From contig NZ_PHHE01000001.1 in assembly GCF_002813455.1 (NCBI RefSeq), forward strand, positions 3,461,001 to 3,525,000: a DNA stretch of 64,000 nt, written 5' to 3'. The notes under the pieces were generated by a model. The model searched no databases and had not been told where the DNA came from. It worked only from the letters and a program-made list of their open reading frames with translations. Position 1 is the stretch's first letter; each line of letters begins with the position of its first letter. The position numbers and the translations under genes were made by a program. This DNA is from Pseudomonas baetica (GTDB lineage: Bacteria; Pseudomonadota; Gammaproteobacteria; Pseudomonadales; Pseudomonadaceae). Below are positions 1-64,000 of the stretch, in pieces.

Positions 1-215
1 AAAAGGCTGCCGGTAAAGATCCGGGCGGTGCGGTGCGCGATCGCATTCATGCACCGTTCCCCCATCTGATGGGCGGGTGGGCCAGAACCTGGGAAGAGAT
101 GCTTGACCGGCCTGACGGGCTTGCGATCAAACAGGTACTTGACCAGTTCATGCCCAAGAGTCAGGTGATCATTGCGCGTAAACCACTGGATGCCGGGCTG
201 CCACATGAGCAGTAA
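1..215 (+). CDS. C-terminal end of an unidentified protein
   Basis: An open frame enters from the left edge (first full codon at position 3) and runs about 70 residues to a TAA at 213-215. The tail is rich in charged and aromatic residues, with GGWARTWEEM in the middle. I do not recognise the family. The stop overlaps the likely start of the downstream acyltransferase by 11 bases, which suggests co-transcription with a surface-polysaccharide gene. That is context only; no function is proposed. Confidence 0.55.
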   Translation, partial: KAAGKDPGGAVRDRIHAPFPHLMGGWARTWEEMLDRPDGLAIKQVLDQFMPKSQVIIARKPLDAGLPHEQ

Positions 216-1359
216 TCGAATCATGGACATCGAGGTGCTGCGCGCTATCGCCGTGCTCGGCGTGCTGTTTCATCATTTGTCCGGCAACCTGTTCAGCGAT
301 CCCGTGCCGCTGCTCGAATCCATTCACGCCTGGGCGCAGCCGTGGTGGGGAGTGGATCTGTTTTTTGCCATTTCCGGATTCGTCATCGCCCGCAGTCTGA
401 TTCCCGCGTTGCGCAGTTGCAGCACCCGTCAGGCCTACTGGGCGCAAACGCGTAACTTCTGGTTGCGTCGAGCCTTTCGCCTGCTGCCATCAGCCTGGTT
501 GTGGTTGGCGCTGGTCCTGCTGATGTGCATGTTTTTTAACCGCTCCGGAGCATTCGGCACGCTACAGGCCAACCTGCAGGCCACCCTCGCGGGGGTATTG
601 CAGTATGCCAATTTCCGTTTTGCCGACGCTTTTCTTCATTACGAATACGGCAGCAGTTTCGTCTACTGGAGTCTGGCGCTGGAGGAGCAGTTTTACTTGC
701 TGTTTCCGCTGCTGATTCTGGTTTGTCGCAAGCATCTGGTGTGGATGTTGCTGGCGCTGGTTGCGGTGCAACTCTTGATGGTCCGTACGCCGCTGCTGAT
801 GGTCGTCAGGACGGACGCGCTGGCCCTTGGCGTGCTGTTGGCGATGTGGAGTGTGCAACCGAGCTATCGACGGTGGCAGCCGACGTTTCTCGGGAGTCCG
901 TGGGCCGGAATTACAACGCTGATAGCCGTCGGGTTGCTGATGAGTTACCTGGCCACCGACCGTTTTTCCCCGACCCACTATCGCATCGGCGCCATCGCAA
1001 TACTCAGTGCAGGGCTGGTGTGGATCGCGTCTTACGATGGTAACTATCTCTTGCCTGCTGGCCGATTGCAGCGATTGATGGCGTGGGTTGGCAGTCGTTC
1101 TTATGGCATCTATCTGATCCACATTCCGGTATATTTCCTGGTGCGCGAAGTGATTTTCCGTTTGCAGGCCGCAGGCCTGCCGAGCCCGGCGGGACACCCG
1201 TTAATGACATTGCTGTTCGCATTCGGCCTGATCGTACTGCTCAGCGAACTGAATTATCGCTTCGTCGAAATGCCTATGCGCAATCGCGGCGTGGCACTGG
1301 TGAAACGTCTCGGCCCGTCCCGCAGGCCTGTCCCGTCCACTGAGGCCTCCTCATGTTGA
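205..1359 (+). CDS. Acyltransferase family 3 membrane protein (OafA/YrhL-like)
   Basis: A 384-residue integral membrane protein of the acyltransferase-3 family, whose members O-acetylate or otherwise acylate surface polysaccharides, LPS or other exported glycans. The N-terminus has the family's DIEVLRAIAVLGVLFHH segment with the R-x10-H pattern, followed by GVDLFFAISGFVIARS. Roughly ten hydrophobic helices follow. The C-terminal helices end in NYRFVEMPMRNRG, another family hallmark. ATG at 205 is chosen because the family motif starts about 8 residues later; ATG at 223 is an alternative. There is no extra SGNH domain. The substrate cannot be told from sequence. The overlap with the preceding gene suggests an operon reaching in from the left. 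Confidence 0.85.
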   Translation: MSSNRIMDIEVLRAIAVLGVLFHHLSGNLFSDPVPLLESIHAWAQPWWGVDLFFAISGFVIARSLIPALRSCSTRQAYWAQTRNFWLRRAFRLLPSAWLWLALVLLMCMFFNRSGAFGTLQANLQATLAGVLQYANFRFADAFLHYEYGSSFVYWSLALEEQFYLLFPLLILVCRKHLVWMLLALVAVQLLMVRTPLLMVVRTDALALGVLLAMWSVQPSYRRWQPTFLGSPWAGITTLIAVGLLMSYLATDRFSPTHYRIGAIAILSAGLVWIASYDGNYLLPAGRLQRLMAWVGSRSYGIYLIHIPVYFLVREVIFRLQAAGLPSPAGHPLMTLLFAFGLIVLLSELNYRFVEMPMRNRGVALVKRLGPSRRPVPSTEASSC

Positions 1360-1470
1360 GTCTTTTGCTCCCCGCCAAGCGCGGGTGATACCTCGCTCGA
1401 CGCCCGCAAGCCCGCTCCTGTAGGGTTTTGTGTAACCTTGCACCTTTGTGGTGTCCGGGATCTGGAAGGT

Positions 1471-2655
1471 ATGCGGTTTATTGTGGCGCTGTTTTTGGGG
1501 GTCTTGCTCGCGGGTTGTGAACGGCACGATTCACCGCCACTCGATCAGCAGCTGTACATCTGGCAACGTCAGTGGACGCCGGCCCATGAGGCGGCGTTGC
1601 GCGATAGCCGCAGTGATTTCTCGACCTTGCGGGTGCTGGCGTTGCAGGCGTTTCCGGGGGCGGGATGGCGCCGGGCATTTATCGATGCGACGTTGCTCAA
1701 GGGCGATGGTCGCCCGCTGATTGCGGTGATTCGTCTCGACGGCCAGCTCAAGGCGCTGGATCAGCAGCAGGTCACGGCGCAGATTCTTCAGGTCATCAAT
1801 GACTGGCAGGCGCAGGGCCTGACCCTGAGTGGCGTGGAGATCGACCACGATGCCGGCAATGCGCGGCTGCCGGCCTACGCAGAATTCCTCACCCATCTAC
1901 GCTCGGCACTCCCGCAATCATTGCCTCTGAGCATCACCGCGTTGCCGGCGTGGCTCGACAGTGCGCAATTGCCAAACTTGCTGGCGACGGTCGACAGCAG
2001 CGTGCTGCAAGTGCATGCCGTCAGCGACCCGCGACGCGGCTTGTTCGACGCCGAGCAGGCGCGGCGCTGGGCTGAGGGTTGGGGAAAAACCACCAGTAAA
2101 CCGTTTTATCTGGCGTTGCCCGCCTACGGTGTGGCGCTGTTGCCGGATGTCGACGGCACGCCGGTCGTGGAAAGTGAAGTGCCGCTTGAGCGTGGCGGGC
2201 AGCGCCGTGAACTGCTCGCCGATCCACTGCAACTGAGCCAGCTCGGCAAAGCGCTGCGGGACGATCCGCCCGCACATCTGGCCGGGTTGATCTGGTTTCG
2301 CTTGCCGCTGGTCAATGACCGCCGCGCCTGGAGCCTGACCACGCTGCGCGCCGTTGCCCGGGGCGATGCGTTAAGCAGCCAGCTCGGTCTGACGTTGAGT
2401 GAGCAGAACGGCCTCTACGACATCACCCTGAACAACCGTGGCAACCTCGACGGCGCCTGGCCCGCACGGATCACTTTGCAGGCCCGGGGTTGTGAAGGCT
2501 CCGATGCGCTCGCCGGTTATTCGTTGCAACAAAGCCCGGATCTGCTTACCTTCACCCGCCTTCGCGACGGCCGCTTGCCGGCGGACGGACAGCGCGCCAT
2601 CGGTTGGGCGCGCTGTGCATTTATTGATCAAGGAGGTTCGCATGTTGACCCGTAA
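1471..2655 (+). CDS. DUF3142 lipoprotein
   Basis: A 394-residue predicted lipoprotein. The N-terminus MRFIVALFLGVLLAGC is a clear lipobox (LLAGC). The body looks like a DUF3142 (glycoside-hydrolase-like TIM barrel) domain: it contains LSGVEIDHDAGNARLPAYAEFL and LPLSITALPAWL, as in members of that family. No enzymatic activity is established that I know of. The start at 1471 places the signal peptide at the N-terminus; a longer in-frame extension to 1438 has no merit. The stop overlaps the next gene by 14 bases, so the two are probably translated as a pair. The upstream gap of about 110 bases holds only a degenerate REP-like stretch near 1400-1425. Confidence 0.7.
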   Translation: MRFIVALFLGVLLAGCERHDSPPLDQQLYIWQRQWTPAHEAALRDSRSDFSTLRVLALQAFPGAGWRRAFIDATLLKGDGRPLIAVIRLDGQLKALDQQQVTAQILQVINDWQAQGLTLSGVEIDHDAGNARLPAYAEFLTHLRSALPQSLPLSITALPAWLDSAQLPNLLATVDSSVLQVHAVSDPRRGLFDAEQARRWAEGWGKTTSKPFYLALPAYGVALLPDVDGTPVVESEVPLERGGQRRELLADPLQLSQLGKALRDDPPAHLAGLIWFRLPLVNDRRAWSLTTLRAVARGDALSSQLGLTLSEQNGLYDITLNNRGNLDGAWPARITLQARGCEGSDALAGYSLQQSPDLLTFTRLRDGRLPADGQRAIGWARCAFIDQGGSHVDP

Positions 2656-4780
2656 CTGGCTCCGCCATCTGCTCTGCCTGAGCCTCTGTCTGCCGTTGGG
2701 CTCGGCGCTGGCCTGCGGCCCGGACTTCCCGATGCGCCTGCTCGACAATCGCGGGCAGACCCTGGCCGATCTGCCCGAGGGCAACTTCAATTTTGAAGTC
2801 AGCCGCTTGGGCAAAGCGATCGCCGGGCTGAAAAACCTCACACCTGCCGCCGACAACCCGAATGGCTTTTATGGCGAGCCGACCGATCCTGCCGAGGAAC
2901 GCGCAAAGGTTGAGGCCACCGGGCTGACCGAGGAACAGCAAGCACTTGTCACGCGTCTGCGCGGGCTTACCGATGCCCGCGACGCTTACGCGCAGGGCAG
3001 CAGTCTCCCGGCGGAAATCCGTCTGTATGTGGCGGGAGCGGTGGCCTTCAGTGTCGGCGAGCATCAACTGGCGGTCGATTATTTCCGCCAACTGCTGGCG
3101 CTACCGGCGGATCAGCGCCCACTGCGTAGTACGTGGGCGGCGTATTCCGAGGGGCGTGCGCTGTTCGCCATGAGTGCCGAGGCTGACGACATGCTCGATC
3201 CGCTGGAGCAGGCGATCTCGGCGTTCCGCCAGACCCGGCAACTGAGCATCGACGGTTTCAGTGATCCACTGGGGCTGGGTGTCGCCAGCCTCGGGGAAGA
3301 GGCGCGAGCGTCGCGCATGGCCGGTGGCTGGGACGATGCGATCAATCTTTATGCCGCGCAGAGCGTGCACGGCTCAATGGTCGGCTACACCTCGCTCAAA
3401 CAACTGGCTAACGAATTGGCTGAAATGCCTGAGCCGGAACTGGCCAAGCTGATGCAACACGAAGGTGTGCAGAAACTGGTCACCGCCTCGTTGCTCAGCC
3501 GCCTCGGCTGGTCGTTTGGCGATGAACCGCCGAACGAGAAAAAACTGGTCAAGCTTCTGCAAAACAGTACCCGTGGCACCTTCGACAACGCCGATCGATT
3601 GGCGGCGGTGAGTTATCAACAGGGTGATTACGACAGCGCCAAAGCCTTCCTCGAACGCGCGGGTGACGGCGGCCTGGCCTGGTGGCTACGAGCGAAACTG
3701 GCAGTGCGCGACGGTGACAAGAATGCGGCGGCAGCCGCCTATGCGAAAGCCGCGCAGGCCTTCCCGCAGAAGGAAGACTGGGGTTATCGGCGCACGCCGG
3801 ACTGGGCACTGGAAACGGTCCAGCCGAAATGCCGGGTCGAGGGCGAAAGCGCGATTCTGGCGTTGCAACGCGGCGAGTACCTGCAAGCGTTCGTGCAGTT
3901 GTATCGCAGCAACAACATCTATTGGTTCGATGCCGCGACGGTTGCCGAGCGCGTGCTGACCGTCGACGAGCTCAAGCAATATGTCGACGCCAACGTGCCG
4001 GCACCGCCGGCGCTGACTCAAGAGCAGCGTGACAATTACGTGCCGCTGCCGGTGGCCGCCAGCCTGCGCAATCTGCTGGGCCGGCGTTTGCTGCGCGAAG
4101 GGTATTACGCAGAGGCCGTCGGTTATTTCGACAATCCCGATCTGCAGAACAAGGCCCGACTCTACGGCGAGCAAAGACTGAAAGCCGATTCCGCCTGGTG
4201 GCCGACCAAGCGTGCCAGTGCGCTGTACAACGCGGCGTGGACGGCCCGGGAGTGGGGCATGGACATCCTCGGTTACGAGATGGCCCCGGATTACGCCACC
4301 TTCGGCGGCAATTACAGCCTGGAAACCACCGCGCTGAACGTCGGCCCGCTGGTGTCCGAAGCCGAAGTGCAACGCCAGAAGGCCAGCCAAGCGCAGCCCG
4401 ATCAGCGTTATCACTACCGTTTTGTCGCCACCGCGCTGGCCAATCGCGCCGCCGACAACCTGCCGCACACCAGTCAGGCGTTCGCGGCCGTGCTGTGTTC
4501 GGCCGCCGGTTGGAACAGCAGCCTGGAAGATCAGAGCGCCCTCTATCAGCGTTACGTGAAGGAGGGCCCTTACGTGCCGTGGGCGGTGGATTTCGGCAAT
4601 CAGTGCCCGTACCCGGACTTTGAAAATGCTGACAAGCGTTATGTCACCCAAGTGACCGACGCCGTCCGCGCCAGCCTGCGACCGTACAAGTGGCCGGTGC
4701 AGATCGGCGCGATTGTGCTGGCAGTCGGCGCGGCGCTGCTGCTGATCACCCGTCGCCAGCGCAAGGCTCGCAAGGGCTAA
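2642..4780 (+). CDS. Large exported protein with repeat-like helical body and C-terminal membrane anchor
   Basis: A 712-residue protein. An AAGGAGG-like ribosome-binding site sits just before ATG 2642, inside the end of the preceding gene. The N-terminus is a signal peptide ending LGSALACG, so it may be a lipoprotein or simply exported. The body is helical with alanine-rich TPR-like stretches, for example AVDYFRQLLALPADQ and DYDSAKAFLERAGD. The last 30 residues form one transmembrane helix followed by a basic RRQRKARKG tail. That topology implies a periplasmic body anchored at the C-terminus. Function is unknown. Pairing with a DUF3142 lipoprotein suggests an envelope role. The gene converges with the LysE-type gene; the two stops overlap by 3 bases. 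Confidence 0.65.
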   Translation: MLTRNWLRHLLCLSLCLPLGSALACGPDFPMRLLDNRGQTLADLPEGNFNFEVSRLGKAIAGLKNLTPAADNPNGFYGEPTDPAEERAKVEATGLTEEQQALVTRLRGLTDARDAYAQGSSLPAEIRLYVAGAVAFSVGEHQLAVDYFRQLLALPADQRPLRSTWAAYSEGRALFAMSAEADDMLDPLEQAISAFRQTRQLSIDGFSDPLGLGVASLGEEARASRMAGGWDDAINLYAAQSVHGSMVGYTSLKQLANELAEMPEPELAKLMQHEGVQKLVTASLLSRLGWSFGDEPPNEKKLVKLLQNSTRGTFDNADRLAAVSYQQGDYDSAKAFLERAGDGGLAWWLRAKLAVRDGDKNAAAAAYAKAAQAFPQKEDWGYRRTPDWALETVQPKCRVEGESAILALQRGEYLQAFVQLYRSNNIYWFDAATVAERVLTVDELKQYVDANVPAPPALTQEQRDNYVPLPVAASLRNLLGRRLLREGYYAEAVGYFDNPDLQNKARLYGEQRLKADSAWWPTKRASALYNAAWTAREWGMDILGYEMAPDYATFGGNYSLETTALNVGPLVSEAEVQRQKASQAQPDQRYHYRFVATALANRAADNLPHTSQAFAAVLCSAAGWNSSLEDQSALYQRYVKEGPYVPWAVDFGNQCPYPDFENADKRYVTQVTDAVRASLRPYKWPVQIGAIVLAVGAALLLITRRQRKARKG

Positions 4781-5406
4781 GCCTGCTGGATGAACGTCAG
4801 GCGCACCGCGAAGCCGATCAACAGGCTGCCGAACAGCCATTGTTGAACCCGTTGTGCCGTTGGACTGTGTTGCAGCCAACGGCCCAGCGCGGCGCCGGTC
4901 AGGGCGTAGGCGCTGTCGAACAGCAGGCCGACGCCAACCAGCAGCATGCCGAGCAGGGCGAATTGGCTCAGCACCGGTGCGCCGTTAGCCTCGATGAATT
5001 GTGGCAGCAGCACTGAGCAGAACAGCAGCGCTTTGGGGTTGAGCAGGTTGGTCAGCAACCCCCGGCGGATCGCTTCGCGCCATTGGCCGCGCGTCTCCGC
5101 AACGTCGCCGCTATTAAGGTTCGGCACCAGCGTGCTGCGCAGGCATTGAATGCCGATCCACAGCAGATACGCCGCCCCGGCGAGGCGCACCACTTCGAAC
5201 GTCCACGGCGCAGCCTTGAACAGCGCCGCCAGCCCCAACGCCGCCAATGCCACATGACATGCGCGGGCAATCGCCAGGCCTATTACGGTGGCCAGCGCCG
5301 CTGCGCGACCTTGTCGGGCGCCGGTTTGCAGCAGCAGGATCATGTCCGGGCCGGGCAACAGAAACACCACGGCCAATGCCAGGAAAAACAGCCAGAGACT
5401 CGCCAC
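4777..5406 (-). CDS. LysE/RhtB-family amino-acid exporter
   Basis: A 209-residue LysE-type translocator exporting amino acids or their analogues across the inner membrane. It shows the family's N-terminal FLLPGPDMILLLQTGARQG motif and about six hydrophobic helices, and its length is normal for the family. GTG at 5406 is chosen because a GGGG-type ribosome-binding site lies 7-10 bases upstream and the protein then starts MASLWLFFLAL; frames further upstream would prepend a hydrophilic, atypical tail. It diverges from an Lrp/AsnC regulator, a frequent arrangement in which the regulator senses the amino acid and switches the exporter on. The substrate is not determinable here. Confidence 0.85.
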   Translation of the reverse strand: MASLWLFFLALAVVFLLPGPDMILLLQTGARQGRAAALATVIGLAIARACHVALAALGLAALFKAAPWTFEVVRLAGAAYLLWIGIQCLRSTLVPNLNSGDVAETRGQWREAIRRGLLTNLLNPKALLFCSVLLPQFIEANGAPVLSQFALLGMLLVGVGLLFDSAYALTGAALGRWLQHSPTAQRVQQWLFGSLLIGFAVRLTFIQQA

Positions 5407-5550
5407 GTCATACCCCTTTCGTTGTCGATTCGGTGACGTCAGTCTAGGGGCGAAGGGTGGGGCAGGTGCTTGCGTAGTTCGCTTCAAAATGGCTCGGGAT
5501 TGGCATAACCTGCGTTCTTTTTGCGCTCTCGCCATCAGGATCTGCCAACC

Positions 5551-6024
5551 ATGAAACTCGACGCCTTCGACCGCAAGATTCTCGCCGCCCTGCAACGGGA
5601 CGGTCGCTTGAGCAACGTCGAGCTGGCGGACGAGATCGGTCTGTCGGCGTCACCGTGTTTGCGCCGGGTGCGGATGCTGGAAGAGGCCGGGGTGATTCGC
5701 GGTTATCAGGCCAATCTGGATCGCGATGAAGTGGGGCTGGGGCTGACCGTGTTTGTCGGGGTCAAGGTTGAACGGCACAACGATGAACAGGCCGAAGCGT
5801 TTTACGCGGCGGTCACTGCGTTGCCGGAGGTGATTTCAGCGTTTCTGGTATCGGGGGAATCGGACTTTCTGCTGCAGGTGGTGGTGCCGGATCTGCGCGC
5901 GTATGACCGCTTTCTCAGCGGTTGCCTGTTGAAACTGCCGGGGGTGAGTGATATCCGCAGCAACTTTGCGATTCACACGGTGAAGACGCCGGGGGCTTTG
6001 CCGTTGGGGCATCTTCCGTCCTGA
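5551..6024 (+). CDS. Lrp/AsnC-family transcriptional regulator
   Basis: A 157-residue regulator with an N-terminal helix-turn-helix (about residues 5-60: DRKILAALQRDGRLSNVELA followed by IGLSASPCLRRVRMLEEAGVI) and a C-terminal RAM ligand-binding domain. It lies head to head with the LysE-type exporter, so the 144-base intergenic region 5407-5550 probably holds both promoters and its operator. Lrp-family proteins typically bind amino acids and act as octamers or hexadecamers. ATG at 5551 begins directly at the conserved N-terminus. Confidence 0.9.
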   Translation: MKLDAFDRKILAALQRDGRLSNVELADEIGLSASPCLRRVRMLEEAGVIRGYQANLDRDEVGLGLTVFVGVKVERHNDEQAEAFYAAVTALPEVISAFLVSGESDFLLQVVVPDLRAYDRFLSGCLLKLPGVSDIRSNFAIHTVKTPGALPLGHLPS

Positions 6025-6030
6025 AAAACG

Positions 6031-6104
6031 AAAAGATCGTAGCCTTCGGCAGCTCCTACCTGAAATGCGTACCCTGTAGGAGCTGCCGAAGGCTGCGATC
6101 TTTT
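6031..6104. repeat. Inverted pair of REP palindromes (type A)
   Basis: Two oppositely oriented REP units, one at 6031-6059 and one at 6076-6104, separated by 16 bases. The core is GTAGGAGCTGCCGAAGGC. They fill the gap between the convergent Lrp and lpd genes and can form a long hairpin, so they may also act as a two-way terminator. Related units occur at 29548, 54783 and around the IS at 57450/58931. Confidence 0.85.
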
Positions 6105-6118
6105 GATCTTTTGATCTT

Positions 6119-7511
6119 TTACATCTGCGTCGCCATCCCCTCCACATTCATCGCCGCCTGGCGCAACGCCTCGGAGCGTGTTGGATGTGGATGACAGGTC
6201 AGGGCGATGTCCTCGGCCGAAGCGCTGAATTCCATCGCCACACAAAACTCGCCAATCATTTCGCTTACGCTCGGGCCGACCAGGTGCACGCCGAGCACTT
6301 CATCCGTGCGCTCATCAGCAAGGACTTTGGCGAAACCTTCAGTCTCGTGGTTGATCTTCGCCCGGCTGTTGGCAGTGAACGGAAACTTGCCGACCTTGTA
6401 GGCCCGGCCTTCAGCCTTGAGTTGCTCTTCAGTCTTGCCGACGCTGGCCAGCTCCGGTTTGGTGTAGATCACGTTGGGGATCAGGTCGTAATTGACCTCG
6501 CCGGCCTTGCCGTGGATCTGCTCGACGCAGGCCATGGCTTCGTCTTCGGCCTTGTGCGCGAGCATCGGGCCGGACGTTACGTCGCCGATCACCCAGATCC
6601 CCGGGGCTTCGGTGCGGTGTTGTTTGTTGGCGAGCATGCCGCGCTTGTCGGTGCTCAGGCCGACGTTCTCCAGACCCAGACCCAGGCCTTGGGTGTAGGG
6701 GCGACGACCGATGGCCACCAGCACGTAATCCGCCTCCAGTAGCTCAGCCGTACCGCCGGCGGCCGGTTCGACGCTCAGTTGTACGCCGTTGGCCGAAGTG
6801 GTGGCGCTGGTGACTTTCGAACTTAATTTGAAGGCGATGCCTTGCTTGCTCAGCGAGCGTTGCAGGGTTTTGCCGGCCTCGCCATCAACGCCGGGGCAGA
6901 TGCGGTCGAGGTACTCGACCACGGTGACCTGCGCGCCGAGACGTCGCCACACCGAACCCAATTCGAGGCCGATCACGCCGGCACCGATCACCACCAGATG
7001 CTTGGGCACTTCGTTCAGGGACAACGCGCCAGTCGAATCGAGAATGCGCTGGTTGTCGATCTCGACCCCGGGCAGGGGAGTGGGTTCGGAACCGGTGGCG
7101 ATGATGATGTCCTTGGCGGTCAGCTCGATCTTGCTGCCCTGATCGCCGGTCACGGTGACTTTGCCCGGGCCGTCGATATGGCCCCAACCCTTGATCCAGT
7201 CGACCTTGTTCTTGCGAAAGAGAAACTCGATGCCCTTGGTCAGGCCGGTCACGCTCTCGTCTTTCTGCTTCATCATCTGCGCGAGATTGAGCGTCGGTTT
7301 GACTTCGATCCCAAGGTTGGCGAATTCCGCACCCATGGCCGCGTCGTACAGTTCTGAGGCATGCAACAAAGCCTTGGACGGCATGCAACCGACGTTCAGG
7401 CAGGTGCCGCCGAGGGTCGCGCGCAGCCTTGAGGCCCAGCTGGCCGGCGCGGATCGCCGCGTTATAGCCCCCGGGGCCGCCGCCCAGAATCACTACGTCA
7501 TAGTTGCTCAT
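6119..7511 (-). pseudogene. lpdA: Dihydrolipoyl dehydrogenase (Lpd3-like), frameshifted
   Basis: A flavoprotein disulfide reductase that would reoxidise dihydrolipoamide with NAD. The first 30 residues (MSNYDVVILGGGPGGYNAAI, the FAD-binding GxGxxG) read from ATG 7511. The rest, including the GGTCLNVGC redox motif, the NAD-binding GAGVIGLELGSVW and the C-terminal HPHPTRSE catalytic His, reads in another frame. At about 7420-7425 LGLKAA runs straight into ATLGGTC in the other frame. Homologues carry about five more residues there (of the CVEGR kind), so a loss of about 14 bases is inferred. That would remove the acidic residue that holds the FAD ribose. The normal length would be about 466 residues. 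Pseudomonas usually has other lpd copies, so loss could be tolerated; a sequencing error is the alternative. Confidence 0.8.
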
Positions 7512-7564
7512 GCGCTTACTCCTGGTTGAGGGATGCGGATCGCTAAAGGTAGTTGTTGACTAAA

Positions 7565-7578
7565 ATTACGAACGTAAT
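7565..7578. promoter_or_regulatory. Perfect AT-rich palindrome in the lpd/SPFH intergenic region
   Basis: ATTACGAACGTAAT is a perfect 14-base inverted repeat about 55 bases upstream of the lpd start and 145 upstream of the first SPFH gene. A second imperfect dyad, CGTTA-N5-TAACG, lies at 7676-7690 close to the SPFH start. Both look like operator sites in a divergent promoter region of 211 bases. The cognate regulator is not identified. Confidence 0.35.
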
Positions 7579-7722
7579 ATGTGCGTATCCGGACATTTCG
7601 GTCAAGGCTTCAGGCAAGCGACAGCTCGGGCGTTTTTAGATAAGCGCAATTTGTGTACGAATATTTCACGACTTTCGTTATATCGTAACGATAAGAGCAA
7701 AGAGCCGAGGCTTTGGGGTGAT

Positions 7723-9684
7723 ATGCAGGTCGATCTGGAGGTTGAGGGCACGCAAGTGACCGGACTGCCGCGCTTTCAGCAGGCGGCCACGCAGGGCCGA
7801 CGCTTACGCCGGTTGGCGATTGGCTTCGGCGCGTTAGCCGGGGCGGGTTGGATACTGGCGTTTTTTGTGGCGCTGTTTACACCGCAATCGTTGTGGTTGC
7901 CATTGCTGGTCAATCAGAGCGCGGCGCTGTGGGTGCTGCTGGCCGGGCTGCAATCGGCTGGGTGGGTGGCGCAGTGGCGCGCGCGGGTGATGAGTCCGCT
8001 GGCATCGACACCGCGTGCAGTCGAAGAGCAACTCGCGCCGGATGGCTGGTATGAGCGCCTGCTGGATCGCTTGAGTCAACGTGGCCTGCATCTGGTGGGC
8101 CTGATCGGCGAGGCGACGTTGTGGCTGGCCGGCTGGGCCTTGCTGGTGGTGATCAGCATTGAGCAGGTGTGGAACCTGGCCTTGCCGCCCGCCGCCGTCG
8201 GCATGTCTGCCACGGTTGGCGCCGTTCTGGCGCTGCTGCTGGCGTTCGGTTTGTTGGTATTGGAACGGCAGCTGGCTCAGCAAACTTCGGCGCAATGGCC
8301 TGAGGCGGGTTCGCTGGCGCAGCTGACGCGCGTCGCAATCATCAGCCTTGTGCTGGGAGCGCTGTGTTTGTTGTTCGCCAGCGAAACCGCAGTGTGGCCG
8401 GTTCGCCTTGCGGTGCTGATCGGCATCTTGCCGGGTCTTGTCGCGATCGAGCTGCTATTGCGCGCCGTTCTTTCGATATTCAGCCCGCGCCGCGATCGGC
8501 TCGAACCGCGATTGCTGGCGCGCAGTTTTGTCGCCGACCTGCTGCGTTGGCCGCCACAACCGCTGCTCGTGTTACAGCACGAATTGCACAACCGCTTCGG
8601 CATCGATCTGCGCCAGATTTGGGCATTCAGCTACATGCGTCGGGCCTTTGTGCCGGTGTTGGTGCTGGTCGCGGCGGTCGGCTGGTTGCTGACCGGTCTT
8701 CACGAAATTCCCCTGCAAGGTCGCGCTATCTATGAGCGATTCGGCAAACCGGTGCAGGTCTTCGGCCCCGGTTTGCATGCAGGTTTGCCGTGGCCACTGG
8801 GTCGGGTGTTGAGCGTCGAAAACGGCGTGGTCCATGAACTGGCGACCAGCGTCGGCGAAAATCCGGCGCCGCTGCAACTCGATCCCGCCGAAGGCCCGGC
8901 ACCGATCACGGCCAATCGTTTGTGGGACGCCAGCCATGTGAACGATAAATCCCAGGTCATCGCCAGCAGCCGGGGCGAGCAGCAGAGCTTTCAGATCGTC
9001 AACATGGATGTGCGCTTCGTCTATCGCATCGGTCTGAGCGATCAGGCAGCACTGGCTGCAACCTATAACAGCGCTGATGTGCCAACGCTGATCCGCAGCA
9101 CTGCCAGCCGGATTCTTGTGCATGATTTCGCCTCACGTACCCTCGACGGTTTGCTCGGTGCGGACCGGGCAGGGCTGGCGGAAGAGATCGGCCGTGCGGT
9201 GCAAAGTGATCTGCAAAAACTCGACAGTGGCGTGGAAATTCTCGCCACCGTCGTCGAAGCCATTCACCCGCCGGCCGGCGCCGCCAATGCCTATCACGGT
9301 GTGCAAGCGGCGCAGATTGGCGCGCAGGCGTTGATCTCGCGTGAGCGTGGGGCAGCCGCTGAAGCCAGTAACCAAGCGCAGTTACAGGCCAGCCTTGCTC
9401 GCGATCAGGCCAGCGCCAACGCCCGCGAAATCGGTGCAGCCGCACAGGCCGCCGAGCTGAAATTCAGTGCCGAACAAAAAGCCTACGCCAGCGCCGGCCA
9501 GGCATTCGTACTGGAGCAATACCTCAGTCAGCTCAGCCAAGGCCTGAGCAAAGCCAAATTGCTGATCCTCGACCATCGGCTGGGCGGTAGCAGCAATGCG
9601 CCGACCATCGACCTGCGTACGTTCACGCTGCCGGCTGACCCGACGCCCGCGCGCACCACCGCTCAACCAGGAGTTGCCCATTGA
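7723..9684 (+). CDS. Polytopic SPFH/Band-7 protein (HflK-like, long form)
   Basis: A 653-residue protein. The first 330 or so residues contain several hydrophobic segments forming a multi-span membrane domain. They are followed by an SPFH/Band-7 domain beginning near GLHEIPLQGRAIYERFG. An Ala/Gln/Glu-rich helical stretch (about residues 540-620) is the typical flotillin/HflK coiled coil. Classical HflK is about 400 residues with one transmembrane helix, so this is an extended variant. SPFH proteins form large ring or cage assemblies in membranes. ATG 7723 follows a GGGG-type ribosome-binding site; frames further upstream are not convincing. It overlaps the next gene by 4 bases and heads a four-gene run ending in a metal P-type ATPase. 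Confidence 0.75.
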   Translation: MQVDLEVEGTQVTGLPRFQQAATQGRRLRRLAIGFGALAGAGWILAFFVALFTPQSLWLPLLVNQSAALWVLLAGLQSAGWVAQWRARVMSPLASTPRAVEEQLAPDGWYERLLDRLSQRGLHLVGLIGEATLWLAGWALLVVISIEQVWNLALPPAAVGMSATVGAVLALLLAFGLLVLERQLAQQTSAQWPEAGSLAQLTRVAIISLVLGALCLLFASETAVWPVRLAVLIGILPGLVAIELLLRAVLSIFSPRRDRLEPRLLARSFVADLLRWPPQPLLVLQHELHNRFGIDLRQIWAFSYMRRAFVPVLVLVAAVGWLLTGLHEIPLQGRAIYERFGKPVQVFGPGLHAGLPWPLGRVLSVENGVVHELATSVGENPAPLQLDPAEGPAPITANRLWDASHVNDKSQVIASSRGEQQSFQIVNMDVRFVYRIGLSDQAALAATYNSADVPTLIRSTASRILVHDFASRTLDGLLGADRAGLAEEIGRAVQSDLQKLDSGVEILATVVEAIHPPAGAANAYHGVQAAQIGAQALISRERGAAAEASNQAQLQASLARDQASANAREIGAAAQAAELKFSAEQKAYASAGQAFVLEQYLSQLSQGLSKAKLLILDHRLGGSSNAPTIDLRTFTLPADPTPARTTAQPGVAH

Positions 9685-10718
9685 GCCAGTCGCACACTCA
9701 CGATCATCATGACCACGGCGGCCCCGATCACGGCCACGGCGGGCATCACCATCATCACGGTCACCACCACGGTGCGCCGGAGGAGGCGGGGCCATTCCCT
9801 TGGCGGCGCATGGGCTGGGCGGTTTTGCTGGTGGCGTTCGCCATCGCGGCGGCGAGTCTGGTGCAGGTGCGTTCCGGTGAGGCTACGGTCATTACTCGTT
9901 TCGGCAATCCTTCGCGGGTCTTGCTCGATCCGGGTTTGAGCTGGCGTTGGCCGGCGCCGTTCGAAGCGGCGATCCCGGTGGATCTGCGCCTGCGCACGAC
10001 GTCCAGCGGCTTGCAGGATGTCGGCACCCGCGACGGGTTGCGCATCATTGTCCAGGCTTACATTGCCTGGCAGGTGCAGGGCGATCCGGACAATGTGCAG
10101 CGCTTCATGCGCGCAGTGCAGAACCAGCCAGACGAAGCGGCGCGGCAGATTCGCACGTTTGTCGGCTCTGCTCTGGAAACCACCGCCAGCAGTTTTGACT
10201 TGGCCAACCTGGTGAACACCGATGCCAGTCAGGTTCACATCGCTGATTTCGAGGCGCAGTTGCGGCAGCAGATCGATCAACAATTGCTCGCCACTTATGG
10301 CGTGCGAGTGGTGCAGGTGGGTATCGAACGTCTGACGCTGCCATCAGTGACACTCACTGCCACGGTCGATCGGATGCGCGCCGAGCGTGAAACAATCGCC
10401 ACCGAACGCACGGCCATCGGCAAACGCGAAGCGGCGCAAATCCGCTCTGCCGCCGAACGCGATGCGCGAATTGTGCAGGCTGACGCCACGGTGAAGGCCG
10501 CCGATATCGAAGCGCAATCTCGCGTTGAGGCCGCGCAGATTTATGGTCGCGCCTACGCCGGTTCGCCGCAGTTGTACAACCTGCTGCGCTCACTGGATAC
10601 CCTCGGCACTATCGTCACCCCAGACACCAAACTGATCCTGCGCACCGATGCCGCGCCATTCCGTGTACTGGTCGACGGCCCGCCGAGCTTCGACAACAAG
10701 TCCGGATCGCAGCCATGA
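9681..10718 (+). CDS. SPFH/Band-7 protein with His-rich N-terminus (HflC/HflK-like)
   Basis: A 345-residue protein that starts at a TTG (9681) overlapping the TGA of the previous gene, with AGGAG 8-12 bases upstream. About 15 of the first 31 residues are histidine, mixed with Asp and Gly, a likely cytoplasmic metal-binding tail. One transmembrane helix (WAVLLVAFAIAAASL) and an SPFH domain (VRSGEATVITRFGNPSRV) follow, then a charged coiled-coil (RAERETIATERTAIGKREA). It resembles the HflK/HflC protease-modulator family. The His-rich tail next to a P1B ATPase suggests that it hands over or senses a transition metal; that is inference. ATGA overlap with the following gene. Confidence 0.75.
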   Translation: MSQSHTHDHHDHGGPDHGHGGHHHHHGHHHGAPEEAGPFPWRRMGWAVLLVAFAIAAASLVQVRSGEATVITRFGNPSRVLLDPGLSWRWPAPFEAAIPVDLRLRTTSSGLQDVGTRDGLRIIVQAYIAWQVQGDPDNVQRFMRAVQNQPDEAARQIRTFVGSALETTASSFDLANLVNTDASQVHIADFEAQLRQQIDQQLLATYGVRVVQVGIERLTLPSVTLTATVDRMRAERETIATERTAIGKREAAQIRSAAERDARIVQADATVKAADIEAQSRVEAAQIYGRAYAGSPQLYNLLRSLDTLGTIVTPDTKLILRTDAAPFRVLVDGPPSFDNKSGSQP

Positions 10719-11773
10719 ATGAAGAAGTTCCACGTGGAACACATTCGCTGAACAGTCCGTGGATTCAGGCGGCACGCTTGGCATTTTTTGCCTTGTACGC
10801 GGTGACGATCCTGGCGGCATTGGCCTGGGCGTTCTCCAATGTGCGGCAGATTGATCCGCAGAATCGCGCCGTGGTTTTGCACTTCGGCGCGCTGGATCGC
10901 ATCCAGAACGCCGGCCTGCTATTGGCCTGGCCGCAGCCATTCGAACAGGTCGTTCTGCTGCCAGCGGCGGATCGGGTGATGGAACGGCGAGTGGAGAATC
11001 TGTTGCGCAGCGACGAAGCGCTGCAGGCTGATCGTGTCGCCTCATTTGCTACACCGATCAGCGATGCGTTGGCCGGCTCTGGTTATTTATTGACCGGTGA
11101 TGCCGGTGTTGTGCAGTTGGATGTGCGGGTGTTTTACAAAGTGATCGAGCCCTATGACTTCGTGCTTCAGGCCGATCATGTTCTGCCGGCGTTCGATCGC
11201 TTGGTCACACGCAGCGCCGTGGCGCTGACGGCCGCGCGAGATCTCGACACCATTCTGGTTGCCAGACCGGAACTGATCGGCGCGGACAATCAGGCCGCCG
11301 AACGCCGCGAAAGACTGCGTGGTGATCTGGTGCAAGGCATTAACCAACGGCTGGCTGAACTGAAGGCGAGCGGGCAGGGCATCGGCATTGAAGTGGCGCG
11401 GGTCGATGTGCAATCGAGTCTGCCGGATCCGGCGGTCAGTGCCTTCAATGCGGTTTTGACCGCCAGTCAGCAGGCCGACAAAGCCGTGGCCAACGCCCGC
11501 ACCGACGCCGAGAAACTCACCCAGTCCGCCAACGAACAAGCCGACCGCACGTTGCAAGTCGCCCACGCTCAGGCGGGCGAACGGCTGGCCAAAGCTTCTG
11601 CCGACACCGCCACGGTGTTGAGCCTGGCCAAGGCGCAACAAGGCACCGAGCCGCAAATGCTGCTGCGTCTGTACCGCGAGCGCATGCCGAAGATTCTCGG
11701 TCAGGCCGGATCGGTCACCACAGTCGATCCGAAAGACGATTCCCGCCTGATCATTCAGGGAGCCAGTAAATGA
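10715..11773 (+). CDS. SPFH/Band-7 protein (HflK-like)
   Basis: A 352-residue protein with one N-terminal transmembrane helix (AFFALYAVTILAALAWAF), an SPFH domain (QIDPQNRAVVLHFGALDRIQ) and a C-terminal Ala/Gln-rich coiled coil. It is the third SPFH protein in a row and overlaps both neighbours by 4 bases. Three SPFH paralogues in one operon suggest a hetero-oligomeric membrane assembly analogous to HflK/HflC. No FtsH or other protease is adjacent, so a link with the downstream P-type ATPase is more likely than protease control. A parS-like palindrome lies within its first codons. Confidence 0.75.
   Translation: MNEEVPRGTHSLNSPWIQAARLAFFALYAVTILAALAWAFSNVRQIDPQNRAVVLHFGALDRIQNAGLLLAWPQPFEQVVLLPAADRVMERRVENLLRSDEALQADRVASFATPISDALAGSGYLLTGDAGVVQLDVRVFYKVIEPYDFVLQADHVLPAFDRLVTRSAVALTAARDLDTILVARPELIGADNQAAERRERLRGDLVQGINQRLAELKASGQGIGIEVARVDVQSSLPDPAVSAFNAVLTASQQADKAVANARTDAEKLTQSANEQADRTLQVAHAQAGERLAKASADTATVLSLAKAQQGTEPQMLLRLYRERMPKILGQAGSVTTVDPKDDSRLIIQGASK
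10728..10741. promoter_or_regulatory. Candidate parS site 1
   Basis: GTTCCACGTGGAAC is a perfect 14-base palindrome matching the pseudomonad chromosomal ParB-binding site parS. It lies at codons 5-9 of the third SPFH gene. Identical copies of such sites near oriC are loaded by ParB during chromosome segregation. Confidence 0.7.
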
Positions 11774-13677
11774 ATGCGACTGCCGCTGCACCGAGCCTTT
11801 TATCTTCGGCCGAACAACGCCGTGCGGCCAGGCAACTGACCTTGGCGATGCTCGCTTTGGGTTTGCTTGGCCTCGGATTGATCTGGCGCTGGGCGATGCC
11901 GGAACAAACCGGGGTCAGTCAGTTGCTACTCGGTTTTGCTTCTTTATTAGTGGCGGTGCCGGTGATGCGTTCGGCGTGGTACAGCCTGCGTTATCCAAGC
12001 CTGCACGGCATCACCGATCAACTGATCGCGCTGGCGATGCTCGGGGCGTGGGCGACGGGTGATCTGCTCACCGCCGCGTTACTGCCGATCATCATGATCT
12101 TCGGCCATGTGCTGGAGGAGCGCAGCGTCATCGGTTCACAGGAAGCGATCCACGCCCTCGGCCAATTGACCCGCAGTCATGCGCGCAAACTTCAGGCCGA
12201 CGGCTCGATCATTGAAGTGGACAACGGCACGCTGAAATCCGGCGATACGGTCGAGGTCAGAGCCGGTGATCGTGTGCCAGCGGACGGTCGGATTTTGTCA
12301 GGGCAGGCGAGTCTCGACACCGCTTCGATTACCGGGGAATCCGTGCCGGTGGAAGCGAGTGCGGGTATGTCGGTGTTCGGTGGCGCGATCAATCTCGATG
12401 GTCTGTTGCGTATCGAAGTAACTCGCACCGGCGATGAATCGACTCTCGGTAAAGTCATCGCTTTGATGCAGAACGCCGAGCGCTCGAAACCGCCGATCAC
12501 CCGATTGCTTGAACGCTATGCCGGCAGTTACATGGTGCTGGTGTTGCTGCTGGCGGCGGTCACCTGGTTCATCACCCACGACGCGCAAGCGATGCTCGCG
12601 GTGTTGGTGGCGGCGTGTCCTTGCGCGTTGGTGTTGTCGGCGCCGGCCACGGCGATTGCCGGTGTAGCAGTGGCAGCACGGCACGGGATTCTGATCCGCA
12701 GTTCAGCATTCCTCGAAGAACTGGCCGACCTGACATCGCTGGTCGTCGACAAGACCGGCACCCTGACTTACGGCACCTTGCGCTTGCAGGCGATCGACAG
12801 TCCGCGCGCGGATCAGTCGTCGGTCATGGCGCTCGCCGCCAGCCTCGGCGCGGCGAGCAGTCACCCGGTCAGTCGGGCATTGGCGGGGTTGGTCAGTCAG
12901 GAAAAGTGTGTGGCGCTGAGCGATATCCACGAGCGACAAGGTCTCGGTGTCGTCGCAGTGACCGCACAGGGCGAAGCAGCGCTTGGCCGGCCAGAGTTGT
13001 TCGCACAACTGAAAATCCCCACCACGCCGACTCCCGAGCACGACGGCCCGATTGCCGGCCTCGCCTTGAACGGTGAATTTCTCGCCTGGCTGTTGTTGGC
13101 CGACAGCGTCAAACCGGAAGCCCGATTGGCCCTGAGCGAATTGCGCGAACTCGGTCTTGGCCGACAACTGTTACTGACTGGCGACCGACAAAGTGTCGCG
13201 CAGACCTTGGCCAGGGATGTCGGTCTACAGGACGTTCAAGCCCAAGCCTTGCCCGAAGACAAACTCAATCGTGTGCTCCAGGAAATCGACAACGGCTTCC
13301 GGCCAATGGTTGTCGGTGACGGCATCAACGATTCGTTGGCACTCAAGGCAGGAGTCGTTGGCGTAGCAATGGGGGCGGGCGGTGCGGATATCGCCTTGGC
13401 GTCGGCTGACATCGTGCTGATCGGCAGCGACCTGCGCCGGCTCGGTACTTGTGTGCGGCTGAGTCGCCAATGCCGCCGCACCCTGCAGGTCAACGTGATC
13501 ATCGGTCTGGGCTGGACGCTGGCCATCGTCGTGTTTGCCGCGTTCGGCTGGCTGGGCGCCGCCGGGGCGATGATTGCGGCGCTGCTGCATAACCTCAGCA
13601 CGTTGCTGGTACTGGGCAACGCCGGGCGTCTGCTGCGTTTTCAGGAGCCGCTGCTCAAGCTCAAGGAAGATATTTGA
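11770..13677 (+). CDS. Heavy-metal P1B-type ATPase, CPC class, without N-terminal metal domain
   Basis: A 635-residue metal-exporting ATPase of the inner membrane. Visible motifs are TGES (about residue 187), the transmembrane metal site CPC (about 283), the phosphorylation motif DKTGT (about 326), the HP dipeptide (about 363) and GDGINDS (about 515). There is no HMA domain before the first helix. The last membrane helix reads HNLSTLLVLGNAGRLL, which is neither the Cu-type MxxSS nor the usual HEGxT of PIB-4 pumps, so the metal (Zn/Cd/Co or Cu) is uncertain. It overlaps the SPFH gene by 4 bases, so the four genes should be expressed together. The His-rich SPFH partner may take the place of the missing metal-binding domain. 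Confidence 0.85.
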   Translation: MNATAAAPSLLSSAEQRRAARQLTLAMLALGLLGLGLIWRWAMPEQTGVSQLLLGFASLLVAVPVMRSAWYSLRYPSLHGITDQLIALAMLGAWATGDLLTAALLPIIMIFGHVLEERSVIGSQEAIHALGQLTRSHARKLQADGSIIEVDNGTLKSGDTVEVRAGDRVPADGRILSGQASLDTASITGESVPVEASAGMSVFGGAINLDGLLRIEVTRTGDESTLGKVIALMQNAERSKPPITRLLERYAGSYMVLVLLLAAVTWFITHDAQAMLAVLVAACPCALVLSAPATAIAGVAVAARHGILIRSSAFLEELADLTSLVVDKTGTLTYGTLRLQAIDSPRADQSSVMALAASLGAASSHPVSRALAGLVSQEKCVALSDIHERQGLGVVAVTAQGEAALGRPELFAQLKIPTTPTPEHDGPIAGLALNGEFLAWLLLADSVKPEARLALSELRELGLGRQLLLTGDRQSVAQTLARDVGLQDVQAQALPEDKLNRVLQEIDNGFRPMVVGDGINDSLALKAGVVGVAMGAGGADIALASADIVLIGSDLRRLGTCVRLSRQCRRTLQVNVIIGLGWTLAIVVFAAFGWLGAAGAMIAALLHNLSTLLVLGNAGRLLRFQEPLLKLKEDI

Positions 13678-13696
13678 AAATATTTCTACCGCCTCT

Positions 13697-13723
13697 GTAA
13701 CGCCGTCGGGGTCGCGCGCTCTA
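13697..13723 (+). promoter_or_regulatory. Possible ECF-sigma-type promoter before the bufferin gene
   Basis: GTAAC at 13697-13701 and CGCTC at 13717-13721, 15 bases apart, resemble the -35 GTAAC and -10 CGTC of promoters read by ECF sigma factors of the kind that control DUF2282 operons. It lies 66 bases before the ATG, between the ATPase stop and the precursor gene. No sigma factor gene is in the window. Confidence 0.3.
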
Positions 13724-13788
13724 GTGCTATGTCGGGACTGAACAAACCGTCCAGCCGACACCCCCTGACGATTACCGAGGATAAAAAA

Positions 13789-14040
13789 ATGACTATCAAG
13801 ACCGCCGCTGCTGGTGCCGCTCTCGCTTTGGCCGCTGCCACTATGTTTGCCGGTGTCGCCACCAACGCGATGGCCGCCGATGCCAATGTTCACTGCTACG
13901 GCGTGACTGCCTGCAAAGGTCAGAACGACTGCAAGACCAAAGACCATGCTTGCAAAGGCATGGGTGCCTGCAAAGGCCAGGGTTTCAAAGCCATGACTCA
14001 AGCGGCTTGCGAAAAAGCAGGTGGCAAGGTCGGCGAATAA
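13789..14040 (+). CDS. Bufferin-type RiPP precursor (DUF2282, BufA1-like)
   Basis: An 83-residue exported peptide. The first 29 residues are a signal peptide ending in NAMAA. The mature part is short, Lys/Gly-rich and has six cysteines in the DUF2282 pattern HCYGV, NDCKTKDHACKG and GACKGQGF. DUF2282 peptides are precursors of bufferins, whose cysteines are oxidised by an MNIO enzyme with its DUF2063 partner to thio-oxazole-type groups that bind copper. Both partner genes follow directly. ATG 13789 has CGAGG upstream. A hairpin follows the stop, which would give more precursor than enzyme mRNA. The metal specificity is inferred from the family. Confidence 0.8.
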   Translation: MTIKTAAAGAALALAAATMFAGVATNAMAADANVHCYGVTACKGQNDCKTKDHACKGMGACKGQGFKAMTQAACEKAGGKVGE

Positions 14041-14054
14041 CTGACCGGCCAGTG

Positions 14055-14090
14055 CCGCCGCAGTGGCTCACGCCACTGCGGCCACTTTTT
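14055..14090 (+). terminator. Hairpin with T-run between precursor and MNIO gene (partial terminator)
   Basis: A 10-base perfect stem, CCGCAGTGGC / GCCACTGCGG, with a TCAC loop, followed by CCACTTTTTA. It lies in the 65-base gap between the bufferin precursor and its maturation genes. Placement suggests attenuation, keeping enzyme levels below peptide levels. Confidence 0.65.
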
Positions 14091-14105
14091 ATCAGGAGTC
14101 TGCAC

Positions 14106-14951
14106 ATGTCCGCCTCTGGTCCCTTCCTCGGCTACGGCCTGGGATTGCGTAGCGCTTACTACCAGCAGATCCTCGAACAGTCGCCGGACGTGGACTGGTT
14201 TGAAGTGGTCTCCGAAAATTTCATGGTGCAGGGCGGCAAGGCCCTGTATTACCTGGACGCCATCGCCGAGCGTTATCCGCTGGTGATGCATGGCGTTTCC
14301 CTGTCCATCGGCGGGCCGCATGCCCTCGATGTGGACTATCTGAAACAACTCAAGCAACTGGCCGAACGGGTCAACCCGGCGTGGATCTCCGATCACTTGT
14401 GCTGGAGCCGCGGCAACGCTCATCAGTTGCACGATTTGCTGCCTCTGCCTTACACCGAAGAAAGTCTTGAATACATTGCCGAGCGCGTGCGCCAGGTTCA
14501 GGACGTTTTGCAGCGTCCGTTGGTGCTGGAGAACGTCTCCAGCTATGTCCGCGCCGCTTCGGATGATTTCACTGAATGGGAGTTTCTCGCGGCCCTGAGC
14601 CGCGAAAGCGGCTGCGAGTTGCTGCTGGACGTCAACAATGTCTACGTCAGCTCACGCAATCACGGTTTCGATCCGTGGACGTTCATTCAGAGCCTGCCGG
14701 TGGACAAGGTGCGCCAACTGCACCTGGCGGGACACAGCGATTACGGCGATTACGTCATCGATACCCATGACCAACCGGTGAGCGATCCGGTCTGGGTGCT
14801 GTATCAACGTACGTTGGAGCACTTCGGCCCGGTGGCTACGTTGCTGGAACGTGACGATCATTTTCCGCCTTTTGAAGCGCTGCTCGAAGAACTGCAAAAG
14901 GCTCGGGCGCTGGGTGACAGGGTTCTGGCCGGGAGACAGCAATGCGCCTGA
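14106..14951 (+). CDS. DUF692 multinuclear non-heme iron oxidase (MNIO, BufB/MbnB-like)
   Basis: A 281-residue TIM-barrel protein of the DUF692 family, the iron-dependent oxidases that modify cysteines in methanobactin and bufferin precursors. Candidate metal-ligand segments are spread in the usual order: SENF, MHGVS, SDHLCW, ENVSSY, DVNNVYVS, HLAGH, DTHDQPV and ERDD. The length is typical. It is preceded by AGGAG at about 8 bases and overlaps the DUF2063 gene by 10 bases, the usual coupling of this enzyme with its recognition partner. It presumably acts in the cytoplasm on the precursor before export. Confidence 0.88.
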   Translation: MSASGPFLGYGLGLRSAYYQQILEQSPDVDWFEVVSENFMVQGGKALYYLDAIAERYPLVMHGVSLSIGGPHALDVDYLKQLKQLAERVNPAWISDHLCWSRGNAHQLHDLLPLPYTEESLEYIAERVRQVQDVLQRPLVLENVSSYVRAASDDFTEWEFLAALSRESGCELLLDVNNVYVSSRNHGFDPWTFIQSLPVDKVRQLHLAGHSDYGDYVIDTHDQPVSDPVWVLYQRTLEHFGPVATLLERDDHFPPFEALLEELQKARALGDRVLAGRQQCA

Positions 14952-15730
14952 AAGAATGGCAATTGGCATTTGAGTCGTTTTTGCTCGAGGGGGCGGCCAC
15001 CGCCCAACCGCGGCTGGGTGCCAGCCTGATCGGCGGGCCGACGCTGGATGTCGGCACGGGTCTGGCGATCTATCACAACGCCTATCAGGCCCGTTTACTG
15101 GAGGTGTTGCGCAACGATTTTCCAGCCATCTGGCACTGGTTAGGCGACGAGGAGTTCGACGCGATCGCTACCGCGTACCTGCGCCGGTATCCGTCGGCGC
15201 ATTACAGTCTGCGTTGGCTGGGCAAAGGCTTCGAAGGGTTTATTCGCGAGCATCTGGTGCCCGAGCAAAGTGCACCTTTGGCTGAGATGGCAGTAATCGA
15301 GTGGGCATTTACTTTGGCTTTCGATGCGCCAGCGGGTGAGCCGTTAACCATCGAAACAATGGCGACACTGTCCGCGCCAGAATGGCCAGCGCTGCGAGTC
15401 AAACTGGCGCCCTGCGTTCAGTGGCTGGAATGCCGGTTCAACAGCGTCGCGCTGTGGCGTTCGGTTAAAGAAGAAACTGATTTCCCTCCCAGCCAGCCAC
15501 TCCAAGATCCCCAGATCTACCTGATCTGGCGCAACGATCTGATCTGTCATTACCGCAGCCTGGAATCTGCCGAGGCCAATGCTCTGAATGGCTTGATAAA
15601 CGAAGGCTGGAGTTTCGCCGAACTGTGCGCCGAGTTAGCAGTCATCTATGAAGAGGGCGCTCCACTTCAGGCCGTGACCTGGTTAAAGCAGTGGGTGCAA
15701 GAAGGCCTGTTAGAGCGTCTGCAACGATAG
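14942..15730 (+). CDS. DUF2063 partner protein of MNIO (BufC/MbnC-like)
   Basis: A 262-residue protein starting inside the MNIO gene. The N-terminal DUF2063 domain is recognisable from the pattern LTGLAIYHNAYQARLLEVLRND (here GLAIYHNAYQARLLEV) and FPAIWHWLGDEEF. In the methanobactin and bufferin systems this partner binds the precursor leader and presents it to the DUF692 oxidase. No DoxX-like gene, frequent in other bufferin operons, follows; the next gene is cfa after an 84-base gap. The operon here is therefore the minimal three-gene form. Confidence 0.85.
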   Translation: MRLKEWQLAFESFLLEGAATAQPRLGASLIGGPTLDVGTGLAIYHNAYQARLLEVLRNDFPAIWHWLGDEEFDAIATAYLRRYPSAHYSLRWLGKGFEGFIREHLVPEQSAPLAEMAVIEWAFTLAFDAPAGEPLTIETMATLSAPEWPALRVKLAPCVQWLECRFNSVALWRSVKEETDFPPSQPLQDPQIYLIWRNDLICHYRSLESAEANALNGLINEGWSFAELCAELAVIYEEGAPLQAVTWLKQWVQEGLLERLQR

Positions 15731-15771
15731 TTAAGGCTGATTAAATCGATAGCCTGCTAATTTTTCAGGAT

Positions 15772-15781
15772 GGTCTACCCT
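15772..15781 (+). promoter_or_regulatory. Possible RpoS-type -10 element of cfa
   Basis: GGTCTACCCT, 34 bases before the cfa ATG, resembles the extended -10 of stationary-phase (sigma S) promoters (CTACACT-like). Cyclopropane synthase genes are known RpoS targets in pseudomonads. Only one element is visible, so this is weak. Confidence 0.3.
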
Positions 15782-15814
15782 CAGATTTGACGTCTGAAAC
15801 AAGGGGGATTTTCC

Positions 15815-17002
15815 ATGCTCGCGCAACTTCCACCGGCCTTACAGAATCTGCAGCTTCCGCTTCGCCTGCGACTCTGGGATGGCCATGAGTTCAATCTGGG
15901 CCCGGTGCCCAGTGTCACCATCGTGGTCAAGGATCCGCAGATGGTCAGCCAGCTCAGCCATCCAAGCCTGGACGCGCTGGGGGCGGCATTCGTTGAAGGC
16001 AAACTTGAACTGGAAGGCTCGATCAGCGAGGTCATCCGGGTCTGCGACGAATGGAGCAGCGCGTTGCTCAATGAAGATCAAGACAGTCAGCCAATGCGGA
16101 CCTTGCATGACAAGGAAACCGACGCCAAAGCCATCTCCTATCACTACGATCTGTCCAACGCGTTCTACCAGCTCTGGCTGGACAGCGACATGGCGTATTC
16201 CTGCGCGTATTTCGAAACCGGCAGCGAGTCGCTCGAGCAGGCGCAGCAAGCCAAATTCCGTCATCTGTGCCGCAAGCTCCGTTTGCAGCCTGGCGATTAT
16301 CTGCTGGACGTCGGTTGCGGCTGGGGCGGCCTGGCGCGTTACGCCGCACGGGAATTCGGTGCCAAGGTGTCCGGCATCACCCTGAGCAAGGAACAACTGG
16401 AACTGGCGCGCGAGCGCGTCAAGGACGAGGGCCTGGAAGATCAGATCGAACTGCAATTGCTCGACTACCGCGATCTGCCGCAGGACGGTCGTTTCGATAA
16501 AGTCGTCAGCGTCGGCATGTTCGAGCACGTCGGCCACGCCAACCTCGCCGAGTACTGCAAAACCCTGTTCGGTGCGGTGAAGGAGGGTGGTCTGGTGATG
16601 AACCACGGCATCACTGCCAAGCACACCGATGGCCGTCCGGTCGGACGTGGTGCCGGGGATTTCATCGAGAAATACGTATTCCCCAATGGCGAGTTGCCGC
16701 ATCTGTCGATGATTTCGGCCGAGATCAGCGAAGCCGGGCTTGAGATCGTCGATGTCGAAAGTTTGCGCCTGCATTACGCTCGCACGTTGGATCACTGGAG
16801 CGAGCGGCTGGAGGACAACCTCGAAGCGGCTGGCAAACTGGTGCCTGATCAAGCGCTACGGATCTGGCGCCTGTACCTGGCCGGTTGTGCTTACGCGTTC
16901 GCCCACGGCTGGATCAATCTGCACCAGATCCTTGCGGTGAAAGCGCACGCCGATGGCAGCCATGAACTGCCATGGACTCGTGACGACATCTATCATCCTT
17001 GA
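15815..17002 (+). CDS. cfa: Cyclopropane-fatty-acyl-phospholipid synthase
   Basis: A 395-residue SAM-dependent methyltransferase that adds a methylene bridge across double bonds of membrane phospholipid acyl chains, usually on entry to stationary phase. The SAM-binding motif LLDVGCGWGGLARYAA lies near residue 163. Other family segments are YHYDLSNAFYQLWLD, MAYSCAYFE, MFEHVGH and FIEKYVFPNGELPH. AAGGGGG before ATG 15815 is a strong ribosome-binding site. Length is normal. It is transcribed alone and converges with the cardiolipin synthase gene, another membrane-lipid function. Confidence 0.93.
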   Translation: MLAQLPPALQNLQLPLRLRLWDGHEFNLGPVPSVTIVVKDPQMVSQLSHPSLDALGAAFVEGKLELEGSISEVIRVCDEWSSALLNEDQDSQPMRTLHDKETDAKAISYHYDLSNAFYQLWLDSDMAYSCAYFETGSESLEQAQQAKFRHLCRKLRLQPGDYLLDVGCGWGGLARYAAREFGAKVSGITLSKEQLELARERVKDEGLEDQIELQLLDYRDLPQDGRFDKVVSVGMFEHVGHANLAEYCKTLFGAVKEGGLVMNHGITAKHTDGRPVGRGAGDFIEKYVFPNGELPHLSMISAEISEAGLEIVDVESLRLHYARTLDHWSERLEDNLEAAGKLVPDQALRIWRLYLAGCAYAFAHGWINLHQILAVKAHADGSHELPWTRDDIYHP

Positions 17003-17033
17003 AGCTTCTTTCCCTTGCGGGAGAGGGGGCTTT

Positions 17034-18473
17034 TCAGAGAATCGGTGAAATGAGCCGGGCGATCCGCATGCCGACCTGTTGCAGGCGGTGGAGCTCCCGG
17101 CTTTCTTCTTTGGCAACTTCATAGGCCAGCTCGAAGTCCGCGTTCAGCATCTGTTCGACTTTGCCAGCAAAGGCGCTATCGACGGTCAGCAACATCACTT
17201 CGAAATTCAGCCGGAACGAGCGGTTGTCCAGATTGGCGCTGCCGATGGCGCTGATTTCGCTGTCGATCAACACCACTTTCTGATGCAGAAATCCCGGTTC
17301 ATAACGGAATACCCGCACCCCTGCGCGAACGGCTTCAAACGCGTACAGGCTGGAGGCGGCGTAGACGATGCGGTGGTCCGGGCGCGAAGGCAGTAGCAAA
17401 CGCACATCGACACCGCGCAACACTGCCAGACGCAATGCGGCAAACACGGCTTCATCGGGAATGAAATAAGGGCTGGTGATCCACACCCGTTCCGTCGCCG
17501 CGTGAATGGCCTCGACAAAGAACAGCGAACAGGTTTCGTAGGCATCGGCCGGGCCACTGGCGAGCAATTGGCAGAGCACGCCGTCGTCCGGGTATTCGTC
17601 CGGAAGGATCAGCGGTGGCAGCGTGCGCGCCGCCCAGAACCAGTCTTCGGCAAAGGATTCCTGCATGCACGCCACCACTGGGCCGCGCACTTTTACATGG
17701 GTGTCGCGCCACGGTGCGAGCGGCGGCTTTTCGCCCATGTATTCATCGCCGACGTTGTGCCCGCCGACAAACCCGACCACGCCATCGACCACGACGATTT
17801 TGCGATGATTGCGGAAGTTGACCTGGAAGCGGTTTAGCCAGCCGCTGCGTGTGGCGAACGCTTTGACCTCGACACCGCCATCGCGCAGCGTCTGCACATA
17901 GCGGTGGGGCAGGGCATGGCTGCCGATACCGTCGTAGAGCAAATGAATGGCAACGCCTTCGGCAGCTTTCTTCAGCAACAAGTCACGCAAGCGTTGGCCA
18001 AGGCGATCGTCATGGATGATGAAAAACTGGATCAGCACCGCTTCCTTCGCTTGATCGATGGCCTGGAAAATCGCGTTGAACGTCTCGGTCCCGTTCACCA
18101 GTAACTGGACTTCGTTGTTGGCCAGACACGGCATGCGTCCCAGTTTCGGCATCGCCCGTAAGGAAGCGTAAGCATTCGAGGCGCGCGCGGTCAGCGCCTC
18201 TTCCACCCATGGGCGCCAGTTCAGTTCAGAGATGGCCTGGCGCATTTGTTCGTTGGCCTGGCGGCGCGCCTTGATGTAACCATCAAAGGTGCTGCGACCG
18301 AACACCAGATACGGAATAAGCGTCAGGTAGGGAATGAAGATCAGCGACAATGCCCAGGCGATCGACCCTTGAGCCGTGCGCACGGTCAGCACCGCGTGAA
18401 TGGCAGCGATCATGCCGAGGGTGTGTATCAGGGCGATCAGATAACCGAAAATGTGCGGTCCAAAATAATCCAT
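17034..18473 (-). CDS. cls: Cardiolipin synthase
   Basis: A 479-residue phospholipase-D-superfamily enzyme that joins two phosphatidylglycerols into cardiolipin at the inner membrane. Two N-terminal membrane helices ([20 protein letters not shown] and [21 protein letters not shown]) precede two HKD motifs: [10 protein letters not shown] with GGHNVGDEY, and HQKVVLIDS with [13 protein letters not shown] 18473, with AAGG upstream, matches the known N-terminus [11 protein letters not shown]; a 30-residue longer in-frame start is unlikely. Confidence 0.92.
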
Positions 18474-18605
18474 GGGGCAGCCTTGCTCCGCAAGATTCAA
18501 TGCCTTAACAGACCATGTTCCGCCGCGATTGTCGCTATTTAATTGGGGCATGAACCGAAGCAATCGGCCGACGTCTAACGGCCACTACTGATCAGGAGTT
18601 TCTCG

Positions 18606-19124
18606 ATGAACGTTCGTCTGCTGGGTTTGGCGCTGGGCCTGGGTTTGGCATTGCCGGTGATTGCGCAGGCGCAAATGCTGCAGCCGGGGTTGTGGGAAAT
18701 GACCTCGAGCAATGTGAAAGTCGATGACCAGCCAATGGATGTGCAATCGATCCTCGGTCAGCTCCAGGGCCAGATGACGCCGCATCAGCGCGCGGCGCTG
18801 GAGAAAAATGGCATCAATATCGGCGGCAAGGGTATCCGTGCCTGCCTGACGCCTGAGCAAGTGGCGACCAATGATATTCCGCTGGCCGATCCGCAATCGG
18901 GCTGCAAGCAGCAGATCACCGAGCGCAGCGGCAACCAGTGGAAATTTCGTTTCAGCTGCCCGAAAGCGCAGGGCACCGGAGTCGCCACTTTCCAGAGTGA
19001 TCGGGAATTCACTACGGTTGCCAACGGCACGTTCAACGCCATCGGGATCAACCAGAAGGGTAGCCTGGAAACCCGTGCAGTGTGGCTGGGTCAGGATTGC
19101 GGCGCGGTGAAACCAAGAGCTTAA
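18606..19124 (+). CDS. DUF3617 exported protein
   Basis: A 172-residue protein with a signal peptide (LGLALGLGLALPVIAQAQ) and a DUF3617 domain beginning at LQPGLWEMTSSNVKVDDQPM. Members are small periplasmic proteins of unknown role, often with a conserved cysteine pair; ACLTPEQ, SGCKQQ, FSCPKA and GQDCGA are seen here. AGGAG precedes ATG 18606. It diverges from cls with 132 bases between the two starts. Confidence 0.8.
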   Translation: MNVRLLGLALGLGLALPVIAQAQMLQPGLWEMTSSNVKVDDQPMDVQSILGQLQGQMTPHQRAALEKNGINIGGKGIRACLTPEQVATNDIPLADPQSGCKQQITERSGNQWKFRFSCPKAQGTGVATFQSDREFTTVANGTFNAIGINQKGSLETRAVWLGQDCGAVKPRA

Positions 19125-19126
19125 AA

Positions 19127-19218
19127 GCTTCGCGGGCAAGCCCGCTTTCACGGTTCACGGGTGTACACGAAATCCATGTTCACCAAAGAACTCTGTGGGA
19201 GCGGGCTTGCCCGCGAAG
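19127..19218. repeat. Inverted REP pair (type B)
   Basis: Units at 19127-19150 and 19194-19218 with core GCGGGCTTGCCCGCGAA, in opposite orientation and about 44 bases apart. They lie between the convergent DUF3617 and pyrC2 genes. Confidence 0.8.
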
Positions 19219-19242
19219 GCACCTTGTCAGGCGCCGAATCAC

Positions 19243-20574
19243 TCAGCGCATAAACCGCAGCGGTAAGCCCCGGCATCCCTCATTCACCTGGCCCTCGTGC
19301 CAGGCAATCTGCCCCGACACCACCGTCGTACTCACCCGATGCCGAAACCGTCTACCGGCAAACGGCGTCCATCCACACTGCGACAAAATCGGTTGCCGCG
19401 ACACCTCCAGCGTATCCGGTTTTACCAACACCAGATCCGCCCAATAGCCTTCACGCAAATAACCCCGATCCGGAATCGCAAACAGATCCGCCACTCGATG
19501 GCTGGTCTTCGCCACCAGCGTGGTGAGCGGCAACACACCCTCCGCCACCAACTCCAGCAGAGCCGGCAACGCATGCTGTACCAGCGGCAAACCGGAAGGC
19601 GCTTCGGCATACGGTCGCTGCTTTTCTGCCCAGGTATGTGGTGCGTGGTCGCTGCCGATTACATCCAGTCGATTGCTCAGTAACGCCGCACGCAATGCAT
19701 CGCGGTCGGCCATAGTCTTGATCGCCGGATTGCATTTGATCAGGTTGCCGAGGCTTGGATAGTCGCGATCATCGAACAACAAATGGTGCAGGCAGACTTC
19801 CGCAGTGATGCGTTTTTGCGCCAGTGGTTTGTCCTCGAACAATTCCAGTTCACGAGCAGTAGTCAGGTGCAAAACGTGCAGGCGCGTACCGTGACGTTTC
19901 GCCAGGTCCACGGCCAGCGAGGACGAGCGATAGCACGTGTCGGCATTGCGAATCAGCGCATGAGCTGCCGGCGGCAGATGGTCGCCAAACAGTTCGCTCA
20001 GGTTGGCCGCGTTGGCGTCGATACTCGGCGTGTGCTCGCAGTGGGCCAATAGAATCGTTGGCACCTCGGCGAACAGCCTTTCAAGAATCCTCGGGTCATC
20101 CACCAGCATGTTGCCGGTGGACGCGCCCATGAACACTTTGACCCCGGCCACTTCACAGGGATTGAGCGCGGCAACGGTGTCGAGATTGTCCTGGCTCACA
20201 CCGAAGTGAAAGCCGTAATTGGCCACTGAGTTGATTGCCGCCCGGCGCTTCTTGTCAGCCAGTGCTTCGAGGGTGAGGGTGGCGGGATGGGTGTTGGGCA
20301 TGTCCATGAAACTGGTAATGCCACCGGCCACCGCCGCGCGGGATTCGGTATGAATGCTGCCCTTGGCCGGCGCGCCGGGTTCGCGAAAATGCACTTGGTC
20401 ATCGATCATGCCCGGCAGCAGCCATTGGCCGCTGGCGTCGATTTCCACGTGCGCGGTTTCACCTTCGATGCTGCGAGCAATCTTGACGATACGTCCATTG
20501 CTGACGAGCAGATCGCCGTCAAACTCACGCCCTTCGTTGACCAGTCTGGCATTGCGAATCAACACACTGCTCAT
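19243..20574 (-). CDS. pyrC: Dihydroorotase, second copy (PyrC2-type)
   Basis: A 443-residue amidohydrolase that cyclises carbamoyl aspartate in pyrimidine synthesis. The metal motif DQVHFREPG is at about residues 59-67, followed by FMDMPNTHPATLT. A lysine candidate for carbamylation lies in VAGVKVFMG, and GSDHAPHT appears near residue 311. The gene is the last of a zinc-starvation operon (folE2-znuCBA-carbonic anhydrase-pyrC2). In P. aeruginosa the homologue sits beside carbonic anhydrase and folE2 and is considered a zinc-starvation paralogue. It starts 3 bases after the carbonic anhydrase stop. Confidence 0.9.
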   Translation of the reverse strand: MSSVLIRNARLVNEGREFDGDLLVSNGRIVKIARSIEGETAHVEIDASGQWLLPGMIDDQVHFREPGAPAKGSIHTESRAAVAGGITSFMDMPNTHPATLTLEALADKKRRAAINSVANYGFHFGVSQDNLDTVAALNPCEVAGVKVFMGASTGNMLVDDPRILERLFAEVPTILLAHCEHTPSIDANAANLSELFGDHLPPAAHALIRNADTCYRSSSLAVDLAKRHGTRLHVLHLTTARELELFEDKPLAQKRITAEVCLHHLLFDDRDYPSLGNLIKCNPAIKTMADRDALRAALLSNRLDVIGSDHAPHTWAEKQRPYAEAPSGLPLVQHALPALLELVAEGVLPLTTLVAKTSHRVADLFAIPDRGYLREGYWADLVLVKPDTLEVSRQPILSQCGWTPFAGRRFRHRVSTTVVSGQIAWHEGQVNEGCRGLPLRFMR

Positions 20575-20577
20575 GAT

Positions 20578-21138
20578 TCAGAACTCGTTCTGCAAAGCTT
20601 TGTAGCCGCGCACCAGATCGACGTTGGTGCGTGCCACGTCTTCGGAAAACTCCGAGGCGCTCACACTCACCGGCGGGAATTGGGAAAGGTCGGTGTTCGG
20701 CCCGATCCGGGTAGTGGAGGGCACGTAGAACGCGTCCGGCAAATCACGGCCATCGACCACCGAGTTGTGCCGCACCACACAGCCGTCGCCGACCACGCAA
20801 TTGAACAGCACGCTGTTGAAGCCAATGAAAACGCGGTCGCCGACCACGCAGGGGCCGTGCACGATCGAGCGGTGGGCAATGGATGTGAATTCGCCGATGG
20901 TCACCGCCGCGCCGGATTTGGAGTGGATCACCACGCCGTCCTGAATGTTCGAATTGGCGCCGATGGTGATCGGTTCCATCGCACCCGAAGCATCCACTTC
21001 GTCTGCACGGATGACTGCATAGGGACCCACGAATACGTTCTCGCCGATCACCACTTTGCCGCAGATGATCGCGGTTTTATCGACGTAGGCTGACTCGGCA
21101 ATTTGCGGCAGATCGCCTGAAGGATTTTTACGAATCAT
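20578..21138 (-). CDS. Gamma-class carbonic anhydrase-like hexapeptide-repeat protein
   Basis: A 186-residue left-handed beta-helix protein with hexapeptide repeats (VIGENVFVGPYAVIRAD, SNIQDGVVIHSKSG, IGEFTSIAHRSIVHG). The histidines in IHS and IAHRSIVHG are at metal-ligand positions of gamma-carbonic anhydrases. Such enzymes can use iron or cobalt, consistent with a role as replacement for zinc beta-carbonic anhydrase under Zur control. Its ATG overlaps the znuA stop (TCAT on the plus strand), so it is translationally coupled to the zinc importer. Confidence 0.85.
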   Translation of the reverse strand: MIRKNPSGDLPQIAESAYVDKTAIICGKVVIGENVFVGPYAVIRADEVDASGAMEPITIGANSNIQDGVVIHSKSGAAVTIGEFTSIAHRSIVHGPCVVGDRVFIGFNSVLFNCVVGDGCVVRHNSVVDGRDLPDAFYVPSTTRIGPNTDLSQFPPVSVSASEFSEDVARTNVDLVRGYKALQNEF

Positions 21139-22010
21139 TGTTGGCTCAGTGCGTCGTAAAGGGTATTGAGGTTGTATTCGAACAGACCGGTGAACGTGCT
21201 GGCCGGGCCGCTCGCCGCGAGCGCGTCCGAGTAAAGCGTGCCGCCGATGTGGGCGCCGCTTTCGTCGGCGATCTGTTTAAGCAGTCGTGCGTCTTTGATA
21301 TTTTCCATGAACACCGCTTTGACTTTGGTCTGGCGGATCTGGGTGATCAGCGCGGCGACTTCAGCAGCGGAAGGTTCGCGCTCGGTGGAAAGACCCTGCG
21401 GGGCCATGAAGTCGATGCCGTAAGCCTGGCCGAGATAACCGAACGCATCGTGGCTGGTGACGATCTTGCGGTTGCCAGGTGGCAGCGAACCGAGCTTGGC
21501 CTTGGCTTCGGCGAGCAGGGCGTAGATCTGCTTCAGGTAGGTTTTGCTGTTGCGCTCGTAGTCGGCCTTGTTCGCGGGGTCGGCGGCGATCAATGCCTTG
21601 GTGATGTTGGCAACGTACAACTCGGCGTTGGCCAGATTGTGCCAGGCGTGCGGATCGGCAATCGTCTCACCGTCTTCATCCAGCGAGCGCGGAATTACCC
21701 CGTGACTGGCACTGATGACTGTGGCTTTGGTGTCAGTGCTGGTGACCAGCCGATCCAGCCACGGTTCAAAACCCAAGCCGTTTTTGATGATCACTTTGGC
21801 GCTGAGCAGGGCCCTGGCGTCGTCCGGCGTCGGCTCGTAGGTGTGGGCGTCTGCGTCCGGGCCGACCATATTGGTGATCTGAATATGCTCGCCGCCGACC
21901 TGATGAACCATGTCGGCGAGGATGCTGAAGCTGGTGACCACCGGCAATTTCTCCGCCGCCGACAAAGACATCGACAGCATCAGACTGAACAGCACGAGTA
22001 GAACGCGCAT
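21135..22010 (-). CDS. znuA: Zinc-binding periplasmic protein of ABC importer
   Basis: A 291-residue cluster A-I substrate-binding protein. It has a signal peptide (LLVLFSLMLSMSLSAAE) and candidate metal ligands H56 (DAHTYEP), H121 (DPHAWHN) and H187 (TSHDAFGYLG), with an acidic fourth ligand towards the C-terminus. The His-rich loop of many ZnuA proteins is missing, so it is closer to the loop-less type. Zinc is assigned from the operon and the upstream Zur box; manganese cannot be fully excluded. Start 22010 is preferred over 22025 because GAGG lies about 9 bases upstream and the signal peptide starts there. Confidence 0.85.
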   Translation of the reverse strand: MRVLLVLFSLMLSMSLSAAEKLPVVTSFSILADMVHQVGGEHIQITNMVGPDADAHTYEPTPDDARALLSAKVIIKNGLGFEPWLDRLVTSTDTKATVISASHGVIPRSLDEDGETIADPHAWHNLANAELYVANITKALIAADPANKADYERNSKTYLKQIYALLAEAKAKLGSLPPGNRKIVTSHDAFGYLGQAYGIDFMAPQGLSTEREPSAAEVAALITQIRQTKVKAVFMENIKDARLLKQIADESGAHIGGTLYSDALAASGPASTFTGLFEYNLNTLYDALSQQ

Positions 22011-22021
22011 CGGGAAACACC

Positions 22022-22888
22022 TCATTGGGATGTGAGCAAAGGTGGGCGGCGCAGCAAACCGTGTACCGGCCCAAACACCACGGACAGCAGATAACCCGTA
22101 CCAGCGACCAACACGATGGCTGGCCCGCTGGGCAGCGAGTAATAAAAAGAGAGGAGCAAGCCGAACCACACTGAGAGGCAACCTATGACTGCCGCGATGG
22201 CAATCAGGATCGGCAATCGACGACTCCAGAATCGAGATGCTGCGGCGGGCAGCATCATCAATCCGACCACCATCAACGCGCCGATCGCCTGAAATCCGAT
22301 CACCAGATTCAACACAACCAAGGTCAGAAATAAACCGTGAGCGAGTGGGCCGAGGCGGCTGACCGTTCTTAAGAACAGCGGGTCGAGGGTGTCGAGCAGC
22401 AGCGGTTTGTAGATCAGCAGCATGGCGATCAGGCTGAACGCCGAGACCCACAACATGCCATTGAGGGTAGGACCGTCGACGGCCAATGCCGAGCCGAACA
22501 GCAGGTGTAACAAGTCGAGGCGTTTGCCGGCGATGCCGAGAATCAGCACGCCGCTGGCCAGCGATATGGGATAGATCGCGGCGAGGCTGGCGTCTTCGCG
22601 CAAACCTGTGCGGCGGGTGATCCACGCGGCGAGGCCGGCCATGCTCAGGCCTGCACCGAGGCCGCCGAGTGTCAGTGCGGGCAGACTCAGGCCGGCAAAC
22701 CAGAAGCCCAATGCGGCGCCGGGGAGGATGCCGTGGGCGACGGCGTCACCGATCAGGCTCATGCGCCGCAGGATCAGAAACACCCCAAGTGGTGCCGTGC
22801 TGCACGCCAACACCAGGCCGCCGAGCAGCGCGCGACGCATGAAGACGAACTCGTTGAATGGTTGCCAGAGGTGAGCGACGTCAAGCAT
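22022..22888 (-). CDS. znuB: Zinc ABC transporter permease
   Basis: A 288-residue membrane protein with about eight helices and the ABC-3 family pattern (RRMSLIGDAVAHGILPGAALGF, then VVGLMMLPAAASRF). It forms the channel of the ZnuABC importer. Its ATG overlaps the stop of znuC by one base, and it ends 11 bases before znuA, so the whole set is one transcript. Confidence 0.88.
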   Translation of the reverse strand: MLDVAHLWQPFNEFVFMRRALLGGLVLACSTAPLGVFLILRRMSLIGDAVAHGILPGAALGFWFAGLSLPALTLGGLGAGLSMAGLAAWITRRTGLREDASLAAIYPISLASGVLILGIAGKRLDLLHLLFGSALAVDGPTLNGMLWVSAFSLIAMLLIYKPLLLDTLDPLFLRTVSRLGPLAHGLFLTLVVLNLVIGFQAIGALMVVGLMMLPAAASRFWSRRLPILIAIAAVIGCLSVWFGLLLSFYYSLPSGPAIVLVAGTGYLLSVVFGPVHGLLRRPPLLTSQ

Positions 22889-23556
22889 CAGGCCACCTGC
22901 GTGTGAGGTGATTGCACGATGAGATCTGCGCTTGCGCCGAATACACAGTCTCTGTTTTTGATCAGCAGCGTTTCAGGGATGTGTTGGCGGACGGCGCCGA
23001 GGTCATGGCAAACCACAACCAGTGTTCGACCTTCGGCATGCCAGGCGTGGATGTGTTGCCAGAGCAACTGTTGGCCAAGTTCATCAAGTGCGGCGTGGGG
23101 TTCGTCGAGCAACAGAACAGGTGAGTCAGTCAGACTCAATCGAGCGAGCAGGGCGCGTTGCAGTTCACCGCCGGACAACGCCATTAATGGGCGGTGGCCG
23201 AGTCCGCTCAGATGCCAGTTTTCCAGTGCGGCTGCGAGGCGCTGGGAGCGCAATTGCGTCGACAGTCTTCGTCCCCAGAAACCGGCAGCCACCAACTCTT
23301 CCAGGTTGATTGGGAACTGGCGATCAAGGTGTTGCTGTTGGGGGAGGAAGGACAAGCCGCTTTGCCGTGGAACGCTTAGCGTCACCTTTCCTGCCAAAGG
23401 CTTTTGCAGCCCGGCGATGACTTTCAACAGGCTGCTTTTACCGCAACCATTGGCGCCGATAATTGCCGTCAGGCTGCCGCTGTCGAGTTCCAGGTGCAGG
23501 GGCGAGGTCAGCGGTTGACCCGGTGCGCCCCAGATCAGGGATTGGCAGCGGATCAT
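22888..23556 (-). CDS. znuC: Zinc ABC transporter ATPase
   Basis: A 222-residue ABC ATPase: Walker A GANGCGKSS, signature LSGGELQRALLARL, Walker B PVLLLDEPHAALD and switch VVVCHD. ATG 23556 is chosen because GGGAGCAAGA precedes it and it overlaps the folE2 stop in an ATGA arrangement; the frame open to 23574 would add six unneeded residues. It couples zinc uptake to the folE2-led operon. Confidence 0.9.
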   Translation of the reverse strand: MIRCQSLIWGAPGQPLTSPLHLELDSGSLTAIIGANGCGKSSLLKVIAGLQKPLAGKVTLSVPRQSGLSFLPQQQHLDRQFPINLEELVAAGFWGRRLSTQLRSQRLAAALENWHLSGLGHRPLMALSGGELQRALLARLSLTDSPVLLLDEPHAALDELGQQLLWQHIHAWHAEGRTLVVVCHDLGAVRQHIPETLLIKNRDCVFGASADLIVQSPHTQVA

Positions 23557-24449
23557 TCTTGCTCCCGCTGCCATTGGCTTTCGGCAACCGCGTCATGGGC
23601 GTGCAGGCTTTCGGCGTGAATCACCCGCAGATGGAAAGCGCTGACGCCGGGAGAGCGACGCAGGGCGAGATTCAGTCGACGCGCGGCGTCTTCGCAGAAC
23701 ATCAGGTTCTGCCCGTTGGCGAGGGCGAAGGCTTGTTCGTCGGCGCGTTTGACTGCGGTTTGTACCGCGGTACCGAGGGCTGCTTCGGCATCATCGATGA
23801 TCGCACCGAGTGGCAGCTCATCAATAAATTCGTCTAGATGAACGTGCAGTTGCGCGGTACTGCGTTGGCTATGGGGTGTCGCAACGATCCCTTGGGTTGA
23901 ACCGAGCCAGGCCAAAACATCGGCGTGTTGCAGGGGTTGATTGGCGAAATCGTCGATGAATTGTTGCTGGATCAGCTGCCTAGCGAGTGCCGCGGAGCAT
24001 GGGCAAGTCGAGGAATAGGGCACATCGATTTTGAGTTCCACGTGGAACACTTCGTTTTTCAGGCTGGCTGAGATTGTCGCTGGATACGATTTCCAACCGG
24101 CCAAAGGGCTGATCAGCGCAGGCCTTTTCAGTAGCAACTCGGTATTGATATTGAGGTATGCGCTCTTGGATAAACCTTCATGGCTATCAACGAAACGTTG
24201 CAATACATAACGCAGCAGAGCGGGGCAAAGGTTGTCCTGCTCAAGGGCTTCCAGTGCCAAATACAGTCGCGACATATGAATGCCGCGTGCCTCGCTGTCA
24301 TCAAGGCTGACACCGGCATCGACCTTGGCATTCAGTCGTTGGCCCTCTAACAGGATTGGTAACGCGATGCCGCGCATACCCACCCACTCGAGTGGCAAAG
24401 CCTGGCGGGAAGCCTGCGCAGCGATATCCGGAAGTGTCAGCGAATTCAT
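23553..24449 (-). CDS. folE2: GTP cyclohydrolase I, type IB (zinc-independent)
   Basis: A 298-residue FolE2 making dihydroneopterin triphosphate for folate. Unlike FolE it does not need zinc and is used when zinc is scarce. Family segments include ALPLEWVGMRGIALPI, the cysteine motif YSSTCPCSAALA and FCEDAARRLNLAL. It is the first gene of the minus-strand Zur operon; a Zur-box-like palindrome lies 31-45 bases upstream. ATG 24449 fits the family N-terminus; ATG 24461 is possible, and neither has a strong ribosome-binding site. A parS-like palindrome lies inside the gene. Confidence 0.9.
   Translation of the reverse strand: MNSLTLPDIAAQASRQALPLEWVGMRGIALPILLEGQRLNAKVDAGVSLDDSEARGIHMSRLYLALEALEQDNLCPALLRYVLQRFVDSHEGLSKSAYLNINTELLLKRPALISPLAGWKSYPATISASLKNEVFHVELKIDVPYSSTCPCSAALARQLIQQQFIDDFANQPLQHADVLAWLGSTQGIVATPHSQRSTAQLHVHLDEFIDELPLGAIIDDAEAALGTAVQTAVKRADEQAFALANGQNLMFCEDAARRLNLALRRSPGVSAFHLRVIHAESLHAHDAVAESQWQREQE
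24035..24048. promoter_or_regulatory. Candidate parS site 2
   Basis: GTTCCACGTGGAAC, identical to the site at 10728, lies within folE2. Being inside a coding region is normal for parS. Confidence 0.7.
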
Positions 24450-24479
24450 GTTCGGGACCATCGTGTTGATTGAATTGAA

Positions 24480-24494
24480 TGTTACATTATAACA
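24480..24494. promoter_or_regulatory. Zur box between folE2 and amiA
   Basis: TGTTACATTATAACA is an imperfect 15-base palindrome matching the gamma-proteobacterial Zur operator (TGTTATAnTATAACA-like). It lies midway between the divergent starts of folE2 (24449) and the amidase gene (24534). Zinc-loaded Zur would repress both. Confidence 0.8.
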
Positions 24495-24533
24495 ATTTAA
24501 ATCACGATGCCTTTTTCATGAACAGGCTTTCAT

Positions 24534-25736
24534 ATGCACAGACGCCAATTGCTTAATCTGATCCTCGCCAGCGCAGCGCTGGCTCTCCCTTTTAATGCCT
24601 CAGCCGCACAGATCCGCAATGCGCGACTCTGGCGCTCGGATGAAAAACTGCGATTGGTGTTCGATTTAAGCGGCCCGGTTCGCTACAAAACCTTCAGTCT
24701 CAGTGCCCCCGAACGGTTGATCATAGATGTGAGCGGAGCCAGTCTGGAGGGGGACTTCAACCAATTGGCACTCGGCAACACGGTGATTCGCTCGATTCGA
24801 TCTGGACGTTTTGCTCAGGGCGATACGCGCATTGTTCTCGATCTGAGTGCTCCGGTGCGGCTAAACAGTTTCCTTTTGCCGCCACAGGATGGGCAGGGGA
24901 ATCGCTTGGTGCTGGATCTGGTTAGTGCAAGTCAGGCCACCCCGACACCAAAGGTTCCACGTGAAACACCTCAGAATAGAGCTCACCCGCAGCGCGACAT
25001 CATCGTTGTCGTTGATCCTGGCCATGGTGGAAAAGATCCCGGCGCGGTCGGCGCGAAAGGTGAGCGGGAGAAAGATGTCGTGCTGTCCATCGCCCGGGTG
25101 CTCGCCAAACGCCTGAAAAAAGAGAAAGGTTTCGACGTGAAACTGGTGCGAAATGACGACTTCTTTGTGCCGTTGCGCAAGCGCGTAGAGATCGCCCGTT
25201 GGCACAAGGCTGACATGTTTATCTCGGTGCATGCCGATGCGGCTCCACGACTGACGGCTTCGGGTGCCTCGGTGTACTGCCTTTCTGAAGGCGGCGCGAC
25301 CTCGGCGACTGCGCGCTTCATGGCGCAGCGCGAGAACGGCGCAGATCTGTTCGGTGCGACCAGCCTGTTAAATCTGAAGGACAAGGATCCGATGCTCGCG
25401 GGTGTAATCCTCGACATGTCGATGAACGCCACCATCGCTGCGAGTTTACAGCTGGGAAGTACGATTCTCGGCAGTCTGGCCGGCATCACCACACTGCATC
25501 AGAAGCGCGTGGAACAGGCGGGGTTTGCCGTGCTCAAGTCACCGGATGTGCCATCGATCCTGGTGGAAACCGGCTTCATTTCCAATGCCCGCGACAGCCA
25601 GCGATTGGTCACGGCTAGGCATCAGCAAGCCGTCGCCGATGGTTTGTTTGAGGGTTTGCAGCGCTACTTTCAAAAGAATCCGCCGGTTGACAGCTACATG
25701 GCCTGGCAGCGGGAGCAACAAAAAGCCCAGGTCTAA
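24534..25736 (+). CDS. N-acetylmuramoyl-L-alanine amidase, AmiC-type
   Basis: A 400-residue periplasmic peptidoglycan amidase. It has a signal peptide (LLNLILASAALALPFNASAA), an AMIN domain (about residues 27-130) that localises it to the septum, a proline-rich linker and an Amidase_3 domain (about 155-390). Zinc ligands are visible in VVDPGHGGKDPG, VHADA and the catalytic VETGFIS. It is a zinc enzyme under Zur control, matching the extra amidase of the P. aeruginosa zinc locus, and may back up the main amidase when zinc is short. It overlaps the convergent small exported protein by 4 bases. Confidence 0.88.
   Translation: MHRRQLLNLILASAALALPFNASAAQIRNARLWRSDEKLRLVFDLSGPVRYKTFSLSAPERLIIDVSGASLEGDFNQLALGNTVIRSIRSGRFAQGDTRIVLDLSAPVRLNSFLLPPQDGQGNRLVLDLVSASQATPTPKVPRETPQNRAHPQRDIIVVVDPGHGGKDPGAVGAKGEREKDVVLSIARVLAKRLKKEKGFDVKLVRNDDFFVPLRKRVEIARWHKADMFISVHADAAPRLTASGASVYCLSEGGATSATARFMAQRENGADLFGATSLLNLKDKDPMLAGVILDMSMNATIAASLQLGSTILGSLAGITTLHQKRVEQAGFAVLKSPDVPSILVETGFISNARDSQRLVTARHQQAVADGLFEGLQRYFQKNPPVDSYMAWQREQQKAQV
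24954..24967. promoter_or_regulatory. Candidate parS site 3
   Basis: GTTCCACGTGAAAC differs from the perfect palindrome by one base and fits the general parS consensus GTTnCACGTGAAAC. It lies in the linker of the amidase gene, 919 bases from site 2. Confidence 0.6.
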
Positions 25737-26110
25737 CAGCCGGTCAATCGGCTGCAAGTGAATTTCGCGCTGTTGCCTCCCGAGCTGGAGAAGCGGTTGA
25801 TGGTTGTCCAACCCACTCGGCGGGTGTAGCCCACCCATGCCTCACCGTCGGAAGCGATACCGGTGAAGAACGTCAGTTGACCGAATCGACTGTTGGTTTG
25901 CGCCCAGTAGCGTTGACCAACCTTTTCGAAACCGCGCAGGTAAAGCGTGTTGCCGATCGTGTTGACGCTGTATGCATTGCCTTCAGCATCCACACAGGCC
26001 AGTAGATTGGCGCTGTGCGTACAGGTAGCGAGCGCGGGGACCTGTGCCCAAGCGCCAGTAGCGGCCACCAGTGCAAGGCTAAAAACCAAGCGTTTCAGCG
26101 GATGTTTCAT
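25733..26110 (-). CDS. Small exported protein of the zinc locus
   Basis: A 125-residue protein with a signal peptide (LVFSLALVAATGAWAQ) and a compact mature part with four cysteines (ATCTHS, LACVD, FTCSRLTGC) that could form two disulfides. ATG 26110 is preceded by AAAAGG. It diverges from the CobW gene across a perfect Zur box, so it should be induced by zinc starvation. I do not recognise a named domain. It lies where P. aeruginosa has a hypothetical gene and dksA2; no dksA2 is seen here. Confidence 0.65.
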   Translation of the reverse strand: MKHPLKRLVFSLALVAATGAWAQVPALATCTHSANLLACVDAEGNAYSVNTIGNTLYLRGFEKVGQRYWAQTNSRFGQLTFFTGIASDGEAWVGYTRRVGWTTINRFSSSGGNSAKFTCSRLTGC

Positions 26111-26190
26111 GACCTTTTCCACGCGGCGGACTGATGGCAGCTTCCAACTCTTCATCTGTAAGAGCAAGAGCAAGGCTGGCTAATTCACAT

Positions 26191-26205
26191 TGTTATACTA
26201 TAACA
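26191..26205. promoter_or_regulatory. Zur box between the small exported protein and CobW genes
   Basis: TGTTATACTATAACA is a perfect 15-base palindrome around a central C and a near-ideal Zur operator. It sits 81 bases upstream of the minus-strand gene start (26110) and 128 upstream of CobW (26333). Confidence 0.85.
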
Positions 26206-26332
26206 TAAATTAGAACTTAGCCTGATCCAGCCGATTTCAAGCGTTTACCTTCTGCGAACCGTCGTATGAAGCCCAGAACGCCACGCGCTACGCAAAAGCG
26301 CAGATTGGTTGCTACCTGAAGAGGATTATCCA

Positions 26333-27538
26333 ATGTCAGCCGTACTGCCAGTGACCGTTCTTTCCGGATTTCTCGGCGCCGGAAAAAGTACACTTTTGAA
26401 TTACGTACTACGTAATCGCGACGGCTTGCGCGTCGCGGTAATCGTCAATGATATGAGCGAGATCAACATCGATGGCAGCGAAGTCCAGCGTGATGTCAGC
26501 CTGAACCGCGCGGAAGAAAAACTTGTCGAAATGAGCAACGGCTGTATCTGCTGTACGTTACGTGAAGACTTGCTCGAAGAAGTCAGCAAACTGGCCCGAG
26601 AAGGGCGTTTCGATTACTTGCTCATCGAATCCACCGGCATTTCCGAGCCGCTGCCAGTGGCAGAGACCTTCACCTTTCGCGATGAACAGGGGCAAAGCCT
26701 CGCCGACGTAGCTCGTCTCGACACCATGGTCACTGTAGTCGACGGCGTGAATTTCCTGCTCGACTACCAGGCTGCCGAAAGCCTCGCCTCTCGCGGTGAG
26801 ACCCTCGGCGAAGAGGACGAACGCTCCATTACCGACTTGCTGATCGAGCAAATCGAGTTTGCTGACGTGCTGCTCATCAGCAAGATCGATCTGATCAGCC
26901 AGCGTGAGCGTGAGGAGCTGATCGCCATCCTCCAGCGCCTTAACGCCCAAGCTGAAATTATCCCGATGGTGATGGGCGAAGTGCCGCTGGAGAAGATCCT
27001 CAACACTGGCCGTTTCGACTTCGAAAAAGCCGCGCAAGCACCCGGCTGGCTGCAGGAGTTGCGCGGTGAGCACGTCGCGGAAACCGAGGAGTACGGCATT
27101 GCTTCCACCGCCTACCGCGCGCGTCGGCCTTTTCACCCGCAGCGTTTCTTCAGCTTCATCGACCGCCCATGGCTGAACGGCAAACTGCTGCGCTCCAAAG
27201 GTTTCTTCTGGTTGGCGAGCAAGCCCACGGACGCAGGCAGTTGGTCGCAGGCCGGCGGTTTGATGCGCCATGGTTTTGCCGGGCGCTGGTGGCGGTTTGT
27301 GGAGAAAAACCAATGGCCGCAGGATCAGGAAAGCACCGCCGCCATCATGGGAAACTGGACGCCGAGTGTCGGAGATTGTCGTCAGGAGTTGGTGTTCATC
27401 GGACAGAACATCGATTTCGTACAGCTTTCTGCCGAACTCGATGGCTGCCTGCTAACCGATGATGAAATGGCGATCGGCGTTGAAGGCTGGCGATTGCTGC
27501 CGGATCCGTTCGGCCCTTGGCACGAAGAGGTGGCGTGA
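26333..27538 (+). CDS. CobW/COG0523 metallochaperone GTPase
   Basis: A 401-residue G3E GTPase that moves zinc to client proteins under starvation (ZigA/ZagA-type role). It has Walker A GFLGAGKST at about residues 12-20, the metal-binding motif GCICC near 70, ESTGISEP as switch, and a base-recognition SKID. The C-terminal CobW_C domain starts near RRPFHPQRFFSFID. The upstream Zur box and coupling to DUF1826 (TGATG overlap) support a zinc role. It corresponds in context to the CobW gene of the P. aeruginosa amidase/folE2 locus. Confidence 0.9.
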   Translation: MSAVLPVTVLSGFLGAGKSTLLNYVLRNRDGLRVAVIVNDMSEINIDGSEVQRDVSLNRAEEKLVEMSNGCICCTLREDLLEEVSKLAREGRFDYLLIESTGISEPLPVAETFTFRDEQGQSLADVARLDTMVTVVDGVNFLLDYQAAESLASRGETLGEEDERSITDLLIEQIEFADVLLISKIDLISQREREELIAILQRLNAQAEIIPMVMGEVPLEKILNTGRFDFEKAAQAPGWLQELRGEHVAETEEYGIASTAYRARRPFHPQRFFSFIDRPWLNGKLLRSKGFFWLASKPTDAGSWSQAGGLMRHGFAGRWWRFVEKNQWPQDQESTAAIMGNWTPSVGDCRQELVFIGQNIDFVQLSAELDGCLLTDDEMAIGVEGWRLLPDPFGPWHEEVA

Positions 27539-28188
27539 TGCTCGCACTGAGTCTCCAGCAAAATCGCACGCGTTATCAGCATCAGGGAGCGACACCCAAA
27601 GTGCTGACGGGAATCCTTGAGGACGACGTCAACCTGAGCATCTGGCAGCGACAACTGCCATTGCATATCGCTGATTTCGCCAGTCTCCTGCTTTCGCTCA
27701 ACGAGTCCCTGGCCGAGTCGCTGTGCCTGGAGTTACCCGACGAAGAGGCCGAACCGGATCTCACCGGGCTAGCCTTGGGATTTCGCGATCTACAAGGCTA
27801 TGAAGGGTTTATCGCTGATATTGGATGGCTCGTCAGCGCCTTCGCCTGTCTGCTCGGCGCCCGGCGTATCGGCCTGCGCCTGCGGGTGCTGGATAAAGCG
27901 ATGTGCCCACGTTTTCACGTCGATCATGTGCCCGTGCGCCTGATCACCACCTATGCCGGAGTCGGCAGCCAGTGGCTCAGGGAAGGTGCAATGGATCGTC
28001 AGCAACTGGGCCAGGCAAACGCCGAGCCGCAGGAAGCAGGGCAGGTCCAACAACTCAAAAGCGCTGATGTGGCGTTATTGAAAGGTGAAAAATGGCACGG
28101 CAATGAAGGCTTCGGCCTCATCCATCGCTCCCCGCAACTGGCGTCCGGCGAGCGTCGGCTGATCTTGACCCTCGACTGGCTCGGCTAA
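27538..28188 (+). CDS. DUF1826 protein
   Basis: A 216-residue protein whose ATG shares one base with the CobW stop (TGATG), so the two are co-translated. It matches DUF1826, a family found almost only next to zinc-regulated CobW genes. Two conserved-looking stretches, PRFHVDHVPVRLITTYAG and GFGLIHRSPQL, supply an HxD and a later H in the arrangement of a 2-oxoglutarate/Fe(II) facial triad. A double-stranded beta-helix fold is therefore possible, but that is inference. Function unknown. Confidence 0.75.
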   Translation: MLALSLQQNRTRYQHQGATPKVLTGILEDDVNLSIWQRQLPLHIADFASLLLSLNESLAESLCLELPDEEAEPDLTGLALGFRDLQGYEGFIADIGWLVSAFACLLGARRIGLRLRVLDKAMCPRFHVDHVPVRLITTYAGVGSQWLREGAMDRQQLGQANAEPQEAGQVQQLKSADVALLKGEKWHGNEGFGLIHRSPQLASGERRLILTLDWLG

Positions 28189-28192
28189 CGCC

Positions 28193-28549
28193 TCAAGGCT
28201 TGAGCCATGCGCCTTGGCTTTGGCCTTCGCAGTACGGCTGCAAATAGGCAGCATCAGTGGCCACGCCGTAATAGTGGATGTCCTGGCGATAGGGCATATT
28301 GGCGACTTGCGCGTTGCTGCAAACGCCGAAGGCACCGGTCGGGCATTGATCGACGTACTGCACGTCGACTTTCTGCCCGGCCAGCGTTGGCTGGCAGAAG
28401 CCGTCGTTGAACAGTTTTTCCGGGATGTTGCGGTTCTGCTGGCAGACTTTGACGTCGACCCGCTCGCCCTGACTGTGCACCACACAGGCTTGGGCCAACA
28501 CTTTGCTCGACACCACCATCAACAGCAACGACCATCCCATCCAACGCAT
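28193..28549 (-). CDS. Small cysteine-rich exported protein
   Basis: A 118-residue protein with a signal peptide (WSLLLMVVSSKVLAQA) and six cysteines in the mature part (QACVV, KVCQQ, GFCQP, DQCPTG, GVCSN, PYCEG). GGAGG lies about 8 bases before ATG 28549. Its start faces the second CobW gene with only 27 bases between them. I do not recognise a functional domain. A homologous hypothetical gene accompanies CobW in P. aeruginosa. Confidence 0.6.
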   Translation of the reverse strand: MRWMGWSLLLMVVSSKVLAQACVVHSQGERVDVKVCQQNRNIPEKLFNDGFCQPTLAGQKVDVQYVDQCPTGAFGVCSNAQVANMPYRQDIHYYGVATDAAYLQPYCEGQSQGAWLKP

Positions 28550-28576
28550 CTTCGACCTCCTCAGAAAATACCCACC

Positions 28577-29542
28577 ATGTTGCAGAACATTCCTACTCAT
28601 GTCATCGCAGGTCCGTTAGGCGCCGGCAAGACCAGCCTGATCCGCCATCTCATGGCGCAACGCCCGGAAGGCGAACGCTGGGCGGTGCTGATTAATGAGT
28701 TCGGCCAGATCGGCCTCGACGCCGCGCTGCTGAGCCGCGACGGCGATGGTATCGCACTGGGTGAAGTGGCCGGGGGCTGCTTGTGTTGCGTCAATGGTGC
28801 GCCGTTTCAGATCGGCCTCGGCCGTTTACTGCGCAAGGCGAAGCCGGATCGGTTGTTTATCGAGCCGTCCGGATTGGGTCATCCGGCGCAACTCATCAAG
28901 CAGTTGAGCGAGGCGCCTTGGCGGGGTGTGCTGGCCGTTCAGCCGTGTGTTCTGGTGCTGGACGCCCAAGCGCTCCAAGCGGGGAAACCGTTGCCGGCCG
29001 CACAACAGGAAGCGTTGACCAGTGCCGGTTTATTGCTGCTGAACAAGTCTGAAAACCTTGATGAATCGGTGCGCAATGAAATCACCCGACAATTACCTAA
29101 AGTCAGGCTGATCTGGACGCAGCAAGCGCAATTGCCCGTGAGCGAATTGCCGGGGGTAAGGGCGAAAGCGGTGACGGCTGTGGATAACTTGATTGTGCCG
29201 AAGGGATTGGCACAGATCCCGGCAGTCTGGAGCGATCCGTCGGTGCCGATTTGCCTGAGTCAGGCGCAAGACGGCGGTTGGAGCGTCGGTTGGCGTTGGC
29301 ATCCGAGTCAGATATTCGACCGCCAAAGCGTTGCAGCCTGGCTGGAGAGCCTTGTCTGGAAGAGGGCGAAGCTGGTTATCCACAGCGTTGATGAATGGGT
29401 CTCGGCGAACGCGCTGGATAATGCCGAGCTGGATTGGCAGTCGAGTGAATGGCGGCGGGATTCACGGATTGAGCTGATTTTCGGTGAGGCGCAGGAGGTT
29501 GGTGTTTTGCAGAGGGCGATATCGGGTTGTCGAGTGGGTTGA
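28577..29542 (+). CDS. Second CobW-type GTPase
   Basis: A 321-residue G3E GTPase with GPLGAGKTS at residues 11-19, GGCLCC near 67 and an NKSE base-recognition element. The C-terminal CobW domain is shorter than in the first CobW. It is probably a second zinc chaperone, given the island. No Zur box is visible directly upstream, and the 27-base gap to the divergent gene is too short for a normal pair of promoters. Transcription from within or through the DUF1826 gene is therefore likely. One isolated TTATCCACA lies at 29375-29383. Confidence 0.85.
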
Positions 29543-29547
29543 GGATC

Positions 29548-29606
29548 AAAAGATCGCAGCCTGCGGCAGCTCCTACAGGGGGAACCAGACGCTGCCGATC
29601 TTTTAA
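29548..29606. repeat. REP element (type A) with degenerate partner
   Basis: A type A REP unit at 29548-29576 followed by a damaged inverted half (GCTGCCGATCTTTTAA). It lies between two convergent genes. Confidence 0.7.
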
Positions 29607-29610
29607 TCTT

Positions 29611-30024
29611 TCAGGGTTTCCACTTGGTATGTTCCTGCCGCCATTGACTGAGCTCGATGACTTCGGCGCGTGGCTTGTGAACCTCGACCACCGGCGGCGT
29701 ATCGTCGAACGGTGCCGGGTAGGGCGCCAGTTCGATCTGCGCACTGTGGGCACCGAACTGAGTAATGGTGCCGTTGTGCCGGGTTTCGCCGGTCACGGTG
29801 AACTCGAAGGTATAGATCCGCGCCAGGCGTCGTCGACCGCTGGCATCCTTGATCAAGCCGATCTTCTTCAATGCGACGTTACCGTCCAGCAGCTCCACGC
29901 CGACGTTGATGCAATGCTGTTTGACCCGCTCCAGCGCCCGCTCGCGCAAGCCGTGGTTGTGCCAAAGCCACGCGCCGGCAGCGGCGAACAGCATCAGCAC
30001 GAAGATGTTTTCGAGGGTCAGCAT
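29611..30024 (-). CDS. DUF3301 membrane-anchored protein
   Basis: A 137-residue protein with one N-terminal membrane helix ([20 protein letters not shown]) and a basic cytoplasmic or periplasmic domain carrying the DUF3301 pattern [21 protein letters not shown] and [14 protein letters not shown] 30024 is preferred over two upstream TTG codons, with GGAG 12 bases upstream. Function is unknown; the gene is common next to pdxY in pseudomonads. Confidence 0.75.
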
Positions 30025-30141
30025 CAACAAGGAACTCCAAAAGATGGCGTCAGCTTAACTGCGTCGCCGGTCTGTCGTACAGGCTGCGTTTCGTCGCATA
30101 CTGCGCGGCTTGAATTTCAATCGTTTTACGGAAAAACCCGA

Positions 30142-31014
30142 ATGAAACGTACGCCTCATCTGCTCGCCATTCAGTCCCATGTGGTGTTCGGCCACGCCGG
30201 CAACAGCGCCGCAGTATTTCCGATGCAGCGGGTCGGGGTGAATGTCTGGCCGCTTAACACGGTGCAGTTCTCCAACCATACCCAGTACGGCCAGTGGGCC
30301 GGCGAAGTGTTGGCGCCGCAACAGATTCCCGAGTTGGTTGAAGGCATTGCGGCCATTGGCGAGCTGGGCAACTGCGATGCAGTGTTGTCCGGTTATCTCG
30401 GCAGCGCGGCGCAGGGCCGGGCGATTCTCAGCGGCGTGGCGCGGATCAAATCGGTCAATCCGAAAGCTTTGTATTTGTGCGACCCGGTGATGGGCCACCC
30501 GGAGAAGGGTTGCAGCGTGCCGGCGGAAGTCAGCGATTTCCTGCTGGACGAGGCGGCGGCCGTGGCCGACTTCATGTGCCCGAACCAGTTGGAGCTGGAC
30601 AGCTTCTCCGGGCGCAAGCCGCAATCGCTGTTCGATTGCCTGGCGATGGCGCGGGCTCTTCTGGCGCGCGGGCCGAAAGCGGTATTGGTCAAGCATCTGG
30701 ACTACCCGGGCAAACCGGCCGATGGTTTCGAGATGTTGTTGGTAACGGCTGACCAGAGCTGGCATCTGCGTCGTCCGTTGTTGGCGTTTCCGCGTCAGCC
30801 GGTGGGCGTGGGCGATCTGACGTCTGGCCTGTTTCTGGCGCGGGTGCTGCTCGGGGACAGTCTGGTGGCGGCGTTCGAGTTCACAGCAGCCGCGGTGCAT
30901 GAAGTGCTGCTGGAGACCCAGGCATGCGCCAGTTATGAGCTGCAACTGGTGCGGGCGCAGGATCGGATTGCGCATCCGCGGGTGAAGTTCGAGGCCACCG
31001 CGATCAGTCTGTAA
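30142..31014 (+). CDS. pdxY: Pyridoxal kinase
   Basis: A 290-residue ribokinase-family kinase that phosphorylates pyridoxal in the vitamin B6 salvage pathway. Family features seen are [22 protein letters not shown] at the N-terminus, [16 protein letters not shown], and the C-terminal [17 protein letters not shown], in which GxGD holds the catalytic Asp. Length matches PdxY. It reads away from the DUF3301 gene, and a type B REP pair follows it. Confidence 0.92.
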
Positions 31015-31031
31015 GATCGCGTCGCCCCCCA

Positions 31032-31113
31032 TTCGCGAGCAAGCCCGCTCCCACATTCAACCGCGTTCTCATGGGAGGACTGCGATTAATGTGGGAGCGG
31101 GCTTGCTCGCGAA
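31032..31113. repeat. Inverted REP pair (type B)
   Basis: Units at 31032-31056 and 31089-31113, core GAGCGGGCTTGCTCGCGAA, between the convergent pdxY and thioesterase genes. Confidence 0.85.
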
Positions 31114-31148
31114 GGCTATCGATAAAGCGACATCCTTCCAAAGGCTGA

Positions 31149-31631
31149 TCAGGCGTCGCCTTTTATTTCCTGATAACGCTTTTCCAGCTCCTGACGAATC
31201 TGCCGGCGTTGCTGGGCCTGCATATATCGGCGCTTGTCTTCGCTGTTCTGCGGTTGTAGCGGCGGCACGGCGGCCGGTTTTCGCTGATCGTCGACCGCGA
31301 CCATGGTGAAGAAGCAGCTATTGGTGTGACGTACCGACCGCTCGCGGATGTTTTCGGTCACCACTTTGATACCGACTTCCATCGAGGTGTTGCCGGTGTA
31401 GTTGACCGAAGCGAGGAACGTCACCAGTTCGCCGACGTGAATCGGCTCGCGGAAAATCACCTGATCCACCGAAAGCGTCACCACGTAGCGGCCGGCATAG
31501 CGGCTCGCGCAGGCGTAGGCCACTTCATCGAGGTATTTGAGAAGGGTGCCGCCGTGGACATTGCCAGAAAAATTGGCCATGTCGGGGGTCATCAGTACCG
31601 TCATCGACAGCTGGGCGTTTCCGGGTTCCAT
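31149..31631 (-). CDS. Acyl-CoA thioesterase (hot-dog fold, YciA/ACOT type)
   Basis: A 160-residue hot-dog thioesterase hydrolysing acyl-CoAs. The motif NFSGNVHGGTLLKYLDEVAYACASRYAGRYVVT carries the conserved HGG and catalytic Asp region (seen near NVHGGTLLKYLDE), followed by NYTGNTSMEVGIKV. A Gln/Arg-rich C-terminal tail is unusual in being so charged (RRYMQAQQRRQIRQELEKR). ATG 31631 matches the family's start; frames further upstream are not conserved-looking. Confidence 0.85.
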   Translation of the reverse strand: MEPGNAQLSMTVLMTPDMANFSGNVHGGTLLKYLDEVAYACASRYAGRYVVTLSVDQVIFREPIHVGELVTFLASVNYTGNTSMEVGIKVVTENIRERSVRHTNSCFFTMVAVDDQRKPAAVPPLQPQNSEDKRRYMQAQQRRQIRQELEKRYQEIKGDA

Positions 31632-31913
31632 AACGTTCTCACGGATCAAGGCTGGTTTGCTGGAAGCACCTCTGCGGGGTGCCTGGTCGCTTTTCAAAAG
31701 CACCGTTATCGGGACGCCGGGCGAGTGGCTGCCGTCACGCCGGTATCGATCTGTTTCCTTATATTGCACTGCCTTCCAGCCGGAAGTCGCGGTGTTACCC
31801 TGCAAAAGCCCGCCTCAAGGGCAATTTCCCACACGAAAAGCGGATTTTTACCCGGCTCGCTCAGATTTTTCTGATGTCTGACCGCGAGCCTCGTCATTCA
31901 AGGAGCCCACGCC

Positions 31914-33677
31914 ATGCATGCCATCAGCTTTATTCAGGACCTGGCAGTCATCATGTTGGTCGCGGGTGTGGTGACCGTTCTGTTTCACCGTTTCAAGCAG
32001 CCGGTAGTGCTCGGCTACATCGTCGCCGGCTTCATCATCGGCCCGCACACCCCGCCTTTCGGCCTGATCCACGACGAAGAAACCATCAAGACCCTTGCCG
32101 AGCTGGGGGTGATCTTCCTGATGTTCTGCCTCGGGCTCGAATTCAGCCTGCGCAAGTTGTTCAAGGTCGGCGCCACGGCGTTTATCGCGGCGTTCCTCGA
32201 AATCGTGCTGATGATCTGGATTGGCTACGAAATCGGCCGCTGGTTCGACTGGAACACCATGGATTCGCTGTTCCTCGGCGCGATTCTGGCGATTTCCTCG
32301 ACCACCATCATCGTCAAGGCACTCAACGATCTGAAGATGAAGAACGAGCGCTTCGCGCAGTTGATCTTCGGCGTCTTGATCGTCGAGGACATCCTCGGCA
32401 TCGGCATCATTGCCTTGCTGTCGAGTATTGCGGTCAGCGGCACCGTCAGCTCCGGCGAAGTGTTTTCCACGGTCGGCAAGCTGTCGCTGTTCATGATTGT
32501 CGCGCTGGTGATCGGCATTCTGCTGGTGCCGCGACTGTTGGCTTATGTGGCCAAATTCGACAGCAACGAGATGCTGCTGATCACCGTGCTGGGCCTGTGT
32601 TTCGGCTTCTGCCTGCTGGTAGTCAAGCTCGAATACAGCATGGTACTGGGGGCATTCCTGATCGGCGCAATCATGGCCGAGTCGCGGCAACTACTGAAAA
32701 TCGAACGGCTGATCGAGCCGGTTCGTGATCTGTTCAGCGCCATCTTCTTCGTCGCCATCGGCCTGATGCTTGATCCGATGATCCTGCTGCAATACGCGTG
32801 GCCGATTGCGGTGATCACCGTCGCCGTGGTGCTCGGCAAGATGTTGTCTTGCGGGCTCGGAGCCTTTATCGCCGGCAATGACGGACGCACCTCACTGCGG
32901 GTCGGGATGGGGCTGTCACAGATCGGCGAATTTTCCTTCATCATCGCTGCGCTGGGCATGACGCTGCAGGTCACCAGCAACTTCCTGTATCCGGTCGCCG
33001 TGGCGGTGTCGGTGATCACCACGTTGCTGACGCCTTACCTGATTCGCGCGGCGGATCCGCTGTCGATCAAGCTGTCTGCCGCCATGCCCAAGCCTCTGGC
33101 AAGGGTGCTCGGAATGTACGGCGAATGGTTGCGCAGCATCCAGCCGCAAGGCGAGAGCGCCATGCTGGCGTCGATGATCCGACGAATTCTGTTGCAGGTG
33201 GGGGTCAATCTGGCACTGGTGATTGCGATCTTCTTCAGCGGGGCTTACTTCGCCGAGCGTATCTCGCTGTCGCTGCAAGACTGGATCAGTGACCCGAGCT
33301 GGCAGAAGGCGTTGATCTGGGGCGGGGCGCTGCTGGTGTCGTTGCCGTTCTTGATCCCGGCGTATCGCAAGCTCAAGGCGCTGTCGATGTTGCTGGCGGA
33401 GATGGGCGTGAAGCCGGAGATGGCCGGGCGGCACACGCAGCGAGTGCGCCGGGTGATCTCCGAAGTGATCCCGATTCTCTCGCTGCTGGTGATTTTCCTG
33501 CTGTTGGCAGCCTTGTCGGCCAGTATCTTGCCGACTAACAAGTTGCTGGTGCTGATTGCCGTGGTGGCGGCCGCCGTGGCGGCGTTGCTCTGGCGCTGGT
33601 TCATCCGCGTGCATACGCGGATGCAGGTGGCCTTGCTGGAAACCCTCGACAACCATAAGGAGTCATCGGGGCATTGA
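31914..33677 (+). CDS. CPA2-family cation:proton antiporter (KefC-like, no RCK domain)
   Basis: A 587-residue membrane protein. The first 390 residues form the Na/H-exchanger fold of KefB/KefC (FKQPVVLGYIVAGFIIGPH, GLEFSLRKL, ISSTTIIVKAL, LIVEDILGIGI, MGLSQIGEFSFIIA). In KefC and YbaL the C-terminus is a cytosolic TrkA-N NAD-binding domain. Here it is instead about four more membrane helices (from RRILLQVGVNLALVIAIFF onward). Ligand gating by nucleotide or glutathione is therefore unlikely. The physiological ion (K or Na) is not clear. A good ribosome-binding site (AAGGAG) precedes ATG 31914. Confidence 0.85.
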   Translation: MHAISFIQDLAVIMLVAGVVTVLFHRFKQPVVLGYIVAGFIIGPHTPPFGLIHDEETIKTLAELGVIFLMFCLGLEFSLRKLFKVGATAFIAAFLEIVLMIWIGYEIGRWFDWNTMDSLFLGAILAISSTTIIVKALNDLKMKNERFAQLIFGVLIVEDILGIGIIALLSSIAVSGTVSSGEVFSTVGKLSLFMIVALVIGILLVPRLLAYVAKFDSNEMLLITVLGLCFGFCLLVVKLEYSMVLGAFLIGAIMAESRQLLKIERLIEPVRDLFSAIFFVAIGLMLDPMILLQYAWPIAVITVAVVLGKMLSCGLGAFIAGNDGRTSLRVGMGLSQIGEFSFIIAALGMTLQVTSNFLYPVAVAVSVITTLLTPYLIRAADPLSIKLSAAMPKPLARVLGMYGEWLRSIQPQGESAMLASMIRRILLQVGVNLALVIAIFFSGAYFAERISLSLQDWISDPSWQKALIWGGALLVSLPFLIPAYRKLKALSMLLAEMGVKPEMAGRHTQRVRRVISEVIPILSLLVIFLLLAALSASILPTNKLLVLIAVVAAAVAALLWRWFIRVHTRMQVALLETLDNHKESSGH

Positions 33678-33698
33678 CCATCTGGGGCGTTTGGCTGA

Positions 33699-34106
33699 TC
33701 AGCTTTCCAGCCAGACGTCCCGCGCCCAATGCCACACCGACTCCCACGTTTCTTCGGCAATCAGTTCTTCTTCAGCCTGCCACAGCACCACCGTGCCATC
33801 TTCTTCGACGCAGTAGTAATCATCGCCGTCCTGGCAGATTGGAATCAGGCTGCGATCCACGCCGGCATCCCAAGCGTTGGCGGCGACATCCGGCAAGTAG
33901 GTGTGCGATTGCGGGTCGGTGACAGTTACCGGCTCCAGGCTACCGTAAACCACGTCGCTGACTGTCAGCAAAAACTCTCTGAAGACAAACGGAATATCGA
34001 TGAACAGTTGTTCTTCGATTTCGACCAGCAGATCTTCGTCAGGCAACTCCAGGGGAACCGGTACCGGTTCGTTGGCGTCGCGCAGTTGTTCGATGATTTC
34101 TTCCAC
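33699..34106 (-). CDS. SMI1/KNR4 (SUKH)-like small acidic protein
   Basis: A 135-residue strongly acidic protein. The pattern PVPLELPDEDLLVEIEEQLFIDIPFVFREFLLTVSDVVYGSLEP is that of SMI1/KNR4 domains (segment IEEQLFIDIPFVFREFLL). SUKH proteins often serve as immunity proteins for nuclease or other toxins. Here there is no toxin gene nearby and the position beside the antiporter looks stable, so a housekeeping role is as likely. It starts at GTG 34106, with GAGG about 9 bases upstream. Confidence 0.7.
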   Translation of the reverse strand: MEEIIEQLRDANEPVPVPLELPDEDLLVEIEEQLFIDIPFVFREFLLTVSDVVYGSLEPVTVTDPQSHTYLPDVAANAWDAGVDRSLIPICQDGDDYYCVEEDGTVVLWQAEEELIAEETWESVWHWARDVWLES

Positions 34107-34188
34107 GTCCGGGATCCTCTTGCTTGAATGGCGCGGTTTATATGGGCCGGTTTATACAGTAGCTTGCTATAGATGCAACCGCGAAATA

Positions 34189-34218
34189 GAAAAACCCCGG
34201 ACAAGTCCGGGGTTTTTG
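34189..34218. terminator. Bidirectional rho-independent terminator
   Basis: AAAAACCCCGGAC and GTCCGGGGTTTTT form a perfect stem with an AA loop, with A- and T-runs on the outer sides. It terminates the Tim44-like gene on the minus strand and would stop plus-strand readthrough. Confidence 0.85.
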
Positions 34219-34244
34219 TTACCGCATGCTTAACGCAGAGGGGA

Positions 34245-35120
34245 TCAGCCGTTCTGGCGGATACCAGCCACCAGCCAAGGCTGGTTGTCGCCCTGCGGAC
34301 GTTCCATGTTCCAGCTTTCGCTGAACACTTCGCCCTGGTCGAAACGCGAGGTCTTCGACACACCGCTGAAGGTCAGGGTGGCAATGGTCTTGTCCGCACG
34401 GTCATCCACGCCGTCCAGTTGTACCTGGAGGTTGTCGATGTAGGTCGACTGGAAAGCATCGCCCAGATCCGCACGCTCACGCTTGAGGAACTCAAGCATT
34501 TGCGGGGTTACGAACTCGGCGATTTTGTCCATCTCGTTGGCGTCCCAGTGCTGCTGCAGCGACTGGAAGTGGCTGCGCGCAGCTTCAAGGAAGTTCTGTT
34601 CGTTGAACCAGGCCGGTGCGTTGATTACCGGACGGGCGGCAGCAGGTGCAGCCGAACCACCGAAGATCGAACCCATGCCGGCAGGCTTTTGCTCGAACAC
34701 TTCACGCTGCATCGGCGCGCCGGCCGGAGCCAGATGCTCCTGCTGCTTGCGGCGACGGGCGGCGATGAAGCGGAAGATGACGAACGCGATCACGGCCATG
34801 ATCAGGATGTCGAAGATCTGCATGCCCTGGAAGCCGCCGCCCATGAACATGGAAGCGAGCAGGCCGCCGGCGGCGATGCCGGCCAGAGGGCCAAGCCACT
34901 TGGAAGCACCGCCGGCCTTGGCAGCAGCGCCAGCGGCACCGGCAGCACCAGCGGTCGCCGCAGCGCCGCCAACGCCTGGAGAAGAAGGAGCCATCTGGCT
35001 GGTCTGGTGCGTCGGCGCAGCGCCGGCGCTTTTGCCACCACCAAAGCGCTTGGCGTTGGCGTCGAGGCTCATCGTCAGGCCGATGCACAACGCCATGGCG
35101 ATGCTAAGAAAACGTTTCAT
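34245..35120 (-). CDS. Tim44-like domain membrane protein
   Basis: A 291-residue protein with a signal or first helix (FLSIAMALCIGLTMSLDANA), a Gly/Ala-rich stretch, a second membrane helix (FDILIMAVIAFVIFRFIA), and a C-terminal Tim44/MBA1-type domain starting near PAWFNEQNFLEAARSHF. Bacterial Tim44-domain proteins are widespread in proteobacteria; a role in membrane-protein handling is suspected from the mitochondrial homologue but not proven. ATG 35120 gives the signal peptide; the open frame above it is not supported. Confidence 0.8.
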   Translation of the reverse strand: MKRFLSIAMALCIGLTMSLDANAKRFGGGKSAGAAPTHQTSQMAPSSPGVGGAAATAGAAGAAGAAAKAGGASKWLGPLAGIAAGGLLASMFMGGGFQGMQIFDILIMAVIAFVIFRFIAARRRKQQEHLAPAGAPMQREVFEQKPAGMGSIFGGSAAPAAARPVINAPAWFNEQNFLEAARSHFQSLQQHWDANEMDKIAEFVTPQMLEFLKRERADLGDAFQSTYIDNLQVQLDGVDDRADKTIATLTFSGVSKTSRFDQGEVFSESWNMERPQGDNQPWLVAGIRQNG

Positions 35121-35312
35121 AAAGGGAATTCCCGTTTGTGGAGACACGCGCGCCATGTTGCACAGCTGAACTGTTGCTGGCTAGCGAGAGAGTGTTTCGG
35201 GCTTTTGCCTGACAGGTTACGTTCAGCTCGGTCGAGGCAATAAGGCCATGTACTTTTGGCTGTAGGAAAAGTCGATAGGTTCAGCGGGATTGTTGGTCAG
35301 AACACCGAACCC

Positions 35313-35401
35313 TGTGGGAGCGAGCCTGCTCGCGAAAGCTGCACCGCGGTCTATCAGATCAACCGCAGCGATTTCATTCGCGAGCAGGCTCGCTCCCACA
35401 G
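35313..35401. repeat. Inverted REP pair (type B)
   Basis: Units at 35313-35336 and 35377-35401 with core GAGCGAGCCTGCTCGCGAA. They fill most of the 297-base space between uvrD and the Tim44-like gene, which read in the same direction. Confidence 0.85.
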
Positions 35402-35417
35402 AAAAGCGAAACCGGCT

Positions 35418-37601
<2,184 letters not shown>

Positions 37602-37857
37602 CGGGGCATTCTAGGGTGCGCCGCAGGCCCGGGCAAACCGAGCTTTGCATTAGCCGATGAAACTGCTGCCGATGACGACCGGTCGGTCACTGGCTACAGG
37701 CTTCAGCCCGTCTCGCTTTGCGGGGTTTGCAGGCGCTACGGCGGCGAGAAGTTTCGGCCAGATTCTGATCCGGGGCAGTTTGGCAAAGGGGTTGGCTTGT
37801 GTATGCTCCGTCCACGTTTCGGGCGCACGCCCTCCTATAAGAACAAGAACGTTGCCC

Positions 37858-40731
37858 ATGACCCTCAGCGCCGAACTGTCGGGCCCCTCTGTGGAACCCC
37901 GGGTTATCCGCAAGCACTATGCCGTCGAAATGGCGGTCGAGCGCACGCGCCTGTTGTATCAGGGTTCCTTGTTACCCACGCTGTTCATGTTGATCAATGG
38001 TCTGGTCTGCGCCGGTTTGCTCTGGAGCCCGCAGCGCTACTTCGTGGTCAGCGTCTGGCTGGTGTGGTTGTTGTCGCTGGTGGCGTTGCGGGTGATTCAG
38101 GTCGCGGCGTTCGACTCGGCGATTCCCAACCGGCAGGCCCAGCCGATCTGGTTCCGCATGTTCCTGATCGGTTCGACCATGACCGGGCTGACCCTGGCCG
38201 GAGCCGGCATCGCCCTTGTACCCGCCGACAACTTCATGCAGCAGGCCTGGGTGTTCGGCCTGATCGGTGCGGCGACGCTGTCGGCCAGCGTCGCCTATGC
38301 GGTCAGCCTGCCGGCGTTTCTGTCCTTTACCTTGCCGTGTCTGCTGCCGGCAATTGGATTTCTGTTCTGGGGCGGCGATGACATGGCGCGGGGCTGGGGC
38401 TGGCTTGGGCTGATTCTGCTCGGATCGCTTAGCGTGGTGGCGTGGCAGGTCAATCGATTGATTGATCGCGGCTTGCTGCGGCGTTTTCAGAATCAGCACT
38501 TGATTGAACATCTCCAGCAAACGCAGGCGCGCAGCGAGCAGCTCAATCAGGAGCTGGCCAAGGAAATCGAACACCGGCGCTGTGCCGAGGGCAAGTTGCT
38601 CCAAGCCCAGGTCGAGCTGGAAGACCGCGTTGCTCAACGCAGTCGCGAACGGGATGTCGCCAATCAGGCCTTGAGCAAAAGCGAAGCGCGCCTGGCCCTG
38701 GCGTTGAAGGCCAGTGAGCTGGGGCTGTGGGACTGGAACCTGCAAACCGACGAAGTCCATCACACGCAAATTCAAGAGCTGTTCGGCCTCGCCCCGGAAT
38801 ACGTCACGGCGATCCTGCGCGACCTCAAACCGCGGCTGCACCCGGAAGACGTGCCTTCGCTGAAAAGCGCATTGATCGACCACTTGAAGGGCCGCACCGA
38901 GGACTATCAGATCGAATACCGCGTGCGCCATGGCGATGGCCATTGGGTGTGGATCGAAGACCGTGGTCGCGCCGTGGAGCGCAGCGAGAGCGGGCGGGTG
39001 ATCCGTATGCTTGGCACTCGGCGTGACATCAGCGCCAGCAAGCATCTGGAAGAGCAGCAGCGGCTGGCGGCGACGGTATTTGAAGCCGCCAGCGAGGGCA
39101 TCGTGATCCTCGACCCGAACTATTCGTTGATTGCAATCAACCAGGCTTTCAGCCGCGTGACGGGTTATGACATCGACGACATGCTCGGGCGCAACGTCGT
39201 CGAGCTGCCGTGCAGTCGCGATGCCCGCCGCCATTACGTCGCGATCCGCCAGGCGCTGGAGCAGCACGGCAGTTGGCAGGGTGAACTGGTAGAAACCCGC
39301 AAGAACGGCGAGTTGTATCCGCAGTGGCTGCAATTGACCGCTGTTCGCGATAATCGGGAAAATGTCAGTCATATCGTTGGCTTCTTCGCCGATCTTTCCG
39401 CTCGACGCGAATCCGAAGAGCGCATGCGCTATCTGACTCACTACGACGAATTGACCGGGCTGGCCAATCGCTCACTGTTCCGCGAGCGCCTGCACGAAGC
39501 GCATCAGCGGTTCCGCCAAGGCGGGCGGCGCAGTCTGGCCTTGCTGCACATCAACCTCGATCGCTTCAAATTGCTCAACGACAGCCTTGGGCATGAAGTC
39601 GCGGACCAGTTGCTGCAGAAAATGGCGCGACGGCTGGTGAATGCCTTGCCGGAGGCGGACACCATCGCCCGGCTGTCCGGCGACGAATTCGCGGTGTTGT
39701 TCGACGCCTACGGCAACCTGTCGAGTCTGGCGCGGGTTGCCACTCGACTGGCGAACAAGCTGCGGCTGCCGCTGACGGTCGAAGGGCATGAGTTGGTGGT
39801 CAGTGCTTCGATAGGCATCAGTATGCTACCGGACAATGCTCGAGAGATTTCCGCGTTGGTCAGTCAGTCGAACATGGCCATGCAACATGCCAAACACTTG
39901 GGCGGCAACAACTTCCAGTTCTACACCGAGAGCTTGCAGGCCAGCACGCTGGAGCGTTTGCAGCTGGAAAACCAGCTGCGTAAAGCCATCGATGAGAAGC
40001 AGTTGAAGGTGTTCTATCAGCCGAAGCTGTGCCTGCAAACCGGGCGCCTGAATGCGGCGGAGGCGCTGGTGCGCTGGGATCATCCGAGCATGGGCCAGGT
40101 GCCGCCGGGAGACTTCATCGGGTTGGCCGAGGAAACCGGTCTGATCGGCCCGATCGGCGAATTCGTCCTGCGTCAGGCCTGCTGGCAGGCATGCGAATGG
40201 CAGCATCAGGGGCTGGCGCCGATCCGTGTTTCGGTGAACCTGTCTGTGCATCAGTTGCGCCAAGGCAAACTGGTCAGTCTGGTGCGGCAGGTGCTGGAGG
40301 AAACCGGCCTGGCGCCGCACTACCTTGAGCTGGAACTGACCGAAAGCCAGTTGCTCGACAGCGTCGAACACATCATCGCGACCTTCCAGCAGTTGCGTGA
40401 TCTGGGGGTGAAACTGGCCATCGATGATTTTGGCACCGGGTATTCGTCGCTGAGTTACCTCAAGCGCATTCCGGTGGATTACGTGAAGATCGACCAGGCC
40501 TTCATTCGCGGTCTGGGCGAGGGCAGTGAAGACGCGGCGATCACTCGCGCGATCATCGCCATGGCCCATGGCTTGTCGCTGAAGGTGGTGGCTGAGGGGG
40601 TCGAACGCCAGGAGCAGCTGGATTTTTTATGCGCCGAACGCTGTGATGAAGTGCAGGGCTATCTGATCAGTCGGCCGGTTGAAGCTGACTGTCTGGCCGG
40701 GCTTTTGCGTGAACAGGAAAAACCGCTTTAA
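37858..40731 (+). CDS. Membrane PAS-GGDEF-EAL protein (c-di-GMP signalling)
   Basis: A 957-residue sensor. About six N-terminal membrane helices (residues 35-200) form an input domain. A coiled coil (about 215-275) is followed by two PAS domains (about 280-400 and 405-525), GGDEF (about 530-690) and EAL (about 700-950). The signature is LSGDEFAVL, SGDEF instead of GGDEF, and the inhibitory RxxD is replaced by PEAD. The EAL domain looks intact (AEALVRWDHP, LELELTESQLL, IDDFGTGYSSLSYLK, VAEGVE). A phosphodiesterase with a GTP-sensing or weakly active GGDEF is the likeliest reading. ATG 37858 opens the conserved N-terminus. Confidence 0.88.
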   Translation: MTLSAELSGPSVEPRVIRKHYAVEMAVERTRLLYQGSLLPTLFMLINGLVCAGLLWSPQRYFVVSVWLVWLLSLVALRVIQVAAFDSAIPNRQAQPIWFRMFLIGSTMTGLTLAGAGIALVPADNFMQQAWVFGLIGAATLSASVAYAVSLPAFLSFTLPCLLPAIGFLFWGGDDMARGWGWLGLILLGSLSVVAWQVNRLIDRGLLRRFQNQHLIEHLQQTQARSEQLNQELAKEIEHRRCAEGKLLQAQVELEDRVAQRSRERDVANQALSKSEARLALALKASELGLWDWNLQTDEVHHTQIQELFGLAPEYVTAILRDLKPRLHPEDVPSLKSALIDHLKGRTEDYQIEYRVRHGDGHWVWIEDRGRAVERSESGRVIRMLGTRRDISASKHLEEQQRLAATVFEAASEGIVILDPNYSLIAINQAFSRVTGYDIDDMLGRNVVELPCSRDARRHYVAIRQALEQHGSWQGELVETRKNGELYPQWLQLTAVRDNRENVSHIVGFFADLSARRESEERMRYLTHYDELTGLANRSLFRERLHEAHQRFRQGGRRSLALLHINLDRFKLLNDSLGHEVADQLLQKMARRLVNALPEADTIARLSGDEFAVLFDAYGNLSSLARVATRLANKLRLPLTVEGHELVVSASIGISMLPDNAREISALVSQSNMAMQHAKHLGGNNFQFYTESLQASTLERLQLENQLRKAIDEKQLKVFYQPKLCLQTGRLNAAEALVRWDHPSMGQVPPGDFIGLAEETGLIGPIGEFVLRQACWQACEWQHQGLAPIRVSVNLSVHQLRQGKLVSLVRQVLEETGLAPHYLELELTESQLLDSVEHIIATFQQLRDLGVKLAIDDFGTGYSSLSYLKRIPVDYVKIDQAFIRGLGEGSEDAAITRAIIAMAHGLSLKVVAEGVERQEQLDFLCAERCDEVQGYLISRPVEADCLAGLLREQEKPL

Positions 40732-40804
40732 GGGCTACATGCACCCCATCGCGCCTGATATGGGGACATGGAGTTACGCATTGAGCAGGCAAAAAGCCGA
40801 TTCA

Positions 40805-40819
40805 TGTAGTATAACTACA
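40805..40819. promoter_or_regulatory. Palindromic operator upstream of the RpiR regulator
   Basis: TGTAGTATAACTACA is a perfect inverted repeat (TGTAGT-ATA-ACTACA) 39 bases before the RpiR start. It resembles HexR-type operators (TGTAnTTnnAnTTACA-like), suggesting autoregulation. Confidence 0.5.
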
Positions 40820-40858
40820 AGCTTGCTACATCCCCGACCATAACAAGAGTCCAGCCCC

Positions 40859-41725
40859 TTGAATCTGCTGCAACACATCGCCCAGTCACGTCACCTGTTA
40901 CGCAAGTCGGAGCTCAAGGTCGCCGACCACGTGCTGCTTGACCCTGCGGCGGTGATGCACAGTTCCATGGCCGACCTGGCGCACAGCGTCGGCATCAGTG
41001 AGCCGACCATCGTGCGCTTCTGTCGCGCCATCGGTTGTTCCGGTTTTCAGGATCTGAAATTGAAACTGGCGCAGAGCCTGGCCGCCGGTGCCAGCTTCGG
41101 CCAGTTCGCGATCCACGAAGACGACTCGGTCGCCGATTACAGCCTGAAGATTTTCGACACCACGCTGCACACGTTGATGGAGGTTCGCGAGAAGCTCGAT
41201 CCGGTGGAGTTGCAGCGTGCGGTGACGTTGATGTCCCAGGCGCAGCGTGTCGAGTTCTACGGCTTTGGCGCGTCGGGCGCGGTGGCGGCGGACGCGCAGC
41301 ACAAGTTCTTCCGTTTGCTGCTGACCGCGGCGGCGTATTCCGACCCGCACATGCAGGCGATGTCGGCGGTGACGTTGAAGCCGACCGACGTGGCGATCTG
41401 TATTTCCCAGTCCGGGCGTTCGAAGGATCTGCTGATTACTGCCAATCTGGTGCGTGAGAGCGGTGCGTCGCTGATCACGTTGTGCCCGAGCCAGACGCCG
41501 TTGGCGGAACTGTCGACGGTCAATCTGGCGATCGATGTGCATGAAGACACTGAAATCTATACGCCGCTGACTTCGCGCATTGCTCACCTGGTGGTGATCG
41601 ACGTGCTGGCGATGGGTGTGGCCATGGCGCGTGGGCCGAGCCTGGTCAACCATCTCAAGAGCGTGAAGCGCAGTTTGCGTAGCCTTCGACTGTCCCCGAA
41701 AGCCGTAAAGGCCCTGGACGACTAA
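40859..41725 (+). CDS. MurR/RpiR-family regulator (HexR-like paralogue)
   Basis: A 288-residue regulator with an N-terminal RpiR helix-turn-helix (DLAHSVGISEPTIVRFCRAIGCSGFQDLKLKLAQ) visible around residues 37-70, and a C-terminal SIS sugar-phosphate-binding domain (FYGFGASGAVAADAQHKFF, ICISQSGRSKDLL). It starts at TTG 40859; the family N-terminus MNLLQHIAQSRHLLRKSE begins exactly there and no ATG fits. It is not HexR of the zwf locus, whose N-terminus differs. It corresponds in place and sequence style to the RpiR gene beside the pyruvate carboxylase genes of P. aeruginosa. It likely responds to a sugar-phosphate intermediate of central carbon metabolism. Confidence 0.85.
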   Translation: MNLLQHIAQSRHLLRKSELKVADHVLLDPAAVMHSSMADLAHSVGISEPTIVRFCRAIGCSGFQDLKLKLAQSLAAGASFGQFAIHEDDSVADYSLKIFDTTLHTLMEVREKLDPVELQRAVTLMSQAQRVEFYGFGASGAVAADAQHKFFRLLLTAAAYSDPHMQAMSAVTLKPTDVAICISQSGRSKDLLITANLVRESGASLITLCPSQTPLAELSTVNLAIDVHEDTEIYTPLTSRIAHLVVIDVLAMGVAMARGPSLVNHLKSVKRSLRSLRLSPKAVKALDD

Positions 41726-41746
41726 AGCAAGGTCGTTCCGACCTTA

Positions 41747-41838
41747 TTCGCGAGCAGGCTCGCTCCCACATTGGATCCCCGTACAACACAGAATTTGTGT
41801 TCACCGCAAATCCCCTGTGGGAGCGAGCCTGCTCGCGA
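41747..41838. repeat. Inverted REP pair (type B)
   Basis: Units at 41747-41770 and 41816-41838, core GAGCGAGCCTGCTCGCGA. They lie in the 234-base gap after the RpiR gene, which otherwise holds nothing recognised. Confidence 0.85.
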
Positions 41839-41959
41839 TGGCGTTCTCAAGAACACCACAATCCTGAGCAAGTTTCATCGCACTGTCATCCCCGCGCAGC
41901 CAAACCGTCATCCCCCACGCCTATCGTGAAACTCCCGTAAACGCCTTGGGAGACTCGAA

Positions 41960-42163
41960 ATGGCTCAGCCTTACGAAGAACGCAACAGCGCCGCGAAAAC
42001 CCGTCGTCAGCAGGAAGACCAGCGCCGCATGGAGTTTCGCCGCGCGATCGAAGATCGCTTCGAACTCCGTCAGCTTCAGGCCGAAATCGGCGATTTTCCC
42101 GAGATCAATCACTGGCAGGCAGCACCGGCAGCTTCCCGTCGAAGCGCTCAACCAGCGCGCTGA
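41960..42163 (+). CDS. PA3496-family small protein
   Basis: A 67-residue, highly charged protein. MAQPYEERNSAAKTRRQQED and RRMEFRRAIEDRFELRQLQ match the PA3496 family, described as a putative envelope-integrity protein. GGGAGA precedes ATG 41960. The last 59 bases overlap the end of pycR on the other strand. It is too short for much further inference, but the N-terminal two thirds are strongly family-like. Confidence 0.7.
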   Translation: MAQPYEERNSAAKTRRQQEDQRRMEFRRAIEDRFELRQLQAEIGDFPEINHWQAAPAASRRSAQPAR

Positions 42164-43067
42164 TCTGCGCCCGTTCGCTACGGATAAACGCCAGGAAGGC
42201 GTGCGCCACCGGTGACAGTCGTTTGGCTTTGGCTTGCACCAGGCACCAGCTACGCAGCAGCGGCAATTCCTCGACCGGTAACTCGACCAGTCCCCCGGTC
42301 GCCAGCTCAAGGTTCAGGGCGTGGCGCGTCAACAGCGCCAGGCCCAGACCCGCCACCACGCATTCACGCTGGGCTTCGGCCGAGGCCACTTCCTGGGTCT
42401 GAGTGAAGTGCACGCGCTTCTCTTTGAAGTATTCCTCGCAGGCCAGCCGTGTGCCCGAGCCGGGTTCGCGGATCAGCAACGTGTACGGCTCAAGATCCTG
42501 CAAACGCAGCGCTCCCATGTGTGCCAACGGATGATCCGGGCGTGCAGCGGCGACAATCGGGTTGTTGAGAAACGGCAGGAACTCCAGGCCCATGTCCTGC
42601 GGCACCATCGACATGATCACCAGATCATCGCGGTTGTCCGAGAGGCGCCGAATCACTTGGCCACGGTTGACCACGGTCAGTTGCAGATTGACTTCCGGGT
42701 GCTGGCGCTTGAACGCGGCAAACAGGTGCGGCACGAAATACTTGGCGCTGGATTCCACCGCCAGTTTTAGCTGACCCTGCAACGAACCCTGCATGTCCGA
42801 TAACTGCATATCGAGGTTTTCCAGGCGCCCGAAAATGTCCCGGCTGGCCCGTTGAAGTGCCTCGGCGGCTTCGGTCATGTAGAGTTTTTTGCCAACGTAA
42901 TCGAACAATGGCTGGCCGATCAGCTCTTCCAGCTGACGAATCTGTAGGCTGACGGCCGGTTGTGTGAGGGACATTTCATCGGCGGCACGGCTGTAAGAAC
43001 GCAAATCGCACACTTCATTGAAAATCTGCAACTGACGTAATGTCATACGCATCAAGGACTTACGCAT
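42105..43067 (-). CDS. pycR: LysR-family regulator of pyruvate carboxylase (PycR)
   Basis: A 320-residue LysR regulator: N-terminal winged helix-turn-helix (LRQLQIFNEVCDLRSYSRAA, LTQPAVSLQIRQLEEL) and a periplasmic-binding-protein-like effector domain. It is divergent from the two pyruvate carboxylase genes, the arrangement of PycR in P. aeruginosa. A LysR-type dyad lies at 43104-43119 in the shared promoter region. The N-terminus MRKSLMRMTLRQLQ is as in that protein. Confidence in the family is high; the name rests on context. Confidence 0.88.
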   Translation of the reverse strand: MRKSLMRMTLRQLQIFNEVCDLRSYSRAADEMSLTQPAVSLQIRQLEELIGQPLFDYVGKKLYMTEAAEALQRASRDIFGRLENLDMQLSDMQGSLQGQLKLAVESSAKYFVPHLFAAFKRQHPEVNLQLTVVNRGQVIRRLSDNRDDLVIMSMVPQDMGLEFLPFLNNPIVAAARPDHPLAHMGALRLQDLEPYTLLIREPGSGTRLACEEYFKEKRVHFTQTQEVASAEAQRECVVAGLGLALLTRHALNLELATGGLVELPVEELPLLRSWCLVQAKAKRLSPVAHAFLAFIRSERAQISALVERFDGKLPVLPASD

Positions 43068-43103
43068 TTTCTACAGGCTCTCGCCGCTGGATGATGGCTG
43101 ACT

Positions 43104-43119
43104 ATAAGTCTTTACTTAT
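43104..43119. promoter_or_regulatory. Inverted repeat in the pycR-pycA promoter region
   Basis: ATAAGT-CTTT-ACTTAT is a perfect dyad 37 bases upstream of pycR and 138 bases upstream of pycA, fitting the T-N11-A type LysR recognition site. It is the natural candidate for PycR binding. Confidence 0.55.
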
Positions 43120-43256
43120 GGCTAACCCAATTTTTATTCATTTTTGTTAATCCCTTGTGAGCGCTAGTGTGGGGTCGCGACCAGATTGAAACATTTGGTC
43201 ACGCGTCGACCTGGGTCTAGCAGGTCGTGGTGCCACCGGCTCAAGGGAACCTCCAA

Positions 43257-44672
43257 GTGATAACAAAGATCCTGATCGCCAACCGTGGTGAGATTGCCGT
43301 ACGAATCGTGCGAGCCTGCGCCGAGATGGGCATTCGCTCGGTTGCGATTTTTTCCGACGCCGACCGGCATGCCTTGCATGTGAAGCGTGCGGACGAGGCC
43401 CACAGCATCGGTGCCGAGCCACTGGCCGGCTACCTCAACCCGCGCAAGCTGGTGAACCTGGCCGTGGAAACCGGCTGTGATGCACTGCACCCCGGTTACG
43501 GTTTCCTTTCGGAAAACGCCGAGCTGGCCGACATCTGCGCCGAACGTGGAATCAAATTCATTGGCCCGTCGGCAGAAGTCATTCGCCGCATGGGCGACAA
43601 GACCGAAGCGCGCCGCAGCATGATCAAGGCCGGTGTGCCGGTCACGCCGGGCACTGAAGGCAACGTCGCGGATATCGAAGAGGCGTTGGCCGAAGGTGAC
43701 CGCATCGGTTACCCAGTGATGCTCAAAGCCACTTCCGGTGGTGGCGGTCGCGGTATCCGTCGCTGCAACAGCCGCGAAGAACTCGAACAGAACTTCCCCC
43801 GCGTCATCTCCGAAGCGACCAAGGCCTTCGGTTCGGCGGAAGTGTTCCTGGAAAAATGCATCGTCAATCCCAAGCACATCGAAGCGCAGATCCTCGGCGA
43901 CAGCTTCGGCAACGTCGTGCACCTGTTCGAGCGTGACTGCTCGATCCAGCGCCGCAACCAGAAACTGATCGAGATCGCCCCGAGCCCGCAACTGACCCCG
44001 GAACAGCGTGCCTACATCGGCGACCTGTCGGTGCGTGCGGCCAAGGCGGTGGGCTACGAGAACGCCGGCACCGTGGAGTTCCTGCTCGCCGAGGGCGAGG
44101 TGTACTTCATGGAGATGAACACCCGGGTGCAGGTGGAACACACCATCACCGAAGAAATCACCGGGATCGATATCGTCCGCGAACAGATTCGCATCGCCTC
44201 CGGCCTGCCGCTGTCGGTGAAGCAGGAAGACATCCAGCACCGGGGTTTCGCGTTGCAGTTCCGCATCAACGCCGAAGACCCGAAAAACAACTTCCTGCCA
44301 AGCTTCGGCAAGATCACCCGCTACTACGCCCCCGGCGGCCCCGGCGTGCGCACCGACACGGCGATCTACACCGGCTACACCATTCCGCCTTACTACGACT
44401 CGATGTGCCTGAAGCTGGTTGTGTGGGCGCTGACCTGGGAAGAGGCGATGGATCGTGGCCTGCGTGCGCTCGACGACATGCGTCTGCAGGGTGTGAAAAC
44501 CACCGCCGCGTACTACCAGGAAATCCTGCGCAACCCGGAATTCCGTAGCGGCCAGTTCAATACCAGCTTCGTTGAAAGCCACCCTGAACTGACCAACTAC
44601 TCGATCAAGCGCAAACCCGAAGAGCTGGCCCTGGCCATCGCCGCCGCCATCGCCGCCCACGCAGGCCTGTGA
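43257..44672 (+). CDS. pycA: Pyruvate carboxylase subunit A (biotin carboxylase)
   Basis: A 471-residue biotin carboxylase subunit. It carboxylates the biotin carried by PycB with ATP and bicarbonate, the first half-reaction making oxaloacetate from pyruvate. It has the N-terminal KILIANRGEIAVRIVRA motif, the ATP-grasp glycine loop KATSGGGGRGIR near residue 160, and the catalytic region MEMNTRVQVEHTITEE. The start is GTG 43257 with AAGGGAACC upstream; an in-frame ATG 30 bases earlier would add a non-family tail. AccC of acetyl-CoA carboxylase is the close paralogue; the adjacent oadA-like subunit identifies this one as pyruvate carboxylase. Confidence 0.92.
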   Translation: MITKILIANRGEIAVRIVRACAEMGIRSVAIFSDADRHALHVKRADEAHSIGAEPLAGYLNPRKLVNLAVETGCDALHPGYGFLSENAELADICAERGIKFIGPSAEVIRRMGDKTEARRSMIKAGVPVTPGTEGNVADIEEALAEGDRIGYPVMLKATSGGGGRGIRRCNSREELEQNFPRVISEATKAFGSAEVFLEKCIVNPKHIEAQILGDSFGNVVHLFERDCSIQRRNQKLIEIAPSPQLTPEQRAYIGDLSVRAAKAVGYENAGTVEFLLAEGEVYFMEMNTRVQVEHTITEEITGIDIVREQIRIASGLPLSVKQEDIQHRGFALQFRINAEDPKNNFLPSFGKITRYYAPGGPGVRTDTAIYTGYTIPPYYDSMCLKLVVWALTWEEAMDRGLRALDDMRLQGVKTTAAYYQEILRNPEFRSGQFNTSFVESHPELTNYSIKRKPEELALAIAAAIAAHAGL

Positions 44673-44683
44673 GGAATACAAGA

Positions 44684-46492
44684 ATGAGCAAGAAGATCTT
44701 TGTCACCGACACCATCCTGCGCGACGCTCACCAATCGCTGCTCGCCACCCGCATGCGCACCGAAGACATGCTGCCGATCTGCGACAAGCTCGACAAAGTC
44801 GGCTACTGGTCGCTGGAATGCTGGGGCGGCGCGACGTTCGACGCCTGCGTACGTTTTCTGAAAGAAGACCCGTGGGAGCGCCTGCGCCAACTGCGCGCCG
44901 CACTGCCTAACACTCGCCTGCAAATGCTCCTGCGCGGGCAGAATCTGCTGGGCTACCGCCACTACAGCGACGACGTGGTCAAAGCCTTCGTCGCCAAGGC
45001 AGCGGTCAACGGCATCGACGTGTTCCGCATCTTCGACGCGATGAACGACGTGCGTAACCTGCGCGTGGCCATCGAAGCGGTGAAAGCGGCAGGCAAACAC
45101 GCCCAGGGCACCATCGCGTACACCACCAGCCCGGTGCACACCATCGACGCCTTCGTGGCACAAGCCAAGCAAATGGAAGCCATGGGTTGCGACTCGGTGG
45201 CGATCAAGGACATGGCCGGTCTGCTGACCCCGTACGCCACTGGCGAACTGGTCCGGGCGTTGAAGGCCGAGCAGTCGCTGCCGGTGTTCATTCACTCCCA
45301 CGACACCGCCGGTCTGGCGACCATGTGTCAGCTCAAGGCCATCGAAAACGGCGCCGATCACATCGACACCGCCATCTCCAGTTTCGCCTCGGGCACCAGC
45401 CACCCAGGCACCGAGTCGATGGTCGCTGCCCTTAAAGGCACCGAGTACGACACCGGTCTGAATCTGGAACTGCTGCAAGAGATCGGCCTGTACTTCTACG
45501 CCGTGCGCAAGAAGTACCACCAGTTCGAAAGCGAATTCACCGCCGTTGATACCCGCGTGCAAGTCAACCAAGTGCCGGGCGGGATGATCTCCAACCTCGC
45601 CAACCAGCTGAAAGAGCAGGGCGCGCTGAACCGCATGGCCGAAGTGCTGGCGGAAATCCCGCGCGTGCGTGAAGACCTCGGCTTCCCGCCGCTGGTAACC
45701 CCGACCTCGCAGATCGTTGGTACGCAGGCGTTCTTCAACGTGCTGGCCGGCGAGCGTTACAAGACCATCACTAATGAAGTGAAGCTTTACCTGCAGGGCG
45801 GTTACGGCAAGGCGCCGGGCGTGGTCAACGAGAAGCTGCGTCGGCAGGCCATCGGCAGCGAAGAAGTCATCGACGTGCGTCCAGCCGATCTGCTCAAGCC
45901 GGAAATGACCAAGCTGCGTGCCGATATCGGTGCATTGGCCAAGTCCGAAGAGGACGTGCTGACCTTCGCCATGTTCCCGGACATCGGCCGCAAGTTCCTC
46001 GAAGAGCGTGCCGCCGGCACCCTCACGCCGGAAGTGCTGCTGCCGATTCCAGAGCCAGGCAGTGTCGCGTCGGCGGGCGGCGCGGGTGTGCCGACCGAGT
46101 TCGTCATCGACGTCCACGGCGAAACCTACCGCGTCGACATCACCGGTGTTGGCGTCAAGGCGGAAGGCAAGCGTCACTTTTACTTGTCCATCGACGGCAT
46201 GCCGGAAGAAGTGGTGTTCGAACCGCTCAACGAATTCGTCGGCGGTGGCAGCAGCAAGCGCAAGCAAGCGTCTGCACCGGGCCATGTCAGCACCACCATG
46301 CCAGGCAACATCGTTGATGTGCTGGTCAAGGAGGGCGACACCGTCAAGGCTGGCCAGGCTGTGCTGATCACCGAAGCCATGAAGATGGAAACCGAAGTCC
46401 AGGCCGCCATTGCCGGCAAGGTCACTGCCATTCATGTGGCCAAGGGCGACCGGGTCAATCCGGGCGAAATCCTGATTGAGATCGAAGGCTGA
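44684..46492 (+). CDS. pycB: Pyruvate carboxylase subunit B (carboxyltransferase and biotin carrier)
   Basis: A 602-residue alpha subunit related to oxaloacetate decarboxylase OadA. The N-terminal HMGL-like TIM barrel (FVTDTILRDAHQSLLATRM, ECWGGATFDACVRFL) binds metal and pyruvate. A conserved carboxylase domain and a C-terminal biotinyl domain follow; the biotin lysine lies in EAMKMETEV near residue 567. It begins 11 bases after pycA with GAGGAA upstream. Together they supply oxaloacetate to the TCA cycle. A T-rich hairpin follows at 46524. Confidence 0.93.
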   Translation: MSKKIFVTDTILRDAHQSLLATRMRTEDMLPICDKLDKVGYWSLECWGGATFDACVRFLKEDPWERLRQLRAALPNTRLQMLLRGQNLLGYRHYSDDVVKAFVAKAAVNGIDVFRIFDAMNDVRNLRVAIEAVKAAGKHAQGTIAYTTSPVHTIDAFVAQAKQMEAMGCDSVAIKDMAGLLTPYATGELVRALKAEQSLPVFIHSHDTAGLATMCQLKAIENGADHIDTAISSFASGTSHPGTESMVAALKGTEYDTGLNLELLQEIGLYFYAVRKKYHQFESEFTAVDTRVQVNQVPGGMISNLANQLKEQGALNRMAEVLAEIPRVREDLGFPPLVTPTSQIVGTQAFFNVLAGERYKTITNEVKLYLQGGYGKAPGVVNEKLRRQAIGSEEVIDVRPADLLKPEMTKLRADIGALAKSEEDVLTFAMFPDIGRKFLEERAAGTLTPEVLLPIPEPGSVASAGGAGVPTEFVIDVHGETYRVDITGVGVKAEGKRHFYLSIDGMPEEVVFEPLNEFVGGGSSKRKQASAPGHVSTTMPGNIVDVLVKEGDTVKAGQAVLITEAMKMETEVQAAIAGKVTAIHVAKGDRVNPGEILIEIEG

Positions 46493-46523
46493 GATAACCG
46501 CCTCGATCCAACGTTTTAAACCT

Positions 46524-46551
46524 CGGGGGGGCATGTGCTCCCCTTTTTTTT
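46524..46551 (+). terminator. Rho-independent terminator of pycAB
   Basis: A GGGGGGCATGTGCTCCCC hairpin followed by eight T residues, 32 bases after the pycB stop. Confidence 0.85.
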
Positions 46552-46582
46552 CGCCTGTGTTTTCAGATCAACGCTGTTCCTC

Positions 46583-46671
46583 TGTGGGAGCGGGCTTGCT
46601 CGCGAATGCGGTCTATCAGTCAAGCAACAGCGACTGACACTCCCTCTTCGCGAGCAGGCTCGCTCCCACAG
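46583..46671. repeat. Inverted REP pair (type B)
   Basis: Units at 46583-46606 and 46647-46671 between convergent pycB and the autotransporter gene, with the same core as the pairs at 31 and 35 kb. Confidence 0.85.
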
Positions 46672-46688
46672 TGATGGTGTTCAGATCA

Positions 46689-48866
46689 TCAGAACGCCAT
46701 TCGCCACTGGCCCATCACGCCGTGATTGCGGCTCTCGGTACCGTACTCACCGGTAACACCCACGCCCAATGTGTGGTTGGCCGACAGTCCGAGATCTAGA
46801 CCGGCGTCGATGCCCAGACTGTTGCGATCCAGCGTGGCACCGGCCACTTCGAAGCGTTTGCCACCCTTGACCAGTTGCTGGCGTGTGTCGCTGTCAAGTT
46901 CACCGAAGGTGTGTTTCCAGCCGACGCTGAACCGTGGTGTCAGGCTCATGCCGTTGTCCAGGCGATTGATTTTTGCCGTGCGCAGGCCAAAGGTGCTGCT
47001 GAGGTTGTCGCGGGTTTGCCCGAATACCTTCAGCGCCGCGTCCCCGCCTTTTTCACTGTGGCTGTCGCGTTGATAGCGTTGATAGCCGAGGCTGGCGAAC
47101 GGTTCGAGCGTGACGTTGTTGCGGCCGAGATTGAAACCCAGTTCGGCAAAGGCTTGCTGGGTGTTGGCGTCGTAATTGCCTTTGAGGCGATCGCTGAATC
47201 CGTTGAACGCCACCCGACGTTTGCTGCTGCCGTCATGGCTGGCATAAGTGGCTCCGAGACGCAGGGCCAACGGGCCATCCTGACGCACCGCGTACGCGCC
47301 GAGGTGCCAGCTGTCGAGGTCGCCATCGTATTGACGGGCGTTGAGTCTGGTTTGGGATTTTCCGCCGACCAGACCGACATGCCAGTTCTCATCGAGCCGC
47401 CAGTCAGCGCCCATGACCAGACCTTGGGTGGCGTGCTTCAAGGTGCTGTCGAATTCGCGGTCGAGCTTGCCGCCATGGCCGAGGGCCTGGACCCAGACTC
47501 GGCCGGAGTCAGCACCGCCTGCGGCCTGCCGAGGATTGTTGCCGGAACCATGGACGGAGCCGCTGCGGTTATCGAGTTGGCGCATGGCCGACAGCATGCT
47601 CGCGCTCACGGGGGTGACGGCGCTCAATGTGGCTTTGGCGAGGTTGGCGTTGCTGCCTGCGGCGAGTTGTTCGATGGCGATCGGGGCGGTGGTTTTGTCG
47701 CTGGTCAGTAACGCGGCGACGGCTGCGTTTGCGGGTTCCACTGGCGCAGGAGTGGGCTGATCGGCGGCCTCGTTAGCTTGTGCAGTAAGAGGTTCGTCCT
47801 GCATTGGCGATGGGACCGACTCTGCAACGGGCGTCGACGCTGAAGTTGGAACCGGAACCGGAACCGGTACAGACGCCGTCAATGGCGCTGGAGTTCGAGT
47901 CGTGGAAGGCGCAGGCGCTTGTGGTTCGACAATGCTTTCTGCCACGGCACGAGCGTTGTCTGTCGTGGCAGCGCTCGCAAGCGGCTCACCGTTACGGGCG
48001 TAAGTCAGCCCGACGGATTTTTTGTTGTATTGAGGTGTGGCTGTCATAAAGGCCAAGTCATTGATAACCGTACCGAATTCGCCTTCTACCTTGGCGGCTT
48101 CGATGATTTTGTACTGTCTGCTTTGCGGATATTCTCCCGGAGTCGCAACGACTTTCAGGGTGGCGCCTTCAAGCCTGGCAGTACCATCGACCTTGATCGT
48201 TTGACTGCCACCGGGGGTGACCCCATAAGCCAGTTCGGCGGTTGGGGACAAGCGCAAGTCGCCTTTCACGCGCGGGCTGCCTAGCACCTCATTGACGGTG
48301 AGCAGGCCGGCGACCTCCAGGCTTCCCACCGCACCTTTACCTGCAAAGCTGCCACCTTTCTCGACATACACGTCGCCCTTGATGCTCCCCAGGTTGGTCA
48401 AAGCGCTACCGCTGTGCACCAGCACGCCTTCCTTGAAGTCTCCCTTGGAACTCAGCGCCCAGTCGCCCCGGCTGAGGACCAAGCCGTTGAAATTACGTGT
48501 GTCTTTCAGTTCGCCGCCTCCCGCTGCATCCAGGAACAGGACGTTATCCCCCTCGCCACCATCCACCAGGCCGGTAAAGCTTGCGCCGTCCGTGAGCATT
48601 ATCAGATCGTTTACAGCGGTACCTTTAAACGTTTTTTCAGGGGTTTTAAAAGCGATGGGCACCGTACTTGGGGCGGTGAGAAATCCCTTGAGTCGTTCAA
48701 GCGCCATTTCTTTAGGGCTGGTTTCGGACAATTCAATAGCATTCGCTACGGCGGTTGAATCAGCGACTTCAGCGGGTTGCTGAGCGATGGCAAGCTCTAC
48801 GCAAGCCACTGCCAGCGAAATGGCCAAAGCCAGGTGTTTTGGTTTGAACGTGTGTCGAATGGGCAT
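46689..48866 (-). CDS. Autotransporter (type Va) with proline-rich linker
   Basis: A 725-residue outer-membrane autotransporter. It has a signal peptide (LALAISLAVACVELAIAQ), a passenger of about 290 residues with a pertactin-type beta-helix repeat (FTGLVDGGEGDNVLFLD) and an unusual Pro/Ala/Thr/Val linker at about residues 310-380. The C-terminal beta-barrel (from about residue 450; RVWVQALGHGGKLD) ends in RMAF, the terminal aromatic of BAM substrates. The barrel is clearly related to that of the next gene, so the pair arose by duplication. The passenger is small and no protease or lipase motif is seen. Function unknown; adhesion is a guess. Confidence 0.85.
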   Translation of the reverse strand: MPIRHTFKPKHLALAISLAVACVELAIAQQPAEVADSTAVANAIELSETSPKEMALERLKGFLTAPSTVPIAFKTPEKTFKGTAVNDLIMLTDGASFTGLVDGGEGDNVLFLDAAGGGELKDTRNFNGLVLSRGDWALSSKGDFKEGVLVHSGSALTNLGSIKGDVYVEKGGSFAGKGAVGSLEVAGLLTVNEVLGSPRVKGDLRLSPTAELAYGVTPGGSQTIKVDGTARLEGATLKVVATPGEYPQSRQYKIIEAAKVEGEFGTVINDLAFMTATPQYNKKSVGLTYARNGEPLASAATTDNARAVAESIVEPQAPAPSTTRTPAPLTASVPVPVPVPTSASTPVAESVPSPMQDEPLTAQANEAADQPTPAPVEPANAAVAALLTSDKTTAPIAIEQLAAGSNANLAKATLSAVTPVSASMLSAMRQLDNRSGSVHGSGNNPRQAAGGADSGRVWVQALGHGGKLDREFDSTLKHATQGLVMGADWRLDENWHVGLVGGKSQTRLNARQYDGDLDSWHLGAYAVRQDGPLALRLGATYASHDGSSKRRVAFNGFSDRLKGNYDANTQQAFAELGFNLGRNNVTLEPFASLGYQRYQRDSHSEKGGDAALKVFGQTRDNLSSTFGLRTAKINRLDNGMSLTPRFSVGWKHTFGELDSDTRQQLVKGGKRFEVAGATLDRNSLGIDAGLDLGLSANHTLGVGVTGEYGTESRNHGVMGQWRMAF

Positions 48867-49064
48867 TGAGTCGGGCCTCTGTTAGCAGGAGCCCCAACTC
48901 TATTGATGCACCGAAAATTCCGATGTCGGCTGCTTCCCGCAGTCTTGCAGGCGACGTCGCATCATTTTGTAGAAAACTTCCAGCAGAGCTGGAACCGGTG
49001 CTTTTGCTCGACCACACCGACCCCTTTTCCTACACCCAATCAAGACCCCGCCGGCTGTTCAACC

Positions 49065-52022
49065 TCAAAAACTCATTTGCCACTGCCCGATCAACCCGTG
49101 ATTGCGACTGTTGCTGCCGATCTCGCCGCTGTATCCCACACCCAAGGTATGCCGCGCCGAGATCCCCACATCCAGCCCGGCTTCCAGCACCAGGCTGTCG
49201 CGATCCAGCGAACTGCCATCGACACTGAACGCCGTGCCACCGACTACAAACGCCTGACGCGTCGAGCTACTGACATCGCCATAGGTGTGTTTCCACCCGG
49301 CGGCCATGCGTGGCGTTACGCTCATGCCGTTGTCCAGGCTGCTCAGGTGCGCCAGGCGCAGGCCGAAGGTGCTGCTGAAGTTGTCTTGGGTCTGGCTGTC
49401 GACTTGCAGCGCCGCGGCGCCACCTTTTTCCTTGTAGCTGTCGCGGTGGTAGCGGTGATAGCCGAGGCTGGCAAACGGTTCAGCGCTGAGGCGGCCCCTG
49501 CCCATGGCGTAACCGAGTTCGGCGAAGGCTTGCTGGCTGTCAGCGTTGTAGTCGCCTTTGGGGCGATCACTGAAACCGTTGAAAGCGATGGTGCGTTTGC
49601 TTTCACCTTGATGGCCGCTGTAGGCCGCGCCGAGGCGCAGAGAGATCGGGCCGTTCTGATGCAGGGCATAAACGCCGGCGTGCCAGCTCTCGACATTGCC
49701 ATCGACGCCGGTGGTGTCCAGATCGGTTTTCGAATAACCGCCGAGCACGCCCAGACGCCATTGCGGATTCAGCGACCAGTCGGCGCCGAGCACGCTGCCC
49801 TTGGTGCGTTGTTCCAGACCGCTGCTGCCGTGTTCGCCGTCAAGCTTGCCGTAGCCGCCGATGGCTTGCAGCCACAGGCGGCCGCGAGCGTTTGGATCAT
49901 TCAGGTTGCGCGCCTCGGACGGTACGCCGTTGGCCGCCAACACCGGTGTGTCTCGTTGATCGAGGCCGACCATCAGCCCCGGGCTGCCGCTGATCTGCTG
50001 CATCGCCGAAAGCATGCTGCTACCGACCTGGCTGCTGGCACCGAGGGTGGCGCTGGTCAGGTTGGCGTTGCTGGCGCCGGCCAGTTGCTCGATCGCCGCG
50101 CCGGCCGTGCTTTGGGTGGTGTTGAGCAAGGCGTTGTACAGCGCGCTGTTCTTGCCCATTGAGGCCAGGCTGGTGGCGGCGTTGCTGCCGTTGCCGGTGG
50201 CGGCGAACTCATTGAAGGCGACGTCGTTGCGGGTGTAGGTCAGGTCGACTTGAGTCGGCGTGTAGGCCAGCGTCGGGGTGAGAAACGCGTAGTCGCTGGT
50301 GACCTTGCCGAAGGTGCCGTTGACCTGCGCGGCTTGCAGCACGGTGTAATGGCTCTGCCACGGATAAGTGCCGCTGCCGGGATTCACCGCCAGGGTCGCA
50401 CCGTTGAGATTCGCGGTGCCGCCGACCTGCACCGGCGCGCTGCTGCCGTCGGCATTGACGCCGTAGGCGAGGGTGGAAACGCTGTTCATGTTCAAGTCAT
50501 GCACGATCGTCGCTCGGCCCAGACTCGTGTCAGTACGTAATGTGCCGTTGACGTTGAGGCTGCCCACCGATCCGCCCCCGGCATACACACCACCGGCATC
50601 CACGGTGAGGTCGCCGGCGATACCACCCTGGTTGATCAGCGTCGCACCGTTGCGCACGGCGCCGCCGTCACTGAAGTCATCCGTTCCGGTCAACGTCCAC
50701 GCGCCTTGCCTGACCTCCAGCCACTCGAAGTTGCGACTCTGGCCGAAGTTGCCGCCCGCGGCGTCGTCCATCACCACCCGGTCATAGCCGCTGCCACCGT
50801 CGACGGTGCCGACGAAGCGGCTGCCATTGCGCAAAGTCAGGCTGTCATTGCCGCCGCCCAGATCCAGCGCCAGGCCATTGCTGCCGCTGATCGTACCGCC
50901 GTTGATGACGTTGTCGGCGAACTCTCCGACAAGCTTCACGCCGAAACCGTCGAGGCCCTGGATGGTGCCGAAGTTCTCCAGCGTGGTCGCCGCCAGCCCC
51001 GAGCCACCACTGCCGTCGTCCACCAGAATGGCGCTGGTGGCGCCGCTGATCATCGCGCCGCTGGCGTTGAGAATGTAGCCGCCGCCGAGGGCGATGCCCT
51101 CACTGCCATTGGCAAAACCACCCTTGTCGACACCGCCCGCGCCGACGCCTTGGATGGTGCCGTAGTTTTCGATGTGGGCGATCTTGTCGATGTCCACGCC
51201 GTCGCCATCGCCGTTGGCTTGCAACCCCGAGTACGCGCCAGTGATGGTGCCGTGGTTGATCACGGTGCCGTCGCCATCGGAGCCGAAGCCGGAGCCATTG
51301 CGCCCGGTGATCTGCCCGTAGTTGATCAGTGTTGCGCCGAGGTCGGTGGTGATGCCATGGCGGCCGCCGGAAATGACGCCGTAGTTTGTGATCGAAACCC
51401 CCGTCGCCGTATCGATGTCGATACCGTCGTACTTCTGGTCGGCGTTATGCGAGTCACCCGTGGAAATCTCGCCGTAGTTGGTAATCGTCGCGTTGGCGCC
51501 GGTCTTCATGCCGTCGCTGGCGTCGCCGCGAATCAATCCGCCGGCGCGGTTGATGATCGTGGTCTTCACGCCGTCGCTGCGCAGCGCATCCAGATCCAGC
51601 CCTTGGCCGGTGGTCGAGCGGATGATGCCGCTGTTATCGATCAACAGGCTGCCGCTGACGAAGTTGCTGTCGATGCGCAGGGCATCGTTGGCGCCGAGGA
51701 TCTGCCCGCCGCTGCGGTTGTAAATGGCGTAGTTGCGCGCCTGGGTCAGGTCGCCACTGCTGTCGATGGCTCGGCCACCGCTGGAAATGATCTTGCCGGC
51801 GTTATCGATCACCACACCGGCGCCGCTGGTGCCGTCCTTCAGGCTGACGGCCTTGCCACTGTTGGTGATGCTGCCCGGCGCCGAAATCGTCAGCGTGTCG
51901 CTACCGCCAAGGGTTTGCGAAGCGGTGGTGGCGGTGTCGATCTGCACGGTTTTGCCGTGGGCGGCCGTGGTGGCGATCAACAGGGCGATGGCGAGGGACA
52001 GGCGCTGAGGCGGGAAGGGCAT
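49065..52022 (-). CDS. Autotransporter (type Va) with long beta-helix passenger
   Basis: A 985-residue autotransporter. The signal peptide (LSLAIALLIATTAAHG) is followed by a passenger of about 600 residues built of short repeats such as ITNYGEISTG, ITNYGVISGG and LINYGQITGR, a right-handed beta-helix. A beta-barrel domain (from about residue 700; RLWLQAIGGYGKLD) ends in WQMSF. The repeat pattern is typical of adhesin-like or haemagglutinin-like passengers. It is separated by 198 bases from its smaller relative and may be its own transcript. Confidence 0.88.
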   Translation of the reverse strand: MPFPPQRLSLAIALLIATTAAHGKTVQIDTATTASQTLGGSDTLTISAPGSITNSGKAVSLKDGTSGAGVVIDNAGKIISSGGRAIDSSGDLTQARNYAIYNRSGGQILGANDALRIDSNFVSGSLLIDNSGIIRSTTGQGLDLDALRSDGVKTTIINRAGGLIRGDASDGMKTGANATITNYGEISTGDSHNADQKYDGIDIDTATGVSITNYGVISGGRHGITTDLGATLINYGQITGRNGSGFGSDGDGTVINHGTITGAYSGLQANGDGDGVDIDKIAHIENYGTIQGVGAGGVDKGGFANGSEGIALGGGYILNASGAMISGATSAILVDDGSGGSGLAATTLENFGTIQGLDGFGVKLVGEFADNVINGGTISGSNGLALDLGGGNDSLTLRNGSRFVGTVDGGSGYDRVVMDDAAGGNFGQSRNFEWLEVRQGAWTLTGTDDFSDGGAVRNGATLINQGGIAGDLTVDAGGVYAGGGSVGSLNVNGTLRTDTSLGRATIVHDLNMNSVSTLAYGVNADGSSAPVQVGGTANLNGATLAVNPGSGTYPWQSHYTVLQAAQVNGTFGKVTSDYAFLTPTLAYTPTQVDLTYTRNDVAFNEFAATGNGSNAATSLASMGKNSALYNALLNTTQSTAGAAIEQLAGASNANLTSATLGASSQVGSSMLSAMQQISGSPGLMVGLDQRDTPVLAANGVPSEARNLNDPNARGRLWLQAIGGYGKLDGEHGSSGLEQRTKGSVLGADWSLNPQWRLGVLGGYSKTDLDTTGVDGNVESWHAGVYALHQNGPISLRLGAAYSGHQGESKRTIAFNGFSDRPKGDYNADSQQAFAELGYAMGRGRLSAEPFASLGYHRYHRDSYKEKGGAAALQVDSQTQDNFSSTFGLRLAHLSSLDNGMSVTPRMAAGWKHTYGDVSSSTRQAFVVGGTAFSVDGSSLDRDSLVLEAGLDVGISARHTLGVGYSGEIGSNSRNHGLIGQWQMSF

Positions 52023-52106
52023 GGTGGACGGCCTTTTGTTATAAGCGGGCCGTCCTGTATAGCGATGGGTTTTTACAGAATGATGTCTGCGCTGTTGCAG
52101 AACACC

Positions 52107-52943
52107 TTAAGTCCGGCGCTCGTAAGCCTTGCCGTAATGCCGCTCCATCCGCGCCTGAATCAGCTCCAGCCCGATCGACATCACCCAGTAAATGATCGCC
52201 GCGGTCGTGAGCATTTCGATGTAGCGATAGCTTGAGCGGCCATACGACTGCGCCAGAAACATCACTTCCCAAACGCCCATCACCGAGATCAGCGACGAGT
52301 CTTTGAGCATCGAGATGAATTGGTTGGTGGTCGGCGGGATGATCGTGCGCATGGCCTGGGGCAGGGTGATGCGCCAGAAAATCACGCTCTCGCGCATGCC
52401 CAGCGCCAGCGACGCTTCTCGCTGGCCATACGGGACGCCAAGAATACCGGCACGGAAGATCTCGCTGAGATAGGCGCCATAGTTCAGCGACAGCGCGATG
52501 ATCCCGGCAACGATGGCGCCGGGCACGATGCCCAACTGCGGCAGGCCGAGGTAGATCAGCAGGATCTGGATCAGCAGCGGCGTGCCGCGAAAGAACGAGG
52601 CGTAGAAACTGGCGATGCCGAAGGCCACGGCGCTTTTCGACAGTCGCGCCAAAGCCGTCACGAAGCCCAGCAATGACGACGTGACGATCGAGCATACGCA
52701 CAGAAACAACGTCAGCGCCGCACCTTGCAAGAAGCCGTTGGGTGCCAGCTTGAGGCCGACCAGGTTGGGCAGCTTGTCGAGGATGATCGAGAACTTCAGG
52801 TCGAAGCTCAGGAAGAACCCGGCGAACAGGCAGAACATCACTGCCCAGGTCAGGTACAGCCGCGTACGAAAACCGAAGAGCCGGCGCAGACGTGATTCAG
52901 CCACCGGTTGCGGTGGCTGGGGTGGAGTGGGGAAAGAAGTCAT
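52107..52943 (-). CDS. Polar amino-acid ABC transporter permease
   Basis: A 278-residue HisM/GlnP-type permease: about five membrane helices and the EAA loop at YGQREASLALGMRESVIFWRITLPQAMRTIIPP (segment EASLALGM). Its ATG overlaps the stop of the binding-protein gene (ATGA). An N-terminal Pro-rich extension precedes the first helix. No ATPase gene is adjacent, so the transporter must share one from elsewhere. The in-frame stretch upstream of ATG 52943 is within the previous gene and is not used. Confidence 0.88.
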   Translation of the reverse strand: MTSFPTPPQPPQPVAESRLRRLFGFRTRLYLTWAVMFCLFAGFFLSFDLKFSIILDKLPNLVGLKLAPNGFLQGAALTLFLCVCSIVTSSLLGFVTALARLSKSAVAFGIASFYASFFRGTPLLIQILLIYLGLPQLGIVPGAIVAGIIALSLNYGAYLSEIFRAGILGVPYGQREASLALGMRESVIFWRITLPQAMRTIIPPTTNQFISMLKDSSLISVMGVWEVMFLAQSYGRSSYRYIEMLTTAAIIYWVMSIGLELIQARMERHYGKAYERRT

Positions 52944-53761
52944 TGACTGATGTCGGCGCCGATCCATTTCTGCGAGAGCTTGCTCAGGGTGCCGTCCTGC
53001 TTGAGCTGCGCAAATACCTCGCGCACTTTCGCATCCCACTGGGCGTCACCCTTTTCGATGGCCACCGAGTTCGGCTCCGAGTACAGCGCTTCGCCAGCAA
53101 GCTTGAAGCGTTTGTCTTCATTCAGGCGCGGCTGGGCAGTGACGAGGTTGGTGAGGATCGCATCCAGACGCACGCCGGCACCCAGGCCCAAGTCCTGGAA
53201 GGCGACGTTGTCGGTGTCATACGGGGCGATCTGCACCTCCTCGAACGGGTACTGCAACTGCGTGTCTTCCGCGCCTTCGATGACCAGATTCTTGTTCAGA
53301 TAACTTTCGTAGCTGGAGGCGCTGGTGAGGCCGACTTTCTTGCCGCTCAGATCCTTGGCGCTGTGGATGCGATCGTCTTTGGCGTTGACCACGATCACGG
53401 CTGGTGAGGCGTAGTACTCGACCGGGAAATCGAACACTTCGGCGCGGGCCTTGCTCGGCGTCATCGAGCAGATGCAGATGTCATAGCGCCCGCTCCAGCG
53501 GCCGGCGGCGATGACGTCCCAGGACGGTGTTTCGAGACGCAGCTTGACCCCGAGTTTGTCCGCCACGGCTTTGGCGACATCGACGTCGAAGCCGTCGAGC
53601 TGGTTCTGATCGTTGAGAAATGAGAAGGGTGGATAGCTTTCCATCAACACGCCGACCAGCTCTCTTTTTTGCTCGATGCGATCCAGCGTGACGCCACCAA
53701 AGGCTTGGGTGGAGGCGGCCAGAATCGTCAGGCCCAGGGCCAGTAGCGGTTGAAATTTCAC
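52940..53761 (-). CDS. Amino-acid-binding periplasmic protein (family 3)
   Basis: A 273-residue SBP_bac_3 protein with a signal peptide (LLALGLTILAASTQAFGG) and the typical YPPFSFLNDQNQLDGFDVDVAKAVADKLG start of the domain (segment GFDVDVAKAVADKLGV). The start is GTG 53761 with AGGGA upstream. It delivers its ligand to the overlapping permease. The ligand cannot be told; the Asp/Glu/polar amino-acid class is most likely. The divergent homocysteine methyltransferase-like gene hints at a sulfur-containing or methylated amino acid, as inference only. Confidence 0.85.
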   Translation of the reverse strand: MKFQPLLALGLTILAASTQAFGGVTLDRIEQKRELVGVLMESYPPFSFLNDQNQLDGFDVDVAKAVADKLGVKLRLETPSWDVIAAGRWSGRYDICICSMTPSKARAEVFDFPVEYYASPAVIVVNAKDDRIHSAKDLSGKKVGLTSASSYESYLNKNLVIEGAEDTQLQYPFEEVQIAPYDTDNVAFQDLGLGAGVRLDAILTNLVTAQPRLNEDKRFKLAGEALYSEPNSVAIEKGDAQWDAKVREVFAQLKQDGTLSKLSQKWIGADISQ

Positions 53762-53874
53762 AGTCGATCCCTGGTAAAAAAAGAGGTTGTTATTAACCGA
53801 ATGGTGCGTATTAAATAGTTATAAGAACGACTCTGGTAGTGAGTTATTTTCATAAGCTTATGAGTGAAAGGCAT

Positions 53875-54774
53875 ATGGGCGCAGCAAGCACAGTAATTCT
53901 CGATGGCGGCATGGGCCGTGAGTTGCAACGCGCCGGTGCACCATTCCGGCAGCCAGAGTGGTCGGCGCTGGCGCTGAGCGAAGCGCCGCAAGCGGTGGAA
54001 GCGGTACACGCCGCCTACATCGCCAGCGGTGCTAATGTGATCACCAGCAACAGCTACGCGGTGGTGCCATTCCACATCGGCGAAGAGCGTTTCGCCGCTG
54101 AAGGTCAGGCGCTGGCGGCATTGGCCGGTGAACTGGCGCGGCGTGCGGTAGAGGCGTCGGGCAAAGCCGTGCGGGTCGCGGGTTCGTTGCCGCCGTTGTT
54201 CGGCTCCTATCGCCCGGATCTGTTCGAGGCGTCCCGGGTGACCGAATTGCTCAACCCGTTGGTCAAGGGTCTGGCCCCGCACGTTGACCTGTGGCTGGCG
54301 GAAACCCAGAGCTCGATCGTCGAGGCGCGCGTCATCCACGCCGGGCTGCCGCAGGACGGTAAACCGTTCTGGTTGTCGTTTACCTTGAAGGACGAAGACA
54401 CCGACGAAGTGCCGCGCTTGCGCTCCGGCGAGCCGGTGGCCGAAGCCGCTGCGGTGGCCGCCGAGTTGGGCGTCGAGACGCTGCTGTTCAATTGCAGTCA
54501 GCCGGAAGTGATCGGTGCAGCCATTGATGCAGCGCGCGAAACCTTCGAACGTCTGGGGGTGAAGATTCACATCGGCGCGTATGCCAACGCGTTCCCGCCA
54601 CAACCTAAAGAAGCCACGGCCAATGATGGACTCGACCCGTTGCGCGAAGATCTCGATCCGCCGGGTTATCTGCATTGGGCGCGTGATTGGCAGCAGCGCG
54701 GTGCCAGTCACCTGGGCGGTTGCTGCGGGATCGGCCCGGAGCACATTGCGGTGCTGGCGCAGAAACTCGGTTAA
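53875..54774 (+). CDS. Homocysteine S-methyltransferase-family protein
   Basis: A 299-residue TIM-barrel protein of the MmuM/BHMT family, which transfers a methyl group (from S-methylmethionine, betaine or a related donor) to homocysteine or a similar thiol. Zinc ligands are visible: Cys in LLFNCSQPEVI and the pair in LGGCCGIGPEH. The N-terminal ILDGGMGRELQRAGAPF is characteristic. ATG 53875 follows GAAAGG; ATG 53860 is possible but has no ribosome-binding site. It is divergent from the amino-acid ABC pair (113 bases), which may import its substrate. Confidence 0.85.
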   Translation: MGAASTVILDGGMGRELQRAGAPFRQPEWSALALSEAPQAVEAVHAAYIASGANVITSNSYAVVPFHIGEERFAAEGQALAALAGELARRAVEASGKAVRVAGSLPPLFGSYRPDLFEASRVTELLNPLVKGLAPHVDLWLAETQSSIVEARVIHAGLPQDGKPFWLSFTLKDEDTDEVPRLRSGEPVAEAAAVAAELGVETLLFNCSQPEVIGAAIDAARETFERLGVKIHIGAYANAFPPQPKEATANDGLDPLREDLDPPGYLHWARDWQQRGASHLGGCCGIGPEHIAVLAQKLG

Positions 54775-54782
54775 GACAAATC

Positions 54783-54822
54783 AAAAGATCGCAGCCTGCG
54801 GCAGCTCCTACAGGGTGTAGGA
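54783..54822. repeat. REP element (type A)
   Basis: A type A REP core at 54783-54811 with a partial inverted copy at 54816-54822, just after the methyltransferase gene. Confidence 0.75.
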
Positions 54823-54933
54823 GCCATCCCGCATGACGAACGCATTGTGACTCCTTGAGCCTGTGCCTGATCGGCATGTAGGTGAAACAAGACAGATAAA
54901 TCGCCAATTATTCTTGTGCGGTAAACCTCTGTC

Positions 54934-55276
54934 GTCGCTCTTGTTTAAAGCCTGTTGGCTTTACGTCTTGCGACCTACAAAACCTTGCGCCGCTGCCTAC
55001 GCATGCACCAGAATCCGCCGGCTTGTGCGCCTTTGGCTGGCTGCGTAACTTGGTTTGCATCACTGATTTCCAGTGATCGGGCTTAGCGGCCCGGCTAGTC
55101 ACTACGGTTGCACATATCTATCCAGTCAGGCATTCGCCTGCACTTGATGGTGGCTGTGCGCATGGCACCTTCGGGTGCACCGGGTTTTTGGTGACTACCG
55201 GTCCGCTAACTTGCGCACAGCCGCCACCCTTTCGCTTAGCGGTGAAAAGATGGCGGCCTCACAGAGGTTAGTCACC
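54934..55276 (+). promoter_or_regulatory. Structured 5' leader of the DUF6124 gene (putative cis-acting RNA)
   Basis: This 340-base gene-free stretch is dense in complementary segments. Stem-loops: TAAAGCC/GGCTTTA (54946-54963) inside GTCGC/GCGAC, ATCACTG/CAGTGAT (55059-55077), GCACC-TTCG-GGTGC (55165-55178), ACCGG/CCGGT (55179-55202), and CTGTGCGCA/TGCGCACAG with a flanking GGTGG/CCACC (55149-55228). A central segment at 55190-55209 can pair with 55083-55102 (7+4+7 base pairs), or with two pieces further down: TTAGCGG (55236-55242) and TAGTCACC (55269-55276). The last lies between the AGAGG ribosome-binding site and the ATG. The two pairings exclude each other, so the leader could switch translation. 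No function is known to me. Confidence 0.55.
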
Positions 55277-55642
55277 ATGTTCAAACCAACGCCAAACCCA
55301 CCGACGACAGACTCGGCATCCCCCTACGAATCGCCCGATTCAAAGAAATTTCACGAAGCCGCCGAGCGCGCCCTCGACCACTATCTCGGCCCATCGGCGG
55401 CCGACATCATGGCCGCGCCTTACAAACGCAACACGCTGTACATGGCAAGCCCCGAGGCCGACAACGAGTCCTTGCTGGCAGATGCCACTGAGACCCTTGG
55501 CTCGGCCACCGTTATGATCAACAACCATATCGCGCAGGTTGAAGGTACCCACCGCAAAACCCTGCAAGGCATCGCTCAGGTGGTGATGCTGGCAGAGCTG
55601 GCGGTCAATCGGGTGCTGGACAGGTTAGTGCCAACGGAATGA
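55277..55642 (+). CDS. DUF6124-family small protein
   Basis: A 121-residue protein, MFKPTPNPP at the N-terminus, then SPYESPDSKKFHEAAERALDHYL and a C-terminal QVVMLAELAVNRVLD helix. This matches the DUF6124 (formerly DUF3077-like) family, often multi-copy and almost restricted to pseudomonads, without known function. It seems cytoplasmic and mostly helical. ATG 55277 has AGAGG 9 bases upstream. An in-frame extension to 55175 runs through the structured leader and is unlikely to be translated. Confidence 0.7.
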   Translation: MFKPTPNPPTTDSASPYESPDSKKFHEAAERALDHYLGPSAADIMAAPYKRNTLYMASPEADNESLLADATETLGSATVMINNHIAQVEGTHRKTLQGIAQVVMLAELAVNRVLDRLVPTE

Positions 55643-55796
55643 TCAACGCGCTGGCGGCGCATTCGCATGTGCTGCCAGCACATGGGTTGGGAAAGCCGTT
55701 ATGGGTGCTTTTCTGCATTTTGTTGCAGATGTATTCGTGGTGCTCGATTAAATATGCACTATATTGCAGTTATTAATGAAAACCCTTCGCTAAAGT

Positions 55797-55808
55797 GCAT
55801 TTAAATGC
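55797..55808. promoter_or_regulatory. Palindrome before hipA (candidate HipB operator)
   Basis: GCATTTAAATGC is a perfect 12-base palindrome 13 bases before the hipA start. A second dyad, TGCA-CTATAT-TGCA, lies at about 55754-55768. Toxin-antitoxin operons are commonly self-regulated at such sites. Confidence 0.45.
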
Positions 55809-55821
55809 GGGTGCAAAGCGT

Positions 55822-57174
55822 ATGTACGACCTGACATTACAGATATTCGCGGCTGGGCAATGGCATGACGCGATGATTCTGAGTTTCGCTGACCCCGAAA
55901 AGGGTTTCGAAAGTCGCTGCGATTTCGGTTATCAAACCACCTATCTCTTCGATAACTTCGACGAGATAGGGTCGCCGTTCTCAAAAGCTGTGAGTGTACG
56001 GTTCCCATTGGAATGGGATAGCCGGCGATCCGCTGTGCCAGCCTTCATCCATGACATCGTTCCTGCCGGTGCGGCGAAACGTTTTCTTCTTGCTCGCGTG
56101 GGGCAAGAAAAACCCGCAGGCATCAGCGCCGATCTTTATCTGTTGGGTCGAAGTACAGCGGCACCCATCGGCAACATGCGGATAAAGGAGTCTGCCGAAT
56201 CTGTGGATGAGCGAGAGCCCATTGGATTTCAGCGTCAGGACGTGATCCTGCGTGACAACCGGTTTCTCGAGTACGCCTATGAACTGGGTGCCGCCATTGG
56301 CGGTGCGACGGGGGCGGGGGGGGAAGCACCGAAGCTTCTGTTGGCAGAGGACAAGGCGGGCCTCCTGTTCCCCGATGCAGTCCTTGAGGATTCAGAGGTC
56401 AGTCAACACTGGTTTGTGAAGTTTGCCCGCAACAAAGGCAACCAGACCGATCAGGATATCTTGCGAAGTGAGTTCCACTACTACAGAGCCCTTCAGACGT
56501 TAGGCATCGAAACGGTCGCCTCACAGGGGCTGGCACTGGAAGAGGCGACCAAACCCAGCTTGTGGATGCAGCGTTTTGATCGTCGGGTAACCGCTCAAGG
56601 TGTTGAGCGTTACGCAGTCGAATCGATTTATTCGCTGGCTAACGTGACAGCGCCAGGCAGCGCGATGGACCATTTGGACGTGATTCGTATGCTTGCCGGT
56701 CTGTGGCGTGAGGCAGGGCAAGCGGATCAGATTCCTGATCTGGTGGCGGACTACTTGCGTCGGGATCTGATCAACAAAATTCTCGGTAACTCGGATAACC
56801 ATGGCCGCAATACCGCGATTATTCGTGGGGTAAGTTCGTTTCGGCTTGCTCCAATTTATGATTTGGCGCCGATGGTCATGGACGATGAAGGCGTTACCCG
56901 TACGACTAAATGGCCGAAAGCGTTGGAAAGGGCGGGTGATGTCGATTGGCGAGGCGTTTGTCGTGCATTGGCTGATATTGCAGCCCCGGATGATCCCTTG
57001 GCTGCTTTGGCCAACGCGCCTGATTCATTCGAGCGCCTGCGTATGGATGCACAAGGCCTCGCGGCCCTTCCCGATATTTTGACCGAGAGTGGCCTGCCGG
57101 ACCGAACCATGAATCACCCAGGCATCGCATTGAAGAATCTGGAGCAGCGATTGAAAGAGTGGGATCTGAAATGA
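55822..57174 (+). CDS. hipA: HipA-family serine/threonine kinase (toxin-like)
   Basis: A 450-residue HipA-like kinase. The catalytic loop LGNSDNHGRNTAI (Asp near residue 325) and the metal-binding YDLAP (about 347) are intact, as is a Gly-rich ATP loop region GGATGAGGEAPKLLL. The autophosphorylated serine of E. coli HipA has no obvious serine counterpart in that loop; a threonine is present. HipA toxins phosphorylate glutamyl-tRNA synthetase or other targets and induce dormancy. ATG 55822 starts the N-subdomain; a GTG at 55795 lies within the palindromic region. The stop overlaps the antitoxin-like gene by 4 bases; toxin-first order is reversed relative to E. coli hipBA. Confidence 0.8.
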   Translation: MYDLTLQIFAAGQWHDAMILSFADPEKGFESRCDFGYQTTYLFDNFDEIGSPFSKAVSVRFPLEWDSRRSAVPAFIHDIVPAGAAKRFLLARVGQEKPAGISADLYLLGRSTAAPIGNMRIKESAESVDEREPIGFQRQDVILRDNRFLEYAYELGAAIGGATGAGGEAPKLLLAEDKAGLLFPDAVLEDSEVSQHWFVKFARNKGNQTDQDILRSEFHYYRALQTLGIETVASQGLALEEATKPSLWMQRFDRRVTAQGVERYAVESIYSLANVTAPGSAMDHLDVIRMLAGLWREAGQADQIPDLVADYLRRDLINKILGNSDNHGRNTAIIRGVSSFRLAPIYDLAPMVMDDEGVTRTTKWPKALERAGDVDWRGVCRALADIAAPDDPLAALANAPDSFERLRMDAQGLAALPDILTESGLPDRTMNHPGIALKNLEQRLKEWDLK

Positions 57175-57449
57175 GCCTGACCGTTGCCGAACGCACTGTG
57201 CTTATTGAAAACATACGGGAAGCGCTGGCACAGGGAACGCTTGAGATCGGCGAAGCCGTTCGCCGCTTACGTGTAGAAGTGACGGGGTTGCATCAAACCC
57301 AGTTCGCGAAAATGTGCAAGATCTCGGTGCGTACCCTGGTGCACATCGAACACGGTGAGGGTAATCAGACGCTGAAGTCGCTGAACGCCGTGTTTCGTCC
57401 GTTTGGGATGAAGATGGGCGTTGTGCGGATTCGACGAGATATCAGTTAA
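57171..57449 (+). CDS. HipB-like helix-turn-helix antitoxin
   Basis: A 92-residue Xre/HipB-type DNA-binding protein: LRVEVTGLHQTQFAKMCKISVRTLVHIEHGEGN holds the helix-turn-helix (HQTQFAKMCKISVRTLVHIE), followed by TLKSLNAVFRPFGMKMGVV. It overlaps hipA in an ATGA arrangement, so it is made from the same message. It presumably neutralises HipA and represses the operon. It is cut from its natural downstream region by a REP and an IS. Confidence 0.78.
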   Translation: MSLTVAERTVLIENIREALAQGTLEIGEAVRRLRVEVTGLHQTQFAKMCKISVRTLVHIEHGEGNQTLKSLNAVFRPFGMKMGVVRIRRDIS

Positions 57450-57452
57450 AGA

Positions 57453-57482
57453 TCAAAAGATCGCAGCCTGCGGCAGCTCCTA
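57453..57482. repeat. REP half flanking the IS on the left
   Basis: A type A REP unit (GATCAAAAGATCGCAGCC, then GGCAGCTCCTA) that ends exactly where the insertion sequence begins. Its inverted partner lies beyond the IS at 58931. Confidence 0.8.
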
Positions 57483-57499
57483 TGTATGGACTCGCCCCC

Positions 57500-57750
57500 A
57501 CTGTCTACCCGTTTTTTGAAAACTGTCGCCCCGTTGCATCTATGTATTAGGCCTATTCGTGGAAGCCGTCTTCGGCCTCTGGCCAAAATTGGAAGAGCTC
57601 GTGGCATGCCGATTACAGTCAGGCCTCGAAGGCCAGTAGGAGCTTAGGCATCAATCCACGCCGGTCTTACCTGGGGTCAATTTTTTTCAGCAAAGGGTCG
57701 GACAGTCAGTACCTCGGTGGCAGAACTCGGTCGCTCAGTGGCTTATCGTC
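57500..57750 (-). ncRNA. Candidate bridge RNA of the IS110-family element
   Basis: The non-coding region downstream of the transposase has several GGCC-capped hairpins (for example near 57622-57634) and two matches to the element junctions. GTAGGAGCT at 57636-57644 equals the right-flank REP at 58933-58941. CTATGTAT at 57540-57547 equals the left junction at 57480-57487. This is what the target- and donor-binding loops of a bridge RNA would contain. No promoter or ends were defined. Confidence 0.4.
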
Positions 57751-57752
57751 GC

Positions 57753-58838
57753 TTACTGACCATTACCAGCATGACGACGATAAGACTGGTCATTCTGTAG
57801 AAGCACCCAGACGATTCGTAGGTTGCGGTTGGCTAACCTGATCGCAGCCTCCTTACGGCCCAGTCGGCTCATCCACCGCAACAAGCGGCGGTCATCGGGT
57901 TGCAGGGAATCAGGTCGCAGTTGTTGCAGGACCGAATGGGCTCCCTGGATCATCAAGCTGCGTAAATAAACATCACCTCGCTTGGTCATGTCGCCCAGCC
58001 GGACCGTCTGCCCGCTGCTGTGCTGGTCAGGCACCATGCCAAAGTACGCGGCAAACTTGCGGGCATTGGGAAACCGCTCAGGGTTGGTTTCCTTGGCCAC
58101 CAGTGCCGTGGCAATGACTGGGCCAATGCCGCGCACGGTCATCAGTCGCCTCGCTGTCATGTCGGCGTTAGCGGCCACTTCCAGGCGGCCCGTCAACACG
58201 CCGATGCGCTCGCCCAAATGGCGCCACTCAGCCAACAGTTCGTCGATCAATTCACGCAGCAGGCCAGGCAGTGGCTGGGTCGCATCTTCCAGTACCCGCG
58301 GAATCTTCTGACTGATCGCAACATCGCCCTGCGCCAAGGCCACGCCGTGCTCGAGCAGCAGGCCGCGCATCTGATTGCTGACCGCCGTGCGTCGACGCAC
58401 ATAGCCCTGACGGGCGCGATGCAGCGCTTGCATTGCCAGCGCAGCAACGCTTTTGACCGGTACCGCGCAGATTTTTTCATCGCGACCAGCGCGCAGAATC
58501 GCCAGCGCATCGTTGCGATCATTTTTAGGCCCACTGCGGTGTGTGGTCACCAAACCGGCTGGAAGAATCCGCGCCAGATTACCTTTGTCTTGCAACTGCC
58601 GGGCCCAGGCTTGAGCTCCCGGACCGGTCTCCATCAAAACCACGACATGAGGCGGCAGCTGTTGGAGAAACTCATAAAACGCCTCACGCGACTTGATCCG
58701 CTGTTCATAGCGCACCTGGCCGAGGACATCTTCACCAGCGACCTGAAAGACCTGTTTGGCCAGATCTACCGCCAAAGTTGTGCAGGCCGACAAATCGGAA
58801 GAAGACAGGGATTGATCATTCGAACTATGATTTTTCAT
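57753..58838 (-). CDS. IS110-family transposase (DEDD recombinase)
   Basis: A 361-residue transposase. The N-terminal RuvC-like DEDD catalytic residues are visible: D25 (VDLAKQVF), E70 (METGPGAQ), D107/D110 (NDRNDAL). The C-terminal Transposase_20 domain carries RGIGPVIATAL and HSSGQTVRLGDMTKRGD with the candidate nucleophilic serine. The frame is intact, so the element may be active. It starts at ATG 58838, right at a copy of the subterminal 12-mer. Confidence 0.93.
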   Translation of the reverse strand: MKNHSSNDQSLSSSDLSACTTLAVDLAKQVFQVAGEDVLGQVRYEQRIKSREAFYEFLQQLPPHVVVLMETGPGAQAWARQLQDKGNLARILPAGLVTTHRSGPKNDRNDALAILRAGRDEKICAVPVKSVAALAMQALHRARQGYVRRRTAVSNQMRGLLLEHGVALAQGDVAISQKIPRVLEDATQPLPGLLRELIDELLAEWRHLGERIGVLTGRLEVAANADMTARRLMTVRGIGPVIATALVAKETNPERFPNARKFAAYFGMVPDQHSSGQTVRLGDMTKRGDVYLRSLMIQGAHSVLQQLRPDSLQPDDRRLLRWMSRLGRKEAAIRLANRNLRIVWVLLQNDQSYRRHAGNGQ

Positions 58839-58930
58839 GGACTCGCCCTCGCTGTCGATGGCTGTTTAGACTGCCACCGTGGCGCATTGACGCCTCGGCT
58901 TGGGCGAGTCCATCCAATTACACAAAGCGA

Positions 58931-58965
58931 ATGTAGGAGCTGCCGAAGGCTGCGATCTTTTGCTT
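58931..58965. repeat. REP half flanking the IS on the right
   Basis: GTAGGAGCTGCCGAAGGC followed by TGCGATCTTTTGC, the inverted partner of the REP at 57453. Confidence 0.8.
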
Positions 58966-58973
58966 TTAAAAGG

Positions 58974-59645
58974 TTAAGTACGGCACTCGACCAACCCCTT
59001 CACCTGCCCATCAGGCGTCTGGTTTTCATCCGACAGCCACCGCTCAAACCCCGCCGCAATCGTCGGCCACTCACCATCCAGAATCGAGTACCACGCGGTA
59101 TCGCGGTTCTGGCCCTTGACCACCATGTGCTGGCGGAACACGCCTTCAAAACTGAAGCCCAAGCGTTCGGCTGCGTACTTGGAGCGGGCGTTGCCGTTGT
59201 TGCACTTCCATTCGAGGCGACGGTAGCCGAGCTCAAATGAATACTTCGCCAGCAGATAAACCGCCTCGGTGCTTTTCGGCGAACGCTGCATGGGCGCGCC
59301 GAAGGTGACGTGGCCGATTTCGATGCGGCCCTGCGCCGGGACAATCGACATCAGGCTGAGGATGCCTTGCACCTGGCCGCTGGCGCGGTCAATGACGCTG
59401 AAGAAATACGGGTCGCTGCTGGCCGCGTGATTGTTCAGCCAGGCATTGAACACGCTGCGTTCCGGGAACGGGCCGTAGGGCAAGTAATCCCAGAGTTTCG
59501 GGTCGGCGCCGGGGCCTTCGAGGGCGTTGAACAGGTCGTCGCCATGGCGCGCCGGGTCGAGCCTTTCCAGGCGGATGAAGCGACCTTCAAGCAGTTGGGT
59601 GGTGGGGGCAGGGACGCCTTTCCAGTCGGCAAGTGAAGCAGTCAT
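58974..59645 (-). CDS. GNAT N-acetyltransferase (RimJ/RimL type)
   Basis: A 223-residue GNAT-family acetyltransferase of the Acetyltransf_3 type. Segments GRFIRLERLDPARHGDDLF, GRIEIGHVTFGAPMQRSPKSTEA and RRLEWKCNNGNARSKYAAERLGFSFEG (acetyl-CoA-binding part, SKYAAERLGFSFEG) are typical. The substrate is unknown; close relatives acetylate protein N-termini or small amines. The upstream GNAT gene ends 12 bases before it, and the three genes 60738-58974 read as one operon. Confidence 0.85.
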   Translation of the reverse strand: MTASLADWKGVPAPTTQLLEGRFIRLERLDPARHGDDLFNALEGPGADPKLWDYLPYGPFPERSVFNAWLNNHAASSDPYFFSVIDRASGQVQGILSLMSIVPAQGRIEIGHVTFGAPMQRSPKSTEAVYLLAKYSFELGYRRLEWKCNNGNARSKYAAERLGFSFEGVFRQHMVVKGQNRDTAWYSILDGEWPTIAAGFERWLSDENQTPDGQVKGLVECRT

Positions 59646-59657
59646 GAGCGTCTCTCC

Positions 59658-60104
59658 TTAAAGGGCTTTGCGAAACTGGATGAACCCCGGGCGCTCGGCG
59701 ATGCGCTCGTAGAGCTGGATGGCGGTGGCGTTGGTTTCGTGGGTCAGCCAATGGACTTTGCAGCAACCATCGGCCTTGGCCGTGGCGTAGACGTGTTCGA
59801 TCAGCAGGCGACCGACGCCAGTGCCGCGAGTGTGTTCCTCGACCACCAAATCTTGCAGGTAGCAGGAGTTTTCGATGCTCCAGTTCGAGCGATGGTAGAT
59901 GTAATGCACCATGCCCACCGCTTTGCCATCCGCCCAGGCGAGCGCGGCGTGAGTCGGCTCGCCTGGGTCGAGGAAACGCTGCCAGGTACTGTTCGTCACC
60001 GCCTCCGGCAGTTCGGTGTTGTAGAAGCGCAGGTACGCTTGCCACAGCGGCAGCCAGGCGGCGTGGTCGTCGGCGTTGACCTGACGGATCTCGATCTGAC
60101 TCAT
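59658..60104 (-). CDS. GNAT N-acetyltransferase
   Basis: A 148-residue GNAT protein with the acetyl-CoA loop RGTGVGRLLIEHVYATAK and IQLYERIAERPGFIQF at the C-terminus. It resembles diamine/amino-acid acetyltransferase-like members (LQDLVVEEHTRGTG). The length is normal. It sits in the middle of a three-gene minus-strand operon with PaiB upstream, recalling PaiA-PaiB, where the acetyltransferase partner acts on polyamines; that is inference. Confidence 0.85.
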   Translation of the reverse strand: MSQIEIRQVNADDHAAWLPLWQAYLRFYNTELPEAVTNSTWQRFLDPGEPTHAALAWADGKAVGMVHYIYHRSNWSIENSCYLQDLVVEEHTRGTGVGRLLIEHVYATAKADGCCKVHWLTHETNATAIQLYERIAERPGFIQFRKAL

Positions 60105-60114
60105 GGTGATTTCC

Positions 60115-60738
60115 TTAACGCATCAATTGGGCGAGGGTTTGATCATTGATCTCGGGACTGGCGGCCAGCCCCTCGCGCACGCCGGAGATATCTTCGGCGC
60201 TGCGGTTCTGGCTGAGCTTGCGCTTGCCTTCCAGGCGGTCGATGGGAATGGCGAAACCGACAATGGCCTTGAGCATGCTGTCGATGTAATCGGCGGGCGC
60301 GTCGGCGACCGACCAAGGCTGTGCGCGGCCAGCCTCATGGCGGTCGGTGAGGGTGCTGACGATATCGAGCAGCCGCCCGCCGTCGCTGAAGGTCTCGGCA
60401 TGGCCATAGGCGTGCACTGCGACGTAGTTCCAGGTCGGTACGACTTTGCCGTGCTCGGCTTTACTCGGGTAGAAACCAGGGCTGACGTAGGCGTCCGGAC
60501 CGGCAAAAATCAGCAGGGCTTCGGCGCCGTTGCGCAGGTCTTTCCACTGTGGATTGGCCTTGGCCAGATGCCCGTAGAGCGTGCCGTACTCACCTTGCTC
60601 GCAATGCAGCAGCACCGGCACATGGCTGGCTTGCAGACCGTTTTCGCCATGGGTTACCAGAATGGCAAGGCGGGTGGCGAGGATCAGTTCGTGCAGTTGC
60701 GACAACTCTTCGATGGCAAAGGCTTTGGGCGTGTACAT
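60115..60738 (-). CDS. PaiB-like FMN-binding protein
   Basis: A 207-residue FMN-binding split-barrel protein of the PaiB family (VPTWNYVAVHAYGHAE, GLQASHVPVLLHCEQGEYGTLYGHLAKANPQW). PaiB was described as a negative regulator of degradative enzymes and sporulation in Bacillus; in pseudomonads its role is unclear. ATG 60738 gives the family N-terminus MYTPKAFAIEEL. It diverges from a MocR-type regulator, the likely controller of this gene. Confidence 0.82.
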   Translation of the reverse strand: MYTPKAFAIEELSQLHELILATRLAILVTHGENGLQASHVPVLLHCEQGEYGTLYGHLAKANPQWKDLRNGAEALLIFAGPDAYVSPGFYPSKAEHGKVVPTWNYVAVHAYGHAETFSDGGRLLDIVSTLTDRHEAGRAQPWSVADAPADYIDSMLKAIVGFAIPIDRLEGKRKLSQNRSAEDISGVREGLAASPEINDQTLAQLMR

Positions 60739-60780
60739 GGAGAGATTTTCCTTGGCGAATGCCTGCATCCTAGGCAGGCT

Positions 60781-60813
60781 ATTGGTCTGTTGTAAGAGCC
60801 ATTGATGACCAAT
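60781..60813. promoter_or_regulatory. Inverted repeat between paiB and mocR
   Basis: ATTGGTC (60781-60787) and GACCAAT (60807-60813) form a 7-base dyad in the 92-base divergent promoter region. MocR regulators bind such sites, so it may be the operator for both genes. Confidence 0.4.
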
Positions 60814-60830
60814 TTCACAGGTCCATTGCC

Positions 60831-62384
60831 ATGTCTGAGTCACCTGCGATGTCCATGCCCTTCAATCCGGCCGGAATCGAGCTTGATCGCCGCCTGGGCC
60901 TGAGTCGCCAGCTCTATCAGGCCTTGCGTCTGCGCGTGCTTGATGGCCGATTGGCCAGCGGCACACGCTTGCCGGCCAGTCGTGATTTGGCGGCGGCGCT
61001 GGGGATTTCCCGCAACAGTGTGGTACGCGCCTACGATCAACTCTATGCCGAGGGATTTATCGAGGGGCGGGTAGGTGATGGCACGTATGTCGCGCAATTG
61101 CCACAAACGCTCACTTCTACGAAAAAATTATCCACAAAAGTATCCACAGGGTTTTCAACAGGCCTATCCACAGCCTTATCCACAAATTGGCTGGATTTAC
61201 CTGTGGCTCCATCCAGTAAAGTTATCCACAACACAAACCTTTCGCGCATTGAAAGCAACCATTTAGCCTTGCCTCCGAGTGGTCCGCCGCGAGCGTTTCG
61301 GGTCGGCGTGCCGGCATTTGATCTGTTCCCGTTTGAGGTCTGGGCCAAGCTGAATGCGGCTTTCTGGCGCAAGCCGGATCTGCAGCAACTGTGTTACGGC
61401 GATCCGGCAGGCGATGCGCGCTTGCGTGGGATGATCGCCGCTTATTTGCGCAGCTCGCGCGGCATGCAATGCACGCCTGAGCAAATTGTGATCACCAGCG
61501 GTGCACAGCAAGGCATCAGTCTTTGTGCACAGCTGCTGGTGGCGCCGGGCGACGGCGTGGCGATCGAGAATCCGGGCTATCGCGCAGCCGGTCATGCGTT
61601 TGCCGTGGCGGGTGCGCGCCTGCATGGCGTGGCGGTGGACAGTGAGGGTATCGACTGCGCAGCAATGGCCAGTCTCAGCGATTGCCGGGTGGCCTATGTC
61701 ACGCCCTCGCATCAATACCCGACGGGTGTGGTGATGAGTCTTGCGCGACGCCTGGAATTACTGGCCTGGGCCGAGCGTACGCAGGGCTGGATCGTCGAGG
61801 ACGACTACGACGGCGAGTACCGTTACAGCGGTGCGCCGCTGGCACCCTTGGCGGCACTCGACCGACAGGGCCGGGTTTTGTACGTCGGGACGTTCGGCAA
61901 AATAGCCTTCCCGGCGTTGCGCCTCGGCTATCTGGTATTGCCGCCAGGGCTGGTGAATGCTTTTGCGCAACGGCGTGCGGTGGATGTTCGCCATTCGGAG
62001 GTGAGCACTCAGGCGGTGATGGCCGAGTTCATGGCCGCCGGGCATTTTCAGCGTCATATCCGCCGGATGCGCCGTGCTGCGCTCAGTCGCCGCAATGTGC
62101 TGTTGCAAGGTTGGCCGTCGAGTATTCCCGGAGTCGGCAGTCTGCCCTCCGTGTGTGCCGGGCTGCACCTGAGCGTCGCGGTCAACAGCGTCGAGCGTGA
62201 ACAACAACTGATCCAGCAGGCGCAAAGTGTCGGTGTCGAGATCAATGGATTGAGCAGCTACTGGCTGCCGCAATCCACCACTGCGATTGATCAGCGTGCC
62301 GGCCTGGTCCTGGGTTTCGCCGCAGTACCGGAGCCGGCAATCGAGTCGGCTCTGGCACGCTTGCGACAAGTCTGGCGGGTGTAA
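60831..62384 (+). CDS. MocR-type (GntR/aminotransferase fusion) regulator
   Basis: A 517-residue MocR regulator. It has an N-terminal GntR winged helix (LSRQLYQALRLRVLDGRLASG, LPASRDLAAALGISRNSVVRAY), a linker and a fold-type-I aminotransferase-like domain binding PLP. The PLP lysine sits in VGTFGKIAFPALRLGY (about residue 357). The linker (residues 99-120) is a LST-repeat encoded by a 12-base periodic DNA array. It is divergent from paiB, as regulators of this class often are from their target. Ligands of MocR proteins are usually PLP with an amino compound such as GABA. Confidence 0.87.
   Translation: MSESPAMSMPFNPAGIELDRRLGLSRQLYQALRLRVLDGRLASGTRLPASRDLAAALGISRNSVVRAYDQLYAEGFIEGRVGDGTYVAQLPQTLTSTKKLSTKVSTGFSTGLSTALSTNWLDLPVAPSSKVIHNTNLSRIESNHLALPPSGPPRAFRVGVPAFDLFPFEVWAKLNAAFWRKPDLQQLCYGDPAGDARLRGMIAAYLRSSRGMQCTPEQIVITSGAQQGISLCAQLLVAPGDGVAIENPGYRAAGHAFAVAGARLHGVAVDSEGIDCAAMASLSDCRVAYVTPSHQYPTGVVMSLARRLELLAWAERTQGWIVEDDYDGEYRYSGAPLAPLAALDRQGRVLYVGTFGKIAFPALRLGYLVLPPGLVNAFAQRRAVDVRHSEVSTQAVMAEFMAAGHFQRHIRRMRRAALSRRNVLLQGWPSSIPGVGSLPSVCAGLHLSVAVNSVEREQQLIQQAQSVGVEINGLSSYWLPQSTTAIDQRAGLVLGFAAVPEPAIESALARLRQVWRV
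61128..61230. repeat. Array of DnaA-box-like 9-mers within the mocR linker
   Basis: TTATCCACA occurs at 61128, 61176 and 61222. GTATCCACA is at 61140, CTATCCACA at 61164 and the more degenerate TTTTCAACA at 61152. The first five start exactly every 12 bases (61128, 61140, 61152, 61164, 61176), all on the plus strand. Three are perfect consensus DnaA boxes. Confidence 0.7.
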
Positions 62385-62402
62385 GCACCCTGCGTGGGTG
62401 AA

Positions 62403-64000
62403 TTAACCGCGGGGCTGCGGTTTCAGGAACAGGTCGCGATCCGCTGGCTTGTCCAGCCTTCTCAGCACATTGTCGACAGCATCAAAGGTGTCCAGTGCCT
62501 GGCGGGTTTTGGCGTCAAGCGTGAGCAAATAGGCATCAGCCAATTTAAGGTGAGCGACGGTGCACTGCTCATCCGCGACGGTTTGGTCGTCGTAGTGGAA
62601 ATGCGCCACCCACAGCGGCTTGTTGTGGTTGGTCTTGTCGAGGATCTGGTATTCCTGGAAGTAGTCCTTGCGTTGTTTGGTACGAATACGCCCGCGAGTA
62701 TCCTTGACGATCGCGACCTGATCGTTGGCAAGCAGCCACTGCAAGTAAGCTGTCCGGGGTTTGCGTTGCTTGAGCATTGTTGCGTAAGTGGTAACCCCTG
62801 TGGTGCGGGTAAGTTCAGCGCCTGCACGCAGTTCCTCGGCAAGGCTACCGACCGGTAAGTTTTCTGCCCCTGTGGCGCGTGCTCTGGCAAGCGCCTGCTC
62901 GGTTTCAGCAGCCGCATTGTTGAGCCTGCTGACTTGCTGATCGAACATGTCGCGGATGTCGGCAGGTATGCGGCCCGGGCGTTTGGCGTCTTCGCTCTTA
63001 CTCTTGTTGAACTCTGAGATTTTCAGATTCAATTCAAGTGCCGCGGCAACGATGTCGGTGTCATTGGTCAGAGCCTCGGGGGCGACCGGTAGCGACGCGG
63101 ACATCTTCACGAACGGAATTTGCGCCTCCGAATCGCTTTCGTCCGTGGACGGATTCCTTTCCGGTGGGTTCTGCCTGGGGCGGGTCTTGGTGACTTTGCC
63201 TTTGCGCTGCGGCCTGGAGGGCCCTGGTTCGTTTACCGGTGGAACAGCGATCTCGCTGGTGTCCGGCAGTTCCTCCACCAGGCGTTTCTGTGCCAGCTCG
63301 TGGAACTCGGCAATCTGCTGACGCACCTGGTCGAGTCTGGCCTGAACGAATGTTTCGGGATAGATCGTCGGCAATCCCAGAACGAGCTCATCGGCGCTGG
63401 CGTAAAGGTCATTGAAGTGGATCAGCTGTTCGATGCGAGCTGCCTGACCGTCGGCGCTGACCGGGGTTTTGATCAGGGCGATCAAGTCATGGCTGGCATC
63501 TGCCGCACTGGCGGTGACTGCCCGAAGCGCCTGGCGCGGCAAGGTCAGTTGCGGCTCTTCAAGGTCGCGCAGACACAACTCGGAGGTCAGGGCGATTTCA
63601 TTGGCGAGGAAGTCAAACCGGGTGAAAGGCGGAAGCAGCGATATCAGTTTTCTGGCAACCCTGGTTGGTTTTCCTTCGTATTGCTGTAGCACCTCGACCG
63701 ACGCCTTCAGGGTTTGCAGGGCGCCGACCATGCCTTCGCTCAGTGTCTTGGCCTTATTGGCAATATTCATTTGTTCCTGTCTGCTCACAGGTTCGACGTG
63801 GGTAGTGCCGGGGAGCAATCTTTGCAGGGTTTGTCGGTAGATCCTCATGTTCAAGCGCATCCAGCCACTGAGGCATTTATGTTGTTCAGTGGTCAGGCGC
63901 ATCAGCTGTGATTGGTAGAAGACGCTGCTGCCCCCGGACTCGTTCCAGATCCTCAGTTGTTCCAGCGCATCGGTGTAACTTTTGGCCAATACCTGCGATT
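62403..64000 (-). CDS. C-terminal part of a large DUF6543-like (dermonecrotic-toxin-type) protein
   Basis: The frame is open to the right edge, so only the last 530 or so residues are seen. They are hydrophilic and mostly helical, with a Pro/Arg/Lys-rich low-complexity linker (GPSRPQRKGKVTKTRPRQNP). The end has a recognisable region (RTAYLQWLLANDQVAIVKD, KQRKDYFQEYQIL, LWVAHFHYDDQ). This resembles the C-termini of very large Pseudomonas proteins with DUF6543 (dermonecrotic toxin N-terminal) domains, possibly effectors. A TTG at 63987 could start a protein, but an N-terminal continuation outside the window is more likely. The domain name is from memory of the family. Confidence 0.55.
   Translation of the reverse strand, partial: SQVLAKSYTDALEQLRIWNESGGSSVFYQSQLMRLTTEQHKCLSGWMRLNMRIYRQTLQRLLPGTTHVEPVSRQEQMNIANKAKTLSEGMVGALQTLKASVEVLQQYEGKPTRVARKLISLLPPFTRFDFLANEIALTSELCLRDLEEPQLTLPRQALRAVTASAADASHDLIALIKTPVSADGQAARIEQLIHFNDLYASADELVLGLPTIYPETFVQARLDQVRQQIAEFHELAQKRLVEELPDTSEIAVPPVNEPGPSRPQRKGKVTKTRPRQNPPERNPSTDESDSEAQIPFVKMSASLPVAPEALTNDTDIVAAALELNLKISEFNKSKSEDAKRPGRIPADIRDMFDQQVSRLNNAAAETEQALARARATGAENLPVGSLAEELRAGAELTRTTGVTTYATMLKQRKPRTAYLQWLLANDQVAIVKDTRGRIRTKQRKDYFQEYQILDKTNHNKPLWVAHFHYDDQTVADEQCTVAHLKLADAYLLTLDAKTRQALDTFDAVDNVLRRLDKPADRDLFLKPQPRG

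Follow-up and report, generated by a model that had tools for sequence, protein, structure and literature searches.

The leader of a DUF6124 gene in Pseudomonas baetica is a C4 antisense RNA, a member of an already known family and not a new sensor. It is very probable that this RNA belongs to a unit that silences its own downstream gene, the DUF6124 gene. C4 is chiefly known as the immunity RNA of phages P1 and P7; it is the setting here that appears to be new, as the P. baetica genome harbors 36 C4 units, each in front of a small open reading frame (ORF). Positions are those of the window, that is, the whole stretch of 64,000 nucleotides (nt) that was analyzed, unless another sequence is named.

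The C4 RNA in the leader and its pairings

The Rfam covariance model of C4 (RF01695) matched the leader over its full length (model positions 1-87 of 87), with a score of 74.3 bits against a cut-off of 45 and an E value of 1.8e-13. The c4-a1b1 model (RF03163) scored 24.1 bits at 55046-55097, below its cut-off of 46.7; the a1 and b1 complements are present nonetheless. Both C4 motifs were recorded in Proteobacteria and phages by a 2010 survey (PMC2864571). The features of the window are as follows.

54778-58966, no strand: islet of ~4.2 kb between inverted 35-nt REP-like repeats (54778-54812 and 58932-58966)
55023-55051, + strand: putative promoter, TTGTGC (55023-55028), 17 nt, TAACTT (55046-55051); weak, read from sequence
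55060-55076, + strand: leader hairpin TCACTG/CAGTGA, first stem of c4-a1b1; from the RF03163 alignment in Rfam
55083-55089, + strand: a1 target site TTAGCGG, complement of a', in the loop of CGGG/CCCG (55078-55093)
55096-55102, + strand: b1 target site TAGTCAC, complement of b'
55143-55231, + strand: C4 antisense RNA, RF01695, full length
about 55149-55228, + strand: expected mature C4 RNA with GG at its 5' end; ends placed after the C4 RNAs of phage P1 and A. baumannii as described in PMC5320573
55149-55162 (5' strand) and 55212-55228 (3' strand), + strand: P1 stem; Rfam alignment and covariation in 36 paralogues
55165-55178, + strand: P2 hairpin GCACC-TTCG-GGTGC; Rfam alignment and covariation
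55180-55201, + strand: P3 hairpin CCGG/CCGG, with b' in its loop; Rfam alignment
55189-55197, + strand: b' recognition segment TGGTGACTA, in the P3 loop
55203-55209, + strand: a' recognition segment CCGCTAA, single-stranded; from the sequence and pairing scores
55236-55242, + strand: a2 target site TTAGCGG, complement of a'
55263-55267, + strand: likely ribosome-binding site AGAGG, read from sequence
55269-55277, + strand: b2 target site TAGTCACCA, extending to the A of the start codon
55277-55642, + strand: DUF6124 protein gene, 121 amino acids; PF19619, 57.9 bits against a cut-off of 27

A first-pass annotation, made from the sequence alone, had described this leader as a translational switch or pseudoknotted sensor, and the segments it named lie where it placed them. 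Its central segment (55190-55209, plus the preceding base) is b' and a' of C4, with complements TTAGCGG at 55083-55089 and 55236-55242 and TAGTCAC at 55096-55102; its 9-base stem CTGTGCGCA/TGCGCACAG is the core of the longer P1 stem (55149-55162/55212-55228); its perfect hairpin at 55165-55178 is P2; and TAGTCACC at 55269-55276, immediately 5' of the ATG at 55277, is b2. The pairings are mutually exclusive, as it had proposed, and one of them masks the stretch from the ribosome-binding site to the ATG. Thus, the exclusive and conserved pairings of the proposed switch stand, but the riboswitch-like or pseudoknotted sensor does not: an Rfam search of positions 50000-60000 returned no riboswitch among its 4 matches to an E value of 1, and, given the full-length C4 match, this identity was dropped. 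Matches to mir-1260b and EAV_LTH near the window scored far under cut-off and were taken as chance.

Complements of both recognition segments on both sides, in the same order, are not easily produced by composition. Among 20,000 dinucleotide shuffles of 55060-55300, none reproduced the double complement with 7-mers and 5 did so with 6-mers. In the window, a' and b' match the sites of the start region over 7 and 9 base pairs, respectively, and the computed duplex between the a'/b' stretch and 55230-55300 has an energy of -26.4 kcal/mol. The leader fold has a z score of -4.6, with no equally stable fold in 200 shuffles, and folds constrained to the two alternative pairings reach -103.4 and -100.9 kcal/mol (unconstrained minimum, -104.6).

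The stems also vary in a concerted manner. Over the 36 paralogues, 13 of 20 pairs predicted by RNAalifold showed changes on both sides, so the C4 fold itself is conserved, as would be expected of a free-standing RNA. P3 is seen in the Rfam alignment and was not recovered by RNAalifold on the paralogues. The GG that opens the P1 stem is invariant in all 36 C4s of the genome, consistent with release by RNase P. According to the account of phage P1 in PMC5320573, RNase P cuts C4 at the 5' end of the P1 stem to give an RNA of ~77 nt, the b' loop covers ribosome-binding sites, a' confers specificity, and experiments point to pairing in trans by RNA excised from the transcript.

Taking transcription, cutting, action in trans and repression by analogy from phage P1 and A. 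baumannii, we propose that one transcript would start from a promoter near 55023-55051 and carry a1/b1, C4, a2/b2 and the ORF in this order. RNase P would cut at the GG opening the P1 stem and release a C4 RNA of ~80 nt with a' and b' exposed, which would pair in trans with a2/b2 of DUF6124 mRNAs; b' would then block translation by masking the nucleotides that separate the ribosome-binding site from the start codon. We infer that, before the cut, a1/b1 would pair with a'/b' in the same transcript and keep C4 inactive; the computed stability of this fold is close to that of the C4 fold, so C4 may stay hidden in the uncut transcript. After the cut, the a1/b1 fragment could serve as a decoy. The putative promoter at 55023-55051 sits in a stretch common to many paralogues, and an RNA started from it would begin just 5' of the first hairpin, whose stem was matched by a regular expression in 31 of the 36 loci of the genome. 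A consensus promoter scan found no promoter at 55023-55051.

The same pairings could be explained by a purely cis-acting switch in which a1/b1 competes with a2/b2 for pairing to the central segment and a signal (temperature, a ligand, the ribosome or RNA polymerase pausing) decides the outcome, with no trans-acting RNA. The closeness of the two constrained folds and the conservation of both target copies fit such a switch, yet it would find P1 and P2 superfluous, and these stems are conserved with covariation. Moreover, no riboswitch family matched, and PMC5320573 describes processing of the antisense RNA in phage P1 and, as judged from RNA-seq coverage, also in A. baumannii. We therefore regard a cis-acting switch as unlikely and favor the antisense unit.

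Pairing codes of the 36 units in one genome

In the P. baetica genome, the search returned 36 C4 matches that all passed the cut-off; of 33 DUF6124 matches, 32 passed theirs. When same-strand DUF6124 genes up to 1 kb downstream were counted, the gene after C4 was DUF6124 in 27 of the 36 units, DUF3077 in 5, Bro-N/Ant-like in 1, and a gene without a Pfam family in 3. Two further DUF6124 genes lie directly behind a C4-linked DUF6124 gene. DUF6124 genes L057-L060 had no C4 match in the stretches examined; L057 and L060 have a sub-threshold c4-a1b1 match, and a PrrF RNA match (158.4 bits) lies near L058 (around 1243235 of the genome), a DUF6124 gene without C4.

The spacing is regular, with the script-called ORF start 44-56 nt past C4 in 30 of 36 units. 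In the remaining six, an ATG lies 47-53 nt past C4, in the called frame (L033, L040, L053 and L054) or in another frame (L025 and L032). L025 and L032 (3075525 and 6268716 of the genome) are both DUF3077 loci, and the start at the usual distance opens a different frame, which lies ahead of the DUF3077 frame or overlaps it; this may reflect a frameshift or translational coupling. At L041 (4329672-4329761 of the genome), C4 precedes a Bro-N/anti-repressor (Ant) protein, the N terminus of which looks by eye like the beginning of DUF6124 proteins; this may link the unit to the ant arrangement of phage P1.

A C4 pairs far better with the sites downstream of it than with the downstream sites of its siblings. 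To compare loci, we scored the unbroken run of pairs (Watson-Crick, 1; G-U, 0.3) and sought b2 in a 48-nt window over the ribosome-binding site and start. Over the 36 loci, self versus cross comparisons gave permutation z values of -13.6 for a':a2 and -15.6 for b':b2, and, against the upstream region, of -9.1 for a' and -8.7 for b'; deliberately mismatched combinations used as controls gave +0.9 (a':b2) and +0.7 (b':a2). The own site ranked first in 21/36 (a':a2) and 20/36 (b':b2) loci when the recognition segments alone were used. These were adopted because duplex energies of the full a'/b' segments take in the CCGG stems common to the loci and discriminated modestly (own target first in 12/36 downstream and 17/36 upstream).

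At a cut of 5.9, own matches were found for a1 in 35/36 loci, a2 in 35/36, b2 in 36/36 and b1 in 26/36; b1 fell under 5.9 in 10/36, and in 3 of the 26 passing loci its best match lay on the wrong side of a1. Scores of at least 6 at a2 together with at least 7 at b2 occurred in 35/36 self combinations, the exception being L055 (at a2), and in 15 of 1,260 ordered cross pairs, so a few units may cross-talk. The same cuts upstream (at least 6 for a1 and 7 for b1) were reached by 17/36 self and 21/1,260 cross combinations. All 36 b' loops are distinct, and some a' strings are common to several loci (27 matched strings).

These cross pairs bear on another explanation, namely, that the C4 RNAs have been retargeted and act mainly on other genes in trans, the match to the adjacent gene being secondary. 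Such a role is suggested for the group 1 small RNAs (sRNAs) of A. baumannii in the account of PMC5320573, and 15 of the 1,260 cross pairs would permit it; own-locus matches, however, dominate, and we consider retargeting highly improbable compared with silencing of the adjacent gene, although single C4s may have additional targets.

The same relations hold beyond this genome. Adding C4s from 80 loci of other Pseudomonas contigs (see below) to the 36 gave 116, which, minus 19 duplicates, left 97 distinct C4s. At a cut of 6, these matched their own a1 in 96 cases, a2 in 96, b2 in 89 and b1 in 69, compared with 23-34% of cross pairs, and self versus cross z values ranged from 18 to 29, with controls at about -2.

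Distribution, sites and exchange of codes

We detected C4, frequently at high copy number, in 138 of 149 Pseudomonas genomes (counts are lower bounds, from up to 27 candidates per genome under strict filters, which gave 26 for the window's genome versus the 36 above). A draw of Gammaproteobacteria yielded C4 in 17 of 273 genomes besides the window's, with 1-6 copies among up to 15 scored. DUF6124 was found in 120/149 Pseudomonas genomes and in 0/273 other genomes of the class. Within Pseudomonas, DUF6124 occurred in 120 of the 138 genomes with C4 (absent in 18) and in 0 of the 11 without a C4 match.

A search of genome contigs gave 512 DUF6124 relatives, of which we kept the best 80, from other Pseudomonas; because they derive from one query, they do not sample the family at random. 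Every one of the 80 has a C4, located 44-56 nt upstream in 77 and 514-607 nt upstream in L159, L165 and L178. L159 belongs to a DUF6124 tandem, in which it is the second gene; in this tandem and in that of L182, C4 lies directly upstream of the first gene only, and the second gene has an apparent ribosome-binding site of its own.

Among 56 DUF6124 loci on viral contigs, the covariance model placed C4 directly upstream in 46 and at 524-547 nt in 8 (superseding a crude regular expression that gave 43/56), with no C4 match in L197 or in L216, which has 9 nt of upstream sequence. A tblastn search of phages and plasmids matched a single phage record (EU982300, 40.8% identity); plasmids gave no match. 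Single IMG/VR contigs (those with the locus pairs L196/L198, L203/L221, L205/L207, L210/L226 and L220/L229) each carry two DUF6124 genes on opposite strands, about 17-18 kb apart, an arrangement suggestive of genes bordering a prophage or tailocin block. Weaker C4-like RNAs were seen at a greater distance upstream of DUF6124, at L221:2344-2435, L199:2339-2430, and L159:1700-1785 and 1799-1878. We saw no matching ORF for the weaker RNAs of these three loci, and in L221 and the first of L159 a T run follows the P1 stem, like a free sRNA with its own terminator.

To follow codes at fixed positions, we defined sites by shared flanks on both sides, which placed 75 of the 80 loci (omitting L138, L158, L159, L165 and L178) at 26 sites. 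The three largest sites hold 18, 17 and 9 loci with 4, 6 and 5 b' loop classes. There were 64 same-site pairs with ORFs at least 90% identical and different codes, which, being drawn from 36 loci, are not independent. Upstream of C4, these pairs had mean identities of 0.93 (promoter region), 0.97 (first hairpin), 0.68 (a1/b1) and 0.62 (spacer). Within C4, the means were 0.86 for P1/P2, 0.57 for the b' loop and 0.87 for a'; beyond it, they were 0.75 for a2, 0.55 for the stretch between a2 and the start codon, 0.90 for the first 60 nt of the ORF, 0.93 for the remainder of the ORF and 0.74 for the downstream flank. The 35 same-code pairs had identities of at least 0.93 in every cassette part and 0.70 in the flank. 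L163 and L167 illustrate the pattern: their ORFs share 98% identity over 345 nt, and their codes differ. In these alignments, the antisense block changes as a unit between a conserved promoter and ORF, and the simplest route would be recombination between paralogues, with their common promoter and ORF start.

Most replaced codes still match: of the 36 loci in the different-code pairs, 28 matched themselves at both a2 and b2, compared with 24 of 128 swapped combinations; in the 8 failing loci, b':b2 scored 5.0-5.3 (under 6). At the window's own site, genome G036 carries this cassette with a different set of b1, b' and b2, which again match each other. The complementary segments are therefore conserved ahead of other DUF6124 genes, in the loci of this genome and in the 97 distinct C4s, and substitutions in them are compensating, including those at the same site in G036. 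The first-pass annotation had named loss of conservation, or substitutions breaking both pairings, as grounds for rejecting its reading, and neither was observed.

In the window, the cassette shares its islet with a HipA-like kinase gene, the HTH gene that follows it and a gene for an IS110-family transposase, and the inverted 35-nt repeats at the islet ends are what we take to be REP elements. The upstream homocysteine S-methyltransferase gene is common to 28 of 59 genomes searched; up to 1.5 kb beyond it, C4 occurred among these 28 only in the window's genome and in G036. Comparison of 17 loci (10 weaker ones omitted) showed that 13 lack the islet and pass within about 220 nt of the methyltransferase gene to sequence matching 58.9-60 kb of the window; G036 has the cassette, and 3 have no match on that side. 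The cassette is thus not fixed in place, as judged from these alignments. In G036 (L349, about positions 279-280), the islet lacks about 940 bp of hipA, the match jumping from 56063 to 57005 of the window.

Viewed together, the viral loci and the chromosomal copies allow a further reading, that of C4 units left by prophages and now drifting as decaying remnants. In favor of this reading, C4 is known from phages P1 and P7, and 46 of the 56 viral-contig DUF6124 loci have it directly upstream. Drift would break the pairings, yet a2 and b2 are kept together in 35 of the 36 units of the genome, replaced codes still match in 28 of 36 loci, and 138 of the 149 Pseudomonas genomes carry C4, frequently with many copies each. 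Decay after phage loss is thus very unlikely, and maintained silencing units remain our preferred reading.

The protein itself gave few clues. The AlphaFold2 model of DUF6124 (mean pLDDT, 75.5; pTM, 0.50) predicts a C-terminal helical hairpin (helices 63-85 and 91-117). Foldseek returned nothing at an E value of 0.001 or less for this model (best viral match, 0.36; best PDB match, 1.1), and sequence searches gave no PDB match to an E value of 1 and no PHROG or PADLOC match to 0.1. Profile comparisons gave probabilities of 0.5% for DUF6124 versus DUF3077 and 0.2% for DUF3077 versus the unnamed C4-linked proteins; as the profiles are shallow, these values are no proof against common ancestry. 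A search of 5.39 million open-access papers gave no mention of DUF6124 and one paper that names DUF3077, on furfural tolerance in P. putida. Judged by titles and the openings of abstracts, we found no report of C4 units with these genes in that literature, most subscription papers lying outside the search.

Meaning and comparison with known C4 systems

The link to C4 offers a first handle on the Pseudomonas family DUF6124. More broadly, 36 paralogous units with natural alleles would permit direct tests of antisense RNA specificity and of the origin of new specificities where three sites change together. We speculate, tentatively and with some doubt, that these units are genus-wide self-silencing cassettes whose codes are under diversifying selection, forming an RNA identity system like the heteroimmunity of phages P1 and P7. 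If so, a genome would hold up to dozens of cassettes, each with a code shared by three places in its leader, and exchange of the whole block (a1/b1, C4 and a2/b2) would make alleles of one site largely blind to each other. An incoming cassette without a resident code would be expressed until its own C4 built up, and one with a resident code would be silenced; expression of DUF6124 on entry or on loss of C4 would then matter, whether for addiction, exclusion or defence.

The unit shares with the C4 of phages P1 and P7 (RF01695; immI) the P1 and P2 stems and, in the Rfam alignment, P3, the a' and b' segments, the GG at the 5' end of the P1 stem, and a2/b2 targets around the start of the next gene. 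With c4-a1b1 (RF03163) it shares the upstream hairpin, the CGGG-loop-CCCG element with a1, and then b1, although it scores below the cut-off of that model. The target differs, being icd/ant in the phages and DUF6124 in the window; the immI order c4-icd-ant, an operon treated in PMC8198154, is absent, as DUF6124 is followed by HipA and an HTH protein, and the neighboring genes read in the window include no phage structural or replication genes. In other Gammaproteobacteria, C4 lies about 50 nt before an ORF, as in the window; that ORF is antirepressor-like by eye in 4 of 21 loci (L379, L382, L396 and L397), whereas the window's ORF encodes a small protein predicted to be mostly helical.

A chromosomal parallel is provided by the group 1 sRNAs of A. 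baumannii AB5075, which, as described in PMC5320573, likewise comprise many chromosomal C4 copies (21 similar sequences) with a variable a' loop and apparent processing from longer transcripts. The Pseudomonas C4s directly precede their matching gene, whereas the description of the group 1 sRNAs in PMC5320573 gives no targets. Between P1 and P7, specificity is set by small target differences, according to the same account. In P. baetica, 36 copies occur in one genome, and the codes vary both among copies and among alleles of one site.
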